From NCBI GenBank assembly GCA_009692115.1, contig SHZU01000002.1, positions 124,001-188,000 of the forward strand: a stretch of DNA of 64,000 bases, in the 5' to 3' direction. Shown piece by piece: positions 1 through 64,000 of this stretch. Every line of letters starts with the position of its first letter. The first letter of the stretch is position 1. This DNA is from Gemmatimonadota bacterium (GTDB lineage: Bacteria; Gemmatimonadota; Gemmatimonadetes; Gemmatimonadales; GWC2-71-9). The position numbers were made by a program, and so were the translations under genes. The notes below the pieces were generated by a model, which worked only from the letters and a program-made list of their open reading frames with translations, was not told the DNA's origin and searched no databases.

Positions 1-268
1 TGGTTCCGATCCGGCGGCTCACCCGGAGGCGTTTGACCCCAAGCTGGTGGTTGGCCGGATCGTCCTCCTTCATTGCGAGCTTGACGTCGGCGAAGAATGC
101 CTTGAGGACCCGGTACACGCTGTCAGCGGGTCCGGCGACGAGGCCGCTGGTCGAACCGAGGTCCCGCTCGAACACGAACGTCCCCCAATCCGTGAGGAGT
201 TTTTCTTGAGCCGCTACGGGCCGGCCCACCAACACCAATATTGCGGTCAGCCATGCCAATGGTCGCAT
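1..268 (-). CDS. Secreted protein of unknown function, 3' end outside window
   Basis: Only the first 89 codons are present; the gene runs off the left edge. The start ATG (266-268) is preceded by GAGGA eight bases upstream, a good ribosome-binding site. The N-terminus is a typical Sec signal peptide: MRPLAWLTAILVLVG core, then PVAAQ as the likely cleavage site. The mature part begins EKLLTDWGTFVFERDLG and shows no motif I recognise. It is divergent from the membrane hydrolase at 337. That it is a real exported protein is fairly safe; its role is unknown. Confidence 0.75.
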   Translation of the reverse strand, partial: MRPLAWLTAILVLVGRPVAAQEKLLTDWGTFVFERDLGSTSGLVAGPADSVYRVLKAFFADVKLAMKEDDPANHQLGVKRLRVSRRIGT

Positions 269-336
269 CGGTCGGTCCTCATTAGGGTTGGTGACTGGTG
301 GACAATATGAGCCTTTGGGACCGGAAAGGCAGCAGG

Positions 337-1281
337 ATGGATCCGTTTTGCCACACGCTGGTTGGCGCCGCCCTCGCGAAAGGCGGGTGTGACCGCTGGA
401 CGCCGCGGGCCACGGCGGTGCTGATGTTCGCCGCTAACGCGCCCGATGTCGATGTTGTGGCCACGCTGGTGGGAGAGAACCTGGCGTGGCGGCGGGGCGT
501 GTCGCACGGGGTTCCGGCGCTGCTGGTCTGGCCGTTTCTGATCGCCGCGGCGGCCCTGCTGTTCGACCGATGGCGTCCGGTGCCAGGGGAGCCCCCTGTC
601 CGGTTCGGACCGGTCGCCGCGATCTCGGCGGTCGGGGTGCTGACCCACCCCGTTCTCGACTACCTCAACAACTACGGGATGCGCTGGTTGATGCCCTTCC
701 GGGATCGATGGTTTTACGGTGACAGTCTGTTCATCGTGGACCCCTGGCTTTATCTCGTCTTGGGGCTCGGGCTCTACTTGGCGGGCCGGAGTCGCCGGGC
801 TGGACATCATGACCCTGCTCGCCCGCTCCGCATCGCGTTGGCCATCGGGTTGGTCTATATCGGGGGAATGATGGCGGGCACCACGGCCGCCCGGGCGATC
901 GCGGTTCGATCGTTAGGTAATGTCGACCGGGATCGGCTGATGGTCACCGCCCTGCCGGTCACGCCATTTCGGAAACAACTCATCGCCGACGACGGCGGGC
1001 ACTATCGGATTGGGACTGTCGACCTGTTGACCCGGACCACTCGAGTGGACTCGACCATGACGAGGAACCCTCGATTTGCCGAGGCGGTCGCCGCGCTCAA
1101 GCAGAGCGCGCCGGGGCGAGCCTTGCTACGGTGGTCGCGCTATCCGGTCGTGCGGGAGGTCGAGGGAGGACGGCTCCGATTCTTCGACCTGCGGTACACC
1201 GACGGCCGCGACCCGTCATGGGCCAGCCTCGATGTCAATCCGATTGAGCCGACGCTCGGACCGCTGCCAGCGACGCCCTAA
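337..1281 (+). CDS. YdjM/DUF457-type membrane-bound metal-dependent hydrolase
   Basis: A 314-residue membrane protein of the YdjM family (inner-membrane, putative metal-dependent hydrolases). The start is placed at the third in-frame methionine because the characteristic opening MDPFCHTLVGAALAK follows directly; earlier in-frame starts at 298 and 304 would add an unusual polar tail. The family pattern is visible: HTLVGAALA near the N-terminus, an APDVDVV segment, RGVSH, THPVLDYLNNYG and several hydrophobic helices. The Asp and His residues in these motifs are the presumed metal ligands. The substrate is unknown. The last 47 bases overlap convergently with pxpC. Confidence 0.8.
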   Translation: MDPFCHTLVGAALAKGGCDRWTPRATAVLMFAANAPDVDVVATLVGENLAWRRGVSHGVPALLVWPFLIAAAALLFDRWRPVPGEPPVRFGPVAAISAVGVLTHPVLDYLNNYGMRWLMPFRDRWFYGDSLFIVDPWLYLVLGLGLYLAGRSRRAGHHDPARPLRIALAIGLVYIGGMMAGTTAARAIAVRSLGNVDRDRLMVTALPVTPFRKQLIADDGGHYRIGTVDLLTRTTRVDSTMTRNPRFAEAVAALKQSAPGRALLRWSRYPVVREVEGGRLRFFDLRYTDGRDPSWASLDVNPIEPTLGPLPATP

Positions 1282-2179
1282 GCCGGGCCACCGACATCCG
1301 CCACAGCGGCCCGGCCTGGTCAGTCGAGACCCAGGCAAACCGCACCGTGCTCCCAGGCGCCAGTTGCGCAAACCGGGTCAGGTCGGCGCTGATCACCGCG
1401 CCGATCTTGGGGTAGCCGCCGACCGTCGGCCCGTCGCGGAGGATGACGATGGGCTGCCCGTCGTCCGGTACCTGAATGGCGCCCAGGCAGGTTGCCTCGG
1501 AGGGAAGGGTCGCGGTCACCTTGACCGCCAGGGGCGCGCCTTCGAGTCGAGTTCCCATCCGGTCTGAATTGACCGCCACCCGGTAGGGCGATTCGGCGAG
1601 TCGGAGGTACGCGTCGGTCGCGAAGACGTGCGCTTGGGGGCCAGGGGCCACTCGGATCGGTCCGGGGTCTGGCGGCGGTGACGGTACCGAGGTGCCGGGC
1701 CCGGGTGACATGGGCGGACGGGGTCCCCACCGGAGTTGGTCGCCCGCGGTGAGCCGGCGGCCCTCGAGCCCCCCGAGCGCCGTCGGGAGGTAGGTAGACC
1801 GGCTGCCGAGCAGTAGCGGCACGTTGACTCCGCCCTGGATCGCCATGAGGACAAACCGCCGGCCCGCTTCGGAGGCGATCTCGAGGCGACCGCCCTTCGG
1901 GATAGCGAGCTGTGTCGAGCTCGGGACCTCGGCGCCGTTCAGCCGCACCACGGCCCCTCCCACCACCGCCACGGCCGCCGCGGCGTCAAAGCCTAACACG
2001 AGCTCTCCCTGGGCCAGCTCCAGCCCGGCCGCGCCGTCCGGATTGCCGACCAGCGCATTGCCGATCCGAAGCCCGTCCGGATCCATGGCGCCGCCCGGCG
2101 GCAAGCCGATGCTCCGGTGGCCGACCCACCCGAGATCTTGGACCGTGACGAGGCCCGTGGCCCGGATGATGGTCAGCAT
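1235..2179 (-). CDS. pxpC: 5-oxoprolinase subunit PxpC (biotin-dependent carboxyltransferase-like, AHS2)
   Basis: A 314-residue PxpC/KipA homologue, subunit C of the ATP-dependent prokaryotic 5-oxoprolinase that opens 5-oxo-L-proline (pyroglutamate) to glutamate. It begins with the family signature TGLVTVQDLGWVGHRSIG, followed by GGAMDPDG and the NALVGNPDGAAGLE segment. The ATG directly follows the TAG stop of pxpB with no gap, so the two are probably translationally coupled. The order A-B-C with minimal spacing is the normal pxp operon arrangement. The 3' end overlaps the convergent YdjM-like gene by 47 bases. Confidence 0.93.
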   Translation of the reverse strand: MLTIIRATGLVTVQDLGWVGHRSIGLPPGGAMDPDGLRIGNALVGNPDGAAGLELAQGELVLGFDAAAAVAVVGGAVVRLNGAEVPSSTQLAIPKGGRLEIASEAGRRFVLMAIQGGVNVPLLLGSRSTYLPTALGGLEGRRLTAGDQLRWGPRPPMSPGPGTSVPSPPPDPGPIRVAPGPQAHVFATDAYLRLAESPYRVAVNSDRMGTRLEGAPLAVKVTATLPSEATCLGAIQVPDDGQPIVILRDGPTVGGYPKIGAVISADLTRFAQLAPGSTVRFAWVSTDQAGPLWRMSVARLRASLAAVRASAQSD

Positions 2180-2830
2180 CTAACGCTCCTCGGCAAACCG
2201 CACCCGGTCGCCGACGGCGAGCAGCGCCGGCGAGGCCCGGCGGGGATCGAACAGCGCCGCCGCGGTGCGCCCGATCAGGTGCCAACCCCCGGGCGTTTCG
2301 GCCGGATAGATCCCGGTCTGGGCCCCAGCGATGGCCACTGACCCCGCCGGCACCCGAGTTCGCGGCGACGCGCGTCGCGGCAGGACCAGGGCGGGATCGA
2401 TCGGTCCGAGGTAGGCAAACCCGGGGACAAAGCCCAGCAACAGGACCCGGTACTCGACGGCCGAATGCCGGGCGACGACCTCCCGCACCGACAGTCCGGT
2501 CGCGGCCGCCACGTCGGCGAGGTCCGGTCCGTCATACCGGACGACGACCTCCACCAGGCGGCCGGAGGACCCGATGCCGGGCTCGGGTCGACCGATCATG
2601 GCAAGGCGCAGGTCGTCCGAGAGTTGGAGGATTGACGTCGCCGTCGGGTCAAAATGCACCGTCAATGTGGTGTAACCGGGGACCCACTCGATCACCCCGC
2701 GGACCGGCTCGGCCGCAAATGCCGCCGCCGAGCGGGCGACCGCGTCGGTAACGGCCGGGTCGATCCGGGTGCCGAATGAAATCGTGAGCGCGGCGTCGCC
2801 GAGGGGGGCGATGCGGGGTGGGGAAGTCAC
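2180..2830 (-). CDS. pxpB: 5-oxoprolinase subunit PxpB (AHS1)
   Basis: A 216-residue PxpB/KipI homologue. The family features are visible: the N-terminal PLGDAALTISFG strand, GVIEWVPGYTTLTVHFDP, the VRYDGPDL segment, and the C-terminal FVPGFAYLG, RASPRTRVPAGSVAIAG and TPGGWHLIGRT motifs typical of the AHS1 cyclophilin-like fold. The start is GTG, overlapping the pxpA stop as GTGA. In Bacillus subtilis the homologue KipI inhibits a sporulation kinase, but alongside PxpA and PxpC the expected role is 5-oxoproline hydrolysis. Confidence 0.93.
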   Translation of the reverse strand: MTSPPRIAPLGDAALTISFGTRIDPAVTDAVARSAAAFAAEPVRGVIEWVPGYTTLTVHFDPTATSILQLSDDLRLAMIGRPEPGIGSSGRLVEVVVRYDGPDLADVAAATGLSVREVVARHSAVEYRVLLLGFVPGFAYLGPIDPALVLPRRASPRTRVPAGSVAIAGAQTGIYPAETPGGWHLIGRTAAALFDPRRASPALLAVGDRVRFAEER

Positions 2831-3588
2831 CGAGCGAAGGGGGCGATATCGATGCCGATGGCTTCGAGCCGCTCCCGGAGGGCTCGGACGATGGCCACCG
2901 CATGGGGCCCGTCGCCATGAACGCAGAGGGAGTCCGGCCGGACGATCCGGCGGGTCCCGTCGATCGCGATCACGAAGCGCTCGGTAACCATCCGGACCGC
3001 CCGTTCGACCACGGCGGCAACATCATCCAACACCGCGCCCGGCTGGCCCCGAGGCACCAAGCGACCGTCGGCGAGGTAGGCGCGGTCGACGAACGCTTCC
3101 CGGGCGGCCCTGACGCCTTCTGACTCCGCTTCGGCGATCATGGCCGAACCGTCGAGCCCGAGCAGCATCAGTTCGGGATCGACACTCCGGATCGCGCGGA
3201 CAATCGCGCGGGCAACCGGAGCCTCCGTGGCTGCCCGGTTGTACAGGGCGCCGTGGGGCTTGACGTACCGCAGCCTGGCGCCGTTGCCGACGCAGAAAGC
3301 CGCCAGCGCGCCGATCTGGTACACCACGTCGGCTTCGATCTGCTCAACCGTTGCTCCGAGTTCACGACGACCGAACCCGACTAGATCGGGGTACGAGGGA
3401 TGGGCGCCGATGGCGACCCGCCGGGCGGCGGCTCGCGACACCGTTTCCCGCATCACGGTCGGATCACCGGCGTGGAAACCACAGGCCACGTTGGCCGAAC
3501 TGACCAAGCCGAGGAGTTCGAGGTCGGAATCGAGGCGGTACCGTCCGAATCCTTCGCCGAGATCGGCGTTCAGGTCAACCGACGTCAC
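2827..3588 (-). CDS. pxpA: 5-oxoprolinase subunit PxpA (LamB/YcsF family)
   Basis: A 253-residue LamB/YcsF-family protein, the A subunit of prokaryotic 5-oxoprolinase. It opens with VDLNADLGEGFGRYRLD and carries ANVACGFHAGDP and AIGAHPSYPDLVGFGRRE, the conserved blocks of the family's polysaccharide-deacetylase-like barrel; PHGALYN is also present. The start is GTG and overlaps the stop of the upstream TonB-like gene as GTGA. With pxpB and pxpC it makes a complete cytoplasmic enzyme that recycles spontaneously formed pyroglutamate. Confidence 0.94.
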   Translation of the reverse strand: MTSVDLNADLGEGFGRYRLDSDLELLGLVSSANVACGFHAGDPTVMRETVSRAAARRVAIGAHPSYPDLVGFGRRELGATVEQIEADVVYQIGALAAFCVGNGARLRYVKPHGALYNRAATEAPVARAIVRAIRSVDPELMLLGLDGSAMIAEAESEGVRAAREAFVDRAYLADGRLVPRGQPGAVLDDVAAVVERAVRMVTERFVIAIDGTRRIVRPDSLCVHGDGPHAVAIVRALRERLEAIGIDIAPFAR

Positions 3589-4262
3589 GTGGTATCAGCC
3601 GGCGCGGAGCGGACGATCTTGAAAGCAAAATTCTGCTGGACCCACTGGCGGACCCGCTGCGATCCCTGAACGGCCGGCTGGAATCGCATCAATGCCAGGG
3701 CCTCGGTGACCGCGGTGGCAAACTCCGGATGGGCGGTCCGGATGATCTGGATGGTCGACACCTCGACTCGGCCGGCGGTATCCACGACATAATGCACGAA
3801 GGTACCTCCCTCGATCCCTTTGGCCAGTAGGGCGGCCGGATAGGCCGGCGCCATACTGTTCGGATCACGAACGACGGCGGAATCGACCTCGATTTCGCTG
3901 AGGGCGGTTTCCTCGACCACCTCTGGGGCCGACGGCTCGGACGGCACCGTCACGGTATCGCCCGCCGTACCGATCGGGAGCGTTTGCTCCGGCTGGTCGA
4001 CCTTGGGCATCGGCTCTTCGGTGGCCCTGCCGGTGCCGGCGATCGCCGACCAGTCAATGGCCGCGCCCAGTGTCCGGCGACCCAGGTCGCGGTCGAGCGG
4101 GACCAAGAACACGGCGAGTTGGTCGAGGGGGCCCGGTCGGTCCTCGGCCAGCACGGACCCGGTCGCGATGGCCCCGACGATCATCGCGTGGATCGCGAGG
4201 CTCATCAACGCCCCGATGTCGAATCTCGGGGGCGGGGGCGGTAGCAATTCGAAATGGGTCAC
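3585..4262 (-). CDS. TonB-like energy-transducer family protein
   Basis: A 225-residue protein with a short cytoplasmic N-terminus, one membrane helix (about residues 18-38, ALMSLAIHAMIVGAIA), a variable periplasmic linker, and a C-terminal TonB_C domain (about 140-220) with the typical YPAALLAKGIEGGTFVHY and RFQPAVQG patterns. TonB-family proteins transmit energy to outer-membrane transporters. The GTG start is preceded by AAGGAGG at a good distance. It heads the pxpABC operon and overlaps pxpA by GTGA. No ExbB, ExbD or TonB-dependent receptor is nearby, so its partner is unknown; it may be a signalling or envelope variant rather than a classical TonB. Confidence 0.85.
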   Translation of the reverse strand: MTHFELLPPPPPRFDIGALMSLAIHAMIVGAIATGSVLAEDRPGPLDQLAVFLVPLDRDLGRRTLGAAIDWSAIAGTGRATEEPMPKVDQPEQTLPIGTAGDTVTVPSEPSAPEVVEETALSEIEVDSAVVRDPNSMAPAYPAALLAKGIEGGTFVHYVVDTAGRVEVSTIQIIRTAHPEFATAVTEALALMRFQPAVQGSQRVRQWVQQNFAFKIVRSAPADTT

Positions 4263-4284
4263 CGAGGACCCTCCTTGCGGATCA

Positions 4285-4314
4285 ACACTAGGCCTCTGGT
4301 CCCGACGACGGCAA
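4285..4314 (-). promoter_or_regulatory. Candidate promoter of the TonB-like/pxpABC operon
   Basis: On the minus strand, TTGCCG (4309-4314) is followed after 18 bases by TAGTGT (4285-4290), giving a sigma-70-like pair. A short leader then holds the AAGGAGG ribosome-binding site of the TonB-like gene. It is the best -35/-10 pair visible in this divergent intergenic region on this strand, but it has not been scored computationally. Confidence 0.4.
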
Positions 4315-4360
4315 GGGCCTCGGGGTTTCGGTCGGGCCGGTTTGTCTCGAGGTAGAATAG

Positions 4361-4395
4361 TTTTATTTGACTAATAAAAGTAATTGTAATAGATT
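4361..4395 (+). promoter_or_regulatory. marR promoter with overlapping palindrome (candidate operator)
   Basis: An AT-rich island in GC-rich DNA. TTGACT (4367-4372) and TAGATT (4390-4395), 17 bases apart, form a strong sigma-70-like promoter. The -35 lies in an inverted repeat: arm TTTTATT (4361-4367), 5-base centre TGACT, arm AATAAAA (4373-4379). Dyads of this size are typical MarR-family operators. The -10 ends six bases before the GTG at 4402, so transcription should begin at or next to the start codon. Autorepression by the encoded MarR protein is inference. Confidence 0.6.
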
Positions 4396-4401
4396 CTGGT
4401 C

Positions 4402-4890
4402 GTGTCCAAAGATCCGGTCGCCCAACTGCTCACCGCCTACCCGGTCCTCCACCACGCCCTGCTCCAACGGGACGTTCGTGGCGGTCCGGGCGGGGTTGCG
4501 GTCACCGCCCACCAACTCACGCTGCTCGCCCAACTCGATCAGGCGGTGGGCCGGACCCTGACGGACCTCGCCGTGGCGATGGGTGTGGCGCTCCCGACGA
4601 TGTCCCTGTCCGTTGACCGGATGGAGGGCTTGGGTCTCGTCAAGCGGGAACGCGATCCGGGTGACGGGCGTCGCGTAGCCCTCCGCTTGACCGAGGCGGG
4701 GGGCCGGTTGGCCCGGAGCCGGTCGTTGCTCGACCCGGTGAGGGTCCGGGCCCTGCTTGCCTCCTTGAGTCTCACCGAGCGCACCGCCGGGATCGAGGCG
4801 GTTGTGGTCTTAGCCCGGGCCGCCCAGCGGCTCGGGCTGTCGTCGTCGTCCGCGAGTCGTTCAGACCGCCATCCACGAGGTCGCTCATGA
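4402..4890 (+). CDS. MarR-family transcriptional regulator
   Basis: A 162-residue winged-helix regulator. The MarR pattern is clear: an N-terminal dimerisation helix, QLTLLAQLDQAVGRTLTDLA, recognition region GVALPTMSLSVDRMEGLGLV, and wing KRERDPGDGRRVALRLTEAG. The start is GTG at 4402 with no Shine-Dalgarno; the promoter -10 lies only six bases upstream, pointing to leaderless translation. The stop overlaps the next gene as ATGA, so it is cotranscribed with a membrane-anchored SRPBCC protein that may be part of its regulon. The ligand is not predictable. Confidence 0.88.
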   Translation: MSKDPVAQLLTAYPVLHHALLQRDVRGGPGGVAVTAHQLTLLAQLDQAVGRTLTDLAVAMGVALPTMSLSVDRMEGLGLVKRERDPGDGRRVALRLTEAGGRLARSRSLLDPVRVRALLASLSLTERTAGIEAVVVLARAAQRLGLSSSSASRSDRHPRGRS

Positions 4891-5435
4891 ACCGTCGGCA
4901 ACGCCTTCGTCGCGCCCGGATTCGGCTGCTCTGCTGGTTTGGCCCGCCCGGACTGGCGGCCCTGCTGTGGCTGGTCGGCCTCTTACTGCCGGCCCGGCAT
5001 GTCGAGGAGGAGCGGACCGACTTCACTGTCTCGGCTGAAACGGTATGGGCCGTGTTGACGGACTTGGACGGGATGCCCACCTGGCGTCGCGGAATCCAGG
5101 CCTTGGAGCGGCTCCCGGATGTCGAGGGGCAGGTGCGATGGATCGAGGTTCGATCGGCGGGACGCTCCACGACCTACCAGCGGGTCGAATCGGTGTCGCC
5201 GCGGCGCCTCGTCGTCCAATCGTCCGAGCCGGGCCGACGGTGGGTCTATGACATTCGGGTGCTGGATCGCGGGAGCGAACTCACCGTTCGCGAGGAGCGA
5301 GAACTCAGGAACCCGATCATGCGGACGGTCCTTGGTATCTTCGGAGACCGGGCGCGCCTCAACGCCCTGACCGCCGACCTCGCTCGCCGGCTGGCGGGGC
5401 GACGAGACCAGTTGGCCTCGCGGGCAGCTGACTAG
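4887..5435 (+). CDS. Membrane-anchored SRPBCC/polyketide-cyclase-like protein
   Basis: A 182-residue protein. A basic N-terminus (MNRRQRLRRARIR) leads into one transmembrane helix (about residues 14-36), followed by an SRPBCC (START-like) domain: FTVSAETVWAVLTDLDGMPTW is the usual first strand-helix element, then RWIEVRS, TYQRVESVSPRRLVV and SELTVREERE. Such domains bind hydrophobic ligands. The protein is translationally coupled to the MarR gene, suggesting a shared response to a lipophilic compound, which is inference. Its TAG stop lies in the same CTAG as the stop of the convergent gene. Confidence 0.78.
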   Translation: MNRRQRLRRARIRLLCWFGPPGLAALLWLVGLLLPARHVEEERTDFTVSAETVWAVLTDLDGMPTWRRGIQALERLPDVEGQVRWIEVRSAGRSTTYQRVESVSPRRLVVQSSEPGRRWVYDIRVLDRGSELTVREERELRNPIMRTVLGIFGDRARLNALTADLARRLAGRRDQLASRAAD

Positions 5436-5731
5436 GGCAGGGGGTTGCGATCCGGCAACACGTTGCAGTGGATCAGCGCGCGCTCCAAGTAGATCTCGAC
5501 CAAGTCAAAATGGAGGGTCTTGCTGCGATGGATAGACCGGGCGGAGCATCCCAGCGATACGGCCGCTGCAACGAGCGCCGCTTCATCAACCGCCAGCAGG
5601 TGGCAGGTCCGCCGCTCCCGGAACTTGAACAAGTTCTCGTGCACGGCAATTCCCCCTTGGGCCGCCCAGACTCGCGCCAGGGTGACTTCGCGGGTCTGAA
5701 AGTAGCGCCAGCCGGCCCGGGGCTCAGTCAT
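5432..5731 (-). CDS. Small DUF4031-like protein
   Basis: A 99-residue protein beginning MTEPRAGWRYFQTREV. The segment CHLLAVDEAALVAAAVSLG followed by HFDLVEIYLERAL resembles the DUF4031 pattern (HLxADxxxELHxFAxxLG ... YDxxxxRRxxA). Function is unknown. The start overlaps the end of arfB by eight bases, so it is probably cotranscribed as the last gene of that unit. The family assignment is by eye and moderately confident; that it is a real gene is supported by placement and conserved-looking sequence. Confidence 0.6.
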   Translation of the reverse strand: MTEPRAGWRYFQTREVTLARVWAAQGGIAVHENLFKFRERRTCHLLAVDEAALVAAAVSLGCSARSIHRSKTLHFDLVEIYLERALIHCNVLPDRNPLP

Positions 5732-6131
5732 TCGGCGGCCGCCGACGATCCCGCTTGATGCCCGACCGGTGCCGCTTCTGCTCCAGTCTCCGGGCTTTTT
5801 CGGCTTTGGGGATTCGGGTTTCCTTCCGCCGTTTCGGGACCACAAGCCCCCGGCCCACGAGGTCCTGGAGCCGCTCGCGGGCGGCCTCTTTGTTGCGAAG
5901 CTGGCTGCGGGAGTCCGAGGCCACGACGCGGATCCACCCCTCGGCGTCGATCTTCGAGGCCAGCTTCGTCAGCAAACGGGCGCGCTGATCGGGGGTGACC
6001 ACCGACGAGGTCCGGAGGTTCCACTGGACTTCGACCCGGGTTGACGAGGTGTTGACGTGCTGGCCGCCGGGTCCGCCCGAGCGGGTGGCCCGAAATTCCA
6101 GCTCGTGGTCCGGGATGAGCAATGGCACCAT
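5724..6131 (-). CDS. arfB: Alternative ribosome-rescue factor ArfB (peptidyl-tRNA hydrolase, RF-1 domain)
   Basis: A 135-residue single-domain release-factor homologue. The RF-1 domain has the catalytic GGQ motif at residues 22-24 (SGGPGGQHVNTSSTRVE) and the conserved SRSQLRNKEAARERL block; the C-terminus is a basic, probably helical tail (KRRKETRIPKAEKARRLEQK) as in ArfB/YaeJ, which enters the empty mRNA channel of stalled ribosomes. The start ATG at 6131 is chosen because the RF-1 fold begins at once; a longer in-frame extension would overlap larE. A TATACT box lies ten bases upstream of the ATG. Confidence 0.92.
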   Translation of the reverse strand: MVPLLIPDHELEFRATRSGGPGGQHVNTSSTRVEVQWNLRTSSVVTPDQRARLLTKLASKIDAEGWIRVVASDSRSQLRNKEAARERLQDLVGRGLVVPKRRKETRIPKAEKARRLEQKRHRSGIKRDRRRPPND

Positions 6132-6141
6132 AGCGGGCCAA

Positions 6142-6182
6142 AGTATAACCTCGCTTCCGTAGCCGGTTCGTGCCGTTACGTT
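6142..6182. promoter_or_regulatory. Back-to-back -10 boxes between arfB and larE
   Basis: The 57-base divergent intergenic region holds TATACT on the minus strand (6142-6147, ten bases before the arfB ATG) and TACGTT on the plus strand (6177-6182, six bases before the larE ATG). Neither gene has a Shine-Dalgarno, and I see no convincing -35 for either. These fit the leaderless pattern found elsewhere in the window. Confidence 0.4.
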
Positions 6183-6188
6183 TCCACC

Positions 6189-6986
6189 ATGGAAAGCCGG
6201 AGGGGTTTGGAGGAGTGGTTTCGAGGCCGTGGCCGGGTGTTGCTTGGCTATTCGGGCGGCGTCGATTCCGCGTTGCTGGCGGTGGTTGGCGCACGGTCGC
6301 TCGGTCCCGACCGGTTCCTGGCGGTCCTGGGCCGGAGTGCTTCGTTTCCCGAAGTCCAGTGGCGCCAGGCCCGGTCGATCGCAGACTTGTTCGGAGTGCC
6401 GGTTCTCGAAATCGACACCGCTGAACTCGCGAATCCAGAGTATCGCGCCAACTCGCCGGAGCGGTGCTACTTCTGCAAATCGGAACTGTGGGCTCGACTC
6501 GCGGAGGTTGCGGAGGCGTCGGGCTTCGACACGATCATCGACGGCACCCATGCCGACGACCTTGGCGAGCATCGCCCCGGAGGTCGGGCGGCGGCCGAAC
6601 GCCGGATCGGTTCGCCGCTTGCCGAACTTGGCTGGACCAAGGCGATGATTCGCGAGGAGGCCCGAGTCCTCGGGCTGCCGATTTGGGATGCGCCGGCGGC
6701 ACCCTGTCTGTCGAGCCGGATTCGCTACGGCTTGGCCGTGACCCCGGAGCGGCTCCGCCAGGTAGAACTCGGTGAGGAATTCCTGCGTACGCTGGGCGTT
6801 CGGGGCGATCTACGGGTTCGCCATTACGACGACGTCGCCCGCATCGAGGTAAAGCCCGACATGTTTCTGCTAGTGGACACTCATTGGGCGGCCATCGAGT
6901 CGGGGTTCGCTGCCCTCGGGTTTGAGAGCGTCGAACGCGATCCCACCGGGTATCGGCGCGGGAAGCTCCTGCCGGTGGCGTCGTGA
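6189..6986 (+). CDS. larE: ATP-dependent sacrificial sulfur transferase LarE
   Basis: A 265-residue PP-loop ATPase. The pyrophosphate loop is YSGGVDSALL (SGGVDS at 22-27). Cysteines are C93 and C96 (ERCYFCKSELW) and C173 (APCLSSRIRYG). LarE builds the nickel-pincer cofactor of lactate racemase-type enzymes by transferring sulfur to a nicotinate-derived precursor; known forms use one sacrificial cysteine or three cysteines carrying an iron-sulfur cluster. The CxxC plus a cysteine before SSR resembles the three-cysteine type, an inference from this pattern. No larA, larB or larC is in the window. It overlaps thpR by GTGA. Confidence 0.9.
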   Translation: MESRRGLEEWFRGRGRVLLGYSGGVDSALLAVVGARSLGPDRFLAVLGRSASFPEVQWRQARSIADLFGVPVLEIDTAELANPEYRANSPERCYFCKSELWARLAEVAEASGFDTIIDGTHADDLGEHRPGGRAAAERRIGSPLAELGWTKAMIREEARVLGLPIWDAPAAPCLSSRIRYGLAVTPERLRQVELGEEFLRTLGVRGDLRVRHYDDVARIEVKPDMFLLVDTHWAAIESGFAALGFESVERDPTGYRRGKLLPVAS

Positions 6987-7534
6987 GACTCTTCATCGGG
7001 ATTCCGCTTCCGGCACCGACCCAGGCCGAGGTCGCCGCGATCCTCCGCCGGCTTCGGGCCCGCGAATGGCCGGTCCGTTGGGTCCGGGACAAGGGGCTTC
7101 ACTTAACGATCAAGTTCTTCGGCGAGACGACCACCGACCGAGTCGATGCGATTCTCGAGATGCTCAACTTTGCCACCGAGGGCCTGCATCCGTTGACCAT
7201 GACTCTCTCGGCCGGGGGCGTTTTCCCCTCCGTGCGTCAACCCCGGGTCATTTATCTCGGCATCGATCCGGAGCCGAGCCTCGAACTGCTGCAGGACCGG
7301 GTGGAGCGGGGCGGAGAACAACTCGGCTACCCGCCCGAGGGGCGCCCGTTCCGCCCCCATCTCACGCTTGGTCGGGTTCGCGAGGGGCATCGATTGCCGG
7401 AGGGTTGGCAGGCCGAGGTCGAGGGGATTCCGGCCGGCGAGGCCTTCTTGGCCGACCGGGTGGTGTTGTTCGAGAGCGAGCTGACGCCCGCCGGGCCAAC
7501 CTACGCGATTCGGCACGAAGTGGTCCTCACATGA
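6983..7534 (+). CDS. thpR: RNA 2',3'-cyclic phosphodiesterase (2'-5' RNA ligase family)
   Basis: A 183-residue 2H-phosphoesterase. Both catalytic HxTx motifs are present: HLTI at residues 40-43 (GLHLTIKFFGE) and HLTL at 126-129 (RPHLTLGRV), about 86 residues apart as usual. It opens with the family's MRLFIGIPLP strand. The enzyme hydrolyses 2',3'-cyclic phosphate RNA ends and can ligate tRNA halves in vitro. The start is GTG, overlapping larE; the stop overlaps the next gene as ATGA, placing it inside a larE-thpR-unknown operon. Confidence 0.93.
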   Translation: MRLFIGIPLPAPTQAEVAAILRRLRAREWPVRWVRDKGLHLTIKFFGETTTDRVDAILEMLNFATEGLHPLTMTLSAGGVFPSVRQPRVIYLGIDPEPSLELLQDRVERGGEQLGYPPEGRPFRPHLTLGRVREGHRLPEGWQAEVEGIPAGEAFLADRVVLFESELTPAGPTYAIRHEVVLT

Positions 7535-8181
7535 TTTTGAGTTGCCTGGCGTGGCCCGCTCGCCTGATGGGCACCGCGTTGCTGGTCGGGATCGGGTATG
7601 TGGGATGGGTCAATCGGGCCGAAGTCCGGCGCTGGGTCCACCGCGCCACCGCCGCGCCCACGCCGCCGCCCGACGACACGGTGACGCCGGCCGAGCTTCG
7701 CCGCCGGGCCGAGGCCCGGCTCGATTCGTTGGCTCGGGGTCTGGCAGATTCGGTCGTCCTAACACCCCGGGAGGTGGCCACGATGGTGGTGGCTGAGGTC
7801 GACCGGCGGGCGGTGGGCGTGGCCGACAGCGTCGTCGTTGAGCTGCTCGACGGTGGGGTCGCCATCCGGGCCCAAGTCGACGCCGCCCGGCTGCCAAAGG
7901 GTGCCTTGGGCCCGTTGGCCGAATGGGTAACCGGCCGGGAAACGGTGGCGGTTCAGGGCCCCTTGGTGCTTCGCCGGCTCGGTGTCGCGGAATGGCGGGT
8001 GGACCAGGTGACCGTTCGAGGCTTGCCGCTTCCGCGGGGACTCTGGGAGCGAATGCTGAGCCTGCTCATTCCGGGGACCAGCGGAACGCTCTCGTTCCCG
8101 GTGGATCGGTGGATCACCGGGATTCGGGTCACTCCGGAGGGTGCGGTGTTGTTCGGCGGCCCGGCCGAGCGAGTGCCATGA
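7531..8181 (+). CDS. Unknown membrane-anchored protein
   Basis: A 216-residue protein with one N-terminal hydrophobic segment (about residues 6-27) and a probable periplasmic remainder. A proline/threonine linker (ATAAPTPPPDDTVTPAEL) leads to a mixed alpha/beta domain containing TPREVATMVVAEVDRRAV and SVVVELLDGGVAIRAQVDA. This layout loosely recalls DUF2993/LmeA-type lipid-binding domains, but I cannot assign a family. It overlaps thpR (ATGA) and the broken response-regulator gene (ATGA), so it sits mid-operon. Confidence 0.7.
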   Translation: MILSCLAWPARLMGTALLVGIGYVGWVNRAEVRRWVHRATAAPTPPPDDTVTPAELRRRAEARLDSLARGLADSVVLTPREVATMVVAEVDRRAVGVADSVVVELLDGGVAIRAQVDAARLPKGALGPLAEWVTGRETVAVQGPLVLRRLGVAEWRVDQVTVRGLPLPRGLWERMLSLLIPGTSGTLSFPVDRWITGIRVTPEGAVLFGGPAERVP

Positions 8182-8638
8182 AATCGCGGATCTTGGTGGT
8201 GGACGACGAGCCCTCGGTCCGTGACGCGCTCCGGCAAGTGCTCGAGTACGAAGGGATGGATATTCGGACGGCGGGGTCCGGGGGTGAGGGGCTCACTTTG
8301 TTCGAGGAGTTCCGGCCCCATGTCGTGGTGCTCGATGTCAAGATGGCCGGCCTCGACGGCCTCGATTCTTGATCCTGTCGCCGGGGAAATCGGTGACCCA
8401 TGGGGACGTCGAACGGCTCCTGCCGGGGCCTGCTGCCGCCCCGGTTGAGGCGCCGGATGGCGCCGAACCCAACGGCAGCTTCGGGTCGTTCAAGCTGGAT
8501 GCGGAGCGGGTCTTCCTGCCCCAGAAGCTCCGCGAGCACGACTGGAACGTGTCGGAAACCGCCCGCGCCCTGGCCATGCCGAGGTCGAATCTCTACAAGA
8601 AGATCGAACGGTACCAACTGAACCGGGAATCAAAGTGA
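8178..8638 (+). pseudogene. NtrX/NtrC-type response regulator with internal deletion
   Basis: The 5' part (8178-8372) encodes the first 64 residues of a receiver domain: ILVVDDEPSVRDALRQVLE and HVVVLDVKMAGLDGLD, including the phosphoacceptor Asp. The frame then stops at TGA. Two reading-frame positions over, from about 8369, the sequence resumes as the C-terminal part of the same family: LILSPGKSVTHGDVERLL and a Fis-type helix-turn-helix (REHDWNVSETARALAMPRSN, then LYKKIERY). The end of the receiver and the whole sigma-54 AAA+ domain, normally some 280 residues between these parts, are missing. It is most likely a deletion pseudogene, or an assembly collapse. The fragments might still be made as a receiver stub and a DNA-binding stub. 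Confidence 0.85.
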
Positions 8639-9087
8639 CCGGAGGCCAACCGCGGGACTGGGACAAAGAGATGGCAGATATCGACAAGATCCTTGCCAAG
8701 ACTCCACCGGCACAGCCTGCGGAACGGTCGAATGTCGGTGGTCCGGCCGCCGCCGCTCCGGCCCGAGGCAAAGCCATCGGTCCGGTCGGGCGCCGCGCGG
8801 TGCTCGCGACTTGGTTCAAGGTCGGTCTCGGGGCGGCGCTCGCCGCCGGGATGACCCAATGGCCATATTTCCACGCGTGCGGCACGGCGCTCTTCCTCTA
8901 TCTCGGGGCGATCGGGATGGTCGGGTTGAGCGGTGTTTGGGGTATGATCACCAGTTGGCGGCACCGGATGGGGCTCGCGCACACGGTTTCGATCCTGGTC
9001 CTGATCTGGGGTGGCATCCTTGCGGCCGCAACCATCCTTCCGCGCAATGGGTACGCCAGGCTGGCCGCCACCTGGGTTTGTCCGTAG
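8635..9087 (+). CDS. Small membrane protein of unknown function
   Basis: A 150-residue protein. The GTG start overlaps the preceding regulator remnant as GTGA; an ATG at 8671 is an alternative start. The first 55 residues are polar and Ala/Pro-rich. Three hydrophobic helices follow (around 62-77, 83-105 and 118-137), separated by a cytoplasmic-looking SWRHRMG turn. No family is recognised. The coupling to a regulator of the NtrX type suggests it belonged to that operon before the regulator was damaged. Confidence 0.65.
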   Translation: MTGGQPRDWDKEMADIDKILAKTPPAQPAERSNVGGPAAAAPARGKAIGPVGRRAVLATWFKVGLGAALAAGMTQWPYFHACGTALFLYLGAIGMVGLSGVWGMITSWRHRMGLAHTVSILVLIWGGILAAATILPRNGYARLAATWVCP

Positions 9088-9128
9088 CCCTCTGCTCTCC
9101 CATTCCATTCTCACGGTTGAGGTGGTGG

Positions 9129-9158
9129 TTGCGAAGTAGCCGCGACGCGGGGTAGGTT
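9129..9158 (+). promoter_or_regulatory. Candidate promoter of the sigma-70 gene
   Basis: TTGCGA (9129-9134) and TAGGTT (9153-9158) are 18 bases apart, about 40 bases before the ATG at 9198. The same TTGCGA -35 hexamer occurs before the Crp/Fnr gene. This is a by-eye match in otherwise GC-rich DNA. Confidence 0.4.
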
Positions 9159-9197
9159 CGGTTGCGGATCGATTTCTTTCGAAGGGTCTCGACGGAC

Positions 9198-10067
9198 ATG
9201 CGTCCAATTCGGGTCGGTGCTGGGGAAAACGGGTCAGGGTCCGATGATGGGTCCCTCGACATCTATCTTCGGGAAATCAGCCGGTATCCGCTGATTCCTC
9301 AAGAAGAGGAAGTGACCCTGGCTCAACGGATTCGAACCGGCGAGGAAGAAGCGCTCGACAAACTGGTCCGGAGCAATCTGCGGTTCGTCGTGTCGGTCGC
9401 CAAGAAATATCAGAACCAGGGCGTGTCGCTGTCGGATCTGATCAACGAGGGCAACCTTGGTCTGATTCGGGCCGCCCACAAGTTCGATGAGACCAAGGGC
9501 ATCAAGTTCATCTCGTATGCGGTGTGGTGGATTCGCCAGGCCATTCTTCAGGCGCTCGCCGAACAGAGTCGGATCGTCAGGGTTCCCCTGAACCGAGCCG
9601 GAACCCTCTACCGGATCACCCGTCGGAGCGCCGCCCTCCAGCAGGAGTTGGGTCGCCAGCCGACGGCGGCCGAGGTGGCGGAGGGCATGGATATAGGGGT
9701 CGACGAGGTGGAGAAGGCCTTGGCGATTTCGCTGAACCACGTGTCGCTCGACGCGCCCTTGGCTCCGGGCGAGGACAACTGCCTCCTCGACTATCTGGCC
9801 GACACCCAGAATCCCAGCCCTGACGCCGAGACCTTCGAGCGGGCCTTGACCCATTCGATCGAAGAAGTGTTGTCGGGACTCCGGGAGCGGGAGGCGAAGA
9901 TCTTACGGCTCTATTTCGGTCTCGATAGCCCGGAGCCGATGACGCTCGAAGAAATCGGAGCCACCTTGGGCATCACCCGTGAACGGGTGCGCCAGATCAA
10001 GGAAAAGGCGCTCAGCCGGCTCCGCCACGTCAGTCGCTCGAAGGCCCTTGAGAGTTACCTGTTCTAA
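9198..10067 (+). CDS. Sigma-70 family RNA polymerase sigma factor, RpoD/SigA type
   Basis: A 289-residue sigma factor with regions 1.2 (SLDIYLREISRYPLIPQEEE), 2 (LVRSNLRFVVSVAKKYQ, LIQ-type DLINEGNLGLIRAAHKFD, KFISYAVWWIRQAI for -10 recognition), 3 (GRQPTAAEVAEGMDI) and 4 (EEIGATLGITRERVRQIKEK). It lacks the long region 1.1 and the non-conserved insert of proteobacterial RpoD, as in compact primary or group 2 sigma factors; which it is here I cannot decide. ATG 9198 is preferred over an in-frame TTG at 9162. The next gene, yajQ, starts nine bases after the stop. Confidence 0.92.
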   Translation: MRPIRVGAGENGSGSDDGSLDIYLREISRYPLIPQEEEVTLAQRIRTGEEEALDKLVRSNLRFVVSVAKKYQNQGVSLSDLINEGNLGLIRAAHKFDETKGIKFISYAVWWIRQAILQALAEQSRIVRVPLNRAGTLYRITRRSAALQQELGRQPTAAEVAEGMDIGVDEVEKALAISLNHVSLDAPLAPGEDNCLLDYLADTQNPSPDAETFERALTHSIEEVLSGLREREAKILRLYFGLDSPEPMTLEEIGATLGITRERVRQIKEKALSRLRHVSRSKALESYLF

Positions 10068-10076
10068 CTAGAGACT

Positions 10077-10580
10077 ATGGCTTCAAACTCTTCGTTCGAC
10101 ATTTCGACCGGCGCCGATCTTCAGGAAGTGGACAATGCGGTCAATCAGACCGTGAAGGAAATTGGCCAGCGGTACGATTTCAAAGGCACTCATTGTACCA
10201 TCGAGTTCGATCGCGCCTCGGCCACGGTCAAATTGTTTGCCGACGACGAGTTTCGGATGAAACAAGTGATCGACGTGCTGGAGGCCAAGTGCGCCAAGCG
10301 CCAAGTGCCCTCGCAAAATCTCTCCAAGTCCGACTTCGAACCCGGCACGGGCACCTCCGTTCGCTGTGTCATCACCTTGAAACAGGGGATTGACCAAGAG
10401 ACCGCCAAGAAGATCTCGAAGGCGATCAAGGAAGGGGGCTTCAAGAAGGTGCAAACCCAGATTCAGGGCGAGGAAGTCCGGGTGACCAGCCCTTCGCGCG
10501 ACGAACTGCAGACGGTCATGGCCTTCCTGCGTACTCAGGATTTTGAAATCGAACTCAAGTTCGGCAATTACCGCGGTTAG
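10077..10580 (+). CDS. yajQ: YajQ-family nucleotide-binding protein
   Basis: A 167-residue YajQ homologue of full family length. It opens with SSFDISTGADLQEVDNAVNQ and contains RYDFKGTH, VIDVLEAKCAKRQVPSQNL, KKISKAIKEGGFKKVQTQIQ and the terminal AFLRTQDFEIELKFGNYR. Members in Xanthomonas and Pseudomonas bind cyclic di-GMP and influence transcription; for other bacteria the ligand is less certain. It lies directly behind the sigma factor gene with only nine bases between, and its 3' end overlaps the probable start of the SpoIID-like gene. Confidence 0.93.
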   Translation: MASNSSFDISTGADLQEVDNAVNQTVKEIGQRYDFKGTHCTIEFDRASATVKLFADDEFRMKQVIDVLEAKCAKRQVPSQNLSKSDFEPGTGTSVRCVITLKQGIDQETAKKISKAIKEGGFKKVQTQIQGEEVRVTSPSRDELQTVMAFLRTQDFEIELKFGNYRG

Positions 10581-11823
10581 GTGGTGCCGCGCGGCGGCCG
10601 TCCTGGCCCTCGCTATGATGCTCGGCTGCCCTCGGGCCGAAGTCGGCGGCGTCGCGGGCTTGCCCGGGGCGGCGAGTGCCGAGCCGATGGTGCGGGTTGG
10701 CATCGGCCTGCCGCAGACAGAGTTGTCCATCGGAGGCGGGGCAGGTTTGCTGCTTTCCGGCCCCGACGGCGGGGGCTTGACGGAGATTCCCGCCGGATCG
10801 AGCGCTGAGGTCAGGGGCAACGGGACGACGGTGCGGGCACGGGTCGGCGGCCTCAGCACGCCGGCGGGAACCGTGCTGACCGTTCGCTCGGTTGACTCGC
10901 TCGGCTACATCCGGGTCAACGGCCGAGACTATCGGGGATCCTTGATGGTGTCGTCGACACCGGCCGGTGTGCTGGCCGTGAACTTGGTGTCGCTCGAAGA
11001 CTACGTTGCCGGCGTGGTGAACGCGGAAATGGGCCGCCGCCCTGCCGGCGACAGTCAAGCGGTGCGAGCTCAGGCGGTCATTTCGCGAACCGTCGCGATG
11101 CGGGCGCTGGGGCGATATCGGGTCAGGGGCTATGACGTCGTTAGCACCATCTCCGATCAGGCCTATGGCGGTGTCATGACGGAAACCGGGGCCGGATGGG
11201 CGGCGGTCCGGGCAACCCGGGGCGAGGTGTTGATGTTTGGCGGGACCGTGATCGAGGCATTCTTCCACTCGACCTGCGGGGGCAGCACCGAGGCGGTGGA
11301 TGAGGTGTTCTCGGGTGCGGCCCAGCCCTATTTGCAGTCGGTTTCCGATCGAAGCCCGAGCGGAGCGGTGTATTGCGCGCTGTCACCCCGGTTCCGATGG
11401 CGGGAGGAATGGACCGGCGACCAGTTGGCCCGGGTGGTCCGGGAGAACGCCCGGCTCCTCGGGGCAACCGCCGAAGCCATCGGATTCCTCGGCGACCTCC
11501 AGATCGGGGGCCGATCGCCATCCGGACGGGTGAGCGACCTCGTCATGGTTGCCGCCGGACGCATGGTGCCGATCGTCGGGCAGCAAGTCATCCGGCAAGT
11601 GTTCCGGACCGGGGATGGCGGCTGGCTTCGAAGCGCCCAGTTCTCGATTCAGGCGAGTCGGGGAGGGGGCCGGATCGTCCGCCTGGCCATTGACGGCAGC
11701 GGGAACGGTCATGGGGTCGGGATGTGCCAGTGGGGGGCCATTGGCCGGGCCCGCTCGGGGGCCGGCTACCAGGCGATCCTCGCCGCTTATTTTCCGGGTA
11801 CGGAGCTCCGCCGCCTTTATTGA
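10543..11823 (+). CDS. SpoIID/LytB-domain lipoprotein
   Basis: A protein of up to 426 residues with an N-terminal lipoprotein signal (AAAVLALAMMLGC, lipobox MLGC) and a SpoIID domain (about 130-425): GYIRVNGRDYRGSL, LVSLEDYVAGVVNAEMG, VRAQAVISRTVAMRAL, FFHSTCGGSTEAVDEVF and the terminal GNGHGVGMCQWGAIGRARSG. SpoIID proteins are lytic transglycosylases or amidase enhancers acting on peptidoglycan. The start is uncertain: TTG at 10543, overlapping yajQ by 38 bases, is the only canonical codon giving a complete signal peptide; the ATGs at 10615 and 10618 would truncate it. Confidence 0.85.
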   Translation: MKSNSSSAITAVRWCRAAAVLALAMMLGCPRAEVGGVAGLPGAASAEPMVRVGIGLPQTELSIGGGAGLLLSGPDGGGLTEIPAGSSAEVRGNGTTVRARVGGLSTPAGTVLTVRSVDSLGYIRVNGRDYRGSLMVSSTPAGVLAVNLVSLEDYVAGVVNAEMGRRPAGDSQAVRAQAVISRTVAMRALGRYRVRGYDVVSTISDQAYGGVMTETGAGWAAVRATRGEVLMFGGTVIEAFFHSTCGGSTEAVDEVFSGAAQPYLQSVSDRSPSGAVYCALSPRFRWREEWTGDQLARVVRENARLLGATAEAIGFLGDLQIGGRSPSGRVSDLVMVAAGRMVPIVGQQVIRQVFRTGDGGWLRSAQFSIQASRGGGRIVRLAIDGSGNGHGVGMCQWGAIGRARSGAGYQAILAAYFPGTELRRLY

Positions 11824-11833
11824 GGGTCCGCCA

Positions 11834-12919
11834 ATGACCAGTGTTCGTCGTTCCGGGCCCCATGCCCGTCCGTCCGCCGCCTCGCCCCGCTCGCCTGAAC
11901 TCGAAGGGCTCCAGCCCCCGCTCCGGCTTGGCATCATCGGGGCTGGTGCGATCGTTCAAGTGGCCCACCTGCCGGTGCTGCGGAAGACCAAAGCGGTCGA
12001 GCTGGTGGCGCTGTGCGATTCGGACTTGGTCAAAGCTCGGGCGTTGGCCGAGCGAACCGGGATTCCGAGCGTTTACGATGATTTCGAGGATCTGCTCCAA
12101 CATGAGCGGCTGGAGGCCGTTCTGATCGCGACGCCGAACCACCTGCATGAGTCGCACATTGTCGCCGCCCTCTCGGCCGGGCTCCATGTGCTGGTCGAAA
12201 AACCGATGGCGCTGACGTCGACCGGGGCCCAGAAGATCGTCCGGATGGCCGAAAAGCGAGATCGGGTGGTCATGGTCGGGATGACCCACCGATACCGGCC
12301 CGACGTGCAGGCCGTCCGGAGCTTCGTGCAGGCGGGGGAACTTGGTCAAATCACCAGCGTTCGGGCCAGTTGGCATCTGGCCAGACCGGCCCGGACCCCC
12401 CTGGGCTGGCGGGAAAAGCGGAGTGAGTCCGGCGGCGGCGTCATGCTCGATTTGGGCCTCACGATGGTGGACTTGGGCCTCTGGCTCGCGGGGAACCCTG
12501 TCCCGGCGCGGGTGAGTGCCAGTCTCAGCCGGCCGAGCGGGGAACGATCGGTCGAGCAGTCCGGCAGCGCCATGGTGGTATGCGAAAACGGGGCCTCGAT
12601 CTTTGTCGATGTCACCTGGCGGCATATCGGGGAAGGGGAGCGGTTCGGGGCCGGCCTGCGGGGCTCGAAGGGCTCCGCCGGGATCAACCCGCTCCACGTG
12701 TGGAAGGAAATCCACGGCATGGCGCACGACGTATCGCCGACGGGCTCGTTCAGCCGCGAGAATGCGTTTGCCGCGTCGTTCCGGGCCCAATGGGCCCACT
12801 TCCTGGCGGCGGCCGGCGGCCGGATAGCCATGCCGTCCCTTGATGAGCAGGTCCAGGTTCTCAAGGTCATCGAGGCGATCTACCGCTCCGACGCCGACGG
12901 CCGAGACGTGTTGCTGTGA
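11834..12919 (+). CDS. Gfo/Idh/MocA-family oxidoreductase
   Basis: A 361-residue NAD(P)-dependent dehydrogenase. After a 30-residue polar N-terminal extension comes the Rossmann motif GIIGAGAIVQVAHLP, then VALCDSD, the EAVLIATPNHLHESHIVAAL segment and the catalytic-region EKPMALTS motif. The C-terminal domain contains SGGGVMLDLGLTMVDLGLW, the family's substrate-binding sheet. Members oxidise or reduce sugars and inositols; the substrate cannot be inferred. It lies ten bases after the SpoIID-like gene and overlaps the DUF4105 gene by GTGA, suggesting an envelope-linked sugar role, which is inference. Confidence 0.9.
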   Translation: MTSVRRSGPHARPSAASPRSPELEGLQPPLRLGIIGAGAIVQVAHLPVLRKTKAVELVALCDSDLVKARALAERTGIPSVYDDFEDLLQHERLEAVLIATPNHLHESHIVAALSAGLHVLVEKPMALTSTGAQKIVRMAEKRDRVVMVGMTHRYRPDVQAVRSFVQAGELGQITSVRASWHLARPARTPLGWREKRSESGGGVMLDLGLTMVDLGLWLAGNPVPARVSASLSRPSGERSVEQSGSAMVVCENGASIFVDVTWRHIGEGERFGAGLRGSKGSAGINPLHVWKEIHGMAHDVSPTGSFSRENAFAASFRAQWAHFLAAAGGRIAMPSLDEQVQVLKVIEAIYRSDADGRDVLL

Positions 12920-14181
12920 TCGGGTTCATCCGGGCAGCGGTGTTCACCCTTGGTACACTCCAAGCGGCCGGACCGAGCCCGAGTACCCAGTCGGCGTCGG
13001 TGCCGGAGAGCGGGGACGAGCTCACCGTCTATCTCCTGACGTTTGAACCTGGTGGATTGGTGTGGGAGCGGTTCGGTCACAACGCCTTGTGGATACGTGA
13101 CAGGCGGTCTGGCGTGGATTGGGCCTACGACTATGGCCGATTTCAGTTCGGCCAGACAATCAGCGGTGTGTTCCGGTTCGCCGGCCGATTTGCCGCCGCG
13201 GATCTGCGTTACTCGATGGGTGACGGCGACGCGCGGAGTTACCTCGCGGGGTACCAGCGGGCTGGTCGCTCGATCTGGTCGCAGGAACTCGATCTGCCCC
13301 CGGCAGCCCGGCTGGCGCTCCGAGATTTTCTCGTGTGGAACGCCAAGGACGAGAACAAGTATTACCAGTACCACTACTACCTCGACAACTGTTCGACCCG
13401 GATTCGCGACGCCCTGGATCGAGTGCTCGCCGGGCAACTCAAGGCCTGGGCTGAGTCGACCACCACCCAGATGACCTATCGGGACCATACCCGGCGAACC
13501 ACCGAAAACAGCCCGACGACCTACACCCTGTTGATGCTTGGTCTCGGCCAACCGGTGGACCGGGCGCTGTCACCTTGGGAGGAGATGTTCCTCCCCATCA
13601 TGCTCCGGCCGTACCTCAACCAGCTGACGGTTGCCGATCCGGATGGGCGCCGGCACCCGTTGGTCCGGGAAGAGCGTCATCTGGTCGAGAGCAACCGTTT
13701 CTCGGTTCAGGACCGGCCGTCGAACTGGACGCTTCGATACCTGGTGGTCGGGTCGGTGTTTGGGGGCATTCTGGTCGGGCTCGGGCGGTTAGGGCGGCGT
13801 TCCCTGGGTGGTCGGTTGGGATTCGGGGTCGTCTCGGTCGGTTGGGCGGCCGGGTCCGGGCTCGGTGGAGTGGTCTTGGTCCTGCTGTGGGCGTTGAGCG
13901 ACCACCGATTCAGCTACTGGAACGAGAATGTCCTCCAACTCAACCTTGCGGCCATGGCGCTGGCGTTGGTATTGCCTCGGGCGATCTGGCGAGGGCAAGC
14001 CCGGTACGGCCAGGGGGTGAGGCTGGCCGCCGTCATGGCGGCCAGCTCAGCTCTCGGACTCATTTTGAAAGTCCTACCCCAGATGGGACAGAACAACCTG
14101 GAGATGATCGCCCTGATCCTCCCGGCACATTTGGGCGTCTGGTTGGGTCTTCGGGCGCTCGGACCCGGTCCGTCAGCGTAG
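12916..14181 (+). CDS. DUF4105 multipass membrane protein
   Basis: A 421-residue protein with an N-terminal signal or anchor helix, a DUF4105 domain (about 30-160) and about four to five transmembrane helices in the C-terminal third. The domain hallmarks are VYLLTFEPGGLVWERFGHNA, AYDYGRFQFGQ, YSMGDGDARSYLAGY and the YQYHYYLDNCSTRIRDALD stretch. The invariant His, Asn and Cys look enzymatic, but the family's activity is not known to me. Start is GTG, overlapping the previous stop. It ends two bases before the convergent CsgG-like gene. Confidence 0.85.
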   Translation: MIGFIRAAVFTLGTLQAAGPSPSTQSASVPESGDELTVYLLTFEPGGLVWERFGHNALWIRDRRSGVDWAYDYGRFQFGQTISGVFRFAGRFAAADLRYSMGDGDARSYLAGYQRAGRSIWSQELDLPPAARLALRDFLVWNAKDENKYYQYHYYLDNCSTRIRDALDRVLAGQLKAWAESTTTQMTYRDHTRRTTENSPTTYTLLMLGLGQPVDRALSPWEEMFLPIMLRPYLNQLTVADPDGRRHPLVREERHLVESNRFSVQDRPSNWTLRYLVVGSVFGGILVGLGRLGRRSLGGRLGFGVVSVGWAAGSGLGGVVLVLLWALSDHRFSYWNENVLQLNLAAMALALVLPRAIWRGQARYGQGVRLAAVMAASSALGLILKVLPQMGQNNLEMIALILPAHLGVWLGLRALGPGPSA

Positions 14182-14183
14182 CG

Positions 14184-14879
14184 TCAGCCGCCCCGAAGCC
14201 GCTTCAGGCCATCGCGCGCCTCGGCGTACTCGGGGAACGCCTTAATCGCTTGATCGTAGAATTCAATGGCCCGTTGCTTGTCACCCTGGTCCTGGTAGAG
14301 CAGGGCCCGGCTATAGAGGGCCACCGCTTCGGTCGGAACGTTCCGAGCGCGGACGGCCTGGGCCTTCGCGGCCGGTAGGGGCGAAAGTTTGGCCCCGTCC
14401 ATCACCCGCTCCCCAACCGACTGAATGACCCGGAACATCTGTTTTCGATCGGTGAGCTTCGGGTCACTTTTGACAACCTTGATGATCTCGCTCGTTTCGA
14501 CATCGATGATCCGGGCGTCGATCCGAAAATCGCCGTACAGGTCGATGAACGTCCCGGCAATCATGTAGCGGGCGCCGACCAGCTTGCCGAGCCTGGCGGC
14601 GGTCTGCGCGTCGACACTGTTGGAAGCGGTGAGGCCATGCTCGTCGAGCAACTTCTGGATTTGCTCCCGGTCAACCAGCCGGATCGCCGGATTCTGGGAG
14701 AGCTCCGAGAGGAGCATTCCGGCGATTCCCTTCCGGAGGGCCTCGAAGTCCTCTTTATCCTTGCCGTAGCTTCCGCCGTTTTCAAAGGGAAGCACTGCCA
14801 CGCCGGGCCGAGTGTCTTGGGCGTGGGCCACTCCGCCGACCGCGGTAGCCAACAGCAGTATCAGAGCAATCCGTCGCAT
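14184..14879 (-). CDS. Exported CsgG/HfaB-like protein with TPR tail
   Basis: A 231-residue protein with a clean signal peptide (MRRIALILLLATAVGGVAHA, cleaved before QDTRP). The body follows the CsgG/curli-assembly fold pattern: VAVLPFENGGSY, GIAGMLLSELSQ, LVDREQIQKLLDEHGLT, KLVGARYMIAGTFIDLYGD, RIDARIIDVETSEI. The last 40 residues form a tetratricopeptide repeat (ALLYQDQGDKQRAIEFYDQA). It has no lipobox cysteine, unlike true CsgG, so it is probably a soluble periplasmic relative. It lies downstream of the MBL-crp pair on the same strand. Confidence 0.82.
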   Translation of the reverse strand: MRRIALILLLATAVGGVAHAQDTRPGVAVLPFENGGSYGKDKEDFEALRKGIAGMLLSELSQNPAIRLVDREQIQKLLDEHGLTASNSVDAQTAARLGKLVGARYMIAGTFIDLYGDFRIDARIIDVETSEIIKVVKSDPKLTDRKQMFRVIQSVGERVMDGAKLSPLPAAKAQAVRARNVPTEAVALYSRALLYQDQGDKQRAIEFYDQAIKAFPEYAEARDGLKRLRGG

Positions 14880-14892
14880 CGTGGTCCTTCGG

Positions 14893-15747
14893 TTAGCAAC
14901 TGAGGACGATGTCCTCAGCTGCGATGACCAACTCGAGAGTGCCACCCAGGCGCTCCCGACACTGCACCGCCTCGTCCAGAAGTGCCTCGAGCGCGGCGTC
15001 GTCATGCTCGGGGTCATGGTGGAACAGGACCAGCCTTCGGACCTCGGCTTCGAGCGCCAACTCGGTGGCCTGCGCCGCGCTCGAGTGGCCCCACCCGAGC
15101 CGAGAGGCAACCTCGGTTTCGGAATACATCGCGTCATGGATCAGCGTATCGGTACGATGCAAGAAGCGGACAAGTTCCGGCCTGATTCTGGCTGCCTCGG
15201 CTCCAGCTAACTCGTTGTCGGTCAAATAGCTAACCGAAGGGCCCCCGGCGGCGGGCCGGATTCCGAATCCAAGAGTTGGCGCCGGGTGACAGAGCGAGAC
15301 ACTTTGGACGGAAAACCCCGGTGTCGAAAACTCTGGGGACTTGATTTCGTCCACTTCCAGCGCGGCGCCAATGGCTGTCAGCGGTACCGGAAAGACCGCT
15401 GGGGCCATCTGGGACCGAAGGGTCGTTGCCAGCGGCGCGCCGGCGGAGCGGGGGCCGAGAATTCGGATCGCGTTGCCGGCGGTGTAGAGCGGGCTAAAGA
15501 AGGGAAGGCCCTGAATGTGATCCCAATGGGTGTGGGAGAGGAGCACCACCAGGTTTTGGGCGGTCTTTGCGGACCAGTTCAGGTGTTTGCCGAGGGGACG
15601 AATGCCGGAACCGGCGTCGAGGATCAGGCGATGCCCTTGGCCATCCTCGATCGTGACGCAGGGGGTGTTTCCGCCGTACCGGACGGTTCGAGGCCCCGGC
15701 GTCGGGATCGACCCGCGAGTGCCCCAAAATCGGATCGAGAGCGGCAC
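14893..15747 (-). CDS. MBL-fold metallo-hydrolase
   Basis: A 284-residue metallo-beta-lactamase-fold protein. It begins PLSIRFWGTRGSIPTPGP and carries the zinc motif HTHWDH (LLSHTHWDHIQGLPFF), a DAGSGIRPLG loop, YLTDNE, IHDAMYSETE, GWGHSS and FHHDPEHDD. This group includes phosphodiesterase-like enzymes; cyclic-nucleotide hydrolysis is possible but unproven. The GTG start is separated from the crp stop by one base (TAGGGTG), with a GGGGG tract just upstream, so I prefer it over the in-frame TTG at 15798, which would overlap crp by 50 bases. Confidence 0.88.
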   Translation of the reverse strand: MPLSIRFWGTRGSIPTPGPRTVRYGGNTPCVTIEDGQGHRLILDAGSGIRPLGKHLNWSAKTAQNLVVLLSHTHWDHIQGLPFFSPLYTAGNAIRILGPRSAGAPLATTLRSQMAPAVFPVPLTAIGAALEVDEIKSPEFSTPGFSVQSVSLCHPAPTLGFGIRPAAGGPSVSYLTDNELAGAEAARIRPELVRFLHRTDTLIHDAMYSETEVASRLGWGHSSAAQATELALEAEVRRLVLFHHDPEHDDAALEALLDEAVQCRERLGGTLELVIAAEDIVLSC

Positions 15748-15748
15748 C

Positions 15749-16426
15749 CTACCCCCGCCGGGCGGCCGTTCGAAGTTGATCGGGATCTTGGATGACAATT
15801 TCCTTCCGGTTCATGACGATGACCCCCCGAATCGCGAGGCTTCGCATCGTTCTGGACACGGTTTCCCGGCTGGCACCGACCATCTGAGCAATGGTGGCGT
15901 GGGTCATTTTCCTGGTAATCCGGTTGCCACCTTCTTCGCGGGCCATGCCGAGGAGGAGATGGGCGATCCGACCGTTGACGTCGAGCAGGGCGAGGCTCGC
16001 GATAGTCTCATCGGCCCGGCGAAGCCGGCGGGAGAGTTCCCGGAGCATGGCGATCGCCAAATCGGGCGAGGCCCGGAGCCGGCTCCGAAAATCATCCCGG
16101 CGCAGTTGCCACAAACTGGCATCCGTCATGGCGATGACGTGCGCCGAGCGGGGTTCGTCATCGAGGAGGGCCATTTCGCCGAAGAACCTGCCCTCGGTCA
16201 ACACGGACAGGATGACTTCGCGGCCATCTTCTCCGAACACGGCGACCTTGACCTGTCCGTCGGCGATGAGGAAGAGGGTATCGCCGGGGTCGCCCTGGGT
16301 CACGATCACGGTGCCCTTGGCCAGCACGCTCTCTCGGAGCAAGCCGGCCAGCGCCAGGAGTTCCTCTTCGCCGAGATGGCGGAAGAGCGGGATCGCCTTG
16401 AGGAAGTCAGAGCTCGGGATGGACAT
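15749..16426 (-). CDS. Crp/Fnr-family transcriptional regulator
   Basis: A 225-residue regulator with an N-terminal cyclic-nucleotide-binding domain (about 12-125) and a C-terminal Crp-type helix-turn-helix (about 170-200, THATIAQMVGASRETVSRTM). The phosphate-binding cassette FFGEMALLDDEPRSA has the Gly-Glu and Arg-Ser of cAMP- or cGMP-binding members. No Fnr-type N-terminal cysteine cluster is present. It has a good promoter with its -10 six bases before the ATG and no Shine-Dalgarno, so it is probably leaderless. It is cotranscribed with an MBL hydrolase that might act on the same nucleotide. Confidence 0.92.
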   Translation of the reverse strand: MSIPSSDFLKAIPLFRHLGEEELLALAGLLRESVLAKGTVIVTQGDPGDTLFLIADGQVKVAVFGEDGREVILSVLTEGRFFGEMALLDDEPRSAHVIAMTDASLWQLRRDDFRSRLRASPDLAIAMLRELSRRLRRADETIASLALLDVNGRIAHLLLGMAREEGGNRITRKMTHATIAQMVGASRETVSRTMRSLAIRGVIVMNRKEIVIQDPDQLRTAARRG

Positions 16427-16432
16427 CGATCC

Positions 16433-16461
16433 AGCATAGGGTATGGCGGCTGGGCTCGCAA
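16433..16461 (-). promoter_or_regulatory. Promoter of the Crp/Fnr-MBL operon
   Basis: On the minus strand TTGCGA (16456-16461), 17-base spacer, TATGCT (16433-16438), then GGATCG and the ATG. The spacing is ideal and the -10 ends six bases from the start codon, predicting a leader of zero to one base. Confidence 0.6.
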
Positions 16462-16490
16462 GCCGACGATGGAATTTCGAAGATCCAGCG

Positions 16491-16525
16491 GGTCACGCGC
16501 CGGTCACGCCGATCAGGCATATCCT
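16491..16525 (+). promoter_or_regulatory. Direct repeat GGTCACGC and TATCCT box before the gene at 16532
   Basis: GGTCACGC occurs at 16491-16498 and again at 16502-16509, an 11-base period (one helical turn), as in tandem response-regulator sites. Ten bases later TATCCT (16520-16525) lies six bases before the ATG at 16532. No -35 hexamer is recognisable; the repeat lies where an activator would replace one. Regulation by a direct-repeat-binding protein is inference. Confidence 0.35.
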
Positions 16526-16531
16526 GGCACG

Positions 16532-16993
16532 ATGAGACACTTCTTTGCGATGACCTGGCTGATGCTCGGTGTGGGCATTTCCGCCGCGGCAGCCCAGTCC
16601 ACTCCGGTCGAACAGGCGCTCGGGCGGCTCAAGACCGGCGACCGGCTCAAGGTGGAGGTGCCCGGCGCCGTGTGGGTCGGAACCTACCAGCGCTTCGGGG
16701 TCGGCGAACTCCTGGTAGCCAGGGATTCCGCGGTGGAGCGGCTGGCCCTCGATCGGGTAACCGGACTCTGGGTGCGGGGCAGGGCGACGAAGATCGGCGC
16801 CATTGTCGGGGCGGTTGCCGGGGTTGGGGCGGGGGCCTTTCTTGGTCTGATCGTGGCTAGCGTTGGTGACGCCGACTGCCCAAGCCAGGCAGCCGGTCTG
16901 GCGGCGGGTGGCCTGTTGGGCGGAGCCGCGGGCCTCGGACTGGGGGCGATCGTGGGCGCAGCCATTCCTCGGTGGAAACGGATCTTTCGGTGA
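16532..16993 (+). CDS. Exported glycine-zipper protein of unknown function
   Basis: A 153-residue protein with a signal peptide (MRHFFAMTWLMLGVGISAAAAQ), a small beta-rich region (GDRLKVEVPGAVWVGTYQRF) and two glycine-rich hydrophobic segments (IGAIVGAVAGVGAGAFLGLI and AAGGLLGGAAGLGLGAIVGA), the pattern of glycine-zipper membrane proteins. A single Cys lies between them. No Shine-Dalgarno precedes the ATG; a TATCCT box is six bases upstream. It overlaps the barrel protein gene by GTGA. Confidence 0.7.
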   Translation: MRHFFAMTWLMLGVGISAAAAQSTPVEQALGRLKTGDRLKVEVPGAVWVGTYQRFGVGELLVARDSAVERLALDRVTGLWVRGRATKIGAIVGAVAGVGAGAFLGLIVASVGDADCPSQAAGLAAGGLLGGAAGLGLGAIVGAAIPRWKRIFR

Positions 16994-17529
16994 GGGCGGT
17001 TGGAAGGCTGGTGGTCGGTTTGGGGACGGTGCTGGTGCCGGTGGCCAATGGGCAATCGGTGGGATCGGTATCCCTTGGCGCGGTGGTCGGAGCCCGGGTT
17101 CAGGGGCCAGTGCAGGAGGCGGTCTTCGGGGGCCACGGCAGCTTCGGCTTCGAGTCTGGCCGCTGGTTCCTGGGTCCAGAGTACAGCGTGACGCACGGCG
17201 CAGCGACTCGGACCTGGGCGGTTGGCCTAGTGGCCCGGGTTTCCTGGCCCGGCGAGCGGATCAGGCCGTTTCTCGTGGCGGGAGCCGGAAGCTATCAATG
17301 GAGCAGCCGCTATTCGTACCAAGTGCCAAGCGGTCAAACGGTGACCGATTGGGCTGGGCTCGGCTATTTCTCCGGTAGCATCGGGGCAGGAGTCGAGCTT
17401 GGCGCGGCCCGGAGCCGACTCAGTCCGCGCCTGGAAGCTCGGTACCATACCAACCTCCAGCGGTCCGATATCGGCGCGGGAGGCCTGGGCTTGGTGACGG
17501 CGGCGGCCGGGCTGCGGTACCGGCGGTAG
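16990..17529 (+). CDS. Outer-membrane beta-barrel-like protein
   Basis: A 179-residue exported protein. The GTG start overlaps the previous stop (GTGA); the N-terminus (VRAVGRLVVGLGTVLVPVANGQS) is a signal peptide. The rest alternates short amphipathic strands rich in Gly, Tyr and Arg (GSFGFESGRWFLGPEYS, AVGLVARVSWPGERIRPFLV, GSIGAGVELGAARSRLSPRL) and ends in LRYRR, consistent with a small eight-strand barrel. The C-terminus lacks the usual terminal Phe. No specific family is recognised. Confidence 0.65.
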   Translation: MRAVGRLVVGLGTVLVPVANGQSVGSVSLGAVVGARVQGPVQEAVFGGHGSFGFESGRWFLGPEYSVTHGAATRTWAVGLVARVSWPGERIRPFLVAGAGSYQWSSRYSYQVPSGQTVTDWAGLGYFSGSIGAGVELGAARSRLSPRLEARYHTNLQRSDIGAGGLGLVTAAAGLRYRR

Positions 17530-17545
17530 GGGCCTGACCGGACCC

Positions 17546-17574
17546 TTGCTCGACGACCCCACGGCCGCTACATT
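17546..17574 (+). promoter_or_regulatory. Promoter of rpmE-prfA operon
   Basis: TTGCTC (17546-17551), a 17-base spacer and TACATT (17569-17574). The predicted start near 17581 leaves a leader of about 58 bases before the rpmE GTG, which holds a hairpin and an AGGAG ribosome-binding site. Confidence 0.55.
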
Positions 17575-17584
17575 TATGGGCTTA

Positions 17585-17610
17585 CCGGGAAGGGACCAAG
17601 TTCTTCCCGG
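17585..17610 (+). promoter_or_regulatory. rpmE 5' leader hairpin (candidate L31 autoregulatory element)
   Basis: Perfect 8-bp stem: CCGGGAAG (17585-17592), 10-base loop, CTTCCCGG (17603-17610), lying just after the predicted transcription start and about 30 bases before the rpmE start. L31 of Escherichia coli represses its own mRNA through leader structure; whether this hairpin serves the same purpose here is inference. Confidence 0.45.
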
Positions 17611-17638
17611 GCAACGGTTTAGCCGCAGGAGTCCGGAC

Positions 17639-17863
17639 GTGAAGCCGAATCTGCATCCGATGTACAACAAGATCATGACCAAATGTGCGTGCGGGAACAC
17701 GTTCGAAACCCGCTCCACCTCGGCCGCGATCAGCGTCGAAGTTTGCTCGGTCTGCCATCCCTATTACACCGGCAAGCAGCGCTTGCTCGACACCGCCGGT
17801 CGGGTTGACCGGTTCCGCCGGAAGTACGGGGCCGCGGAGGCTCAGCCAGCCGCGAAGGAGTAG
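17639..17863 (+). CDS. rpmE: 50S ribosomal protein L31 (zinc-binding type)
   Basis: A 74-residue bL31. It begins MKPNLHPMYNKI and has the zinc-coordinating cysteines of the C+ form: KCACGNTFETRST and VEVCSVCHPYYTGKQ, followed by the usual RVDRFRRKYG. The start is GTG, preceded by AGGAG eight bases upstream, one of the better ribosome-binding sites in the window. It begins the rpmE-prfA-prmC-ylbF-tmk run; prfA follows after three bases. Confidence 0.96.
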   Translation: MKPNLHPMYNKIMTKCACGNTFETRSTSAAISVEVCSVCHPYYTGKQRLLDTAGRVDRFRRKYGAAEAQPAAKE

Positions 17864-17866
17864 CCC

Positions 17867-18925
17867 GTGGAGGCCAAACTCCGCCAGGTGATTCAGCGGG
17901 CGGAGGAGGTCGAGCGTGAGTTGTCCGAGCCGGACCTCGCGAAAGATCCTGCCCGGTTGACCGCCCTTGGGCGCGAGCATTCTCGACTCGCGCCCATTGT
18001 GCGTCTTGGAAAGCAGTATCTGCAGTTGCATGACGAACTGGCCCAGGCCAGGGAGTTGATCGCGTCTGATGATCCGGAAATGTCGGCGTTAGCGTTTGCC
18101 GACGCCGGGGGCCTGCAGGTCGAGATGGCGGGGTTGGAAACCCGGTTGGAAGACCTCCTGGTTCCACCGGACCCGCTGGAAGACCGGAGCGCCATCCTCG
18201 AAATCCGTGCCGGTACCGGGGGCGATGAGGCGGCCTTGTTTGCCGCGGACCTCCTTCGGATGTATACCCGGTTCGCCGAGCGCAACGGTCTGAAAGTCGA
18301 ACCGATGTCGGTCAGCGATGGAACGTTAGGCGGAATCCGGGAAGCCATCGTGGTGGTTAAGGGCGTCCAGGCGTATGGCTTGCTCCGGCGCGAGTCCGGC
18401 GTTCATCGCGTCCAACGGGTCCCCGCGACGGAAACCCAGGGACGGATTCATACCTCTGCCGCGACCGTGGCGGTCCTTCCCGAGGCGGAAGAAGTCGATG
18501 TGAAGATCGATCCGCAGGACCTCCGGATCGATGTGTTTCGGTCCTCGGGACCCGGCGGGCAGAGCGTCAACACGACCGACAGCGCCGTCCGGATCACCCA
18601 CTTGCCCACCGGGCTCGTGGTCTCGCAGCAGGATCAGAAGTCGCAACTCCAGAACAAACTCAAAGGGATGGAAGTGTTGCGGGCGCGGCTCCTCGACAAG
18701 ATGATCTCCGAACAGGAGTCAGCCCGGGCCCGCGATCGGAAGGCGATGGTGGGAACCGGAGACCGATCGGGGAAGATCCGGACCTATAACTATTCCCAGA
18801 GCCGGGTGACCGATCACCGGATCAACCAGTCGTTCCACAACCTCGCGGAAATCCTGGACGGCCGACTCGACGAATTGGTCAAGGCGCTCCGGCTGGCCAG
18901 CCGCGAGGAAGCAGCCGATGGCTGA
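17867..18925 (+). CDS. prfA: Peptide chain release factor 1
   Basis: A 352-residue class-I release factor for UAA and UAG. The stop-codon recognition tripeptide P186-A187-T188 (RVPATETQGRIHTS) identifies RF1, and the catalytic GGQ lies at 230-232 (SSGPGGQSVNTTDSAVR). The GTGGDEAALFAADLLRMY segment of domain 2 and the conserved IRTYNYSQSRVTDHRI stretch are also present. The start is GTG, three bases after rpmE. The stop overlaps prmC, which methylates the Gln of this GGQ, so enzyme and substrate are coexpressed. Confidence 0.97.
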   Translation: MEAKLRQVIQRAEEVERELSEPDLAKDPARLTALGREHSRLAPIVRLGKQYLQLHDELAQARELIASDDPEMSALAFADAGGLQVEMAGLETRLEDLLVPPDPLEDRSAILEIRAGTGGDEAALFAADLLRMYTRFAERNGLKVEPMSVSDGTLGGIREAIVVVKGVQAYGLLRRESGVHRVQRVPATETQGRIHTSAATVAVLPEAEEVDVKIDPQDLRIDVFRSSGPGGQSVNTTDSAVRITHLPTGLVVSQQDQKSQLQNKLKGMEVLRARLLDKMISEQESARARDRKAMVGTGDRSGKIRTYNYSQSRVTDHRINQSFHNLAEILDGRLDELVKALRLASREEAADG

Positions 18926-19784
18926 GGGCATCATGGAGCGCCGGTTGACCGTCCAGGGTGCCCTCGATGCCGCGACGGAGACATTGGCCAAGGCCGGGAT
19001 CGAAGGTCCCCGACGCGATGCGACTCGCCTCCTGGGTGATCTCTTGGATCTGACTCCGGCCGAGGTGATGTTGGAGCGCGGGTCGGTGATCGAGCCCGAC
19101 CGGCGCCGCTGGATCAACCGGGCGGTGGAGCGGCGGGCGGCGGGCGAGCCGCTGGCCTACGTCACCGGTATCACGGGCTTCCGGACTTTGGTGCTCCGCT
19201 CGGATCCGCGGGCCCTGATTCCGCGCCCCGAAACCGAAGGGATCGTCGACCGGGCGCTCGCGCTCGCAGCCGGGGGCGTTGCGCTGGACGTGGGCACCGG
19301 CACCGGCTGTCTGGCGCTCTCGCTCCGGGCGGAGGGACGGTATCAGCGGGTATTCGCCGTGGACATCGACCGGAAGGCGCTCGGCTTGGCCGATCACAAT
19401 CGCCGCCATCTTGGGCTCGAGATCGACTTGGTGCTCGGCGACCTCGGCACGGCGGTGGCTTCGGGGTCGGTTGATTTGGTGGTGTCGAATCCACCCTACG
19501 TATCCGAGTCGGAGTATGCGCAATTGGGGCCCGAGGTTCGGGACTTCGAACCGCGGCTCGCGCTGGCCAGTGGGGTGGACGGACTGGACGCGTCCCGACG
19601 GTTGCTTCACGATGGACTCCGCGTGCTTCGGCCCGGAGGATGGATGATCATGGAGGTCGCTTCGGCCAGGGGTGAGGCGCTCCACGGCTTGGCGTACGCA
19701 CTGGGTTGGCGCGACCTCCGCGTCGACGAGGATCTCTTTGGGCGGCCGCGGTACTTGGTAGCGCGGCGGGAGGTGGGAACATGA
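18918..19784 (+). CDS. prmC: Release-factor glutamine N5-methyltransferase PrmC (HemK)
   Basis: A 288-residue SAM-dependent methyltransferase acting on the GGQ glutamine of release factors. It has the N-terminal helical domain (RRDATRLLGDLLDL), the family's YVTGITGFRTL and LIPRPETEGIVD stretch, the SAM-binding VALDVGTGTGCLALSL, and the catalytic NPPYVSESE motif. A divergent initial MAEGIMERR leaves the start ambiguous between 18918 and 18933. It overlaps prfA by eight bases and ylbF by ATGA. Confidence 0.96.
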   Translation: MAEGIMERRLTVQGALDAATETLAKAGIEGPRRDATRLLGDLLDLTPAEVMLERGSVIEPDRRRWINRAVERRAAGEPLAYVTGITGFRTLVLRSDPRALIPRPETEGIVDRALALAAGGVALDVGTGTGCLALSLRAEGRYQRVFAVDIDRKALGLADHNRRHLGLEIDLVLGDLGTAVASGSVDLVVSNPPYVSESEYAQLGPEVRDFEPRLALASGVDGLDASRRLLHDGLRVLRPGGWMIMEVASARGEALHGLAYALGWRDLRVDEDLFGRPRYLVARREVGT

Positions 19785-20134
19785 TTGAAGAACGGGCAAC
19801 GGAATTGGGCCGCCTCATCGGCCAATCGAACGAGTATCAGGCCATGCGGCGGGCTGAAACGGCCATGAAGAGCGACCCGGACATCGTGGCCAAGCTCGAC
19901 AGCATTCAATCGTTGGCCAAACGGATCGATCAACAGGTGGCCCAGGGCCAGATGCCAGAGGAAGCCACCACGACCGAGTACGAAGAGGCGGTCCGGGCTC
20001 TCGAGTTGTCGGTGGTGGGCCAAGCGTATGTCGTGGCGCGGGCCAACTTCGATAAGCTGATGGGCCGGGTCAACCAGCAAATCGCCGCCGGGATGGAGCG
20101 AGGGGCAACGAGCAGCATCATCACGTTGGGATAA
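19781..20134 (+). CDS. YlbF/YmcA-family protein
   Basis: A 117-residue, largely helical protein of the YlbF family: ATELGRLIGQSNEYQAMRRA, followed by a long helix and IDQQVAQGQMPEEATTTEYE. In Bacillus subtilis YlbF and YmcA, with YaaT, assist RNase Y-dependent mRNA processing and development; the role outside Firmicutes is unclear. It overlaps prmC (ATGA) and tmk (TAATG), so it is firmly within the operon. Confidence 0.82.
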   Translation: MIEERATELGRLIGQSNEYQAMRRAETAMKSDPDIVAKLDSIQSLAKRIDQQVAQGQMPEEATTTEYEEAVRALELSVVGQAYVVARANFDKLMGRVNQQIAAGMERGATSSIITLG

Positions 20135-20778
20135 TGGCCGGTTTCTTTGTAGTGCTCGAAGGACCGGAAGGGGCCGGGAAGACGACGCTGGCCCAGGACC
20201 TCGGTCGTCGGTTGCTGGCGGTTGGCCTGGACCCGCTGATGGTTCGGGAACCCGGCGGGACTCCGGCCGCCGAGGCCTTGCGACACGAGTTGCTCCACGA
20301 CGGCCGAGCCTGGACGCCGGACGCGGAACTGCTCTATATGTGCACCGCTCGGGCGGATCTCGTCGCCAAACTGATTCGCCCGGCGCTCGACCGGGGCCGA
20401 GTCGTCGTGTCGGATCGATTCGACCTCTCGACTCGGGCCTACCAGGGCGCCGGTCGGGGGCTCCCGATGGCCCATGTCGATTGGGTCAACCGGGCTGCAA
20501 CGGGGGGGCTCACCCCAGATCTGACCGTGGTCCTCGACGTGCCACCGGAGGTCGGCGAGGTCCGCCAGCTCCAGCAGGGCAAGGTTCGTGACCGCCTCGA
20601 CCGGGAGTCCTTGGATTTCCATCGCCGGGTCCGCACCGCCTATCACGAGGCGACCGGGCCCGGATTGATGCATCTGGACGCCACGGTCTCGCCCGCGATG
20701 CTGTCCGAACGGGTGTGGGAAATCCTCGGCAGCGTCCGGGCCGATCTCTTCGGCACCGGCGGGAAAAAGGCATTGTGA
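20134..20778 (+). CDS. tmk: Thymidylate kinase
   Basis: A 214-residue dTMP kinase that makes dTDP. The P-loop is EGPEGAGKTTLAQDLG (residues 9-24); REPGGTPAAEALR is the DR(E)PGG substrate segment, SDRFDLSTRAYQGAGRGL holds the DR(Y/F) motif, and VVLDVPPEVG precedes the lid region. The ATG shares its A with the TAA stop of ylbF, and the stop overlaps the next ATG (TGATG), both signs of coupling. Confidence 0.96.
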   Translation: MAGFFVVLEGPEGAGKTTLAQDLGRRLLAVGLDPLMVREPGGTPAAEALRHELLHDGRAWTPDAELLYMCTARADLVAKLIRPALDRGRVVVSDRFDLSTRAYQGAGRGLPMAHVDWVNRAATGGLTPDLTVVLDVPPEVGEVRQLQQGKVRDRLDRESLDFHRRVRTAYHEATGPGLMHLDATVSPAMLSERVWEILGSVRADLFGTGGKKAL

Positions 20779-22085
20779 TGCGGCTCAAGTGGGTCGGGTT
20801 GTTCGTGGTGGCCGTCGGGACCTTCTTGGCCGGCGGGTGGCTGCTTCGTCGAGGGCTCGCTACCATGGGCAGCGGTGAGGCGGCGGCCGGGTCCTCGGCA
20901 CCTTCGATGTCACCGACTCGGCTCTTCTCCGCCGTGCTCGAAACGGTTCGGGGCTACGCGGTCGATTCGTTGGATGAATCCGGGGTCTACCGGCTGGCCA
21001 CCTCGGGGGTATTGGGCGAGCTACCCGATCCCTATGCCGCGCTGGTATCGGCCGCTGATACGGCCCAGTCGGATCGGATCGGGGCCCGCCCGGCCCAGGG
21101 TGTGTATCTCGACCGAGTGGAGGATTTTGTCGAGGTGGTGGCGGTCGCTCCGGGATCGCCGGCCGCTGCGGCCGGCATTCGTCCGGGTGACGCCGTCGTT
21201 CGAGTGGCGGAGACCACGGTGGAGAACCGGCGGCCGGAGGAGCTGATTCGGCTCATCGATGGCGACTCCGGGACCTCGGTTCGGATTCGGCTGGGCCGCG
21301 AGGGTCAGTCGGCTCCCCTTTGGGTGACGATTGCTCGCGGGCCGGTTCCCGCCCTGCCGGGCCCGACGTCGGCCGGCGACGGATCCATCGTCCAGGTCCG
21401 AATCCGCCAGATCGATCAGGCCAGCGTGGCGATGCTCCGCGCCGTGGTCGATTCGGCGGTCATCGCCCGGGGCCGTGGGGTCGTGATCGATCTTCGCGGG
21501 GTCGTCGAGGGGTCGTTGGCCGACGCCGTCGCGATGGCCGATGGGTTGCTCGATCAAGGGGAGCTGATCGTGACGGTGCGGGGCCGGAGCGGCACCGACT
21601 CGGTCCGGTTCCGAGACCAGAGTCCGACGACCACCGGGACCGTGCCGCTCGTGGTGCTCGTCGATCGGGCCACCGCCGGTGCCGCCGAAGTGGTCGCGGC
21701 CGCGCTCCAAGACCACGACCGGGCCGCCATCGTCGGCGAGACGACATTCGGGCGCGGCGCGCGGCAATCGTACTTCCCGCTGGCCAATGGGTCGATTCTT
21801 CGGCTCACCACGGCCCTCTGGATTACGCCGAGCGGGCGGACGCTGCAGCGGTTCCGGTTGCCGGCGACTACCGACGCCCCAACCGACAGTGTGCCGCCGC
21901 GGCCCCGATTCAAGACCGATGCCGGCCGCACGATCCTCGGCGGCGGGGGCGTCGTTCCCGACCGCGAGGTGGTGGTCGGCGTTGAGCCAAGCCGGGTCAG
22001 CGATCCGGCGCTGGAGCTAGCCCGACGGCTGCTGTCCGGGGCGAAGACCCGGCAGGCTCTGATCGCGGCGCTCGACCCGTCCTGA
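20778..22085 (+). CDS. S41-family (C-terminal processing peptidase) homologue lacking catalytic residues
   Basis: A 435-residue protein with an N-terminal membrane anchor (about 4-25), a helical region with DPYAALVSAAD, a PDZ domain (about 112-195, VAPGSPAAAAGIRPGDAVVR) and an S41 core. In active CtpA/CtpB the core has S-A-S*-A-S-E with the catalytic Ser and, 25 residues later, the Lys of GKGxxQ. Here these read TAGAAE and GRGARQ, so the Ser position is Gly301 and the Lys position Arg326; the Gln (330) remains. It should be inactive as a Ser-Lys protease and may act as a scaffold or adaptor through its PDZ domain. It is coupled to tmk. Confidence 0.85.
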   Translation: MRLKWVGLFVVAVGTFLAGGWLLRRGLATMGSGEAAAGSSAPSMSPTRLFSAVLETVRGYAVDSLDESGVYRLATSGVLGELPDPYAALVSAADTAQSDRIGARPAQGVYLDRVEDFVEVVAVAPGSPAAAAGIRPGDAVVRVAETTVENRRPEELIRLIDGDSGTSVRIRLGREGQSAPLWVTIARGPVPALPGPTSAGDGSIVQVRIRQIDQASVAMLRAVVDSAVIARGRGVVIDLRGVVEGSLADAVAMADGLLDQGELIVTVRGRSGTDSVRFRDQSPTTTGTVPLVVLVDRATAGAAEVVAAALQDHDRAAIVGETTFGRGARQSYFPLANGSILRLTTALWITPSGRTLQRFRLPATTDAPTDSVPPRPRFKTDAGRTILGGGGVVPDREVVVGVEPSRVSDPALELARRLLSGAKTRQALIAALDPS

Positions 22086-22086
22086 G

Positions 22087-22939
22087 GTGGCCGGCCTCCC
22101 ATCGATTGCCATCATCGGGGCGGGTCGCCTGGGACGAACCCTGGGCGAGCGCCTGGTGGGCGAGGGCGCCCGGGTCCGGTATGTCGTCCGCCGAGGTGGC
22201 CGGAACCTTCCGGCGCCTGGGTTCCTGGACGATGACCCGGCGGCGTATCGGGGGGTTCGGTGGATTTTGGTCGCCACGCCCGACGACCAGATCTGGGCAG
22301 CCTCCCGGCGGCTTGCCGATCTCGACGTCGTTGGTCGCCGCCACGTGGTGCTGCACCTTTCCGGTGCGCTCGACCAAGCTGCCCTGAAACCGCTCCGGCT
22401 CACGGGTGCGGCACTCGGGTCCATGCACCCCCTCCAAAGCGTGGCCGTGGCCGCCGCGGCGATCAACCGCCTTCCGGGCTCGTTCGCCGGATTGGAGGGC
22501 GAGGCCAGGGCGATTCGAGCCGGCCGCCGGTTAGCCACCGTGCTGGGCCTGATTCCGGTGCTCCTGCCGCCCGGATCCAAACCGGCCTACCATGCGGCCG
22601 GAACGTTCGTGTCGACCTTCCTCGGGGTCCTTATCAGCTGGCGGTAGGCCTGGTGGAGCGGGCAGGTATCGCGCCCAAGCATGCCCGAGTGATGTTCTTG
22701 CCGCTCATGGAAGGGGCAATCGACAACTTGCGGTTGCTGCCGCCGCGCCACGCGCGATGACGGGGGCCGTCCGTCGAGGGGATGTGGCCACGATCAAGGC
22801 GCATCTGGCGGCGTTGGCGAAGGCGGGTCGGGAACTGTATGTGTTGCTGACCCGGCGGGCTGTGGCGTTGGCTCGGACGTTGCCGCTGCTGCTGCTGCCG
22901 CGGCTGGCGGAGATGGAACGTCTCCTCGCCGGCCGTTAG
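22087..22939 (+). pseudogene. Rossmann-like/DUF2520 oxidoreductase-type gene with two frameshifts
   Basis: The N-terminal part (GTG 22087 to a TAG at 22645-22647) is a Rossmann domain: SIAIIGAGRLGRTLGERL, VRWILVATPDDQI, LHLSGAL, GSMHPLQSV and, at its end, KPAYHAAGTFVSTFLGVL. The DUF2520 helical domain continues in a second frame (YQLAVGLVERAGI to NLRLLPPRH, to 22760) and then a third (MTGAVRRGDVATIKAHLAAL to 22939). Each switch equals one missing base, near 22628-22633 and 22755-22758. Intact relatives join these parts in one protein of about 285 residues. It is either a recent pseudogene or carries two sequencing errors. Confidence 0.85.
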
Positions 22940-23628
22940 GCCGGTGCGGCCACGACCTTGACGCCCTTCGGAACCTCGAACTGGAATGTCGCTCGCGATA
23001 CCGGGCTATTCGGCCGGAGCCGGGTCAAGATCAGGGTCCGGCGAGCTCCGCCGCCCTCGTCGAGTTCGATGCGCCTCGGCAGGGCGTCGTCGGTGCCAAG
23101 CCAGAGCCGGGCTTTCCGGAACGGGACGCTCTTCGAGGTTGGGACCAGGTCGATGACGTCTTGGGATCGGCCGCCGGTGTTATCCCGCTCGACATAGGTG
23201 GCCCGATATCGGTTCTCCGGCCGATCCAGCAGGATGGCCAGGAGGTTGACGCCATAGACCGGGTCGTTCGGCAGGGGCGACCGAAACACGACGTCAGGCG
23301 AGGTGCTTGGCGTATAGGTCCAGATATACTTGCCGTCGACCACCACGGCCTCACCGGCGGGGTCGGTGAACCGCATCGCCAAGAAGTTGTTCCCCGATTG
23401 GGTGACCGTCCCCCGGCTCACCAGGGTATCGCCCTGGGAACGGTCCTCGATGGTTTGGACGAAATCCGCTTGGAGCGATCCGAGGTTCCGGTAGATCCGG
23501 CCGGCCCGCCCGATGATCGCGGCGGCGTCTTGGGCCCCGGCTGGGGCCGCGGAGCCAAGGGCCAAGAGGACCCCGAGGGCGGCGCCCCCGGCGCGTGCCT
23601 TCCAGGAATGAACGGGGCAGGGTTCCAC
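22936..23628 (-). CDS. lolA: Outer-membrane lipoprotein carrier protein LolA
   Basis: A 230-residue periplasmic chaperone that moves lipoproteins from LolCDE to the outer membrane. The GTG start has GGGAG six bases upstream. A signal peptide (ALGVLLALGSAAPAGAQ) precedes the LolA fold: GRIYRNLGSLQADFVQTIED, GTVTQSGNNFLAMRFTDPAG, VVVDGKYIWTYTPS and ILTRLRPNSPVSRATFQFEV. Its stop overlaps that of the convergent DUF2520 pseudogene. It is the last gene of the smc-aroF-lolA unit on the minus strand. Confidence 0.9.
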   Translation of the reverse strand: MEPCPVHSWKARAGGAALGVLLALGSAAPAGAQDAAAIIGRAGRIYRNLGSLQADFVQTIEDRSQGDTLVSRGTVTQSGNNFLAMRFTDPAGEAVVVDGKYIWTYTPSTSPDVVFRSPLPNDPVYGVNLLAILLDRPENRYRATYVERDNTGGRSQDVIDLVPTSKSVPFRKARLWLGTDDALPRRIELDEGGGARRTLILTRLRPNSPVSRATFQFEVPKGVKVVAAPA

Positions 23629-23703
23629 TGATGCTCCCGAATGATTGGCCCCGGAATAGCGGACCCCCAAGAGGACGATCGCCGAGCGGTTGGTCAACAC
23701 CGC

Positions 23704-24744
23704 TTACCGCGCCGCCGCCGTGAAGCCGGCGGCGGTTCGGCCGAGGACCTGAGCGAGGGCGCGAACCTCGTCCATCAGCAGGTCGAACTGTTCGGGGTAG
23801 AGGCTCTGGGCTCCGTCGGAGAGCGCCTGGTCGGGCTGGACATGGACCTCAACGAGGAGGCCGTCCGCTCCCGCGGCGACGGCGGCCCGGGCCATCGGTC
23901 GGACCATGGCTCGGCGTCCGGTTCCATGGCTCGGATCGGCCATGATCGGCAGATGCGAGAGTTGCTTGATGGCCGGGATGACATTGAGGTCGAACACGTT
24001 TCGGGCGGTTGCATCGGCCCCCCGGATGCCCCGTTCACATAGCACGACGTTGGGATTGCCCTCGGCCATCAGATACTCCGCCGACATCAGCCACTCGGTG
24101 ACCGTGGCCGACGGACCTCGTTTGAGCAGCACCGGCTTGCCGCAGCGGCCGGCCCGCTTGAGGAGGCTGAAGTTTTGCATGTTGCGGGCGCCGATCTGGA
24201 CGATGTCGGCGATGGCGGCCACGGCGTCGAGTCCCTCGTCGTCCATGGCCTCGGTGACGATCAACAAACCCGTGGCATCCCGGACCTGACGAAGGAGATC
24301 GAGGCCCGCGGTCCCGAGTCCCTGAAACGCGTAGGGTGAGGTGCGAGGTTTAAAGGCCCCGGCCCGAAGGGCCACGGCGCCGGACCGTTTCACGGCCTCG
24401 GCGGTTCGAAAAATCTGGGTCTCGCTTTCGACCGAGCACGGGCCGGCCACGACAAAAAGATCGGTTCCCCCGATCGCCAGGCCGTGCGGAAGTTGGATGA
24501 CGGTCGGGTCGGGCCGCCAGTCTCTGGCCACCATCCGGTATGGCTTGGTCAGGGGTACGATCTCTTCCACCCCGGGCAGCGCCGCGAACCGGGCGCTATC
24601 GATCTGGCCGTCGTTGTCGACAATGGCCATGGCCCGGCGGCGGAGCCCTGGAATCGGCTGGGCGCTCGCCCCCAATTCTTGGACCAGGGCCGCCACCCGT
24701 TGCTCGTCGGTGGCGGACGCATCGGCACGAAAGAGGATCAACAT
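23704..24744 (-). CDS. aroF: 3-deoxy-7-phosphoheptulonate synthase (type I beta DAHP synthase)
   Basis: A 346-residue DAHP synthase, the first enzyme of the shikimate pathway, joining phosphoenolpyruvate and erythrose-4-phosphate. Residues 1-70 form a ferredoxin-like regulatory domain (MLILFRADASATDEQRVAAL), as in Thermotoga-type enzymes controlled by tyrosine or phenylalanine. The barrel follows: DLFVVAGPCSVESETQI, RAGAFKPRTSPYAFQGLG, IGARNMQNFSLLKRAG, KRGPSATVTEW, IMADPSHGTGRR. It starts six bases after smc, with no clear Shine-Dalgarno. Confidence 0.95.
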   Translation of the reverse strand: MLILFRADASATDEQRVAALVQELGASAQPIPGLRRRAMAIVDNDGQIDSARFAALPGVEEIVPLTKPYRMVARDWRPDPTVIQLPHGLAIGGTDLFVVAGPCSVESETQIFRTAEAVKRSGAVALRAGAFKPRTSPYAFQGLGTAGLDLLRQVRDATGLLIVTEAMDDEGLDAVAAIADIVQIGARNMQNFSLLKRAGRCGKPVLLKRGPSATVTEWLMSAEYLMAEGNPNVVLCERGIRGADATARNVFDLNVIPAIKQLSHLPIMADPSHGTGRRAMVRPMARAAVAAGADGLLVEVHVQPDQALSDGAQSLYPEQFDLLMDEVRALAQVLGRTAAGFTAAAR

Positions 24745-24750
24745 GGGTCG

Positions 24751-27700
24751 TCAGGCAGCGGCCTTGTCCTGGCCGCCCAACCGGACTCCGACGATCGTGG
24801 AGACGCCCGGCTCCTGCATCGTGACGCCGAAGACCGCGTCGGCCGCCTGCATGGTCCGGGGATTGTGGGTAATCACGACGAACTGGGTTCCGGTCTTGAA
24901 CTCGTGCAGCAAGTTAGTGAACCGGCCGACGTTGGAGTCGTCGAGCGGCGCATCGACTTCGTCCATGAGACAGAAGGGGCTCGGCTTGGTCAGATAGATG
25001 CTGAAGAGCAGGGAGACCGCCACCAAGGTTCGCTCCCCGGAACTCAACAAGTGAATCCGCTGGGTCTTCTTGCCGCGGGGCGCGGCGTGGATCTCGATCT
25101 CGGCTTCAAGCGGGTCGTCGCTGTTCGAGAGCTTCAGGCTGCACTCGCCGCCGCCGAACAAGGTGTCGAACACCCGCTGGAAATTGGCCTGCACCGCCAC
25201 GAAGGTTTCGAGGAACAACGTTTTGGCGGTCCCGTCGATTTCCCGGATGGCCTGGAGCAGCGATTGACGGGCGGCGACCAGGTCGTCGCGTTGGGCGGTG
25301 AGGAACTCAAGCCGCTTGGTTTCCTCGGCGTGCTCTTCGACCGCCAACGGGTTGATCGGCCCGATGGCCTCCAAGCCCTGAACGATTCGCGAGAGCTCGG
25401 GTTCGAGCGATTCCCGGTCGAGGTCGAGCAACTGAACCCGGGCCATCAACTCTTCGACCGGGGATCGCCATTCCGCCTCGATCCGGTCGACGATCTTGCC
25501 GCGAGCCCCGGCCATCTCGGTCAGCTCGATTTCGAGCCGGTGGAACTCTTCGCTCGATGAGTCGACCTCATCCCGCAGGGCTTGGACGGTCTGTTGGGCA
25601 ATTAGCAGGGTGGCTGACGCCGCCGCCAGCGTTCCTTCCGCGGTGGCCGAATTGGCTTCGAGTTCCGTCAGCGCCATCTGGCGCTCGTGTCGCTGCTCCT
25701 GCCATTCGGCATGCTGGGCCGCCAGGGTGCCGGCTTCTTGATCGAGCTGGGCAATCTCGTGCTGGAGGGATTCGGCGGCCTGCCGAGCCAACGTGATCGT
25801 CTGGTTGGCCCGGTCGAGCCGGTCGGTCGTGGCCCGGAGCCGAGCGGCGACATGGGCCTCTTGGACCTGCCAATGGACCCGTCCCTCGCGAGCGGCCTCC
25901 TGCTCGGCTTCGAGCGTGGCGAGGGTGGACCGGGTCGATCCGAGGGCTTCGTCCTGGTGTGCTCGGGCGATTTCGCCGTCGCGGAGAGCGGAGCCGACCT
26001 CGGCCTGGCGCTGGGCCGACTTTTCGATCCGGTCGTTGATCCGCCCGAGTTGGTTGTCGGCCTCCTGGCGTTCCCGGCCGAGGGTCATCAGCAGGCGCTG
26101 GCTGTCATCCCGGCTGACGACCGCCTGGCGCTCGCGTTCGCGGGCCCGTTCGACGACGGATTGCGACTCGGCGGCCATCCGCTCGCGGTCCACCAGTTGC
26201 TCGCGGGTGGCCGTGAGCCGGCTGACGACCTCGTGAAGGTGCGCTTCTTGGGAGCCGATATCTTGGCTCAGCGCCACAAGGTCGGCGCGGCGCCGGATCG
26301 AGCCGGACGGGGCGGCGGTTCCCGTGAGGAGGACCGCGCCGGAGGCCCGCTTGAGAACCCGGCCGGACGGATGGAGGACCTCAGAGCCCTTCAAGAGCGC
26401 ATTGATCCACGCCCCGGCCGGCCCTTCGGCTGACAGCCGATCGGTCAGGGGATGGATTCCGCTGAGGTCGGTCTGGGGGCCGGGTTCGACCGGCAGGAGC
26501 ACTAGGGCGCCCGGCTGGGCCTCTTCGTACCAAGGATGGATCGCGGTGATCGTGGCCCAGTCGCGGACCAGCACGGCGTGCATCCACTCGCCGAGCAACC
26601 GCTCGGCCAACTCGGCGTCCTCCCGGGTCGTGTTGATGAAGTCGCTGAGAGGGCCGAGGACGCCATCGCCGAAGCGCTCCTTGGCCGCCAACAGGGCCTG
26701 AGCGGCGGGGGCGAGTCCGACGCGGTCGCGCTCCAACTCCTCGAGCGCTTGGCGTCGGGCGGTGAGTTGGGCAAGCGATTCCTCGGCTTGACGCCGCTGG
26801 TCCCGCTCGGTGGCCTCCCGTTCGCGGGTCTCGGCCACGGCGTGCCGGGCCCGGTCGGCCGCGGCGGTGGCCTGGAGCGTCTCATGGACCTGGGTCGCGG
26901 CTTCCTGCTCGGCGGCTGCGGCCCGGGTTTCGGCAGCGACAAAATCTTGAGCCAGGCCGGCGCAATGAGCCTGTTGCTGGGCCAAGTTGTCGCGGAGGGT
27001 CGCCAGATCGCGGTCGAGGGCCGTCCGCTCGCCCTCAAGGGCCCGGAGCGCTTGCGCCCGAGCGTGGACCGCCTCTTCGAGGCGGCGAACGTCGTCACGA
27101 TGACTGATGAGGCGGTGGCGGACTTCCTCTTCGACTTGGGCCCGGCTGACGAGATGCTCCTGAATCTGGCCGTGTTCGGTTTCGGCCAAGGCGCGGTCCG
27201 CCGCGGCCTGGTCGCGTTCCACGGCCGCTTGCTCGGTCCGGACTTCGACCTGCTGGCGCTCCTCTTCGTCCCGGTCGCGACGGGCCCGGGCATGGGCCAT
27301 GCGTTCGGCCGCCACGGCGAGATCCCCGTCGAGTCTACCTAACGCGAGCTGCACGTGGGCCAGTTCGCGGCCCACGATGGTCCGGTGCTCCTCGGCGCGG
27401 GTTCGATCGGCCGAGCCGACGTCCTGATGCTGGGTGGCACCGGCCAGCCGCTCTTTGAGATCGGGCAGGACGGTCTTCAGTTGGTCGTGGCGGGCCTCCA
27501 TTCCGGCGGCTCGCTCGGACAGTTCTTCCAGGAGGCGATGCGCCAAGGTCAGCTGCACCGAGAACTTTTCCTCCCTCAACTTGGCATGACGTTCGGCTTT
27601 CCCCTTTTGCCGGGCCAAGCTCCGAATCTGGGACTGGACCTCGGCGAGGAGGTCCTCGAGGCGCTGGAGGTCGGTGGCCGTCTCTTCCAGGCGGCGTTCG

Positions 27701-28230
27701 GTGCTGTGTTTCCGGTCGCGGTAGAGCCCGATGCCGGCGGCCTCTTCGAAGAGGGAACGCCGCTCGTCGGCCCGGTCGGACAGGAGCAGATCGATCATCT
27801 TGGCTTCCATGACCACGCCGGCATCGCTGCCGAGGCCCGTGCCCCGGAGCAGATCGTTGACATCGCGGAGGCGGACCGAGCTCTTGTTGATGAAATATTC
27901 GCTGCCGCCCAAGCGAGTCATTCGCCGGGTGATGACCACCTCGTTGTAGGCAATCGGAAGGTCGCCGGCCGTGTTGTCGAGGAAGAGTGAGACTTCCGTG
28001 ACGTTGACCGGGCGGCGGTTGATCGAACCCTGGAAGATCACATCTTCCATTTTTCCGCCCCGCAGCAGCCGGGCTGACGTTTCGCCCAAAACCCAGCGGA
28101 CCGCGTCCGCAACGTTGGACTTGCCGCAGCCGTTCGGCCCGACGATCGCGGTCACCCCATGGTCGAAATTAAGCGTGACGGTATCGGCGAACGACTTGAA
28201 GCCGGAGAGCTCAAGCTTGAGCAGTTTCAT
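24751..28230 (-). CDS. smc: Chromosome segregation ATPase SMC
   Basis: A 1159-residue SMC of normal length. The N-terminal head has Walker A VGPNGCGKSN (about 30-39); two long coiled coils flank a hinge (about 510-640, beginning FGDGVLGPLSDFI); the C-terminal head has the signature LSSGERTLVAVSLLFS and Walker B FCLMDEVDAPLDDSN. With ScpA and ScpB, not encoded in this window, it loads at parS sites and aligns chromosome arms. Upstream lies a hairpin after the SPOR-protein gene; no strong Shine-Dalgarno is seen (GGAA nine bases before the ATG). Confidence 0.97.
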   Translation of the reverse strand: MKLLKLELSGFKSFADTVTLNFDHGVTAIVGPNGCGKSNVADAVRWVLGETSARLLRGGKMEDVIFQGSINRRPVNVTEVSLFLDNTAGDLPIAYNEVVITRRMTRLGGSEYFINKSSVRLRDVNDLLRGTGLGSDAGVVMEAKMIDLLLSDRADERRSLFEEAAGIGLYRDRKHSTERRLEETATDLQRLEDLLAEVQSQIRSLARQKGKAERHAKLREEKFSVQLTLAHRLLEELSERAAGMEARHDQLKTVLPDLKERLAGATQHQDVGSADRTRAEEHRTIVGRELAHVQLALGRLDGDLAVAAERMAHARARRDRDEEERQQVEVRTEQAAVERDQAAADRALAETEHGQIQEHLVSRAQVEEEVRHRLISHRDDVRRLEEAVHARAQALRALEGERTALDRDLATLRDNLAQQQAHCAGLAQDFVAAETRAAAAEQEAATQVHETLQATAAADRARHAVAETREREATERDQRRQAEESLAQLTARRQALEELERDRVGLAPAAQALLAAKERFGDGVLGPLSDFINTTREDAELAERLLGEWMHAVLVRDWATITAIHPWYEEAQPGALVLLPVEPGPQTDLSGIHPLTDRLSAEGPAGAWINALLKGSEVLHPSGRVLKRASGAVLLTGTAAPSGSIRRRADLVALSQDIGSQEAHLHEVVSRLTATREQLVDRERMAAESQSVVERARERERQAVVSRDDSQRLLMTLGRERQEADNQLGRINDRIEKSAQRQAEVGSALRDGEIARAHQDEALGSTRSTLATLEAEQEAAREGRVHWQVQEAHVAARLRATTDRLDRANQTITLARQAAESLQHEIAQLDQEAGTLAAQHAEWQEQRHERQMALTELEANSATAEGTLAAASATLLIAQQTVQALRDEVDSSSEEFHRLEIELTEMAGARGKIVDRIEAEWRSPVEELMARVQLLDLDRESLEPELSRIVQGLEAIGPINPLAVEEHAEETKRLEFLTAQRDDLVAARQSLLQAIREIDGTAKTLFLETFVAVQANFQRVFDTLFGGGECSLKLSNSDDPLEAEIEIHAAPRGKKTQRIHLLSSGERTLVAVSLLFSIYLTKPSPFCLMDEVDAPLDDSNVGRFTNLLHEFKTGTQFVVITHNPRTMQAADAVFGVTMQEPGVSTIVGVRLGGQDKAAA

Positions 28231-28267
28231 GTGGGTTCCGAGGAGAACGGGAGCGAGGGGCGGCCGA

Positions 28268-28309
28268 GCCGCACCGGGGCAAAAATAGCCGGGGTAGTAA
28301 CGGTGCGGC
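28268..28309 (-). terminator. Inverted repeat between the SPOR-protein gene and smc
   Basis: Arms GCCGCACCG (28268-28276) and CGGTGCGGC (28301-28309) pair perfectly over nine bases, with a 24-base intervening segment that includes an inner CCGGC/GCCCCGG pairing and a TATTTTT tract. Read on the minus strand it begins at the stop codon of the SPOR-protein gene. There is no U-run after the stem, so it is not a textbook intrinsic terminator; it might be an attenuator before smc or a processing site. Confidence 0.4.
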
Positions 28310-29763
28310 TACTGGCGAATCGGCGGGTTGGTCAGGACGAAATACGGCCGTCCGAGTTTCCGGCCGGTCTCCTCTGCGGCCTCCCGGGTACCGTAGGGCC
28401 CGACGATGACGCGATAGCCTTCGTCGGGCGTGGTCGGGTCGATCACTTTGGCGGGAAAGCCGGCGTCGGACAACTGCTTGGCAAAGTCCCGGGACCATTC
28501 GGCGCTTTGGGAACTGCTCACTTGGAGAAAGAGCCGATCCGCGGTCGTCGGGTCGGGGTCTGTGGCCACCAGCAGGCTGTCCTGGGCAACCAACGCCGAC
28601 TCGGCTGCGGCGGCCGCCAAGGTTTGGCGGTCCCGCGGGAGCCAAGTGGTGACCGCCCACCGGTCAACGCCGCCGCCAGGAATTCGGCCGATCTCGCGGG
28701 CCGGTCCAATGAGGGAGACGGCTACTAAGTCGCCCTCGTTCCGGCCGAGGAAGGTGGCGGCGCCGGCCACGGTCGGGAGGTCGTCCTCCCAGCTGGCGGC
28801 GACCGTGCCGACGAGCCGATTGGTGGCCAGATCGACGACCCAGACACTGTCGCCGGAGGCCGGACGCCCAAGGAGCCAGCGACCGGAGGCGTCCGTGCGG
28901 ATCGTGGCCGGCCGGCCTGGGAGCGCGATGGAGGCGATGCGATCGAGCGAGTACCGGTCGACGACATCGATGGTCGGGTCCTCGTGGGTCACATAGAGTC
29001 GATGGGCTGAGGGACTAAACGCCACGTGCTGCGGCCGGGCCTTGAAGGCCAGGGATCGGACCCCGAACGGCTCATCGGTTTGATAGAGCCGGACGCCCTC
29101 TGGGCCGGCTACCGCGATGAGGTCTCCCCAGTAGGTCGCCACAACCTCTCCCTCGGGAATCTCCACGGCATGAACCTGTCGTTCCTGCGACAGGACAATG
29201 AGGCGCCGGGGCTTGGTGCCGAGCACCGCCAGGTATCGATCGCCCAAGGTGCCGGTGTGGAACGTCGGCGTGACCGGCAAGGCGGTCTTGTAGAGGCTCG
29301 GGATTCCGGCCAGGTACCGCGAGATCCGCCGCCCTGGCCCGAGGACGTAGAGGTTGCCGTTGGGTACCATGGTGGCGGACTCGACGCCGGCCGCCAACGG
29401 CCGGAACCCGCGTGATTCAAGATCAATCGCAAACAAGTTTTTGGCGGTATCAACCGCCCAGAGCAGCCGGGCTTCCGGGTTGATCCCGACGAGGTCCCGG
29501 ATCCTCGGAACCGAAGCTCGGCTGCTCCAAATCGGGGTGTCGAGGCTCTCGGGGTTGAACGCCTCCACGAGCCCGCCGCTTTCCGGCAACCGGATGACCG
29601 AGACTTGTCCGCCGACTGCCGGAAGGTCCGGCGGGGATGCGAAATCCGCCGCCGGGCACCCCGCCAACGACACCAAGCCGGCGATCAGGGTGATGCCCCT
29701 GATCGCCGGCCATTGGCGTGGTCGATTGGATACTAGAAGGTCGGTCCGAGACTGATCGTCCAC
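28309..29763 (-). CDS. Lipoprotein with beta-propeller and C-terminal SPOR domain
   Basis: A 484-residue protein. After a short polar N-terminus is a lipoprotein signal (GITLIAGLVSLAGC, lipobox LAGC near residue 36). The middle (about 50-370) repeats YVTN/beta-propeller-like blades, such as LLWAVDTAKNLFAIDLES and RLYVTHEDPTIDVVDRYSL. The last 75 residues are a SPOR domain (FLQVSSSQSAEWSRDFAKQL ... GYRVIVGPYGTREAAEETGR), which binds denuded glycan strands at division sites. The GTG start at 29763 overlaps the upstream gene by 31 bases; I see no better start. Its place before smc fits a cell-division role, an inference. Confidence 0.8.
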   Translation of the reverse strand: MDDQSRTDLLVSNRPRQWPAIRGITLIAGLVSLAGCPAADFASPPDLPAVGGQVSVIRLPESGGLVEAFNPESLDTPIWSSRASVPRIRDLVGINPEARLLWAVDTAKNLFAIDLESRGFRPLAAGVESATMVPNGNLYVLGPGRRISRYLAGIPSLYKTALPVTPTFHTGTLGDRYLAVLGTKPRRLIVLSQERQVHAVEIPEGEVVATYWGDLIAVAGPEGVRLYQTDEPFGVRSLAFKARPQHVAFSPSAHRLYVTHEDPTIDVVDRYSLDRIASIALPGRPATIRTDASGRWLLGRPASGDSVWVVDLATNRLVGTVAASWEDDLPTVAGAATFLGRNEGDLVAVSLIGPAREIGRIPGGGVDRWAVTTWLPRDRQTLAAAAAESALVAQDSLLVATDPDPTTADRLFLQVSSSQSAEWSRDFAKQLSDAGFPAKVIDPTTPDEGYRVIVGPYGTREAAEETGRKLGRPYFVLTNPPIRQ

Positions 29764-32700
29764 ACCCCACCTAGGCCTCTGCGTTGGAGCGGCCGGGAGT
29801 AGTCCAGCCGAAGGATGAGGAAGTTAAGGAGGTTCGCTCGCAGGGAAACCCCGTAGCTGGTCAACGGGACTCGGGTACAGGTGCCCACCAATTCTCCGGT
29901 CTGCGGATTGCGGGCGCACGCGTTGGATTGATTGGCGGGTCGGTTCAGGGCCACGGTCATGCCCTTTTCCCAGAACACCCCGGCGTCATAGAACACCGCC
30001 GCTTCGATGGCTCCCGGAAATCCGCGCAGGGGAATGAATCCGAGCCCGCCGGCAATCAAGGGGAACCGGATCTCGGCATTGAAGACCGCGGCCCGGGTGC
30101 CGATCAACTCATCGAACGACGAGCAGCCGGTAATCGACTGCTGGTCGTTCGCATCCAGACATTCGTTCTTTCGGAACGAGCCCGCCGTGTAGCCCCGGAT
30201 CAGCTCGGTATTCCCGCCGTAGAATCGGAATCGGCTCTCGTCGCGCCCCATCCGGCCGTAGAACATTCCCCGGGTGGCGAGAACGACGTTGCCGATCAGC
30301 CGGTCGTATCGACGCATATCAGCGGTCATCGATGTGAACTTCCACCCTTTGCCGATCACCTCGAGGTTCTGGCCGATCTCGAAGCGGGCCCGGCGGCCGA
30401 GAAACGGGCCGACGTAGGCGGACAGGGAGTTGTCGTAGACGTAGGCCATCGAGGGCTGAAGGTAGGTGATGCTTTCGAGCCCTTTCGTCTCCAGGCTCGG
30501 TTGCCGGCTCGGAACGCCGCTATTGGCGAAGTACGGTTCTCTGATCTGCAGCAGGTCGTCGCGGATGTTGGCGAAGGAGACACTCCCCTCGACCCGGGCA
30601 AACCGGCTGAACGGGTAGAAGAGCTGCGCCGACACGTCCCGGAGCACCAAGCGCCGGATGCTGGTGACGAAGGTATTCTCGTCCGCCGACGGGCCCGGTT
30701 CGATCGAGCTGTTGTCGTAGAAGAAGTAGGGCTGCTGCTGGACCCCGAGGGCCCAATTGAGTCGCTTGCTCAGGTTGACATACTGGGCCACGAACTGGGT
30801 TTCCGGGAGCCGGCCGTTGAGCGAGGCCCCGAACACCAACTGCTGATTGGAGAGCATGTCGCCAAGGACAATGGTGGCCGAGCCCGTTACGCCGCGGCCG
30901 AAGTTGTCGCGGACATAGCCGATCGTCGGGCGGGCGACGTACTCCGGTTCGAACTTGGCCTTGTAGGGGCGGTTGATGAAGTCGGTCGTGTCGGGTGTCT
31001 TGATGTCGACGGAGTCGAGCAGTTTGGCGATGGTGACCGGCGCCGGCGCCCGAAGCGAATCCGGAACCGGGGGCAGTGAGTCGGTCCGGCGAAAACCGGT
31101 CGGTCCCCGGTAGACCGCGCTGGAGGCCAGGACCTCGGGTGACTTCGGCGTGCCGGGCGTCGTGGTGTCCGCCGCCGGGAGAACGAAGCGGGGAACCGGC
31201 TGCGCCTGTACCAGCACCTGCGGCGCCGAGTTCTGGCTGGGCTGCCACGGGGCTTTCTTCAGCGACCGGGGATTGGCCAGAGAGTAGACATCGTACTTGC
31301 CTTGCTCGAAGTACACGAACGCCATCCGGTCGGCACCCCGTGACCACGACAGCACCGGCGAAAGCGGCGTGATGCCTTGAACGCCGGTATAGAAATCGGT
31401 GATTTGATAGACCTGACGGTCCTGGAGGTCGAACAGGAACAGGTTGGCGACTTCATCCCGGTCCGATACGAAGCCGATCGACTGCCCGTCCGGGGCCCAC
31501 TGGGGGCTGGAGTTCCGGCCTTGGTCCATGCCGGGGAGGACTTCGATTTGACCGCTTTCCAGGTGGAGCAGCGCCAGCCGCAGGTCGCCCCACTTGAGGG
31601 CCACGAAATCCGTCTTGGGGCCGCGGTCGGTCGAGAAGGCGATGGTCTTTCCGTCGGGGGACCATACCGGGTGAAGGTCGGCGTACTTGTCGTTGGTCAG
31701 CCGGCGAAGCCCGGTGCCGTCGATGTTGATGAGGTAGAGATCGGAGATCCCGCCGTCGAGCCCCGTAAAGACCAACTGCTTTCCGTCCGGGCTGAACGTC
31801 GGTGTGGTGACGCCGGCCAACGGCACCGAAATCCGGCCGATCTGTTTGTTTCGCGCCGGATCGACCAACACGATGTCGTCCTTGCCACTTCGTTTAGCGG
31901 CGAAGACCAACATCTTGCCGTCTTCCGACCAGGCGGATGACGAGTTGAAGTAGCGAAAGCTCTCGTAGTTGCTGGAGAAGCTCGATTTGAGCAACCGTTT
32001 GATCGGCTTGCCGGTATTCCCGTCCGCCATCCAGAGGTCGACGAAGAAGAAATCCTTCTCGCTGAAATAGGCGACCCGCGATCCGTCGGGTGACAGGGCC
32101 GGGGCAAGGTGCCAGGTGCCTTCCGCGATCTTCTGGGTCAGCAGGGGGGTGGACATGGTCCGGGCCTTGACCCGCTTGCCGATTTCCGGCAGGTACTGCT
32201 TGGTCACGGCGTCCTGCCACTGGACCACCAACTGATCGAAGGTCATGCCGAGGACCCGTCGGAGCGCCACCTCGAGCCCGCCGCCGATGGCGTTCTTGGT
32301 GATGGCCCCGATCGCTTCGTCGCCCCACCGCTGACCGATGTACGTGATCAGAGCGTGCCCAAACTGGTAGGGAAACACCTGCAGAAAGTCGTTCGCGGTC
32401 GGGAGCTTGCCTTCAATGGCGCCGTCGCGGAGCCACATCGCCGTCTTGGTGTCGATCGGACCGAGCGAGAAATACTCGGCCATCCCTTCGCCGAACCAGA
32501 GCGGGGCATTGGCGCTCAGGATGCCTTGGATCCCGGCACCGCCCCGGCCGCGCGTCCAGATGTCGAACTGGAACTGGTGGGCCATTTCGTGCGCGAGGAC
32601 ATGCTCGTTGTCGGCATAGGAGCCGGAGAGCGGAAAGGTATTCCGATGCCGCAGGAAGTCGGTGAAACCGCCGGTGCCTTCGTCGACGTCCCCGCCACCC

Positions 32701-32990
32701 AGGTTGGTCTGCTGGAAGTCGCTGTGCGAGGCATACAGAATGATCGGCTTTCGTTCCTCGAACTCATGGCTGAGGACTCGCGAAAGCCGGGCGTATGACC
32801 GTTCGGCCATCCGGGCAATGTCGAGGGCGGCCGGTCGCTCGCTCTCGTAGTAGTAGACGTCGAAGTGCTCGGTCTGAATGATCTTGAAATCGAACCGGCC
32901 ATACTGCACCCGGTTCCGGCCGAAATACTGGGCTGACAGCAGCCCCGGCACCAGGATCAATCCAAAAAGCAACGAGGCTAGACGACCCAT
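29733..32990 (-). CDS. Gluzincin peptidase-like / PD40 propeller / outer-membrane barrel protein
   Basis: A 1085-residue secreted protein (signal MGRLASLLFGLILVPGLLSA). Residues about 30-270 form a peptidase-MA-like zinc protease domain with HEMAHQFQFD and, downstream, WFGEGMAEYF, giving the HExxH...E gluzincin ligands. Residues about 290-580 are TolB-type PD40 blades (APALSPDGSRVAYFS, PTFSPDGKQLVFTG, PVWSPDGKTIAFSTD, PQWAPDGQSIGFVSD). The last 420 residues look like a BamA/TamA-like surface-antigen barrel (GRGVTGSATIVLGDMLSNQQ, FYGGNTELIRGYTAGSF), ending in Phe (SLGPTF), the canonical barrel end. The ATG at 32990 follows AAAGG. Family members occur in several phyla; substrate unknown. Confidence 0.85.
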   Translation of the reverse strand: MGRLASLLFGLILVPGLLSAQYFGRNRVQYGRFDFKIIQTEHFDVYYYESERPAALDIARMAERSYARLSRVLSHEFEERKPIILYASHSDFQQTNLGGGDVDEGTGGFTDFLRHRNTFPLSGSYADNEHVLAHEMAHQFQFDIWTRGRGGAGIQGILSANAPLWFGEGMAEYFSLGPIDTKTAMWLRDGAIEGKLPTANDFLQVFPYQFGHALITYIGQRWGDEAIGAITKNAIGGGLEVALRRVLGMTFDQLVVQWQDAVTKQYLPEIGKRVKARTMSTPLLTQKIAEGTWHLAPALSPDGSRVAYFSEKDFFFVDLWMADGNTGKPIKRLLKSSFSSNYESFRYFNSSSAWSEDGKMLVFAAKRSGKDDIVLVDPARNKQIGRISVPLAGVTTPTFSPDGKQLVFTGLDGGISDLYLINIDGTGLRRLTNDKYADLHPVWSPDGKTIAFSTDRGPKTDFVALKWGDLRLALLHLESGQIEVLPGMDQGRNSSPQWAPDGQSIGFVSDRDEVANLFLFDLQDRQVYQITDFYTGVQGITPLSPVLSWSRGADRMAFVYFEQGKYDVYSLANPRSLKKAPWQPSQNSAPQVLVQAQPVPRFVLPAADTTTPGTPKSPEVLASSAVYRGPTGFRRTDSLPPVPDSLRAPAPVTIAKLLDSVDIKTPDTTDFINRPYKAKFEPEYVARPTIGYVRDNFGRGVTGSATIVLGDMLSNQQLVFGASLNGRLPETQFVAQYVNLSKRLNWALGVQQQPYFFYDNSSIEPGPSADENTFVTSIRRLVLRDVSAQLFYPFSRFARVEGSVSFANIRDDLLQIREPYFANSGVPSRQPSLETKGLESITYLQPSMAYVYDNSLSAYVGPFLGRRARFEIGQNLEVIGKGWKFTSMTADMRRYDRLIGNVVLATRGMFYGRMGRDESRFRFYGGNTELIRGYTAGSFRKNECLDANDQQSITGCSSFDELIGTRAAVFNAEIRFPLIAGGLGFIPLRGFPGAIEAAVFYDAGVFWEKGMTVALNRPANQSNACARNPQTGELVGTCTRVPLTSYGVSLRANLLNFLILRLDYSRPLQRRGLGGVWTISLGPTF

Positions 32991-32992
32991 GG

Positions 32993-33373
32993 TCAAACCT
33001 TTCGTTCGGGCGCCGGAGTGAAACTTACCACCGGCGCGTCGTTCCAGAGCCGCTCGAGCTGATAGAAGCCGCGAGCTTCCGGGTGGAATACATGGACGAC
33101 GAAATCAAAGAAATCGAGCAGAGCCCAGCGCCCGTGTTGGAGTCCCTCGACATGGTGCGGCTGGAGTCCGAGGGTAGCCATCCGATCGAGGATCGAGGCG
33201 GCCACGCCCCGGACGTGGGCGTCGGAGGTTCCGCTCGCCACGACGAAGTAATCGGTCGAATCCGAGAGCCCTCGTAAATCGAGGGCCACGATATGCTGGG
33301 CCTTCCGGTCATCGGCCGCTTCGAGAGCGGCCTGAATGACGGCGGGCAATCGCTTCGTACGGACGTCAACCAC
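32993..33373 (-). CDS. rsfS: Ribosome silencing factor RsfS
   Basis: A 126-residue RsfS/Iojap protein, which binds L14 and blocks subunit joining in starvation. It shows AVIQAALEAADDRKAQHIVA, LDLRGLSDSTDYFVVASGTS, the H-V-R motif in SDAHVRGVAASI, and GRWALLDFFDFVVHVFHPEAR. The GTG at 33373 is chosen because AAGGA lies five to six bases upstream; an ATG at 33406 would extend it by 11 residues and overlap the upstream gene by 41 bases. It is usually near obgE or nadD; here it is between the barrel protein and the fatty-acid-kinase-like gene. Confidence 0.93.
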   Translation of the reverse strand: MVDVRTKRLPAVIQAALEAADDRKAQHIVALDLRGLSDSTDYFVVASGTSDAHVRGVAASILDRMATLGLQPHHVEGLQHGRWALLDFFDFVVHVFHPEARGFYQLERLWNDAPVVSFTPAPERKV

Positions 33374-35204
33374 GAGGTTCCTTGGTTTGGTGCTCGGGCG
33401 TACCATCTTCAACCTGATAACAGACGGCCCAAGCACCCGGGCCGGCGTGGGTGCCCAGCACTCCGGTTGCCAGCGAGACAAAACAATCCCGGGGCTGGTA
33501 CGCGGCCACCAAGGCCGTCCGCAACCGCTCAGCCGTGTCGGGGCTCTGGGCGTGGGCAACTCCAAATCGGACGGTCTTCGGACGAGGCGTAAGGGCCCGG
33601 TCGACCCATTGGAGAACCCGGGAGACCAACTGCTCCCGACCCCGGACTCGGTCGATCGGGACGACCCGGCCCGCCGGGTCGAGCGAAAGGATTGGCTTGA
33701 CGTCGAGCATCCCGGCCAACCAAGCCTTTCCTTTCGATACCCGACCGGAGCGCAACAGGTTCTCATAGCGATCCACCGTTAAGAACAGCCCCGACTGGGA
33801 CCGTACCCTTTCCAGCTCTCTGACAATTGCTTTTGCGTTCCACCCTGACTCCGCCAGCTCAGCGGCCCGGAGGGCCAGCATTCCAAGCCCGAGCGAGGCC
33901 GATCGGCTGTCGAAGAGCTCCACATGCTCGAGGTTGCCCACCCGGACCGCCGCCTGGCCGGCCTGAACGGTACCCGAGAGCGCCCCGGACAGGAGCACGG
34001 CCACCACCTCTTCGGCTTCGGCGAGCCCTGATCGGAACGCCTTGACGAACTCACCCGGCGTGGGCTGGGAGGTCGTCGGCAGGGCCTTGGCGCCGCGAAG
34101 CTTCTGATAGAACTCCTCGGGCTTGAGTTCGACCCGGTCGCGAAAGGTCGTGTCGCCAAAGGTGACCTGGAGTGGAATTAAACTAATCCGGTGCCGGTCG
34201 AGTACGGCATCCGGAAGATCGGCCGAGGAATCGGCCAGGATGGCGACCGGGCGGCGGTCGTCATGGCTGAGCGCCCGGTGCTGGGCCCGCATGTCGTCGG
34301 CCTTCCGGCTGGCGATCGTGCCCCACTTGCCGACGGCCGTGTAGACAGCCTCGGGGGTATCGGTGTGGACATGGATCTTCAGGATGTCGCCGATCTGGGC
34401 CACCACCACCGACCCGCCGAACTGGTGGAGCAGGGTCCGAACTTCGTTCGATGGTGGGAGCTGCTCGCCGCGGATGATGCACTCGGTGCAGAACTGGTAG
34501 CCGCGCTCGGCCGAGACGGTAAACTCCGCGGCCGGGTTGAAATCCGTGGTTGACTCGGAGGCGACGACCGCGAGAATCGGGTCGCCTTCGATCAGGCGGA
34601 CGACCCCCTCGAGCATCCGAACGAAGCCCTTGCCGCCGGCGTCCACCACGCCGGCTTCCCGCAAAACAGCCAGGAGCGAGGGGGTTCGGGCCAGGGCTTC
34701 CTGCCCTTCGGCCAGCATCTGGCGCATGAACTCCGCCATGTCGACGCTGGTTTCGGCGGCCTTCTCGGCGGCCGACGCGGCGTCCCGGGCGACGGTCAGA
34801 ATGGTGCCTTCCCGGGGTTCGTCGAGTGACGAGTACAGGGCGTCGGCGGCCCGCCGAAGCGCTTTGGCCAAGTCGGGCGCGGTTGCGGTGGCCCGGTTGC
34901 CGATCGACTCGGAAAAGCCCAGGAGGAAATGGGCCAGCATCATGCCCGAGTTGCCCCGAGCGCCAAGGACCGCGGCCCGGGCCGCGACTTGGGCCGTCTC
35001 GCCCAACGGGGTGTCGCCGCGAGCTCGGAGCGCGTCGGCTACGGCCCTGAGCGTCAGGCTGAAATTGGTTCCGGTGTCGCCATCAGGCACTGGAAAAACG
35101 TTCAACCGATTGATTTCATCCCGGCCGGCCTGGACCCAATCGGCCGCCGCGTACATGGAGCGAGCCAGCCTCGGTCCGTCCACGTACGCGATGCCGATGG
35201 GCAT
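33366..35204 (-). CDS. FakA-FakB-like fusion (DAK2 domain + DegV fatty-acid-binding domain)
   Basis: A 612-residue protein. Residues about 1-200 are a DAK2 kinase domain: NVFPVPDGDTGTNFSLTLRA (D41 and D43 as Mg-ATP ligands), AARAAVLGARGNSGMMLAH and VDAGGKGFVRMLEGVV. Residues about 225-310 match the FakA middle domain (YQFCTECIIRGEQL, GDILKIHVHTDTPEAVYTA, ADDMRAQH). From about 320 a complete DegV domain follows (ILADSSADLPDAVL, LPTTSQPTPGEFVKAF, VAVLLSGALSGTVQAG, VELFDSRSASLGLGML). In Staphylococcus, FakA and FakB are separate and phosphorylate exogenous fatty acids for phospholipid synthesis; here kinase and carrier would be one chain. It overlaps rsfS by eight bases. Confidence 0.9.
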   Translation of the reverse strand: MPIGIAYVDGPRLARSMYAAADWVQAGRDEINRLNVFPVPDGDTGTNFSLTLRAVADALRARGDTPLGETAQVAARAAVLGARGNSGMMLAHFLLGFSESIGNRATATAPDLAKALRRAADALYSSLDEPREGTILTVARDAASAAEKAAETSVDMAEFMRQMLAEGQEALARTPSLLAVLREAGVVDAGGKGFVRMLEGVVRLIEGDPILAVVASESTTDFNPAAEFTVSAERGYQFCTECIIRGEQLPPSNEVRTLLHQFGGSVVVAQIGDILKIHVHTDTPEAVYTAVGKWGTIASRKADDMRAQHRALSHDDRRPVAILADSSADLPDAVLDRHRISLIPLQVTFGDTTFRDRVELKPEEFYQKLRGAKALPTTSQPTPGEFVKAFRSGLAEAEEVVAVLLSGALSGTVQAGQAAVRVGNLEHVELFDSRSASLGLGMLALRAAELAESGWNAKAIVRELERVRSQSGLFLTVDRYENLLRSGRVSKGKAWLAGMLDVKPILSLDPAGRVVPIDRVRGREQLVSRVLQWVDRALTPRPKTVRFGVAHAQSPDTAERLRTALVAAYQPRDCFVSLATGVLGTHAGPGAWAVCYQVEDGTPEHQTKEPRG

Positions 35205-35207
35205 GGG

Positions 35208-35651
35208 TTACTCCGACTCCACCGTCACTTTGAACTCGGCCCGGACTTCGGCGTGGAGCCGAACCGCGACGGCATGAACGCCGAGTTGCTTGAGGGGATG
35301 CTCGAGTTCGATCTTCCGCTTGTCGATGGCGAAGCCGATCTTGGCGAGCGCATCGGCGAGATCACCGGTCGTGATCGAACCGAAGAGCTTGTCGCCCTCG
35401 CCGGCTTTCGCTTTGAGCGTCAGGTGAGCGGCGCCGAGCTTGGCGGCCAAGTCGGCGGCTTCGGACTTCTCGGCCGAGTGCTTCGTCAGCCGGGCGCGCT
35501 GCTCGTGCTCGATCCGCTTCTTGTTTCCCTCGGTGGCTTCGAACGCCAACCCGCGGGGCAAGAGGAAATTCCGGCCGTAGCCAGGTTTGACCTTGACCAA
35601 GGCCCCAGCCTTGCCGAGGCCTTTGACATCTTCACGAAGAATGACTTCCAT
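35208..35651 (-). CDS. rplI: 50S ribosomal protein L9
   Basis: A 147-residue bL9. The N-terminal rRNA-binding domain MEVILREDVKGLGKAGALVK, then VKPGYGRNFLLPRGLA, is followed by the connecting helix and the C-terminal domain (LFGSITTGDLADAL, AIDKRKIELEHPLKQLGVHA). GAGGTAAC precedes the ATG. It ends the rpsF-rpsR-DUF2232-rplI operon and overlaps the 3' end of the DUF2232 gene by 20 bases. The fatty-acid-kinase-like gene begins four bases after its stop. Confidence 0.97.
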   Translation of the reverse strand: MEVILREDVKGLGKAGALVKVKPGYGRNFLLPRGLAFEATEGNKKRIEHEQRARLTKHSAEKSEAADLAAKLGAAHLTLKAKAGEGDKLFGSITTGDLADALAKIGFAIDKRKIELEHPLKQLGVHAVAVRLHAEVRAEFKVTVESE

Positions 35652-36513
35652 CGGTGTTACCTCCGTCGGGAACCGGACGGTTCCGGAAATCGAGCCAGGT
35701 ATCAGCCAGCCCAAGGGTGACGAGCGTTCCCAACGCAATGGGGAGCGCGAGGACAGCGAATGCCAACATCAGAAGCTTGCCAGGCAGCGGCCAAGCCCGG
35801 GACGCGTGCCGGGCCACGGCGAGCCCGCGGGCCCCGTAGAGACCGACCCAGATGACCAACAGATTCTCGGCGATCCGGCCGGTCGGTTCGCCGAGCGGCA
35901 CCAGCGCCAAACCGAGCGTAAGGATAGCACCCCAAATGAGGTGATCGTTGAACCGAAACGCCCGGAACCGGTCGGGTGGCGGGGGGAGCGGGCGGCTGGC
36001 GATCCGGTGGTACCAGCGCCACGAGAGACCGAGGCCCAGGAGGGCCTGGAGCGCCACCATCCCCGGGAAGAGCCGGGCAACCGATGCGGCCGATTCCTTG
36101 GCCGCGGCCACCTGATCGCCGGCCGCCCCTTGGAGCCAGAGGTCGACCGAGCGACGGATCTGATCGGCGATGGCCGTGTCGACCGGGCCGAGGTCGATGG
36201 CGTACCAGAGAATCCAGGTGGCCAGACCGGCGGCGCTCACTCCGACCACGATCAGGCCCCGGACCACCGTCGACAACCTGGGTAAGAGGTTGGCCACGAC
36301 GACGAACGCCGCGGCCGACAAGAGGCCGGCCGTTCCGATCAACCGAGAGGGCAAATCGGCCCGGCCCATGTCGAGAACGAGCTTGAGGCTGCCGCCTCCC
36401 GCCAACAGGATCCAAATCCATTCCCGGGACGTTTTCGGGCCGGAAAAAGCCAGGAGTAAGGCCAGGGGAGCCAATAGAAAAAGTGGTGGCGCCAAGAACA
36501 GAAACGCCACCAC
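35632..36513 (-). CDS. DUF2232 (YybS-like) multipass membrane protein
   Basis: About 293 residues with some eight hydrophobic helices (VAFLFLAPPLFLLAPLALLL, LIVVGVSAAGLATWILWYAI, MVALQALLGLGLSWRW, HLIWGAILTLGLALVPLG, LLVIWVGLYGARGLAV, LLMLAFAVLALPIALGTL). The FNDHLIWG segment and position between rpsR and rplI match the DUF2232/YybS family often found in this ribosomal operon. Function unknown. The start is uncertain: GTG at 36513 is the first canonical codon after rpsR in this frame, but it lacks a ribosome-binding site, and the frame is open back into rpsR. Confidence 0.75.
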   Translation of the reverse strand: MVAFLFLAPPLFLLAPLALLLAFSGPKTSREWIWILLAGGGSLKLVLDMGRADLPSRLIGTAGLLSAAAFVVVANLLPRLSTVVRGLIVVGVSAAGLATWILWYAIDLGPVDTAIADQIRRSVDLWLQGAAGDQVAAAKESAASVARLFPGMVALQALLGLGLSWRWYHRIASRPLPPPPDRFRAFRFNDHLIWGAILTLGLALVPLGEPTGRIAENLLVIWVGLYGARGLAVARHASRAWPLPGKLLMLAFAVLALPIALGTLVTLGLADTWLDFRNRPVPDGGNTDGSHSS

Positions 36514-36563
36514 CAGAAATGCGGTCCCGAACGCGGGGCGCTGCCCCGGCTCCGCCGGCGTGG

Positions 36564-36785
36564 TCAGCCCGCGTACCCCTTGATATAGGGGAGAATGGCC
36601 AAGTATCTGGCCCGCTTGATGGCCACGGCGAGCTGCCGTTGATGGCGGGCGGTGACGCCGCTCAGCCGACGGGGCAGGATCTTGCCGCGCTCGGTCAGAA
36701 AACGCGAGAGCAACTTCTCGTCTTTGTAGTCGACAATCCGGATCCGCAGTTCGGCTAACGGATCGCCCTTGCGATGGCGGCTCAT
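36564..36785 (-). CDS. rpsR: 30S ribosomal protein S18
   Basis: A 73-residue bS18: [57 protein letters not shown]. It lacks the N-terminal zinc cysteines of the C+ form ([16 protein letters not shown]). It forms a heterodimer with S6 in the ribosome platform and overlaps rpsF by ATGA, giving balanced synthesis of the pair. Confidence 0.97.
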
Positions 36786-37135
36786 TCGTCATCCCCCTCT
36801 TCGGAATCGGCCGGCTTGACGGCCGCGTAGTTCGGGGGGGTCGGGGGTTCGTCGTTGACGACAACCAAATGGCGGATGACGGCGTCGTCGAGCTTGATGG
36901 CCCGCTCAAACTCCGGCAGCGCCGTGGAATCGGCGGCGAACGTGGCGACCACGTAGTAGCCGGTGTCCCGCTTCTTGATTTGGTAGGCGAGCGATCGGCG
37001 GCCCCAATGATTGACTTGGGGCGCTTCGGCCTCCGGTGTTGCCAGGAGCGAGTGAAACGCTGTCAGCTTGGTGTTGATGGTCTCTTCGTCCAGTGCCGGA
37101 TCGAAAATGTAGACCACCTCGTACGGTCGGGCCAT
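36782..37135 (-). CDS. rpsF: 30S ribosomal protein S6
   Basis: A 117-residue bS6: [40 protein letters not shown] and YVVATFAA, with an acidic C-terminal tail ([10 protein letters not shown]). The ATG at 37135 is chosen over an in-frame GTG at 37141 because it sits at the right distance from AAGGAAGG, the strongest ribosome-binding site in the window. A clear promoter and a leader hairpin precede it. It is the first gene of the S6-S18-DUF2232-L9 operon. Confidence 0.97.
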
Positions 37136-37159
37136 GCACACCTTCCTTTGGTCAGGTTG

Positions 37160-37187
37160 CCCCCGCCTTGGGTGCAGAAGGCGGGGG
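37160..37187 (-). promoter_or_regulatory. rpsF 5' leader hairpin (candidate S6:S18 regulatory structure)
   Basis: Perfect 10-bp stem: CCCCCGCCTT and AAGGCGGGGG around an 8-base loop, within a leader of about 70 bases and 24 bases before the rpsF ATG. In many phyla the S6:S18 complex binds a leader hairpin bearing a CCG-containing bulge and represses its own operon. This stem has no obvious bulge, so it is a candidate by position rather than by a confirmed motif. Confidence 0.45.
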
Positions 37188-37211
37188 AGGAGATATTTTG
37201 ACTACGACGCA

Positions 37212-37240
37212 AAGATAGCGGCACGCTGGGGCCCTGACAA
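37212..37240 (-). promoter_or_regulatory. Promoter of the rpsF operon
   Basis: On the minus strand TTGTCA (37235-37240), a 17-base spacer and TATCTT (37212-37217), among the best sigma-70-type promoters in the window. Transcription should start near 37205. Confidence 0.6.
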
Positions 37241-37303
37241 CCCGAGCTCCGAGCCGGTCGCCCTGACGGAAACCCTTTGGATTGAAAAGGTTAGCTTCCT
37301 GAT

Positions 37304-37948
37304 ATGCAAGTTGAATCGATCCAAGCCGGCCAGCCGCGCACCCTGGGGAACCCAGCCTCAGCCGATCCGCTCGACGCGGCCTGGACCAGTGCGATCTGGA
37401 AGGAGCCGGTGGAGGGGCGGGTCTCGGCCGGGGCGGAGGGCCTGACCGGCGATACCCAAGTCTATAAGAAGGGACACGGGGGACCCGAGCGGGCGCTCCT
37501 CTGGTATCCCCTCGAGCACTACCAGGAATGGCGGGCCGAGTGGGGCCAGCGAGACATTGGGCCCGGCGGGTTCGGCGAGAACGTGACCGTGAGCGGCCTT
37601 CGGGAACAATCGGTCTGCGTCGGCGATCTGTTCCAGGTAGGGGAACTCCGGGTGGAGGTGTCGGGGCCGAGGGAGCCCTGCATGAACTTGGTTCGGCGGT
37701 TCCGGCGGCCGGAGGCGATCGAGCGAGTGGTGGCCACCGATCGGAGTGGGTGGTACGTCCGGGTACTCAATGAGGGATGGCTCGAGAAAGGCCTCCCGAT
37801 CACGCTCCTCGACCGGCCGTACCCGCAATGGACGATCGACCGGGCGGCGAGGGTCAAGCGGACTCGGAACCCCGATGAGGCCGCGCTGCTGGCGTCCTGC
37901 CCGGCGTTGCTTGCCGACTGGCGGGCTAAGCTCGGCGCTAGACGTTGA
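37304..37948 (+). CDS. MOSC-domain protein (YiiM family)
   Basis: A 214-residue MOSC (molybdenum cofactor sulfurase C-terminal-like) protein of the YiiM type, linked to 6-N-hydroxylaminopurine detoxification in Escherichia coli. Key stretches are EGLTGDTQVYKKGHGGPERA, WYPLEHYQEW, the PGGFGENVTVSGL loop, VGDLFQVGELRVEVSGPREP followed by the conserved C (PREPCMNLVRRF), and GWYVRVLNEGWLEKG. TAGCTT lies six bases before the ATG and AAAAGG 15 bases before. It is divergent from rpsF and overlaps ychF convergently by 11 bases. Confidence 0.9.
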   Translation: MQVESIQAGQPRTLGNPASADPLDAAWTSAIWKEPVEGRVSAGAEGLTGDTQVYKKGHGGPERALLWYPLEHYQEWRAEWGQRDIGPGGFGENVTVSGLREQSVCVGDLFQVGELRVEVSGPREPCMNLVRRFRRPEAIERVVATDRSGWYVRVLNEGWLEKGLPITLLDRPYPQWTIDRAARVKRTRNPDEAALLASCPALLADWRAKLGARR

Positions 37949-39035
37949 AGCGAAAGAGCAGGACGTCGCCGTCCTGCACCAGGTATTCCTTGCCCTCGGA
38001 ACGGACCAGGCCCTGCTCCCGGGCGGGCTTCCACCCGCCGACCCGGACGAAATCATCGAACGCCACGGTTTCCGCTCGAATGAAGCCCCGCTCGAAGTCG
38101 GTGTGGATGACCGCCGCCGCCTGCGGCGCCCGATCGCCGTTGTGGATGGTCCAGGCCCGAACCTCTTTCTCGCCCGCGGTGAAATAGCTCTGGAGACCGA
38201 GCAGGTGATAGGCCCCCCGAGCCAGCCGGTCGAGTCCGGATTCGGTCAATCCGAGGGAGTCCAGGAAATCCTTTCGGTCCTCGGGGGCAAGCTCCGAGAG
38301 CTCCATCTCGACTTTGGCCGAGAACAACACCACTTCGGCTGCTTCGCCCGCGGTGACGATGGCGGCCCGGAGCGCCTCGACGTGGGCGTTCCCGGTGTTG
38401 ATCTCGGTTTCACTGACGTTGGCCGCATACAAAACCGGCTTGGCGGTCAGCAGATTGAATTGCCGGAAGGTGGCCGCTTCCTCCTGGGACGGAATCACGG
38501 TCCGGGCGGCCTTGCCCTCAGCCAGGGCCGCTTGGAGGGCCGTCAAGAGCTTGGCCTCGAGTTTGGCTTGGGGGTCGCCCGATTTGGCAGCGCGGACGCT
38601 CTTGTCGAGGCGCTTTTCAACTGCGGCCAAGTCGGCCAAGCCCAGTTCGATGTTGATGATGTCGCGATCGCGAGCCGGATCGACGGGACCCATCACATGC
38701 TGAATGTCGTCGTCCTCGAAGCAGCGAACGACGTGGACGATGGCGTCGACTTCCCGGATATTGGCGAGGAATTGGTTGCCGAGGCCCTCGCCCTGACTGG
38801 CCCCTTTGACCAATCCGGCAATATCGAGGAACTCGACGACCGCCGGGACCGTTCGCTCGGGCTTGACGAACTCCGCAATCCGGCCGAGGCGCGGATCGGG
38901 GACCTCTACCACCCCGGTATTGGGCTCAATCGTGGCGAACGGATAATTGGCGACCAGAGCTTTGGCCGATGTCAGCGCATTGAACAGAGTCGATTTTCCA
39001 ACGTTGGGAAGACCGACGATTCCGAGTCGAAGCAT
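37938..39035 (-). CDS. ychF: Ribosome-binding P-loop ATPase YchF (OLA1)
   Basis: A 365-residue member of the Obg superfamily. P-loop [10 protein letters not shown] (7-16), effector [11 protein letters not shown]3 [20 protein letters not shown], and the NVSE sequence in place of NKxD, explaining its ATP rather than GTP preference. A coiled-coil insert and the C-terminal TGS domain ([38 protein letters not shown]) complete it. It binds ribosomes and limits catalase and oxidative-stress responses in several bacteria. TAGGTT lies seven bases before the ATG, with no Shine-Dalgarno. Confidence 0.97.
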
Positions 39036-39108
39036 AGCGTACAACCTAAGCGTTTGACCGGTCGGTTTCTACCGCCGGATTGCTCTCGGGAAACCAAGAT
39101 CGGGGAGC

Positions 39109-41172
39109 CTACTTGTGCAGGCTTGCGAACCAGGGCGCCAACACCAATGAGACGACGCTCATCAGCTTGATCAAGATGTTCATGGCGGGGCCCGAGGTGT
39201 CCTTGAACGGATCGCCGACGGTATCGCCGACCACGGCCGCCCGATGGGGGTCGGAACCCTTGCCGCCGTGGGCCCCGGCCTCGATGTACTTCTTGGCGTT
39301 GTCCCACGCGCCGCCGGCATTGGCCATGAAGAGGGCCATCATGACGCCGGTCACGGTGGCCCCGGCCAACAGGCCGCCGAGCGCCTTCACCCCGAGGAGG
39401 GCGCCGACGACGACCGGCAACGCCAGGGCGGAGATGCCGGGCACAATCATCTCTCTGAGGGCTGCATTGGTCGAAATCTCGACGCACCGGGCGCTGTCGG
39501 GCTTGACCCCAGGTTTGCCCTCCAGCAGGCCAGGAATGTCGCGGAACTGCCGGCGAACTTCCTCGACCATTCCCTGGGCCGCCCGGCCCACGGCGGTCAT
39601 CGTCGAGGCGCCGATGAAGAAGGGCATCACGCCGCCAAGAAAGAGGCCGATGACGACCATCGGGTCGATCAGGTTAAGCCCGGTGGCGTTGAGTCCGACC
39701 GCCGAGGCATACGCGCTGAACAGCGCCAACGCCGTCAGGGCCGCGGAGCCGATCGCGAAGCCCTTGCCGATCGCGGCCGTGGTATTGCCGAGGGCATCGA
39801 GCCCGTCGGTGATCTTCCGGACGTCGGCGCCGAGATGGCTCATCTCCGCGATGCCGCCGGCGTTGTCGGCAATCGGTCCGTAGGCATCGACGGTCATGGT
39901 GACGCCAACTGTCGCCAGCATGCCGACAGCGGCAATCGAGATGCCGTAGAGGCCGGCCACCTCATAGGAGACGTAGATCGCTCCAGCGATCAGGAGCACC
40001 GGGATGACACAGGACTGCATCCCGACGGCGAGGCCGGCGATCAGGTTCGTAGCCGGGCCGGTCTTCGACGCTTCGGCAATTCGCTCGACCGGCTTGCTCG
40101 AGGTGTAGTACTCGGTGGCGAGGCCGATCAGGATGCCGGACACCGTCCCGGCGACGACCGCCCAGAACGGTCCATAGAGCGGGTAGACGATGCCGGCCTC
40201 GTTGGTCATGCCGAGCGGCATCATCCCGGTCAAGACAAAAGCGAAGACCAGAAAGAGCCCGGCGGCGATGACGGTCACGAGGCGGAGCGCATTGGCGGGG
40301 TTGCCGGCCGCCAGAAGCCGCATGGTCAGGACCCCGATGAGCGAGGCAACCAGACCGGCTCCAGTGTAGGCCACCGGGAGCAGCATGGCCGTCATTTTAT
40401 TGTCGTCGGTGATCAGCGTTGAGGTCGCCGCCAACGCGACGGCCGCGATGATGGCCCCGACGTAGCTCTCGAAGATGTCGGCGCCGAGTCCGGCGACATC
40501 ACCGACGTTGTCGCCGACATTGTCGGCGATGGTTGCCGGATTGCGGGGGTCGTCTTCGGGAATGCCGGCCTCGAGTTTCCCGACGAGGTCGGCGCCGACG
40601 TCGGCGGCCTTGGTAAAAATTCCGCCACCGACCCTGGCGAACAGGGCAATCGAGGAGGCGCCCATGGCGTAGCCAGAAATGATTTGGGAGAATAGCGGGG
40701 CATTGGCCGCGGCCTCAGGCGCCCCGAGGAACATGAAGACGACGGCGATGCCTACCAAGCCGAGAGAGGCTACGGCAAGCCCCATGACCGCTCCGCCGGA
40801 GAATGCGATGCTGAGAGCCGCCGCCTGGCCGCTACCGCGGGCCGCCTCCGCCGTCCGGACGTTGGCCTTGGTGGCGCCCTGCATCCCGATCCAGCCGGCC
40901 AGGATCGAACAGAGGCCCCCAAAGACGTAGGCGATGCCGGTCTTGGGGTCGACCGCCCAGGCCAACAGCCCGGCCACGACGAGAATGAAGGGGAGCAGAA
41001 TTCGGTACTCGGCCCTGAGGAAGGCCATGGCGCCGAGATGGATCTGCTCGGCCAGGTCTTTCATTGCCTCGGAGCCGGCCGGCTTCTGGCACATCCCTGC
41101 AAAGGTCAAAAACGTGGCGACTAGGCCAACGATGCCGATCGCCAACGCATAGAGGGTGAGGTTTGCAATCAT
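39109..41172 (-). CDS. hppA: Membrane-bound pyrophosphatase, ion-pumping, K+-dependent type
   Basis: A 687-residue pyrophosphate-energised cation pump with about 16 transmembrane helices. Active-site signatures: [40 protein letters not shown], and late [17 protein letters not shown] and [20 protein letters not shown]. At the position that decides potassium dependence the sequence is [10 protein letters not shown] (A466, G469) rather than the GNTTKA..T of K+-independent pumps, predicting a K+-requiring enzyme. Whether it moves H+ or Na+ cannot be settled by eye. It follows pth by 24 bases; TAGGCT lies seven bases before its ATG and there is no Shine-Dalgarno. Confidence 0.95.
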
Positions 41173-41196
41173 GAGCCGCAGCCTATCGGGGTGGGG

Positions 41197-41784
41197 TCAG
41201 GGCTCAGTCGGCTTGGGATTCTTGTTGTACCGAGTCATGGCGGTTTCGATCCCGTCAGCGAGCCAACACTCGACGGCGTCCGCCATCGGATCGAGCAACG
41301 ACTCTATCGTACGGGCCTCCTCGCGATCGAACCCACCGAGCACGAAGTCCGCCATGTCGTCATAGTCCAGTGGGATCGGACCCACCCCGATTCGGAGCCG
41401 GGCGTAGTCCTGAGTCCGGAGCGAACCTTCGAGGCTCTTCAGCCCGTTGTGGCCGCCGGCCGAGCCCTTGGCCCGGAGCCGGAACCGGCCGACCGGCAGC
41501 GCCACCTCATCGACCAATACCAGGAGGTCCCGACCCGGATCAAACCCCGTTCGGGCCCGCAGCGGGCCGAGGATGGCCCCGCTGCGATTCATGTAAGTCT
41601 GGGGCTTCAACAACTCAACCGCCCGACCGCGAACCGACCCTCGAACCGCACGAGCTTGTCCGTCCCGGCGAAAGGCACCGAGGCCCCAGCGGGCCGCGAG
41701 ATGGTCGGCCAACGCAAACCCAGCGTTGTGCCGGGTGCCATCGTATTCGGGGCCCGGATTGCCGAGCCCAAGGATGGTCCGCAG
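41197..41784 (-). CDS. pth: Peptidyl-tRNA hydrolase, apparent CTG start
   Basis: A 195-residue Pth: RTILGLGNPGPEYDGTRHNA (N9 and catalytic H19), LLKPQTYMNRSG, VLVDEVALPVGRFRLRAKGS, AGGHNGLKSLEGSL, RLRIGVGP and YVL-type DFVLGGF. It frees tRNA from prematurely released peptidyl-tRNA and is essential. The frame runs from rplY's TAG stop without any ATG, GTG or TTG before the GLGNPG motif. CTG at 41782-41784, the second codon after that stop, has AAGGA seven bases upstream, so CTG initiation is the best explanation; the first TTG (in ALADH, near 41718) would delete the catalytic residues. Confidence 0.9.
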   Translation of the reverse strand: MRTILGLGNPGPEYDGTRHNAGFALADHLAARWGLGAFRRDGQARAVRGSVRGRAVELLKPQTYMNRSGAILGPLRARTGFDPGRDLLVLVDEVALPVGRFRLRAKGSAGGHNGLKSLEGSLRTQDYARLRIGVGPIPLDYDDMADFVLGGFDREEARTIESLLDPMADAVECWLADGIETAMTRYNKNPKPTEP

Positions 41785-41787
41785 GGC

Positions 41788-42459
41788 CTAGTCCTTTTTG
41801 GCGTCCTCGTCCTCGTCGGTCGCCTTGGCCTTGCGGATGAGCTCGGGCTCGGACGCCGGCGCCTCATCGGCGGCGGCGACCGGGGCCACTTCTTCGGCCT
41901 TCGGCGACACGACGAGACAGATCGTGACGGCCCCATCGGTCATGATCTCAAACTTGCCGGCCACGAGATCGCTTACGTGACGGGACTGGCCGAGGCCCAA
42001 GGCGGTGACGTCGACCTCGACGTACTCCGGAATATCGCCCGGAAGGACTTTGATTTCGATCTGGTGCAAGGCGGCTTCGAAGACACCGCCGCTATTGCGA
42101 ACGCCTTCGGCGGTTCCGACGAACTTGAGCGGCACCTCGACGGCAATCGCTTCGTCGGCGTGGACCTCGTACAGGTCGACGTGGAGAATGTCGCTCGGCC
42201 GAACCGGGTTTCGCTGGATTTCGCGAATCAGGGCCTTGATCGGCTGGCGGTCCGCGACGGTGACGTCGAGGAGGGTGTTGCCGGCCCGGACCTTGGTCAG
42301 CAGCCGTTCGAGGGCCACCGCATCGAGTTCGAGCGACTCGGCCTCCCGGCCGCGTCCGTAGACGATCGCGGGAATTTTGCCGCTGCGGCGGAGGGAACGG
42401 GCGGCGCCTTTGCCGGCCCCGGTTCGGATGTTCGCGCTGAGAAGAGCTGCCTTAGCCAT
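41788..42459 (-). CDS. rplY: 50S ribosomal protein L25 (general stress protein Ctc)
   Basis: A 223-residue bL25 of the long Ctc type. The N-terminal 5S rRNA-binding domain (ANIRTGAGKGAARSLRRSGK, IPAIVYGRGREAESLELDAV, QRNPVRPSDILHVDLYEV) is followed by the TL5-like domain (DIPEYVEVDVTALGLGQSRH) and an acidic tail (ATDEDEDAKKD). AAGGACGAGG precedes the ATG. It is followed in the same frame by pth, after prs, giving the familiar prs-rplY-pth order. Confidence 0.96.
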   Translation of the reverse strand: MAKAALLSANIRTGAGKGAARSLRRSGKIPAIVYGRGREAESLELDAVALERLLTKVRAGNTLLDVTVADRQPIKALIREIQRNPVRPSDILHVDLYEVHADEAIAVEVPLKFVGTAEGVRNSGGVFEAALHQIEIKVLPGDIPEYVEVDVTALGLGQSRHVSDLVAGKFEIMTDGAVTICLVVSPKAEEVAPVAAADEAPASEPELIRKAKATDEDEDAKKD

Positions 42460-42480
42460 GTCGTGCCTCGTCCTTCGGTG

Positions 42481-43440
42481 TCAATCGAACAGCGAGCTGA
42501 CCGATTGGTCGCTGTGGGTGTAGCCAACCGCTTTGGCCAGGAGGCCGGCGATCGAGAGAACTTTGAGCCGGTCGAACCGCTTCGATTCCGGCAGGGCAAT
42601 CGTGTTCGTAACCGCCACTTCCTTGACCGGCGAATTCACCAGCCGTTCGACCGCCGGACCACTCAGCAGGGCATGGGTGGCGCAGACGTAGATATCTCGC
42701 GCACCGAGCCGCTTCAGGGCGACGATCGCCTCGGCCATGGTGCCGCCGGTGTCGATCATGTCGTCCGGGATCAGGACGTCTTTGCCGTCGACGTCGCCGA
42801 CGACGTTGACGACCTCCGCGACATTGGCCGCCGTCCGGCGTTTGTCGATAATGGCGAACGAGCCATTCAATCGCTTGGCGAAACTCCGGGCCATTTTTGC
42901 GCCGCCCGCATCCGAGGCCACCACCACGAGATCCTTGAGATTTTTCTGGCGGTAGTGGTTCACGAACACCGGGGCCGCGTATAAGTGATCGACCGGCAGG
43001 TCGAAAAAGCCTTGCATCTGGTGCTGATGGAAGTCGATAGCCAGGACCCGGTCGGCGCCGGCAATCGACACCATGTTGGCCATCAGCTTGGCACTAATCG
43101 CGACCCGCGGTTGGTCCTTGCGGTCCTGCCGGGCGTAGCCGAAGTACGGAATGACCGCCGTAATTCGGGCCGCGCTGGCCCGCCGAGCCGCATCCATCAA
43201 CAGCAACAACTCGAGCAGGTTGTCGCCCGGTGGGTTGGTTGGCTGAATGATGTAGACATCCCGGCCCCGGACATTCTCGTCGATCTTGACGAAAATCTCC
43301 CCATCGGCGAACCGCCGGATCGTTGCCTTGCAGAGCGGCTGATTAAGTTCTCTGGCCACTTCCTCCGCCAGGGCCCGATTCGCGGTACCCGAGAGGAGCA
43401 TCATGGGGCTTAAGACCAGGGATTGGTTCGGCAGAGCCAT
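42481..43440 (-). CDS. prs: Ribose-phosphate pyrophosphokinase
   Basis: A 319-residue PRPP synthase, converting ribose-5-phosphate and ATP to PRPP for nucleotide, histidine and tryptophan synthesis. Signature blocks: RRFADGEIFVKIDENVRGRD, QPTNPPGDNLLELLLLMDA, YFGYARQDRK, DFHQHQMQGFFDLPVDHL and the PRPP loop VLIPDDMIDTGGTMAEAI. The promoter -10 TATAGT is eight bases before the ATG, so the mRNA should be nearly leaderless. tRNA-Gln lies upstream on the same strand. Confidence 0.97.
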   Translation of the reverse strand: MALPNQSLVLSPMMLLSGTANRALAEEVARELNQPLCKATIRRFADGEIFVKIDENVRGRDVYIIQPTNPPGDNLLELLLLMDAARRASAARITAVIPYFGYARQDRKDQPRVAISAKLMANMVSIAGADRVLAIDFHQHQMQGFFDLPVDHLYAAPVFVNHYRQKNLKDLVVVASDAGGAKMARSFAKRLNGSFAIIDKRRTAANVAEVVNVVGDVDGKDVLIPDDMIDTGGTMAEAIVALKRLGARDIYVCATHALLSGPAVERLVNSPVKEVAVTNTIALPESKRFDRLKVLSIAGLLAKAVGYTHSDQSVSSLFD

Positions 43441-43448
43441 AGCCCCTA

Positions 43449-43477
43449 ACTATAGCCCAGGACAGGGTTTGGGGCAA
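43449..43477 (-). promoter_or_regulatory. Promoter of prs-rplY-pth
   Basis: On the minus strand TTGCCC (43472-43477), 17-base spacer, TATAGT (43449-43454), then eight bases to the ATG at 43440. The predicted start point is one or two bases before the ATG. It lies between tRNA-Gln and prs, so prs need not depend on tRNA readthrough. Confidence 0.6.
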
Positions 43478-43497
43478 CCTGGCAGGGGGTGGTTCAA

Positions 43498-43568
43498 TTG
43501 GCCCCGGTGGATTCGAACCACCATTCTCAGAGTCAAAGTCTGATGTCCTGCCATTGGACGAGGGGCCA
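43498..43568 (-). tRNA. tRNA-Gln (anticodon TTG)
   Basis: A cloverleaf can be drawn on the minus strand: acceptor TGGCCCC / GGGGCCA with discriminator A, D arm with the AATGGCAGGAC loop region, anticodon stem TCAGA / TCTGA around CTTTGAC (anticodon TTG, reading CAA), and T arm GGTGG-TTCGAAT-CCACC. CCA is not encoded. The U1-A72 pair is typical of glutamine tRNAs. Confidence 0.95.
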
Positions 43569-43581
43569 GCACGAGGCCGTT

Positions 43582-43610
43582 AATCTCAACCGGCCAAAGC
43601 AGTTAGTCAA
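43582..43610 (-). promoter_or_regulatory. Promoter of tRNA-Gln
   Basis: TTGACT (43605-43610), 17-base spacer, GAGATT (43582-43587) on the minus strand; the start point would fall about seven bases before the mature tRNA 5' end. The -35 equals that of the marR promoter. Confidence 0.5.
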
Positions 43611-43654
43611 AGGGCTGGTCGCTGTCGAGGGTATCCCCGAGTAAGATACGGCCC

Positions 43655-44575
43655 ATGAATAACCTCTTTCGCCTGGTTTTGCTCGCGGCCGCGGCCGTCA
43701 CCGGCCCCATGGTCCGACCGGTGGCAAGTCAACCCGCGCTCCTCCTCCAAACGGATTTTGGACTGGCTGAAGGCAGCATCGCGGAAATGAAGGGTGTGGC
43801 GTTTTCGGTGGACCGGAACCTTCGGATCTTCGACTTGACCCACCTGATTCCGCCCTACGATGTCTGGGAAGCGGCCGTTCGGTTGCAGCAGGCGGCTCCG
43901 TTCTGGCCGACCGGCACGGTCTTCGTGTCCATTGTCGATCCGGGCGTGGGGACCGCGCGGCGGGCCGTCGTTGTTCAGAGTAAGACCGGGCATTTCTTCG
44001 TGGGGCCCGATAACGGCACTTTCACCTTCGTGGCGGAGCGGCTCGGGATTGCGGCGGTTCGGGAGATCGACGAAACGATCAATCGGCTGGTGGGCTCGGA
44101 ACGGTCGCATACCTTTCACGGCCGCGACATCTTCGCCTATACGGGCGCCCGACTGGCGGCGGGCGCGATCGATTTCGAGGGGGTCGGGCCGCTCGTCGCA
44201 GGCGGAGTGGTGGAGTTGCCCCACGCCGCGCCGGTCGCGGTGGGCTCGGTGATTCGGGGTACGATCCTGGCCCTCGATCAGCCCTTTGGCAACGTCTGGA
44301 CGAATATCCGCGCCGGGGTGCTCGACAGCGCCGGGGTCCGGCTTGGCGACTCCCTTGCCGTGACGATCCGATCGGGTGGGACGATCCGATTCCAAGGCCG
44401 GCTGCCCTTCGTCAAGAGTTTTGGTGCGGTGGGGCGGGACCGGCCGTTGGCATACCTCGACAGCTTGCTCGACCTGGCGTTTGCCCTCAATCAGGCGAGC
44501 TTCGCGAGCCGGTACCGGGTGGGGCGGGGGGCTGAGTGGCAGGTCGAGGTGGTGGTGCCGAGCCGGAAGCGGTAG
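43655..44575 (+). CDS. SAM-hydroxide adenosyltransferase family protein (DUF62) with signal peptide
   Basis: A 306-residue member of the S-adenosylmethionine hydroxide adenosyltransferase/fluorinase-like family, whose members split SAM to adenosine and methionine. Blocks: LLQTDFGLAEGSIAEMKGVA, FDLTHLIPPYDVWEAAVRLQ, VFVSIVDPGVGTARRAVVVQ (Asp and Arg), VGPDNGTF, HTFHGRDIFAYTGARLA (His) and GNVWTNI. The N-terminus, MNNLFRLVLLAAAAVTGPMV then VASQPA, is a convincing signal peptide, odd for an enzyme using cytoplasmic SAM. TAAGAT lies seven bases before the ATG; no Shine-Dalgarno. Confidence 0.88.
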   Translation: MNNLFRLVLLAAAAVTGPMVRPVASQPALLLQTDFGLAEGSIAEMKGVAFSVDRNLRIFDLTHLIPPYDVWEAAVRLQQAAPFWPTGTVFVSIVDPGVGTARRAVVVQSKTGHFFVGPDNGTFTFVAERLGIAAVREIDETINRLVGSERSHTFHGRDIFAYTGARLAAGAIDFEGVGPLVAGGVVELPHAAPVAVGSVIRGTILALDQPFGNVWTNIRAGVLDSAGVRLGDSLAVTIRSGGTIRFQGRLPFVKSFGAVGRDRPLAYLDSLLDLAFALNQASFASRYRVGRGAEWQVEVVVPSRKR

Positions 44576-44579
44576 GCCT

Positions 44580-45446
44580 TCACCCGGTGTCGGTCGCCAG
44601 GGTCAAACCATGTTTCTTGCCTAACATCATCTTGGCATCGTCCCGATCCCGGACGGTCCGGTAGAGCGCGAACACCGTCGATCCGGACCCCGTCATCCGG
44701 CAGAGCAGCGGCTGGGTCCGGGCCAAAGCCTCGAATGCCTCGCGGATCTTCGGTTCGCGGCCGAAGACCGCCGACTCAAAATCATTGCCAGCCATCCGGG
44801 CGATGTCGCTCCATCGACTGACACTGTCGAGATCCAGGGCCAGCGCACCCCGCGGGGCGGCGCTTTGCCGGGCTTGATCGACCCAGCCGTACGCGGTGGC
44901 CGTACTGATCCCAACCGGAGGAACCAGCAACAAAACTGGTGCGGACGGGAGCGCCGGAAGCCGGAGGAGCCGCTCGCCGTGGCCCCACGCCAGGGCCAAT
45001 GATGCGCCGGACAGGAGGAACGGCACATCGGCACCGAGCCGGCTGGCGTAGTGGAGCAGTTCGGCCCGCGGGATCGGATTACCGGCGAGTTGATTGCCGA
45101 GTTCGAGCACGGTGGCGGCGTCGGAGGAGCCGCCCCCGAGCCCGGCGGCGACCGGAATCTGCTTGCGGAGCCTGACCCGGAGGCCGAATCGTCGTCCCGT
45201 TGCATTGAGGACCGTTTCGGCGGCCCGAAACGCCAGGTTTTCTTCCAGGGGGCCGAGGTCGGGGCCGTCGACTTCGAGCTGAACACCCGCGGAAGGCTCG
45301 GCGAGCGTGACCGAGATGTCGTCGGCCAGGCCGATCCGGCAGAACAAGGTTTCGATGCCATGGTACCCGGACTGTTCCCGAGCGAGGACCCTGAGGAACA
45401 GGTTGAGCTTGGCCGGGGCCTTGCCCGTCAGCGTCGGCTCGGTCAC
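44580..45446 (-). CDS. ispE: 4-diphosphocytidyl-2-C-methyl-D-erythritol kinase
   Basis: A 288-residue GHMP kinase of the MEP isoprenoid pathway. KAPAKLNLFLRVLAREQSGYH opens the fold (start of the family's substrate loop), the ATP-binding motif is PVAAGLGGGSSDAA, and the third GHMP motif is CRMTGSGSTVFALY. The GTG start overlaps the stop of the upstream flippase-like gene as GTGA. The neighbour may move a polyprenyl lipid, giving a possible pathway link. Confidence 0.95.
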   Translation of the reverse strand: MTEPTLTGKAPAKLNLFLRVLAREQSGYHGIETLFCRIGLADDISVTLAEPSAGVQLEVDGPDLGPLEENLAFRAAETVLNATGRRFGLRVRLRKQIPVAAGLGGGSSDAATVLELGNQLAGNPIPRAELLHYASRLGADVPFLLSGASLALAWGHGERLLRLPALPSAPVLLLVPPVGISTATAYGWVDQARQSAAPRGALALDLDSVSRWSDIARMAGNDFESAVFGREPKIREAFEALARTQPLLCRMTGSGSTVFALYRTVRDRDDAKMMLGKKHGLTLATDTG

Positions 45447-46459
45447 CGGCTGGCTGGAGGTGAGGGGGCTTCGGAGGCGGCGGTCAGGGTGATCGGCGTT
45501 CGGGACAGCGACCACAAGCCGAGCACGGTAATCGGTATGAACGTGGTGATGTGGAAAGTCAGGGCATAGGCCACCGCCGTGTTGGCGTCGACGCCGAAGA
45601 CGATCAGGACGGCCTTAATGCCGGACTCAAAGACCCCGAAGTACCCGGGCGTCGACGGGACGGCGATGAGCACCACCAGGAGGCTCTGCATCAGCAATGC
45701 CCCACCGAAGCTGACGTCGATGCCGAACGCCTTGAAGGCGACGTAGAAGGCGAGGGCGTTGTTGAGCCAATGGACGATGGACCATCCCGCGGCGCCGAGT
45801 ACTCGGGTTGGCGAGGTCAGGGCCCCAAGGCCGGCCCGGATCCCGTCGATGAACTGGGACAGCCGTTCCACGAATTTGGGCGAGGGAATGACCGCGCGGA
45901 CGATCCGCTTGGCAAGCTCTGGGAACGCCAGGGTCGCGATGCAGGCCAGGAGGAGGATGGCCGGGGCAATCGCGAGCCGACCTGCCAGGGTGGCCACCGG
46001 GAACCCGTTGATTTCCGCTGTTGCCGGAATCCCGGCGGTGAGCAGGCCGACGAACATCAAGGCGATGATGGTGATCCCGTCGAACAGGCGCTCGGCGACG
46101 AGTGAGGAGAGGGCACTGGCAACGCCGGCTTTGGCCAGTCGATTGATCGCGATGGCGCGAAGCACTTCGCCGGCGCGAAATGGAATCAGGTTGTTCGCCA
46201 TGAACCCGATGGCGATCCCATGCCAAAGCGGCAACGGGGGGATGGTCGTGCCGTCGTCGTTGTGAAGGAGGATCTGCCACCGGGGCACTCGCACCGCGAA
46301 GCTCAGAGTGGCGAGGGCGACGGCAATACTCAGGTACAGCCAGTTCGCCTGCCGGGCGCTCTGCCACACGTCGGCGAAGGCGACATCCTTGAGAACCCAG
46401 CTGAGCAGGGCGATCGTCACGATCGCCCCGATGAGACCGGCGATTGTCTTAGTCTTCAA
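45443..46459 (-). CDS. Flippase-like (UPF0104/LPG synthase TM-domain) membrane protein
   Basis: A 338-residue protein with about eight transmembrane helices of the lysylphosphatidylglycerol synthetase TM-region/UPF0104 family. Hallmarks: AVRVPRWQILLHN near the second helix, IGFMANNLIPFRAGEVLRAI, ALSSLVAERLFDGITIIALM, and AVPSTPGYFGVFESGIKAVL. Relatives flip lipids or polyprenyl-linked molecules. It lies between a gene of unknown function, which it overlaps by 11 bases, and ispE, which it overlaps by GTGA. Confidence 0.9.
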   Translation of the reverse strand: MKTKTIAGLIGAIVTIALLSWVLKDVAFADVWQSARQANWLYLSIAVALATLSFAVRVPRWQILLHNDDGTTIPPLPLWHGIAIGFMANNLIPFRAGEVLRAIAINRLAKAGVASALSSLVAERLFDGITIIALMFVGLLTAGIPATAEINGFPVATLAGRLAIAPAILLLACIATLAFPELAKRIVRAVIPSPKFVERLSQFIDGIRAGLGALTSPTRVLGAAGWSIVHWLNNALAFYVAFKAFGIDVSFGGALLMQSLLVVLIAVPSTPGYFGVFESGIKAVLIVFGVDANTAVAYALTFHITTFIPITVLGLWSLSRTPITLTAASEAPSPPASR

Positions 46460-46946
46460 GGGCGAGGGGGACGAGGTCGATCAGTTCGCTCACGAGGGGC
46501 TCGATGCCGTGGAAGGGAAGGTTCCGTTTGAGGGCGCCGCTCAACTCGCGACGGACATCGTCGGCGCGAAGGAGCGCGGCTCGGCCGCGGTAAAGCAGCG
46601 CGCCAATCGGCACGACGTCGGTCTCGATCTCTTCCGAGGCCGGTGCGATGGCCTGGGGTCGATGGTACGTCGAGAAGCTCGTTTCGAAATCCGTCCTGGC
46701 CGCCGGCAGCGCCGGCTCGTCGGGCGCGAGGGATTCGATCGGAACGATCTCGGTTTCGGGGGTCTCACCGCTCGCCTGGCCGTCGTCTGCGATATCCCGG
46801 ACCAGCCGGGACACCGCGGCGGCCGCTCGGCGGATGGCCATGGGGCCGTCCGGGGCGGCAGGCCGAGCGGCGATACCCGCCAGACGCTCCAAGTAATGGG
46901 AGGCTTCGAGCACGAAGCATTGGAGGCGGCCGGACGGCACGTTCAT
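46449..46946 (-). CDS. Conserved-looking protein of unknown function
   Basis: A 165-residue soluble, acidic protein. It begins MNVPSGRLQCFVLEASHYLE and is mostly helical at the N-terminus (ISRLVRDIADD-like), with a central polar linker (TPETEIVPIESLAPDEPALP) and C-terminal LLYRGRAALLRADDVRRELS. Two similar short pieces, TEIVPIESLAPDEPA and TDVVPIGALLYRG, may be a degenerate repeat. ATG 46946 is preferred; TTG 46982 would overlap pdxJ as TTGA. No family recognised. Confidence 0.65.
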   Translation of the reverse strand: MNVPSGRLQCFVLEASHYLERLAGIAARPAAPDGPMAIRRAAAAVSRLVRDIADDGQASGETPETEIVPIESLAPDEPALPAARTDFETSFSTYHRPQAIAPASEEIETDVVPIGALLYRGRAALLRADDVRRELSGALKRNLPFHGIEPLVSELIDLVPLALED

Positions 46947-46978
46947 CCCTGAAGAGTAGGCCGCCTCTCGGGGTCTGG

Positions 46979-47701
46979 TCAACGAGGAGGCCGGCTGGTT
47001 CTTACGATCCGGCTCATTTCCGACACGGCGCCGTACATCCCGCTCATCACGGCACGACTGACGACGCTGTGGCCGATATTCAGTTCCTCGATTTCCGGAA
47101 TGGCTGCCACCGCAGCGGTGTTCGCATACGTCAGGCCATGACCGGCGTGCACCGCGAGGCCGAGCGCGGCGGCGTAGCCGGCCGCGGTCCGGAGATCGGC
47201 AAGGGCAGTACTGGAAGCGGCATAGGTTCGCGCATACCGACCGGTGTGAAGCTCGATGGCCGGAACGCCGAGTGCCTTGGCCTGGTCGATGGTGGCTCGA
47301 TCCGGGTCGATAAAGAGGCTGACCCGGGAGCCCGCTTCGGCCAATTGGTCGATGACCGCCCGAAGCCGGCTGGTGTCACCGGAGAGGTCGAGGCCGCCCT
47401 CGGTCGTGACCTCCTGCCGGCGCTCGGGAACCAGGGTTACCTGGAAGGGCCGGAGCTTGATCACCAGGGCCACCACGTCGGGCGCGAGGGCCAGTTCGCA
47501 GTTGAGGACCGTCGTGACCGCGGCCGCCAACCGGTCGATATCCCGGTCATTGATGTGCCGGCGGTCCTCGCGGAGATGGGCGGTGATCCCGTCGGCCCCG
47601 GCGGTTTCGGCGATCCGGGCGGCCTCGACGGGATCGGGTTCGGTCGTCTTTCGCGCCTCTCGAATGGTCGCGACGTGATCGATATTGATATAGAGACGCA
47701 T
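46979..47701 (-). CDS. pdxJ: Pyridoxine 5'-phosphate synthase
   Basis: A 240-residue PdxJ, which condenses 3-amino-2-oxopropyl phosphate and 1-deoxyxylulose-5-phosphate to pyridoxine phosphate. Blocks: LYINIDHVATIREARKTTEP, GITAHLREDRRHI, LVPERRQEVTTEGGLD, SLFIDPD, ELHTGRYA, HAGHGL and LNIGHSVVSRAV. GGAGG lies about ten bases upstream of the ATG. The DXP precursor is shared with ispE, two genes away on the same strand. Confidence 0.96.
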   Translation of the reverse strand: MRLYINIDHVATIREARKTTEPDPVEAARIAETAGADGITAHLREDRRHINDRDIDRLAAAVTTVLNCELALAPDVVALVIKLRPFQVTLVPERRQEVTTEGGLDLSGDTSRLRAVIDQLAEAGSRVSLFIDPDRATIDQAKALGVPAIELHTGRYARTYAASSTALADLRTAAGYAAALGLAVHAGHGLTYANTAAVAAIPEIEELNIGHSVVSRAVMSGMYGAVSEMSRIVRTSRPPR

Positions 47702-47757
47702 TGCAGAGGACCTCCGGGTCGATTTACTTTCGCCCAATGCAGGCACGGGGAGACACA

Positions 47758-48207
47758 GTGCGAAAATGGTTATTGGCGGTAGTGCTGGTGACCGGTTGCT
47801 CAATCAAGGTTGAGACCCTGGCGGTCGCTCCGGCCACGGCTCCGGCGGCCGTGGCGTCGGCGTTCTTGCGGGCGGTTGCCGACAGCAACTTCTCGCAAAT
47901 GGGCGATCTCTGGGGCACCGCGAAGGGATCCGCGATGGCCACCAATGCGCCGAACAACTGGCTCCAGCGGGTTGCGGTGATGCACGCGTATCTGAAAGGC
48001 GGCGCCTCGAAAGTCGTGGGTGAGAATCCAGGGCTGGCGAAGGGCGACCGCCGGGTTCTCTTGATCGAGTTAGCCCGCGACGGGTGCGTCAAGACCGTTC
48101 CGTTCACGATGATCCGGACCAAGCAAGGCGCCTGGCTCGTGAACGCGATCGATCTGAACGCCGCGGGGGTGCCGGGTCGGTCGTGCCAAGGCGCCACGGG
48201 AACCTGA
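47758..48207 (+). CDS. Small lipoprotein of unknown function
   Basis: A 149-residue lipoprotein: VRKWLLAVVLVTGCSIKVET gives a basic n-region, hydrophobic core and lipobox VTGC. GTG 47758 has GGGGAG upstream at good spacing and is preferred over ATG 47737. The mature part (AAVASAFLRAVADSNFSQMG, DLWGTAKGSA) resembles NTF2/SnoaL-like or DUF4878-type small folds, a weak suggestion. It ends 15 bases from the convergent epimerase. Confidence 0.7.
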   Translation: MRKWLLAVVLVTGCSIKVETLAVAPATAPAAVASAFLRAVADSNFSQMGDLWGTAKGSAMATNAPNNWLQRVAVMHAYLKGGASKVVGENPGLAKGDRRVLLIELARDGCVKTVPFTMIRTKQGAWLVNAIDLNAAGVPGRSCQGATGT

Positions 48208-48222
48208 GCGGGCCGGGCGGAC

Positions 48223-48621
48223 TTATTCGGTAAGCTCAATCAGGATCCCGGTGGTGGCCTGCGGGTGGATGAAGGCGATCCGTTTGCCGCCAACGCCGAT
48301 CCTGGGCTGGTCGTCGATCAGGCGGTATCCGGCGGCCCGGCAGCGGGCCAGGGCGGCGTCGAGGTCGATGACCCGGTAGCAGACGTGGTGGATGCCGGGG
48401 CCCCGCTTGGCCAGGAACTTGGCAATCGGTCCATCGGGGCCGATGGGCTGCAGCAGCTCGACCTCGGATTCGCCGAAGGACAGCGAGACGATGGTGGCGC
48501 CGTCTCGTTCCTCCGGTCCGTGATGGGGTTCGAGGCCGAGGACCTCGCGATAGAACGCCAGGCTCTGGTCGATGTCGGCGACCGCGACGCCGATATGAGC
48601 AATCTGGGATTTCGAAAACAC
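48223..48621 (-). CDS. mce: Methylmalonyl-CoA epimerase (VOC family)
   Basis: A 132-residue glyoxalase-fold protein: IAHIGVAVADIDQSLAFYRE, VSLSFGESEVELLQPIGPDG, KRGPGIHHVCYRVIDLDAAL and FIHPQATTGILIELTE, the metal-binding and active-site pattern of methylmalonyl-CoA epimerase (His, Glu-Leu-Leu, HHxCxxV, and final Glu). It interconverts (2R)- and (2S)-methylmalonyl-CoA in propionate metabolism; the mutase is not in the window. GTG start with GGAGG five bases upstream. Confidence 0.9.
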   Translation of the reverse strand: MFSKSQIAHIGVAVADIDQSLAFYREVLGLEPHHGPEERDGATIVSLSFGESEVELLQPIGPDGPIAKFLAKRGPGIHHVCYRVIDLDAALARCRAAGYRLIDDQPRIGVGGKRIAFIHPQATTGILIELTE

Positions 48622-48693
48622 GGTGCCTCCAGAGGGGGCGTCACGGGAACGTTCGGTAGGCAAATTAACATGGTTCACCAAATGAGGTCGTCG

Positions 48694-49023
48694 ATGAGCG
48701 AGATGATTACCCACGTTACCGACGAGACCTTCGCGGCCAGCGTCGAGCAGGCCACAGGCCTCGTAATCGTGGATTTTTGGGCGGAATGGTGCGGCCCGTG
48801 CCGGGCAATAGCCCCGATTCTGGAGGACTTGGCGAAGTCCAATCCGGGCAAGGTGCAGATCGCCAAATTGGACGTCGATGCGAACCAGCGAACCGGGATG
48901 CGGTTCAACGTTCGGTCGATCCCGACCTTGCTGTTCTTCCTTGATGGCAAGCACGTGGACACCGTGGTCGGGTTGGTGCAGAAGAACGCGCTGCAGGACC
49001 GCATCAACAAGCACGCGGCATAG
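48694..49023 (+). CDS. trxA: Thioredoxin
   Basis: A 109-residue thioredoxin: VTDETFAASVEQATGLVIVD, FWAEWCGPCRAIAPILEDLA (C33 and C36), KLDVDANQRTGMRFNVRSIP with the cis-Pro, and LLFFLDGKHVDTVVGLVQKN. The start at 48694 is chosen because GAGG lies six bases upstream and the length then fits the family; in-frame ATGs at 48670 and 48682 are possible. Divergent from mce. A 7-bp tandem repeat begins four bases after the stop codon. Confidence 0.95.
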   Translation: MSEMITHVTDETFAASVEQATGLVIVDFWAEWCGPCRAIAPILEDLAKSNPGKVQIAKLDVDANQRTGMRFNVRSIPTLLFFLDGKHVDTVVGLVQKNALQDRINKHAA

Positions 49024-49026
49024 GGC

Positions 49027-49089
49027 GCACTCGGTACTCGGCACTCGGCACTCGGCGCTCGGCACTCGGCACTCGGCACTCGACGCTCG
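49027..49089. repeat. Heptanucleotide tandem repeat, nine units of GCACTCG
   Basis: Nine consecutive 7-base units between trxA and rsmI. Six read GCACTCG exactly; the others are GTACTCG, GCGCTCG and ACGCTCG. It ends 12 bases before rsmI. The complementary strand reads as repeats of CGAGTGC. No inverted symmetry within a unit and no spacers, so it is not a CRISPR. Likely a slippage-prone satellite, possibly changing spacing between genes. Confidence 0.95.
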
Positions 49090-49103
49090 GCTGCGGGGGG
49101 GTG

Positions 49104-49931
49104 ATGGCTGGAACTCTTTTTGTCCTCGCGACGCCGATTGGGAACCTCGGCGACTTGTCGCCCCGGGGGGCCGATACGCTGCGGCGGGTATCGGTCATCG
49201 CGGCGGAAGACACTCGGGAAACTCGGAAGCTTCGGGACCATGCCGGCTCCGAGGCCCGGCTGATCAGCTGCCACGCCCACTCCGATCGGCACCGTCTCGA
49301 AGAAATCGTGGCGCTGTTGGCTGGCGGGGCGGATGTTGCCTTGGCCACGGACGCCGGAACGCCCGGGGTGAGCGATCCCGGGCCGAGCTTGGTCGCGGCG
49401 GTCCTGGCGGCGGGATTCGCGGTGGTCCCGATCCCCGGGCCCTCCGCGGTGGGGACGGCGTTGATGGCCTCGGGGATGCCGGCGGACCGGTATCTCTTTC
49501 TTGGCTTCGGGCCCCGGAAGGGGGCGGAGCGTGATGGGTGGCTCGCTCGGATCCAAACCGCTGAGTTTTCTGTAGTGTGCTTCGAGGCCCCGGGCCGCTT
49601 GGGTGAACTGCTGGCGGATCTGGTGGCGGTGTGCGGGCCGGAACGACCGGCCTTCGTGGGCCGGGAAATGACCAAGCGATTCGAGGAATATCGACGAGGG
49701 ACCTTGGAGGAATTGCGGCTTCGATTTGCAGGAGCCGAGATCCGCGGTGAGGTCACGGTCGTGGTGGCAGGGGCTCCTTCGGTCGACCCGGTGCCAGACG
49801 AGGGCCCGGCTCGGCTCATTGCCCGTTCGTTGGTGCAGTCGGGGATCGAGCGAAGTCGGGTGGCCAAGGCCGTGGCGGACGCGTTCGGGCTTTCCCGGAA
49901 CGAGAGCTATCGACTGGCGATGGAAGAATGA
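49104..49931 (+). CDS. rsmI: 16S rRNA (cytidine(1402)-2'-O)-methyltransferase
   Basis: A 275-residue tetrapyrrole-methylase-fold enzyme: LFVLATPIGNLGDLSPRGAD, AAEDTRETRKLRDH, ATDAGTPGVSDPG, PIPGPSAVGTALMASGMPAD and FEAPGRLGELLADL, all typical of RsmI. The C-terminal helical domain (SRVAKAVADAFGLSRNESYR) is present. It modifies C1402 in the decoding centre. The ATG follows a G-tract (GGGGGGGTG) directly downstream of the heptamer repeat. It heads an operon with DUF4159 and DUF4175 genes. Confidence 0.95.
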   Translation: MAGTLFVLATPIGNLGDLSPRGADTLRRVSVIAAEDTRETRKLRDHAGSEARLISCHAHSDRHRLEEIVALLAGGADVALATDAGTPGVSDPGPSLVAAVLAAGFAVVPIPGPSAVGTALMASGMPADRYLFLGFGPRKGAERDGWLARIQTAEFSVVCFEAPGRLGELLADLVAVCGPERPAFVGREMTKRFEEYRRGTLEELRLRFAGAEIRGEVTVVVAGAPSVDPVPDEGPARLIARSLVQSGIERSRVAKAVADAFGLSRNESYRLAMEE

Positions 49932-49939
49932 GGGGACCA

Positions 49940-50596
49940 ATGAAGGGTTGGATCGTGGCGGTGGCCGTCGCGTCGGGTGCCGGCCCTCTGTCGGGCCAGG
50001 AACCGATGACGATCGGTCGCCTCCACTACGACGGCGGCGGCGATTGGTACGCCAACCCCTCGAGCCTGCCCAACCTGCTCAAAGCGGTCGGAGAGCGGAC
50101 CCCATTCCGGATGGCGAGCCGCGAAAAAGTCGTCCAATTGCTCGATGACGATGTCTGGCAGGTTCCCTATCTCTACATGACGGGGCACGGCAATGTCAAA
50201 TGGAACGAGCGGGAACTCCCGGTGCTCCGTCGGTACCTGGAGCAGGGCGGGTTTCTTCATGTGGACGACAACTACGGCATGGACGAGTCGATTCGGCGAG
50301 AGATCGCCCGGCTCTTTCCAGGCCGGCCGTTGACGGAAGTGCCGTGGGATCATCAGGTCTACCGGATCGTGTACGAATTTCCGAAAGGGCTCCCCAAGAT
50401 TCACGAGCACGACGGAAAGCCGGCTCAAGGGTTCGGGATCTTCATCGACGGCCGCTTGGTCCTTTATTACAGCTACCAAAGTGATTTGGGCGATGGCTGG
50501 GAGGATCCCGACGTGCACAAGGATCCGCCTGAGAAGCATGAGGCCGCCCTCCGGATGGGGATCAATCTGTTCACGTATGCGGTCGGAGGACGGTAG
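49940..50596 (+). CDS. DUF4159 exported protein
   Basis: A 218-residue protein with a signal peptide (MKGWIVAVAVASGAGPLSGQ) and a DUF4159 domain: IGRLHYDGGGDWYANPSSLP, YLYMTGHGNVKWNERELPVL, RRYLEQGGFLHVDDNYGMDE, and the WDHQVYRIVYEFPKGLPKI region. The fold resembles a glutamine-amidotransferase/ThuA-like Rossmann domain; activity unknown. AGGGG five bases before ATG 49940 favours that start over 49928, which overlaps rsmI as ATGA. In other bacteria DUF4159 accompanies MoxR/Bat-type envelope clusters. Confidence 0.88.
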   Translation: MKGWIVAVAVASGAGPLSGQEPMTIGRLHYDGGGDWYANPSSLPNLLKAVGERTPFRMASREKVVQLLDDDVWQVPYLYMTGHGNVKWNERELPVLRRYLEQGGFLHVDDNYGMDESIRREIARLFPGRPLTEVPWDHQVYRIVYEFPKGLPKIHEHDGKPAQGFGIFIDGRLVLYYSYQSDLGDGWEDPDVHKDPPEKHEAALRMGINLFTYAVGGR

Positions 50597-53500
50597 ATGG
50601 CCCCGCGCCTGACTCCGGCCGCGCTGGCGCAACTGGTGGCCCCGCTTCGGCAGGCCGGCGTGCGGCTCGTCGGTGTCGGCGGCCTGGCGCTGGTGCTGAC
50701 GGGCCTTGCGGTCCCGACCTGGCTCGCCCGGCTCGGGATCGTCCGATCGCCGTTGTGGGTGGTGGTGGCGTGGCTGCTGGCCTTCCTGGCGGCCGGCCTG
50801 TCGGTCATCGTGGGCCGACGGGTCTGGCGGCATTTTTCCGCCACCACGGTCGCGCTCACGGTCGAGCGGAGCGGGGGCTGGCGCCACGGCGCGGTCACGT
50901 CGCTGCTGGAGGCAACCTCCGAGGGGACCAGCCTCGAGCTGCTCGCCGCCGCGGACCAGTCCTGTGCCACCTCGTTAGGCGAACGCGGGGCCGCGGCGCT
51001 CGAGCCGGAACGCCGCCGATGGGCCGGGTGGGCCCGGATTGGTCACTGGGCGCTGGCCGCGGGCGTCGTGGGGTTCGCGGCCGTCGGCCCCCATCGCGGG
51101 GTGGGCCGCCAGCTGTGGTCGCCAGGGGCGGCCTGGGCGTCGTTTCTGGCGCCCGTGCAACTAATGTCCGATCGGACCACAGTCGATCGGGGCGAGTCGG
51201 TCCGGCTCGACCTCCGGGCGGCGGGCCGGAGCGACGCGGAGTTATGGCTCCGAGCCAAAGGCGAGCCGTGGCGGTCCGAGTCGGTGGCTCTTGACTCCAC
51301 CGGCCGCGCCACGAAGACCATCGGGCCGCTCGAAGGAGATTTCTACGCCTTGCTACAGAGCGGCGGCCGGACCTCCGACACCGTCTTGGTGCATGTCAGG
51401 ATGCCGGCCTTCCTCGGAAGATTGGCGGTGACGGCGAACTACCCGGCCTACCTGCGGCTCGAGGACGAGACCCTTCCCACCACCGGTGACACGTTGCTGC
51501 TGCCGGCCGGGACGAGGCTTTCGACCGTGGGGGAAAGTACCGCCGACTTGGCCGTGGCCCAGTGGAACCTCGGCGGGGCGTCGGTGCCCCTCGACGTCAG
51601 GGGCCGGGAATTCCGGGGGGCGGTCCTGCCCCGGGCAACCGGCGTGCTCGAACTCGAACTCCAGACGGCCGACGGCGCGCCGATCGGCGGCGATCCGATC
51701 CGCATCCCGGTCGTGGTGGTGCCGGACCGGGCCCCGGAGGTCGACGTGCCGGTTCCCGGCCAGGACACCATGCCGGTGTTAGGCAACGAGCTGGCGTTGG
51801 TCATCGACGCCCGTGACGATCACGGTTTGGCGTCGGTCGTCGTCATGGCGCAGCTCGGACGCTCTGGTTCGGCGCCGATGAGCAACGCCATTCCGTTGCC
51901 CTCCACCGGGACCGACCGGGCATTGCTCTCGACTCGGCTCGACTTGGCCCGCTTTGCGTTGACCGCCGGTGACACGCTCGCCTATTGGGTGGTGGTGCGG
52001 GACAACGCCCCGCAGGCCAACGTGACCCGGTCCCGGACGTTCGTCTTGGTGGTCCCGACTACGGTCGAAGCCCGAGCCGAGCAACGATCGGCATCCAAGC
52101 AAGTCGCCAAGATCATCGACTCGCTGGTCAACCAGGCCAAGCAACTCCAGCGCGAAACCGAAGACCTGAGCCGCGAGCGGCAGCGGAATTCGTCGGACAA
52201 GGGCGATCCGTCCCTCGGATTCGAGGAGGCCAAGAAGGCCGAGCAAGTGGCGCGCGACCAGCAGGACCTGATGGATCAGGCCGAAGGGCTGAAGGACCAA
52301 CTTGAACAGCTCGATCGGGCTACCGAGAAGAGCGGGGTGGCCGATTCGGCCTTCCGGAAGCAACTCGACGACATCCGCCAACAACTCGACAAGGCGTTGA
52401 CGCCGGAGATGCGGAAGCGGCTCGACGAACTGCGGGAGGCGCTCAAGAATCTCGATCCCCAGGGAACCAAAGACGCGCTGAAAAAGCTCGCCGACGCCCA
52501 GGAGAAACTCAAAGAGGCTTTGGAGCGGACCCGTGAGCTCTTCAAGCGGGCGGCCCTCGAGGGCGAACTCGGCAGTTTGGAGCAAGAGTCGAAAGAGGTG
52601 GCGGAGCAGCAGAAGAATTGGAACGAACAGGTCAATCAGGCGGACAGTTCCGCGGCCGGCGCAAAGGAACAGGCCCTGGCCGAGCGGGCCGATTCGGTGG
52701 CCCAGGGTTTGGAGCAGGCGGCCAAGCAGATGAAGCAGGAGGAACGCCAGGAGGCCCTCAAGGAGAGCGCCCAACAGGCCAAGCAGGCCGCGCAGTCGAT
52801 GCGGGATGCCGCGAAGTCCGCCAAGAGCGGCAAGAAGCAGGCGGCGAAAAAGCAGGGCGAGGATGCCGCGGCCAAGATGGAAGAGGTTCAGAAGGACGTG
52901 AAAGAGCAGAAGGACGATCAACAGGATGAATGGCGCCAGGAAGTGATCGATGCACTGGACCGGGCGTTGGCGGAAACCGCCCGGTTGAGCCAGCGACAGT
53001 TGGCGGTGAGCAACTCGGTCGGTCGGGGCACCTCGATCGCGCAATCACGGCTCGAACAAGGGGTGCTGGAAGAAGGCGTCCAGAAGATCGTCGAGCAGGT
53101 CCTGGCGGTGAGCGGCAAGAACGCGTTGGTGTCGCCCCAGATCGGGGTGTCCTTGGTCCAGGCCCGGCTCCAGATGGCCCGGGCCCGCGAAGCGATTTCC
53201 TCGGCATCGGCCAACCTGCGGGAGGCGGCGGAGCAAGCGGGCGAGGCGGTCGACGCGCTCAATGTGGCGGCGTTCCAGATGCTTCGGGCCCGGGACGACG
53301 TGCAAGGGTCCTCCTCCGGCTCCGGCCTGGCCGAGGCGATGCAAAAGATGCAGCAGATGGCCGGCCAGCAGGGCAGCATGAGCCAAGAGGGCAACAATCT
53401 GTTGTCCATGCTCGCCAGCCAGCAAATGCAGGGGCAGCTTCAGGCCATGGCCCAGCGGCAGCGGCAGTTGGCCCGGGATTTAGAACGGCTTCGGGCCGAG

Positions 53501-53851
53501 ACCCAGGCCCCCGGCACCCGCGACTTGGCCGAAGAAGCCCGCGAGCTGGCCCGCAAGCTCGAGGCGGGGAGGATCGACCGCGAAACGGTGGACCGCCAGG
53601 AACGTCTGTTCAAGCGAATGCTCGACGCCGGCCGGACTTTGCAGGGCGAAGAAAAAGACGAAAAGAAGGAACGGGAAAGCACGACGGCCAAGACTGATTC
53701 GTTGAGCATTCCGGTCTCGCTCCGGCGACTGCTCGACCGCTCCGGCCAGATTCGGTTGCCGAGTTGGGACGAGCTGCAGCGGCTGAGTCCCGAAGAGCGG
53801 CGGCTGGTAACCGACTACTTCCGCCGTCTGACCGCCCAAGGCAAGCCGTGA
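50597..53851 (+). CDS. DUF4175 membrane protein with long coiled coil
   Basis: A 1084-residue protein beginning immediately after the DUF4159 stop. Two hydrophobic helices (about 22-45 and 52-75) and a third near 150-170 anchor it; a periplasmic beta-sandwich region follows (VQLMSDRTTVDRGESVRLDL, VTANYPAYLRLEDETLPTTG, IDARDDHGLASVVVMAQLGR). From about 490 to 800 it is a highly charged coiled coil rich in Lys, Glu and Gln (KKLADAQEKLKEALERTREL), then a Gln/Met-rich stretch (KMQQMAGQQGSMSQEGNNLL), and a final conserved LRRLLDRSGQIRLPSWDELQ. DUF4175 is uncharacterised; the layout suggests a periplasm-spanning scaffold. Confidence 0.88.
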   Translation: MAPRLTPAALAQLVAPLRQAGVRLVGVGGLALVLTGLAVPTWLARLGIVRSPLWVVVAWLLAFLAAGLSVIVGRRVWRHFSATTVALTVERSGGWRHGAVTSLLEATSEGTSLELLAAADQSCATSLGERGAAALEPERRRWAGWARIGHWALAAGVVGFAAVGPHRGVGRQLWSPGAAWASFLAPVQLMSDRTTVDRGESVRLDLRAAGRSDAELWLRAKGEPWRSESVALDSTGRATKTIGPLEGDFYALLQSGGRTSDTVLVHVRMPAFLGRLAVTANYPAYLRLEDETLPTTGDTLLLPAGTRLSTVGESTADLAVAQWNLGGASVPLDVRGREFRGAVLPRATGVLELELQTADGAPIGGDPIRIPVVVVPDRAPEVDVPVPGQDTMPVLGNELALVIDARDDHGLASVVVMAQLGRSGSAPMSNAIPLPSTGTDRALLSTRLDLARFALTAGDTLAYWVVVRDNAPQANVTRSRTFVLVVPTTVEARAEQRSASKQVAKIIDSLVNQAKQLQRETEDLSRERQRNSSDKGDPSLGFEEAKKAEQVARDQQDLMDQAEGLKDQLEQLDRATEKSGVADSAFRKQLDDIRQQLDKALTPEMRKRLDELREALKNLDPQGTKDALKKLADAQEKLKEALERTRELFKRAALEGELGSLEQESKEVAEQQKNWNEQVNQADSSAAGAKEQALAERADSVAQGLEQAAKQMKQEERQEALKESAQQAKQAAQSMRDAAKSAKSGKKQAAKKQGEDAAAKMEEVQKDVKEQKDDQQDEWRQEVIDALDRALAETARLSQRQLAVSNSVGRGTSIAQSRLEQGVLEEGVQKIVEQVLAVSGKNALVSPQIGVSLVQARLQMARAREAISSASANLREAAEQAGEAVDALNVAAFQMLRARDDVQGSSSGSGLAEAMQKMQQMAGQQGSMSQEGNNLLSMLASQQMQGQLQAMAQRQRQLARDLERLRAETQAPGTRDLAEEARELARKLEAGRIDRETVDRQERLFKRMLDAGRTLQGEEKDEKKERESTTAKTDSLSIPVSLRRLLDRSGQIRLPSWDELQRLSPEERRLVTDYFRRLTAQGKP

Positions 53852-55581
53852 TCGGCTGGGTCCGGGTCGTCGGGTGCCTCTCGGTCCTCGTGGGAACCGC
53901 GGCCGGGGCTCAGGACCGCCCTCCGGATCCGGCGACCCGCGCGTTCGACTTGGAGCGGCGCGGACAACACGGGGCCGCCGCCGAGATCTACCGAACCATG
54001 CTGGCTGCTCGCCCCGCCGACCTCGGGGCCCTGCTGGGTTTGGAACGGTCGTTGACCCCGCAGAACAAAGTGGCCGATATGGTCCCTTCGGTTCGGCGGG
54101 CCCTTGGCAGCGGCGATCCGTCCGGCGCGCTGTTCGGGATTGCCGTTCGGGTGTACGCCGTGGCGGGTTTGGCTGACAGCGTCCGGCCCATTGTCGATCG
54201 GTGGGTGGCGGCGGAGCCCGGGTCCGAGTCGCCGTATCAGGAATGGGGGTCGGCCGCCCTCGGCGCCCGCGACCGGATTCAGGCCAAGGCCGCCTATCTC
54301 CTGGGCCGGGAACGCCTTGGCCGTGACGCGCTGGCCGCGGAACTCGCCCAGTTGGCCACGATTGAGTCCGACTACGAGACAGCGGTTCGGGAGTGGCTGG
54401 TGGCGGTTCTGAAGACGCCGCCGTATCGGTCCGCCGCGGTCTCTCTCCTGGCGCAGGCTGCCGTGGCCGGCCGACCGACGGTGCTTCGGCAGCTCGATCA
54501 GGCCAAGAGCGGCCAGGCAGAACGGATTGCGGCGACGCTGACGATTCGGTGGGGCGACCCAGTGGGCGGGATCCGGCGGATTGAACGCGCCATGCTGGTG
54601 CTGGCGGAGCAGTCGGTTGAGGCTTTGCAGGACGGGCTCGATGAAATCCGGGGGCAAGCCGGCCGGGAGTTCGGGATGGCAAAAGGGATTGCGCTCGAAC
54701 TGTTAGGCACCAAGGTGCCGGGGCAAGCCACTCGGTACTGGCTCGAATCGGCCCAGGCCTATGCGGACGCCGGCGATCAGGGGTCGGCCCGGCGGATGCT
54801 GTCGCGGCTGGCGGCCGATCCGAAAGCGTCACCAACGATGGCCGCGTCGGCGACGTCGACGCTGGTGACGGTGCTGGTAGCTGAAGGGAAGATGGAGGAA
54901 GCTACCAAGCAGTTCGGCCAGCTCAAGGCCGTGCTGGCCGAGGAGGAGCGGGCGGGCCTTCAAGTTCGGTTGGCGGAGGGGTGGATCGGGGCCGGGAAGC
55001 TCGATCGGGCCGAGCACGCGGTGGCCCAGGACAGTACGGTTGAAGGTCTGGCGGTGCGCGGGCGAATCCGGCTCTACCTCGGGGATCTCGGCGAAGCCTC
55101 GAGTCTGATGCGAATGGCCGGGCCGTTTGCCGGGGCCCGGGACGCGTCGGTCTCCCGAACGACGGCGTTGTCGCTGATCCAGGTGATCGACGAGGACAGT
55201 CTGCCGACGTTAGGCGGAGCGCTGCTCAAGCTCGAGCGGCGCGACAGCGTGGGCGCGGCGGGCGACCTCGAACTGGTGGCGGCCACGCTGCCGCCGGATC
55301 GGGGCGGGGCCGAGGTGTTCTTGCTGGCCGGCCGGGTCCATGGCGGCCTGGGCAGCCGGCCTGACGCCGAGCGGCTCTTCCAGCAGGTTTGTGGGCTCAA
55401 GATTCCGGCCAGTGCGGCGGCCGCGGGTTACGAGTTGGCCCGGATTCTGGTGGCCACCGACCGGAAGGCCCAGGCGATCGAACGGCTCGAGGAACTGTTG
55501 GTGGCCTATCCGACCAGTGCCGTGGCGCCCCAGGCCCGCCGACTCCTTGATATGGCGAAGGGAGCGATTCCCCCGGGATGA
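53848..55581 (+). CDS. Exported TPR-rich protein
   Basis: A 577-residue protein. GTG start overlapping the DUF4175 stop (GTGA); signal peptide VRVVGCLSVLVGTAAGAQ. The rest is a chain of tetratricopeptide-like helical pairs: ATRAFDLERRGQHGAAAEIY, AYLLGRERLGRDALAAELAQ, YADAGDQGSARRMLSRLAAD, RVHGGLGSRPDAERLFQQVC and AQAIERLEELLVAYPTSAVA. It lacks enzymatic motifs and likely mediates protein contacts in the periplasm with the DUF4159, DUF4175 and Tat proteins of the operon. Confidence 0.85.
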   Translation: MIGWVRVVGCLSVLVGTAAGAQDRPPDPATRAFDLERRGQHGAAAEIYRTMLAARPADLGALLGLERSLTPQNKVADMVPSVRRALGSGDPSGALFGIAVRVYAVAGLADSVRPIVDRWVAAEPGSESPYQEWGSAALGARDRIQAKAAYLLGRERLGRDALAAELAQLATIESDYETAVREWLVAVLKTPPYRSAAVSLLAQAAVAGRPTVLRQLDQAKSGQAERIAATLTIRWGDPVGGIRRIERAMLVLAEQSVEALQDGLDEIRGQAGREFGMAKGIALELLGTKVPGQATRYWLESAQAYADAGDQGSARRMLSRLAADPKASPTMAASATSTLVTVLVAEGKMEEATKQFGQLKAVLAEEERAGLQVRLAEGWIGAGKLDRAEHAVAQDSTVEGLAVRGRIRLYLGDLGEASSLMRMAGPFAGARDASVSRTTALSLIQVIDEDSLPTLGGALLKLERRDSVGAAGDLELVAATLPPDRGGAEVFLLAGRVHGGLGSRPDAERLFQQVCGLKIPASAAAAGYELARILVATDRKAQAIERLEELLVAYPTSAVAPQARRLLDMAKGAIPPG

Positions 55582-56870
55582 TGCCCCGACGGCGTTTCCT
55601 CGAACTTGGCGCCGCCTCGCTGGCGGCCGCCACCCGGTGGCCCGAGGCCGGCACCCCGCGCCGACTGGCCGACCATTTTCTGGTCCCGATGGACGAGACC
55701 CAGTCCGACCATCTCAAAGCGTACGGCCTGACCTACCGGCTGCTGGCGCGGGGCGGGAAAGCGGAGTGGTTCCTCAACTATCGGGCGGGGTCGTTCCTGC
55801 TTCCCGGCGACAGTGCGACGGCCCGGGATGCCGCGCTGGCCGGCGTGACCATCGAGCCGGTCGATAGCGGGACGGTGTTTCAGATCAAGGCCGAGATCGC
55901 GCAGGCCAACATGGACGCCGTGCCGCTCGAGAAGGCGCCGAAGGTCGCGGTGTACGCGCCGCCGGGCGCCGCGCCGTGGGATGACGCCGTGACGATGTCG
56001 CTTCAGTATGCCGGGATCGAGTTTGAGAAAATTTGGGATGAAGAGGTGGTTGGCGACAAGCTCTGGACCTTCGATTGGCTCCACCTCCACCATGAAGACT
56101 TCACGGGGCAGTATTCGAAGTTCTTCTTGAACTACAATGGCGCCCCCTGGCTCCAGGACATGGTCGAGCGGAACGAGCGGATGGCGCGGAAACTCGGCTT
56201 CAAGGATGTGCCGGCCGACAAGCGGGCCGTGGCGTTTGCGATCCACCAGTTCGTCGACCGAGGCGGGTTCTTGTTCGCGATGTGTACGGCCACCGAAACC
56301 CTCGATTTGGCGCTCGCGAGCGACGGGGTCGACATTGCCGCGAGCTTTGCCGACGGCTCGCCGATGGACGGAAATGCGACGAGCAAGATGGATTGGGATC
56401 GAGCGCTGGCGTTCCAGGGAGCCCGGCTCGAGCAGAGTCCGTCGATGGCGTTGTACTCGGATATCGACGGTCATCAAGTGAACTCGCCGGACCGGCGGCA
56501 ACCGCTCGGCTCCTTCACCCTCTTCAACTTCAGCGCCAAGATCGATCCGGTGGCGACCATGCTGGTCCAGAACCATCGACAGGTGATCCCGGATTTCTAC
56601 GGACTGACGACATCGTTCATGAAGAACCGGCTCAAGCCGGGGATCACGGTACTGGCGGATGAACCTGGGGCGCCGTGGGCCAAGTATATCCGGGGCGAGC
56701 GGGGGCAGGGGACCTGGGCGTTCTTCGGGGGGCACGATCCGGAAGACCCCCAGCACCAGATTGGTGACGCACCGACCGATTTGTCGTTGCATCCCCACTC
56801 GCCGGGATACCGGTTGCTGCTCAATAACGTGCTGTTCCCCGCCGCGAAGAAGAAAGAGCTCAAGACCTGA
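55578..56870 (+). CDS. Tat-exported protein of the family often labelled asparagine synthetase B
   Basis: A 430-residue protein. The N-terminus MMPRRRFLELGAASLAAATR is a twin-arginine signal. The body begins DHFLVPMDETQSDHLKAYGL then WFLNYRAGSFLLPGD, a pattern I associate with proteins labelled asparagine synthetase B in Bacteroidota and Gemmatimonadota. That label looks wrong: there is no N-terminal nucleophile Cys, no PP-loop and no synthetase domain. Other stretches, such as KVAVYAPPGAAPWDDAVTMS and FDWLHLHHEDFTGQYSKFFL with clustered His and Asp, suggest an amidotransferase-like or metal-binding fold. Overlaps the TPR gene by ATGA. Confidence 0.75.
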   Translation: MMPRRRFLELGAASLAAATRWPEAGTPRRLADHFLVPMDETQSDHLKAYGLTYRLLARGGKAEWFLNYRAGSFLLPGDSATARDAALAGVTIEPVDSGTVFQIKAEIAQANMDAVPLEKAPKVAVYAPPGAAPWDDAVTMSLQYAGIEFEKIWDEEVVGDKLWTFDWLHLHHEDFTGQYSKFFLNYNGAPWLQDMVERNERMARKLGFKDVPADKRAVAFAIHQFVDRGGFLFAMCTATETLDLALASDGVDIAASFADGSPMDGNATSKMDWDRALAFQGARLEQSPSMALYSDIDGHQVNSPDRRQPLGSFTLFNFSAKIDPVATMLVQNHRQVIPDFYGLTTSFMKNRLKPGITVLADEPGAPWAKYIRGERGQGTWAFFGGHDPEDPQHQIGDAPTDLSLHPHSPGYRLLLNNVLFPAAKKKELKT

Positions 56871-56925
56871 CGGTTGCCGCGTTTAATTGGTACGGCGCAG
56901 AGCTCCGGCGCCGCTATCTTGCAGC

Positions 56926-59439
56926 ATGTCCGCTCCTCCCCACCGGATCCTCCCTGTCGCGCAGGACGTGATTGCCCAAGAAATCGCCGCGGCGGGAGGC
57001 CGGGAGGTGTGCTTCGTGGCGGTGGTCTCGGCCGCCGGCGTGGTGACCGAGGCCCGCGCGGTGGCCCGGGGTACTCCAGACATGGTCTTAGCGCTGCCGG
57101 GTACCGCCCGTCGCGGAGAGATGGTGCTTCACAACCACCCGACGGGGCATCTCGAACCCTCGCATGCCGACCTGAGCGTCGCGGCCCGATTCCACGACGC
57201 CGGGGTGGGCTTCGGGATCGTCAACAACGAGGCGTCGGCGTTATATGTGGTGGTGGAGGTTCCCCGAGCTCGGGTGGAGCAACGGCTCGACCCGTTCGAG
57301 GTGGTGGCCGTGTTGAGCGAGGGCGGTTCGGTCGCGAAGCTGATGGGCCAGTACGAAGACCGGCAGAGCCAGCGAGACATGGCGGCGTACATCGCGGACG
57401 GCTACAACGACGGCGGCACTCTGGTGCTGGAGGCGGGTACCGGGGTTGGGAAGTCGTTCGCCTACCTGGTTCCGGCGCTGGCGTGGGCCCGGGCCAACGA
57501 CGAACGGACCGTGATCTCGACGAATACCATCAACTTGCAGGAGCAGTTGGTCGGCAAGGATCTCCCGCTCCTCCGCCAGGCGTTAGGCGACGAGGTCCGG
57601 CAGCCGACGTTTGCGTTGCTCAAGGGGTGGCGGAACTACCTCTGCTTGGCCCGCCTCGAGGTTGCCACGGCGGGCCAGCAGTCGCTCCTCGAGGAAGGCC
57701 GGATCGGCGAACTCATTACGATTGCGGAGTGGGCCGGCCGAACCGGCGACGGAACGGTGGGTGATTTGGCCACCCCGCCGAGTGTCGAGGTGTGGGACGA
57801 GGTGGCGGCAGAGTCCGATCTCTGCCCGCGGCTCAAGTGCCCGCACTTCGATCGGTGCTTCCTGTTCCGGGCTCGCCGGAAGGCCGCGGAGGCCGATGTG
57901 GTGGTCGTCAACCACCACTTGCTCGCGGCCGATCTCGCGGTGCGGGCGGCGTCCGACAATTGGGACGATGCCGCCGTGCTTCCCCCGTACCAGCGATTGA
58001 TTTTGGATGAGGCCCATCACCTCGAAGACGTCGCCGCCTCGCACTTGGGCCGGCAGCTGTCGAGTACCGGCGTTCGACGGCTGCTCGGAAGGCTGGAACG
58101 GAACGGCCGCGGGTTGGTGCCGACCCTGGTCCGGGAGTTGATGCGGGACGGCGATGTCCTCTCGCGCGCCAGCCTCGAGCTGGTCCGGGACAAGCTGGCA
58201 CCCGCCATCAATGATGCCCGGCGGTTCTCCGAGGCCATGTTCGAGCGGCTCTATGGCCGGTTGATCACTGAGGGTGGCGGTTCGATTCGGCTCCAGGACG
58301 AGTTTGCCGCCGATCCGATCTGGGGTGAGGGACTGGGACGGGAGGTCGACGCCTTGCTCGGCTCGTTCCGGCGGGTAGCCGACGAAGTGGCCACCGTGGC
58401 CGACCGGCTGAGCCAGGGCGAAATGACCGATCGACGGAACCAACTGATGCTCGAACTCAAGGCTGTCATTCGGCGGCTCGAATCGGGCACCGACGCCTTG
58501 AACCAAACGCTCCGTCCCGTCGGGGGCGGTCCTCCGGTCGTTCGGTGGATCGAACGAAGTGGTCACAAAGGCCTTGGCGTGTCGCTGGCCGCCGTGCCGT
58601 TGGACCTGGCGCCGGTGCTCCGCGCCCTGGTGTTCGATCGCAACAAAACCGTGGTCTTGACCAGCGCAACGTTAGCCGCCGGTGGTGAGTTCGAGTTTCT
58701 GGAGGCCCGGCTCGGGCTCGATCAGGCACCCAGTCCGGTGACGGTCCGGGAGATGCTCCCGTCTCCGTTCGACTACCCATCGCAGTGTCTGTTCGGGATT
58801 CCGAATGACATGCCCGATCCCCGTGAAAACGAAGCCGCCCACGATCAGGCGGTGGCGCAGGTCATTGCCGATTTGGCCGCCGCGTCCGACGGCGGAATGT
58901 TTGCGTTGTTCACGAGCCACGGGGCGCTCCGCCGAGCGGCGGTCCGGCTTCGGAGCGGGCTCGACCCCCGGTGGCCGCTCCTGGTCCAGGGCGAGGGAGG
59001 CCGCGACCAGCTCCTCCGGCGGTTCCGGGAGTCGGGCAACGGAATCCTCCTCGGCACCGATTCGTTCTGGGAAGGCGTCGATGTCCCGGGTCGGGCGCTC
59101 CGGACGCTGGTGCTTGGAAAACTGCCGTTCAAGGTGCCCTCGGAACCCCTGACCGCGGCCCGGCTCGAGCGGCTGGCGGAGCAAGGGGTCGATGGGTTCG
59201 CGCAGTATCTGCTCCCGCACGCGGCCCTGAAACTGAAGCAGGGGTTCGGGCGGTTGATCCGCTCCAAGACCGATGTCGGGGTCGTGGTGCTGCTCGATAG
59301 CCGGGTGTTGACCCGGCGCTACGGTCCCTGGCTCCTGAGCGGCCTCCCGAGAGCGTCAAGAATCGAGGGACCCTGGTCGGCGGTCCGGACCGCCGCGGAG
59401 GACTTTTTTGCCCGGCACGGGATCGGCGCATCGACCTGA
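56926..59439 (+). CDS. JAMM/RadC-like domain fused to DinG-family (XPD-type) helicase
   Basis: An 837-residue protein. Residues about 10-115 form a JAMM-type domain: E27, then HNHPTGHLEPSHAD with H69, H71, S79 and D82, exactly HxHx10D and close to RadC. The helicase follows: Walker A EAGTGVGKS (K176), four cysteines C240, C300, C305 and C311 (YLCLAR, DLCPRLKCPHFDRCF) for an XPD-type iron-sulfur cluster, DEAH at 361-364, VVLTSATLAAGGEFEFL, GTDSFWEGVDVPG and QGFGRLIRSKTDVGVVVLLD. DinG unwinds 5'-3' and resolves R-loops and damaged forks. TATCTT lies five bases before the ATG; no Shine-Dalgarno. Confidence 0.92.
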   Translation: MSAPPHRILPVAQDVIAQEIAAAGGREVCFVAVVSAAGVVTEARAVARGTPDMVLALPGTARRGEMVLHNHPTGHLEPSHADLSVAARFHDAGVGFGIVNNEASALYVVVEVPRARVEQRLDPFEVVAVLSEGGSVAKLMGQYEDRQSQRDMAAYIADGYNDGGTLVLEAGTGVGKSFAYLVPALAWARANDERTVISTNTINLQEQLVGKDLPLLRQALGDEVRQPTFALLKGWRNYLCLARLEVATAGQQSLLEEGRIGELITIAEWAGRTGDGTVGDLATPPSVEVWDEVAAESDLCPRLKCPHFDRCFLFRARRKAAEADVVVVNHHLLAADLAVRAASDNWDDAAVLPPYQRLILDEAHHLEDVAASHLGRQLSSTGVRRLLGRLERNGRGLVPTLVRELMRDGDVLSRASLELVRDKLAPAINDARRFSEAMFERLYGRLITEGGGSIRLQDEFAADPIWGEGLGREVDALLGSFRRVADEVATVADRLSQGEMTDRRNQLMLELKAVIRRLESGTDALNQTLRPVGGGPPVVRWIERSGHKGLGVSLAAVPLDLAPVLRALVFDRNKTVVLTSATLAAGGEFEFLEARLGLDQAPSPVTVREMLPSPFDYPSQCLFGIPNDMPDPRENEAAHDQAVAQVIADLAAASDGGMFALFTSHGALRRAAVRLRSGLDPRWPLLVQGEGGRDQLLRRFRESGNGILLGTDSFWEGVDVPGRALRTLVLGKLPFKVPSEPLTAARLERLAEQGVDGFAQYLLPHAALKLKQGFGRLIRSKTDVGVVVLLDSRVLTRRYGPWLLSGLPRASRIEGPWSAVRTAAEDFFARHGIGAST

Positions 59440-59480
59440 GCGGGCGACCATTCGGCCCCGCCACGCATTATTCTTCAGGG

Positions 59481-60095
59481 ATGCAAACCACACCGTCGAA
59501 AATCGTATGTGTCGGGAAGAACTACCTCGAGCATGCCAAGGAAATGGGGAGCGAACTCCCCGCCGATCCGCTGTTGTTCCTGAAACCGCCGAGCAGTCTG
59601 ATCGGGCCGGGCGAAGCGATCGTGCTCCCCACGCTGTCCACTCATGTCGAGCACGAGGCCGAAATCGGCCTCGTCATCGGGACCCGGTTGCGGAAGGCCA
59701 CCGAGGACGAGGCGATGCGGGGGATTCGGGGGTTCGTGTGTCTCAATGACGTGACGGCTCGAGACTGGCAAAAGAAGGAATCCCAGTGGGCTCGGGCCAA
59801 GGGGTTCGATACCTTCTGCGCGGTGGGCGACGACGTGGTCGGCGGGCTCGATTGGGCCGCCCTCGAAGTCATTGGCCGGGTCAACGGCCAGGTGCGCCAG
59901 CACGGCAAAGCCCGGGACATGCACTTCTCGATTCCGTTCCTCCTCGCCCACATCAGCCAGGTCATGACCCTCGAACCGGGCGATCTCATCGCCACTGGGA
60001 CGCCAGCCGGGGTGGGCCGCCTGAATCCCGGCGATGTGGTCGAGGTCGAGATTCCCGGGGTCGGAGTGCTTCGGAATCCAGTCGTGGCCGGATGA
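59481..60095 (+). CDS. Fumarylacetoacetate-hydrolase family protein
   Basis: A 204-residue FAH-fold enzyme: KIVCVGKNYLEHAKEMGSEL, PLLFLKPPSSLIGPGEAIVL, VEHEAEIGLVIGTRLRKATE (metal-binding His-Glu and Glu), GFVCLNDVTARDWQKKESQW, AKGFDTFCAVGD and LIATGTPAGVGRLNPGDVVE. The group includes acylpyruvases and oxaloacetate decarboxylases (FAHD1/YcgM type); the short length suits these. TATTCT lies six bases before the ATG with no spaced Shine-Dalgarno. It overlaps the aminotransferase gene by ATGA. Confidence 0.92.
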   Translation: MQTTPSKIVCVGKNYLEHAKEMGSELPADPLLFLKPPSSLIGPGEAIVLPTLSTHVEHEAEIGLVIGTRLRKATEDEAMRGIRGFVCLNDVTARDWQKKESQWARAKGFDTFCAVGDDVVGGLDWAALEVIGRVNGQVRQHGKARDMHFSIPFLLAHISQVMTLEPGDLIATGTPAGVGRLNPGDVVEVEIPGVGVLRNPVVAG

Positions 60096-61291
60096 CGATC
60101 AGAGGGAGTGCTCGACTCGGACAACTGCCCGGTTATCCCCTCGCTGAGATCCCGGGCATCAAGCGGCGGTTGCTCGACGCTGGGGTCGATGTCATTGACC
60201 TTGGAGCCGGCGACAACGACACGCCGCCGCCGGCCCCCGTGGTGGCCGCCATGGGTGAGGCGCTCGCCGATTCGGCGATGAGCAAGTACGGTTTCCAGCA
60301 GGGGTATTTCCCGTTTCGCGAGGCGGCGGTTCGCTACGTCCACCGGCGATTCGGTCATCAGTTCGATCCGACGACCGAGGTCTTGCCCCTGATTGGGTCG
60401 AAGGACGGGTTGGCCCATCTCCCGTTTGCGTTCGTAAATCCGGGCGAGGTCGTCATTCTGCCGGAACCAGGCTATCAGGCGTACATCGGCGGGGCCGTGC
60501 TGTCGGGCGCGATCCCGTTTCAGTATCCGCTCGTCGCCCGCGACGGCTTCCTGCTCGAGCTCGACCAAGTGCCGGCCGCGACGCTGGCGCGGACCCGTTT
60601 GGTGTACGTCAACTATCCGAACAATCCAACCGCCGCGGTGGCGTCGATGGCCTACCTCGAGCGCACCGTGGCCGCCTGCCGCCGTCACGGGATCGTGCTC
60701 GCATACGACAACGCCTACTGCGATCTCACGTTCGATGGCTACCAGGCGCCCAGCATTTTCGACGTGCCGGGTGCCCGCGATGTGGCGGTTGAATTCTTCT
60801 CGCTCTCGAAGAGCTTTTCGATGACCGGGTGGCGGGTCGGTTTTGCGATCGGGAATCCGACCTTGATCGGCGGTCTGAACAAGGTCAAGTCGTACACCGA
60901 CACCGGACCATTTCTCGCCACCCAGCGGGCCGGGGTGGTCGCGCTGGATCGAGCCGAGGAGTTCACGGCGCCGATTCGGGACGAGTTGGCACACCGCCGC
61001 GACGCCGGTGTTCGGGCCCTCGCGACGATTGGCCTCTCGATCGAATCGCCGAAGGCCGCCATGTATTTGTGGGTGCCGTTACCGTCCGCAATCCCGTCGG
61101 CGCCGTTTACGCGGTTTGCGTTGGAGACCGAGGGGGTCGTGACCCTTCCGGGGAGCGGGTTCGGACCGGCCGGTGAGGGATATTTCCGGATCGCCTTGAC
61201 TGTGGGCCAGGACCGATTGACCGATGCGGTTGGGCGGCTCGGCCGGGCGCTCGCGGCTTTCCAGGCTCGGGGTGACCACTCCGCCGCGTAG
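60092..61291 (+). CDS. dapL: LL-diaminopimelate aminotransferase-like (class I, PLP)
   Basis: A 399-residue fold-type I aminotransferase. It has RLGQLPGYPLAEIPGIKRRL, DLGAGDNDTPPPAPVVAAMG, KYGFQQGYFPFREAAVRYVH, GSKDGLAHLPFAFVNPGEVV, YVNYPNNPTAAVA (PLP-binding Asn) and the lysine motif FSLSKSFSMTGWRVGFAIG. This matches the DapL2-type branch that converts tetrahydrodipicolinate directly to LL-diaminopimelate for lysine and peptidoglycan; an alanine/aspartate aminotransferase role is the main alternative. It overlaps the FAH gene (ATGA) and the next gene by 20 bases. Confidence 0.85.
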   Translation: MTIRGSARLGQLPGYPLAEIPGIKRRLLDAGVDVIDLGAGDNDTPPPAPVVAAMGEALADSAMSKYGFQQGYFPFREAAVRYVHRRFGHQFDPTTEVLPLIGSKDGLAHLPFAFVNPGEVVILPEPGYQAYIGGAVLSGAIPFQYPLVARDGFLLELDQVPAATLARTRLVYVNYPNNPTAAVASMAYLERTVAACRRHGIVLAYDNAYCDLTFDGYQAPSIFDVPGARDVAVEFFSLSKSFSMTGWRVGFAIGNPTLIGGLNKVKSYTDTGPFLATQRAGVVALDRAEEFTAPIRDELAHRRDAGVRALATIGLSIESPKAAMYLWVPLPSAIPSAPFTRFALETEGVVTLPGSGFGPAGEGYFRIALTVGQDRLTDAVGRLGRALAAFQARGDHSAA

Positions 61292-62186
61292 TATCCTGCC
61301 GCCGACTGGGCGGCGGTTCCCTTGGCTCGCCATGGTGGCGAGCCTGGGGGTCCATTCCTTATTGCTGTTGGTCAAGGTTGCCGCGTGGCTCCCGCCGCGG
61401 GAGACCCGGCGGCAGGTCGTGTACTACCCGCTGGGCACGGTTGGTCCCCAGGCCGTCGAGATGGCGTTTCGAGAGCCGTCGGCCGGTGGGGCCCGGCGCC
61501 GGCCGCCGAACGCGGGCGCCTCGGTATTGCCAACTCTGGATACCGGTCCGGAACCGGAAACACCCCCGGAGCCGGACGCGCCAACGGTGGTGGCTCCGCC
61601 GCCGACGGCGGACACCGGTTCTGGTGTCCCGGGCGATGCGGCGCGGGCCCGCTATGGCCGGATCGGTCCGGCCCAGGGCGAGGGCAAGCTTTGGGCACGG
61701 CCGCTTCCGCTCCCTCCCAGGGACTTGGCTCGATACGTCGCTCGGAGCCAAACGGAATTGGTGGACAGTGCCGTGACGGCCATTGTCCAAGCCTATCTGG
61801 ACTCGGTGTTGACGGTGGCGGCGGCCAGCGATCCGATCCCGAAGTGGGTTACCAAAGTCGGTGACCAGCAACTGGGGATCGACGCCCAATGGATCTATCT
61901 TGGTCCGATCAAGGTGCCGACCGCGCTGGTGGCCGGGATCCTGAGCGCATTCGGGGCCCTGCCGGCCGGGGGGAGCGCTGAAACGGCCGACTATCCCAAG
62001 TTCCGGGCCCTCCAGCAAATGCGCGAAGACACGCAGATCGCGGCCCGCCGCGCGGCGACGATGGCCGATTTCAAACGGGCTATTCGGGAACTCCGGGCCG
62101 AGCGCGAGCGGCAGCGGGATTTCGACAAGAATCAACGGACTCCGCCCCCCAAGACGGCGGATTCCACTGGGGTCAAGCCACCATGA
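61272..62186 (+). CDS. Membrane-anchored proline-rich protein of unknown function
   Basis: A 304-residue protein. The GTG start within the end of dapL gives VTTPPRSILPPTGRRFPWLA, then a single membrane helix (MVASLGVHSLLLLVKVAAWL). A proline-rich periplasmic linker (PETPPEPDAPTVVAPPPTAD) follows, as in TonB-like proteins, but no TonB_C domain is present. The C-terminal half is helical and charged (REDTQIAARRAATMADFKRA, IRELRAERERQRDFDKNQRT). No family recognised; overlaps the next gene by ATGA. Confidence 0.7.
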   Translation: MTTPPRSILPPTGRRFPWLAMVASLGVHSLLLLVKVAAWLPPRETRRQVVYYPLGTVGPQAVEMAFREPSAGGARRRPPNAGASVLPTLDTGPEPETPPEPDAPTVVAPPPTADTGSGVPGDAARARYGRIGPAQGEGKLWARPLPLPPRDLARYVARSQTELVDSAVTAIVQAYLDSVLTVAAASDPIPKWVTKVGDQQLGIDAQWIYLGPIKVPTALVAGILSAFGALPAGGSAETADYPKFRALQQMREDTQIAARRAATMADFKRAIRELRAERERQRDFDKNQRTPPPKTADSTGVKPP

Positions 62187-62620
62187 AGCTGGTCGATCGA
62201 GATGAGACGGTGATGGTCGTCGTCGGGGTGGGGGAGGCGAATCGTGATCGTCCCTTTGCCGTGACGGTGCGCGATGCCATCGACTCGCGAGGCAACGGCC
62301 AGTTCTATCGCCGAGCCTTGGTCGTCGGCGACCAGGAGTATCTCGACCGCCCCGAGTTGCATCGGCACCCCACGATTGCCGTCGGAGGTCCCGGCGTCAA
62401 CGCCGTGTCGCAGCGACTGGTGGCCGATGCCCCGCAAATGTGGCAATCCGACGAACGGGCGTTCGTGCAGGGGGACATCGAGGGGATCCCGAAGCGGGTG
62501 GTGATCTGGGGGATGGACGCCGGCGCCACCAGCCGAGCGGTTGATGCGTTCGTTGGCGAGGGCCTGCTCGATCTCCTGCTGGACCGAATCTGGCGCTTCA
62601 AGCCTGTCGCGATCGTCTAG
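62183..62620 (+). CDS. Small protein of unknown function
   Basis: A 145-residue soluble alpha/beta protein: DRDETVMVVVGVGEANRDRP, FYRRALVVGDQEYLDRPELH, PTIAVGGPGVNAVSQRLVAD and RVVIWGMDAGATSRAVDAFV. The glycine-rich IAVGGPGVNAVSQRL loop looks like a nucleotide- or phosphate-binding turn. I do not recognise a family. ATG overlaps the preceding stop, making a two-gene unit downstream of dapL; it ends 15 bases from the convergent gltX. Confidence 0.7.
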   Translation: MKLVDRDETVMVVVGVGEANRDRPFAVTVRDAIDSRGNGQFYRRALVVGDQEYLDRPELHRHPTIAVGGPGVNAVSQRLVADAPQMWQSDERAFVQGDIEGIPKRVVIWGMDAGATSRAVDAFVGEGLLDLLLDRIWRFKPVAIV

Positions 62621-62635
62621 CTGGGGCCGCCCCGC

Positions 62636-64000
62636 TTAGCTCCGGGCCGCGACCTCCGCCAGTCGGGCGAGGACCGTTGCCTTCCCGACCACCGCCACAA
62701 GTTCGTTGACCGGTTCCGAGACGGTATCGCCCGTCAGGGCAACCCGAATCGGTTGCATGGCATCGCCCAACTTGATCCCCGCGGCCTCGGCCGACCGTTT
62801 GATCGCCTCGAGAATCGGCTCGGGGTGCCACTCCGCGTCCGGAATGGTGCCGAGCGCCTCGATCGCCAGCCGGAGGCTCGCGGCGTAAGCCGGTCCCATC
62901 TTCGTGATCAGTGCCTCGCCCTTGGGCTCGAGGGCCGCCCGGCTCGGGTCGAGCCGGACCGCCACCCGCTCGGCCAACTGGGTCAGCGTCCGGGCGCGGG
63001 ATTTGACCGCGTCGATGGCGGGGCGAAGGTCCCGACCCGCGAGGGCCACGCCGAGATCGGCGAGATGGCCCGCGATGAGGCCTTCGATCGACGCAGCCGG
63101 TAAGGTGGAGAGATACTGACCGTTCATCCATTCGAGTTTGGTGACATCGAAGACGGCGGCCTTCTTTTGGATTGCTCCGAGCGAGAAAGCTCCAGTCAGG
63201 TCGGCTTCCGGCATGATCTCCCGGTCGTCGCCTGGGGACCAGCCGAGGAGGGCCAGAAAATTCCGCATCGCCGCCGGGAGGATGCCTTGGGCCTGGTAGT
63301 CTCCCACCGCCGTCGCACCGTGGCGCTTCGATAACTTCTTGCCATCGGGACCCAAGATCATCGGCACGTGACCGAACACCGGCAGGGGGGCGCCTAACGC
63401 CTGGTAGAGGGCGATCTGCTTCGGGGTGTTGGAAATGTGGTCGTCGCCCCGGATGACGTGGGTAATCCGCATCGCCACGTCGTCGGAGACGACGGCGAGG
63501 TTGTAGATCGGCGTCCCGTTGGTCCGGAGAATTACCAGATCGTCGAGGTCCCGGCCTTGAAACGAGATCCGGCCGTGAATGGCGTCGTCCCAAGCAATCT
63601 CTTCGTCGGGCATCAGGAATCGGATCACGAACGGGGTGCCGGCCCGGACCCGCTCGTCGATGCCTTCCTCGGACAGCCGATGGCACCGGCGATCGTACTT
63701 GTAGGTGTCCGCTCCGCCCGGAGCCGCTTGGCGCGCGGCCTCGAGTTCCTCTTTGGTGCAGAAACACCGATACGCCTTCCCGGTCCGAAGCAACCGCTCG
63801 GCATCGGCCCGATGGCGCGGGCCGTCCGCCCCTTGGAAGTACGGCCCCTCGTCCCAGGTAACCCCGAGCCAGGTGAGGCCGTCGAGGATCACTTGGGTGT
63901 GGGCGTCGGTACTCCGGGCTTGGTCGGTGTCCTCGATCCGGAGGATCAGGGTCCCGCCGGACTGCTTGGCATAGAGCCAGTTGAAGAGGGCGGTCCGGGC
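62636..64000 (-). CDS. gltX: Glutamyl-tRNA synthetase, 5' end outside window
   Basis: The last 454 residues of GluRS; the N-terminus with the HIGH motif is cut off by the right edge. Visible class I features: ARTALFNWLYAKQSGGTLIL, RIEDTDQARSTDAHTQVILD, GLTWLGVTWDEGPYFQ, a CFC...Y...CH zinc-like cluster (AYRCFCTKEELEAARQ and YKYDRRCHRL), VIRGDDHISNTPKQIALYQA, and KKLSKRHGATAVGDY (KMSKS equivalent). The C-terminal anticodon-binding helices complete it. Ends 15 bases from the unknown gene at 62183-62620. Confidence 0.95.
   Translation of the reverse strand, partial: ARTALFNWLYAKQSGGTLILRIEDTDQARSTDAHTQVILDGLTWLGVTWDEGPYFQGADGPRHRADAERLLRTGKAYRCFCTKEELEAARQAAPGGADTYKYDRRCHRLSEEGIDERVRAGTPFVIRFLMPDEEIAWDDAIHGRISFQGRDLDDLVILRTNGTPIYNLAVVSDDVAMRITHVIRGDDHISNTPKQIALYQALGAPLPVFGHVPMILGPDGKKLSKRHGATAVGDYQAQGILPAAMRNFLALLGWSPGDDREIMPEADLTGAFSLGAIQKKAAVFDVTKLEWMNGQYLSTLPAASIEGLIAGHLADLGVALAGRDLRPAIDAVKSRARTLTQLAERVAVRLDPSRAALEPKGEALITKMGPAYAASLRLAIEALGTIPDAEWHPEPILEAIKRSAEAAGIKLGDAMQPIRVALTGDTVSEPVNELVAVVGKATVLARLAEVAARS

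Follow-up and report, generated by a model that had tools for sequence, protein, structure and literature searches.

YoaA of Escherichia coli, an XPD/Rad3 helicase, partners with HolC (chi); the YoaA-chi complex moves in the 5'-3' direction and unwinds DNA that is damaged at a 3' end (PMC9826845). The eukaryotic FANCJ, which belongs to the same helicase family, runs into DNA-protein crosslinks and unfolds them for SPRTN to cut (PMC12279946). Some DinG subgroups carry N-terminal nucleases (PMC11981726), and in the Staphylococcus aureus ExoDinG (SaDinG) the motor and the N-terminal nuclease are both required for crosslinker resistance (PMC12345164).

RadC-type domains have been described at the same place. 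Zhang et al. 2012 (PMC3482391) mentioned the prediction that RadC is a nuclease, and Iyer et al. 2017 (PMC5512222) cited the DinG/Rad3 fusion as its basis. In these papers Aravind and colleagues argued that RadC domains lack the groove for the ubiquitin tail and are placed where other DinG proteins carry nucleases. Cheng 2025 (PMC11981726) named the architecture 'RadC-like DinG', described the same E-H-H-D site and a JAMM-like fold, noted that the carriers are without HolC and stated that 'no research' had been conducted on it. The RadC-DinG fusion architecture is thus already known. An earlier note on the DNA studied here had pointed out the fusion and seen a strong functional hint in it; both had been published (PMC3482391, PMC5512222, PMC11981726). 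New relative to Cheng 2025 are a wider, counted distribution, a fifth conserved residue (S79) and quantified conservation, and also a Ser-Cys-Cys-Cys sister clade, JAMM domains that were repeatedly lost or inactivated, and the features that set the fused domain apart from RadC proper.

Results

The window, a stretch of 64,000 nucleotides from a Gemmatimonadota genome, encodes the fusion on its + strand in one open reading frame (ATG at 56926, stop at 59439) of 837 aa. The full-length model had a mean pLDDT of 90.3 and a pTM of 0.87, with one uncertain loop (residues 51-60). Numbered from this ATG, the coordinates, ligand positions and domain calls of the earlier note were all correct. The features are as follows.

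56926..59439, + strand: RadC-like DinG (JAMM-helicase fusion), 837 aa; open reading frame and translation, Pfam and NCBIfam matches, full-length model
56947..57279, + strand: N-terminal JAMM/RadC-like domain, residues about 8-118; PF04002 match and AlphaFold2 model
57004..57006, + strand: E27, JAMM general-base glutamate; invariant in 156/156 relatives with an intact domain
57130..57138, + strand: H69-N70-H71, zinc-ligand histidines (HNHP); invariant in 156/156
57160..57171, + strand: S79-x-x-D82, JAMM serine and third zinc ligand; invariant in 156/156
57280..57354, + strand: linker, residues about 119-143, two predicted helices, G134 conserved
57355..59436, + strand: XPD/YoaA-type SF2 helicase, residues 144-837; NF053712 YoaA match, conserved motor residues
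57643..57645, + strand: C240, first Fe-S cysteine; alignment of relatives
57823..57858, + strand: C300, C305 and C311, other Fe-S cysteines; alignment, C305 and C311 invariant in A2

With the RadC-like DinG of Cheng 2025 the window protein shares the RadC-like N-terminal domain with E/H/H/D, the YoaA-like Fe-S helicase, a putative C-terminal MD2 helix and the absence of HolC, and no defining difference was found. E. coli YoaA resembles it in the Fe-S cluster and motor motifs and represents the nearest curated family, but is 636 aa long, has no JAMM domain and pairs with HolC, which is absent from the window genome. ExoDinG and EndoDinG have a DinG-like helicase preceded at the corresponding position by a hydrolase domain; their N-terminal domains, however, are nucleases with folds unrelated to JAMM.

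Matches to the helicase half began at about residue 143. The best curated match was NCBIfam YoaA (NF053712; E 1.4e-170) with 569.1 bits, below the curated cut-off of 680 bits. DinG models matched at 1e-123 to 1e-135, and E. coli-type DinG (NF008729) reached 411 of the 598 bits of its curated score. The Fe-S cysteines C240, C300, C305 and C311 were present, as were Walker A K176, DEAH D361/E362 and R776, which are conserved in relatives. A predicted helix at residues 817-830 may represent the C-terminal MD2 helix of YoaA, which it matches by position only. Curated scores and the tree described below place the helicase nearest YoaA and not E. coli DinG. The earlier note was right about an intact Fe-S helicase with four cluster cysteines; because YoaA is the nearest family, the R-loop role that it transferred from E. 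coli DinG is unjustified. By score the protein is not a type IV CRISPR DinG (Csf4), as TIGR03117 reached 106.5 against a curated 400 bits; hits of the PADLOC typeIV_DinG models reflect general similarity among such helicases and represent a cross-hit. The fusion was the only PF13307 helicase found in the window genome. HolC (PF04364) was absent from this genome, while control genomes gave matches.

In an entire Gemmatimonadota sister clade (families f4-f6; L169, L175-L177, L179, L181-L199 and others), serine replaces the first Fe-S cysteine, and helicase and JAMM site are otherwise intact. We rejected the idea that Fe-S cluster and JAMM site decay together, as the serine occurs in 38 JAMM-intact sequences and is a clade-wide trait.

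The N-terminal domain (residues 1-142) was modelled by AlphaFold2 from 40 diverse relatives (mean pLDDT 90.7, pTM 0.79). The top Foldseek match was Chlorobium RadC (2qlc; E 3.9e-5), followed by CSN5, archaeal and eukaryotic Rpn11, bacterial BubCD and BRCC36. Structural re-alignment with Rpn11 gave Z 10.3 and an rmsd of 2.6 Å over 105 residues; Z was 10.2 with BubCD and 9.0 with Pyrococcus furiosus JAMM1 (PfJAMM1). The listed neighbours were JAMM/MPN proteins, mostly (iso)peptidases. The model is confident and predicts a JAMM/MPN fold; an alignment to some non-JAMM fold, which the earlier note had named as a refutation, did not emerge.

E27, H69, H71, S79 and D82 match the JAMM signature E..HxH-x7-S-x2-D, and Pfam RadC (PF04002) matched residues 26-98 (E 4.6e-7; 30.2 bits, cut-off 22.1 bits). 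We aligned 174 proteins, comprising 156 with intact E-H-H-S-D, three with a destroyed site and 15 others, namely four contig-end or frameshift fragments (L027, L114, L115, L132) and eleven domain-less rows from ten genomes. All five catalytic residues were identical in 156 of the 159 aligned relatives that retain the JAMM domain. Only nine of 111 JAMM-domain positions were invariant among the 156, and these included all five catalytic residues (hypergeometric P about 1e-6). Otherwise the domain and the helicase have diverged at the same pace, with mean pairwise identities of 48% and 47%, respectively. Since the five residues are invariant in 156/156 intact relatives and make up five of the nine invariant positions, the site is not a product of chance. 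The complete zinc site claimed by the earlier note is present, joined by S79, and its ligands are conserved among the fusions; a lack of such conservation, which the note had named as a refutation, was not observed. The alignment suggests that the fused domain is very probably catalytic; catalysis is favoured over structural zinc because the catalytic glutamate and serine are kept along with the metal ligands.

Following Aravind and colleagues, the JAMM domain could be a nuclease or nucleic-acid phosphodiesterase that trims damaged strands unwound by the helicase, since it occupies the position of the DEDD exonuclease in ExoDinG and of the endonuclease in EndoDinG. Position and RadC context were argued in this sense (PMC5512222, PMC3482391), other DinG subgroups have N-terminal nucleases (PMC11981726), the SaDinG exonuclease is needed for crosslinker resistance (PMC12345164), and a Cas4/PD-(D/E)XK-like motif can be read in the N-terminal region of the additional DinG found in Geobacter-type genomes (L224-L227). 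The reported lack of the ubiquitin-tail groove in RadC domains (PMC5512222, PMC3482391) would also fit a nucleic-acid substrate. However, no nuclease was among the JAMM/MPN structural neighbours listed for our model, in agreement with the DALI search of Cheng 2025 (PMC11981726), the JAMM domain is acidic (mean pI 5.3), and the literature searched gave no example of a JAMM with nuclease activity. We regard a nuclease as a serious but doubtful candidate.

The fused domain shares with RadC/YicR (PF04002, TIGR00608) the HNHPSG..PS..D zinc site, the upstream glutamate and the JAMM core, and profile-profile comparison with the RadC core (hhalign) gave a probability of 97% (E 3e-11). In contrast, it scored 21.7 against 180 bits and 16.7 against 133.85 bits with the curated RadC models (TIGR00608 / NF000642). 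All of 17 RadCs share the HPRE and D-H motifs, but both are absent from the fused family, which has an 8-residue gap at the HPRE helix. The N-terminal region of RadC (about 100 residues) is also missing, the JAMM domain starting within about 8 residues of the N-terminus. By these sequence comparisons the fused domain is RadC-like but forms a separate subfamily, neither RadC proper nor interchangeable with it. The RadC affinity seen in the earlier note holds insofar as RadC is the nearest Pfam family; the motifs, N-terminal region and score of RadC are lacking.

A separate RadC of 232 aa is encoded in the window genome. No standalone RadC was seen in g66 and parts of g64, g56 and g114, where the sequences keep a putatively active (E-H-H-S-D) fused JAMM domain; conversely, lineages in which the fused domain is deleted still keep standalone RadC. 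The two were thus lost independently, and this presence and absence across genera does not support the fused domain as a redundant copy or partner of RadC. Because of the separate RadC and the independent losses, the fusion tells little about RadC's own role; the inference from fusion to RadC function, as offered in the earlier note, is weak. In six Desulfuromonadales loci (L035, L039, L042, L070, L072, L080), a standalone radC follows the fusion gene on the same strand at a distance of about 0.6-2 kb, which is a local link.

We searched 200 genomes sampled evenly across Gemmatimonadota with the N-terminal 220 residues and obtained matches in 165, among which about ten matched through the helicase only (no JAMM domain) and three had dead sites. 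An apparently intact fusion therefore occurs in roughly three quarters of the sampled genomes. No PF13307 helicase was found in the Gemmatimonadota genomes G042, G046, G120, G125 (family f7), G097 and G051. Outside the phylum, the best matches came from Desulfuromonadales/Geobacter, KSB1 and Dadabacteria. Matches in single MAGs assigned to Acidimicrobiia and to Caldithrix may reflect binning errors. The JAMM-helicase fusion is real and common. That it arose by chance, through faulty gene calling or as a recent fusion of no note is refuted by the same open fusion in several phyla, in most of the 200 Gemmatimonadota genomes and in one deep clade; we found no point in favour of any of these explanations, and give them practically no weight.

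Geobacter-type genomes and one MAG labelled Acidimicrobiia have a second DinG beside the fusion (L224-L227), which by reading only appears EndoDinG-like, as its N-terminal region shows EIK or EVK in a Cas4/PD-(D/E)XK-like motif. A phage origin of the fusion was rejected, as 0/39 viral loci with RadC-like domains carried a DinG-like helicase. On viral contigs these domains lay in small ORFs or within ORFs of 2,300-2,750 aa (L236, L237, L248, L253, L254, L257, L258, L264, L265, L269), the latter being consistent with polyvalent proteins.

We built a quick maximum-likelihood tree from 98 helicase parts, and all fused proteins fell into one deep clade beside E. coli YoaA; E. coli DinG and the EndoDinG-like proteins lay elsewhere. 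This indicates a single origin of the fusion, the few unfused outgroups being DinG and YoaA of E. coli and four EndoDinG-like proteins, all on long branches. JAMM-less Gemmatimonadota helicases nested within the fused clade as a clade of eight (g28, g30, g33), L127 and L133. In such lineages the C-terminal part of the linker is retained. Three aligned proteins keep the domain with a destroyed site (L124 KHRLE, L125 RLQSE, L126 SIHSE), as does L270 from the same genus as L125 and L126 (g70). L133 sits beside L125/L126, and L124 was placed separately. The least number of JAMM state changes on the tree was six, outgroup included, and the motor residues remained in every case of removal or inactivation. 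These observations indicate that the domain was gained once in the sampled tree and then removed or inactivated several times with the helicase intact.

The dead copies, three genomes of g70 (L125, L126, L270) and one of g73 (L124), are confined to genomes of 1.8-2.0 Mb, and no standalone RadC was seen there; inactivation was thus seen only in genomes without RadC, although two genera of small genomes are too few to draw on. From their sequences, these copies are possible pseudoenzymes, and one genus keeping an apparently folded dead domain suggests that catalysis is not always required. The same copies would suit a non-catalytic interaction or zinc-structural module, for example a stand-in for HolC tethering the helicase to the replisome, and HolC is absent from the window genome, as Cheng noted for carriers (PMC11981726). 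However, a role without catalysis hardly accounts for E27 and S79 being as invariant as the ligands in 156 proteins, and the dead copies are found in small genomes alone; we consider such a module improbable.

Among the gene neighbours of the fusion no repair partner recurred across groups, and only local synteny within Gemmatimonadota was seen. Conserved neighbours were therefore dropped as a functional clue. Directly upstream of the fusion gene, at 55578-56870 of the window, lies a Tat-signal-like protein, and a related ORF is found upstream on the same strand in about 25/30 Gemmatimonadota loci (synteny only).

The closest solved folds are ubiquitin/Ubl isopeptidases, one of them bacterial, so the JAMM domain could remove a ubiquitin-like modifier from fork proteins in the manner of BRCC36, Rpn11 or BubCD. 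The ubiquitin-tail groove is, however, reported absent from RadC-type domains (PMC5512222), and, in 81 loci, we noticed neither modifier nor E1/E2 genes among the neighbours that recur. A search for Prok-E2_B gave no match in 10 genomes with fusion-type helicases, nor in the control. We judge deconjugation very unlikely.

Discussion

The window protein is a member of the RadC-like DinG family. Our findings suggest that it probably combines a YoaA-type 5'-3' Fe-S repair helicase with a catalytically competent N-terminal JAMM domain and acts at blocked or crosslinked forks. At forks that are stalled or crosslinked, the helicase would load on single-stranded DNA, translocate 5'-3' and strip or unfold the blocking obstacle, and the JAMM domain would hydrolyse the exposed obstacle in cis. 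The loss of the domain with retention of the helicase fits an accessory processing module.

As to the substrate of the JAMM domain, we lean, tentatively, to a protein; a nucleic acid is a possibility of similar standing, and regulatory or other roles make up the smaller remainder. A peptide bond in a DNA-protein crosslink or tight roadblock would be the favoured target. We lean this way because the structural neighbours are JAMM/MPN proteins and mostly (iso)peptidases, because the JAMM enzymes characterised to date are, to our knowledge, (iso)peptidases, and because the domain is acidic, which counts mildly against direct nucleic-acid binding. In the literature searched, we came across no activity for a RadC-type JAMM.

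By functional analogy only, FANCJ plus SPRTN also pairs an XPD-family motor with a metalloprotease at DNA-protein crosslinks; these are two separate proteins, and SPRTN is a SprT-type protease, not JAMM. The fusion might be a single-chain bacterial counterpart in which the motor unfolds crosslinked proteins and the JAMM metalloprotease of the same chain cuts them, a speculative reading that we consider unlikely. A SprT-like protein is also encoded in the window genome, which may therefore have such a protease already. If the single-chain reading were true, the fusion would be a dedicated bacterial crosslink protease and the first JAMM to act on DNA-bound protein without a ubiquitin-like tag; we know of no earlier JAMM enzyme that does so.

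Nothing in our analysis singles out R-loops, and RadC's function is not revealed by the fusion. The results rather warn against transferring an answer from one to the other, as RadC's conserved motifs are missing and the two genes come and go independently. The RadC-like DinG family is widespread, occurring in Gemmatimonadota, Desulfuromonadales, KSB1 and Dadabacteria. Gemmatimonadota offer natural controls, namely close relatives in which the same helicase bears an active JAMM domain, bears a dead one or has lost it, and the contribution of the zinc domain to the motor is therefore directly testable.
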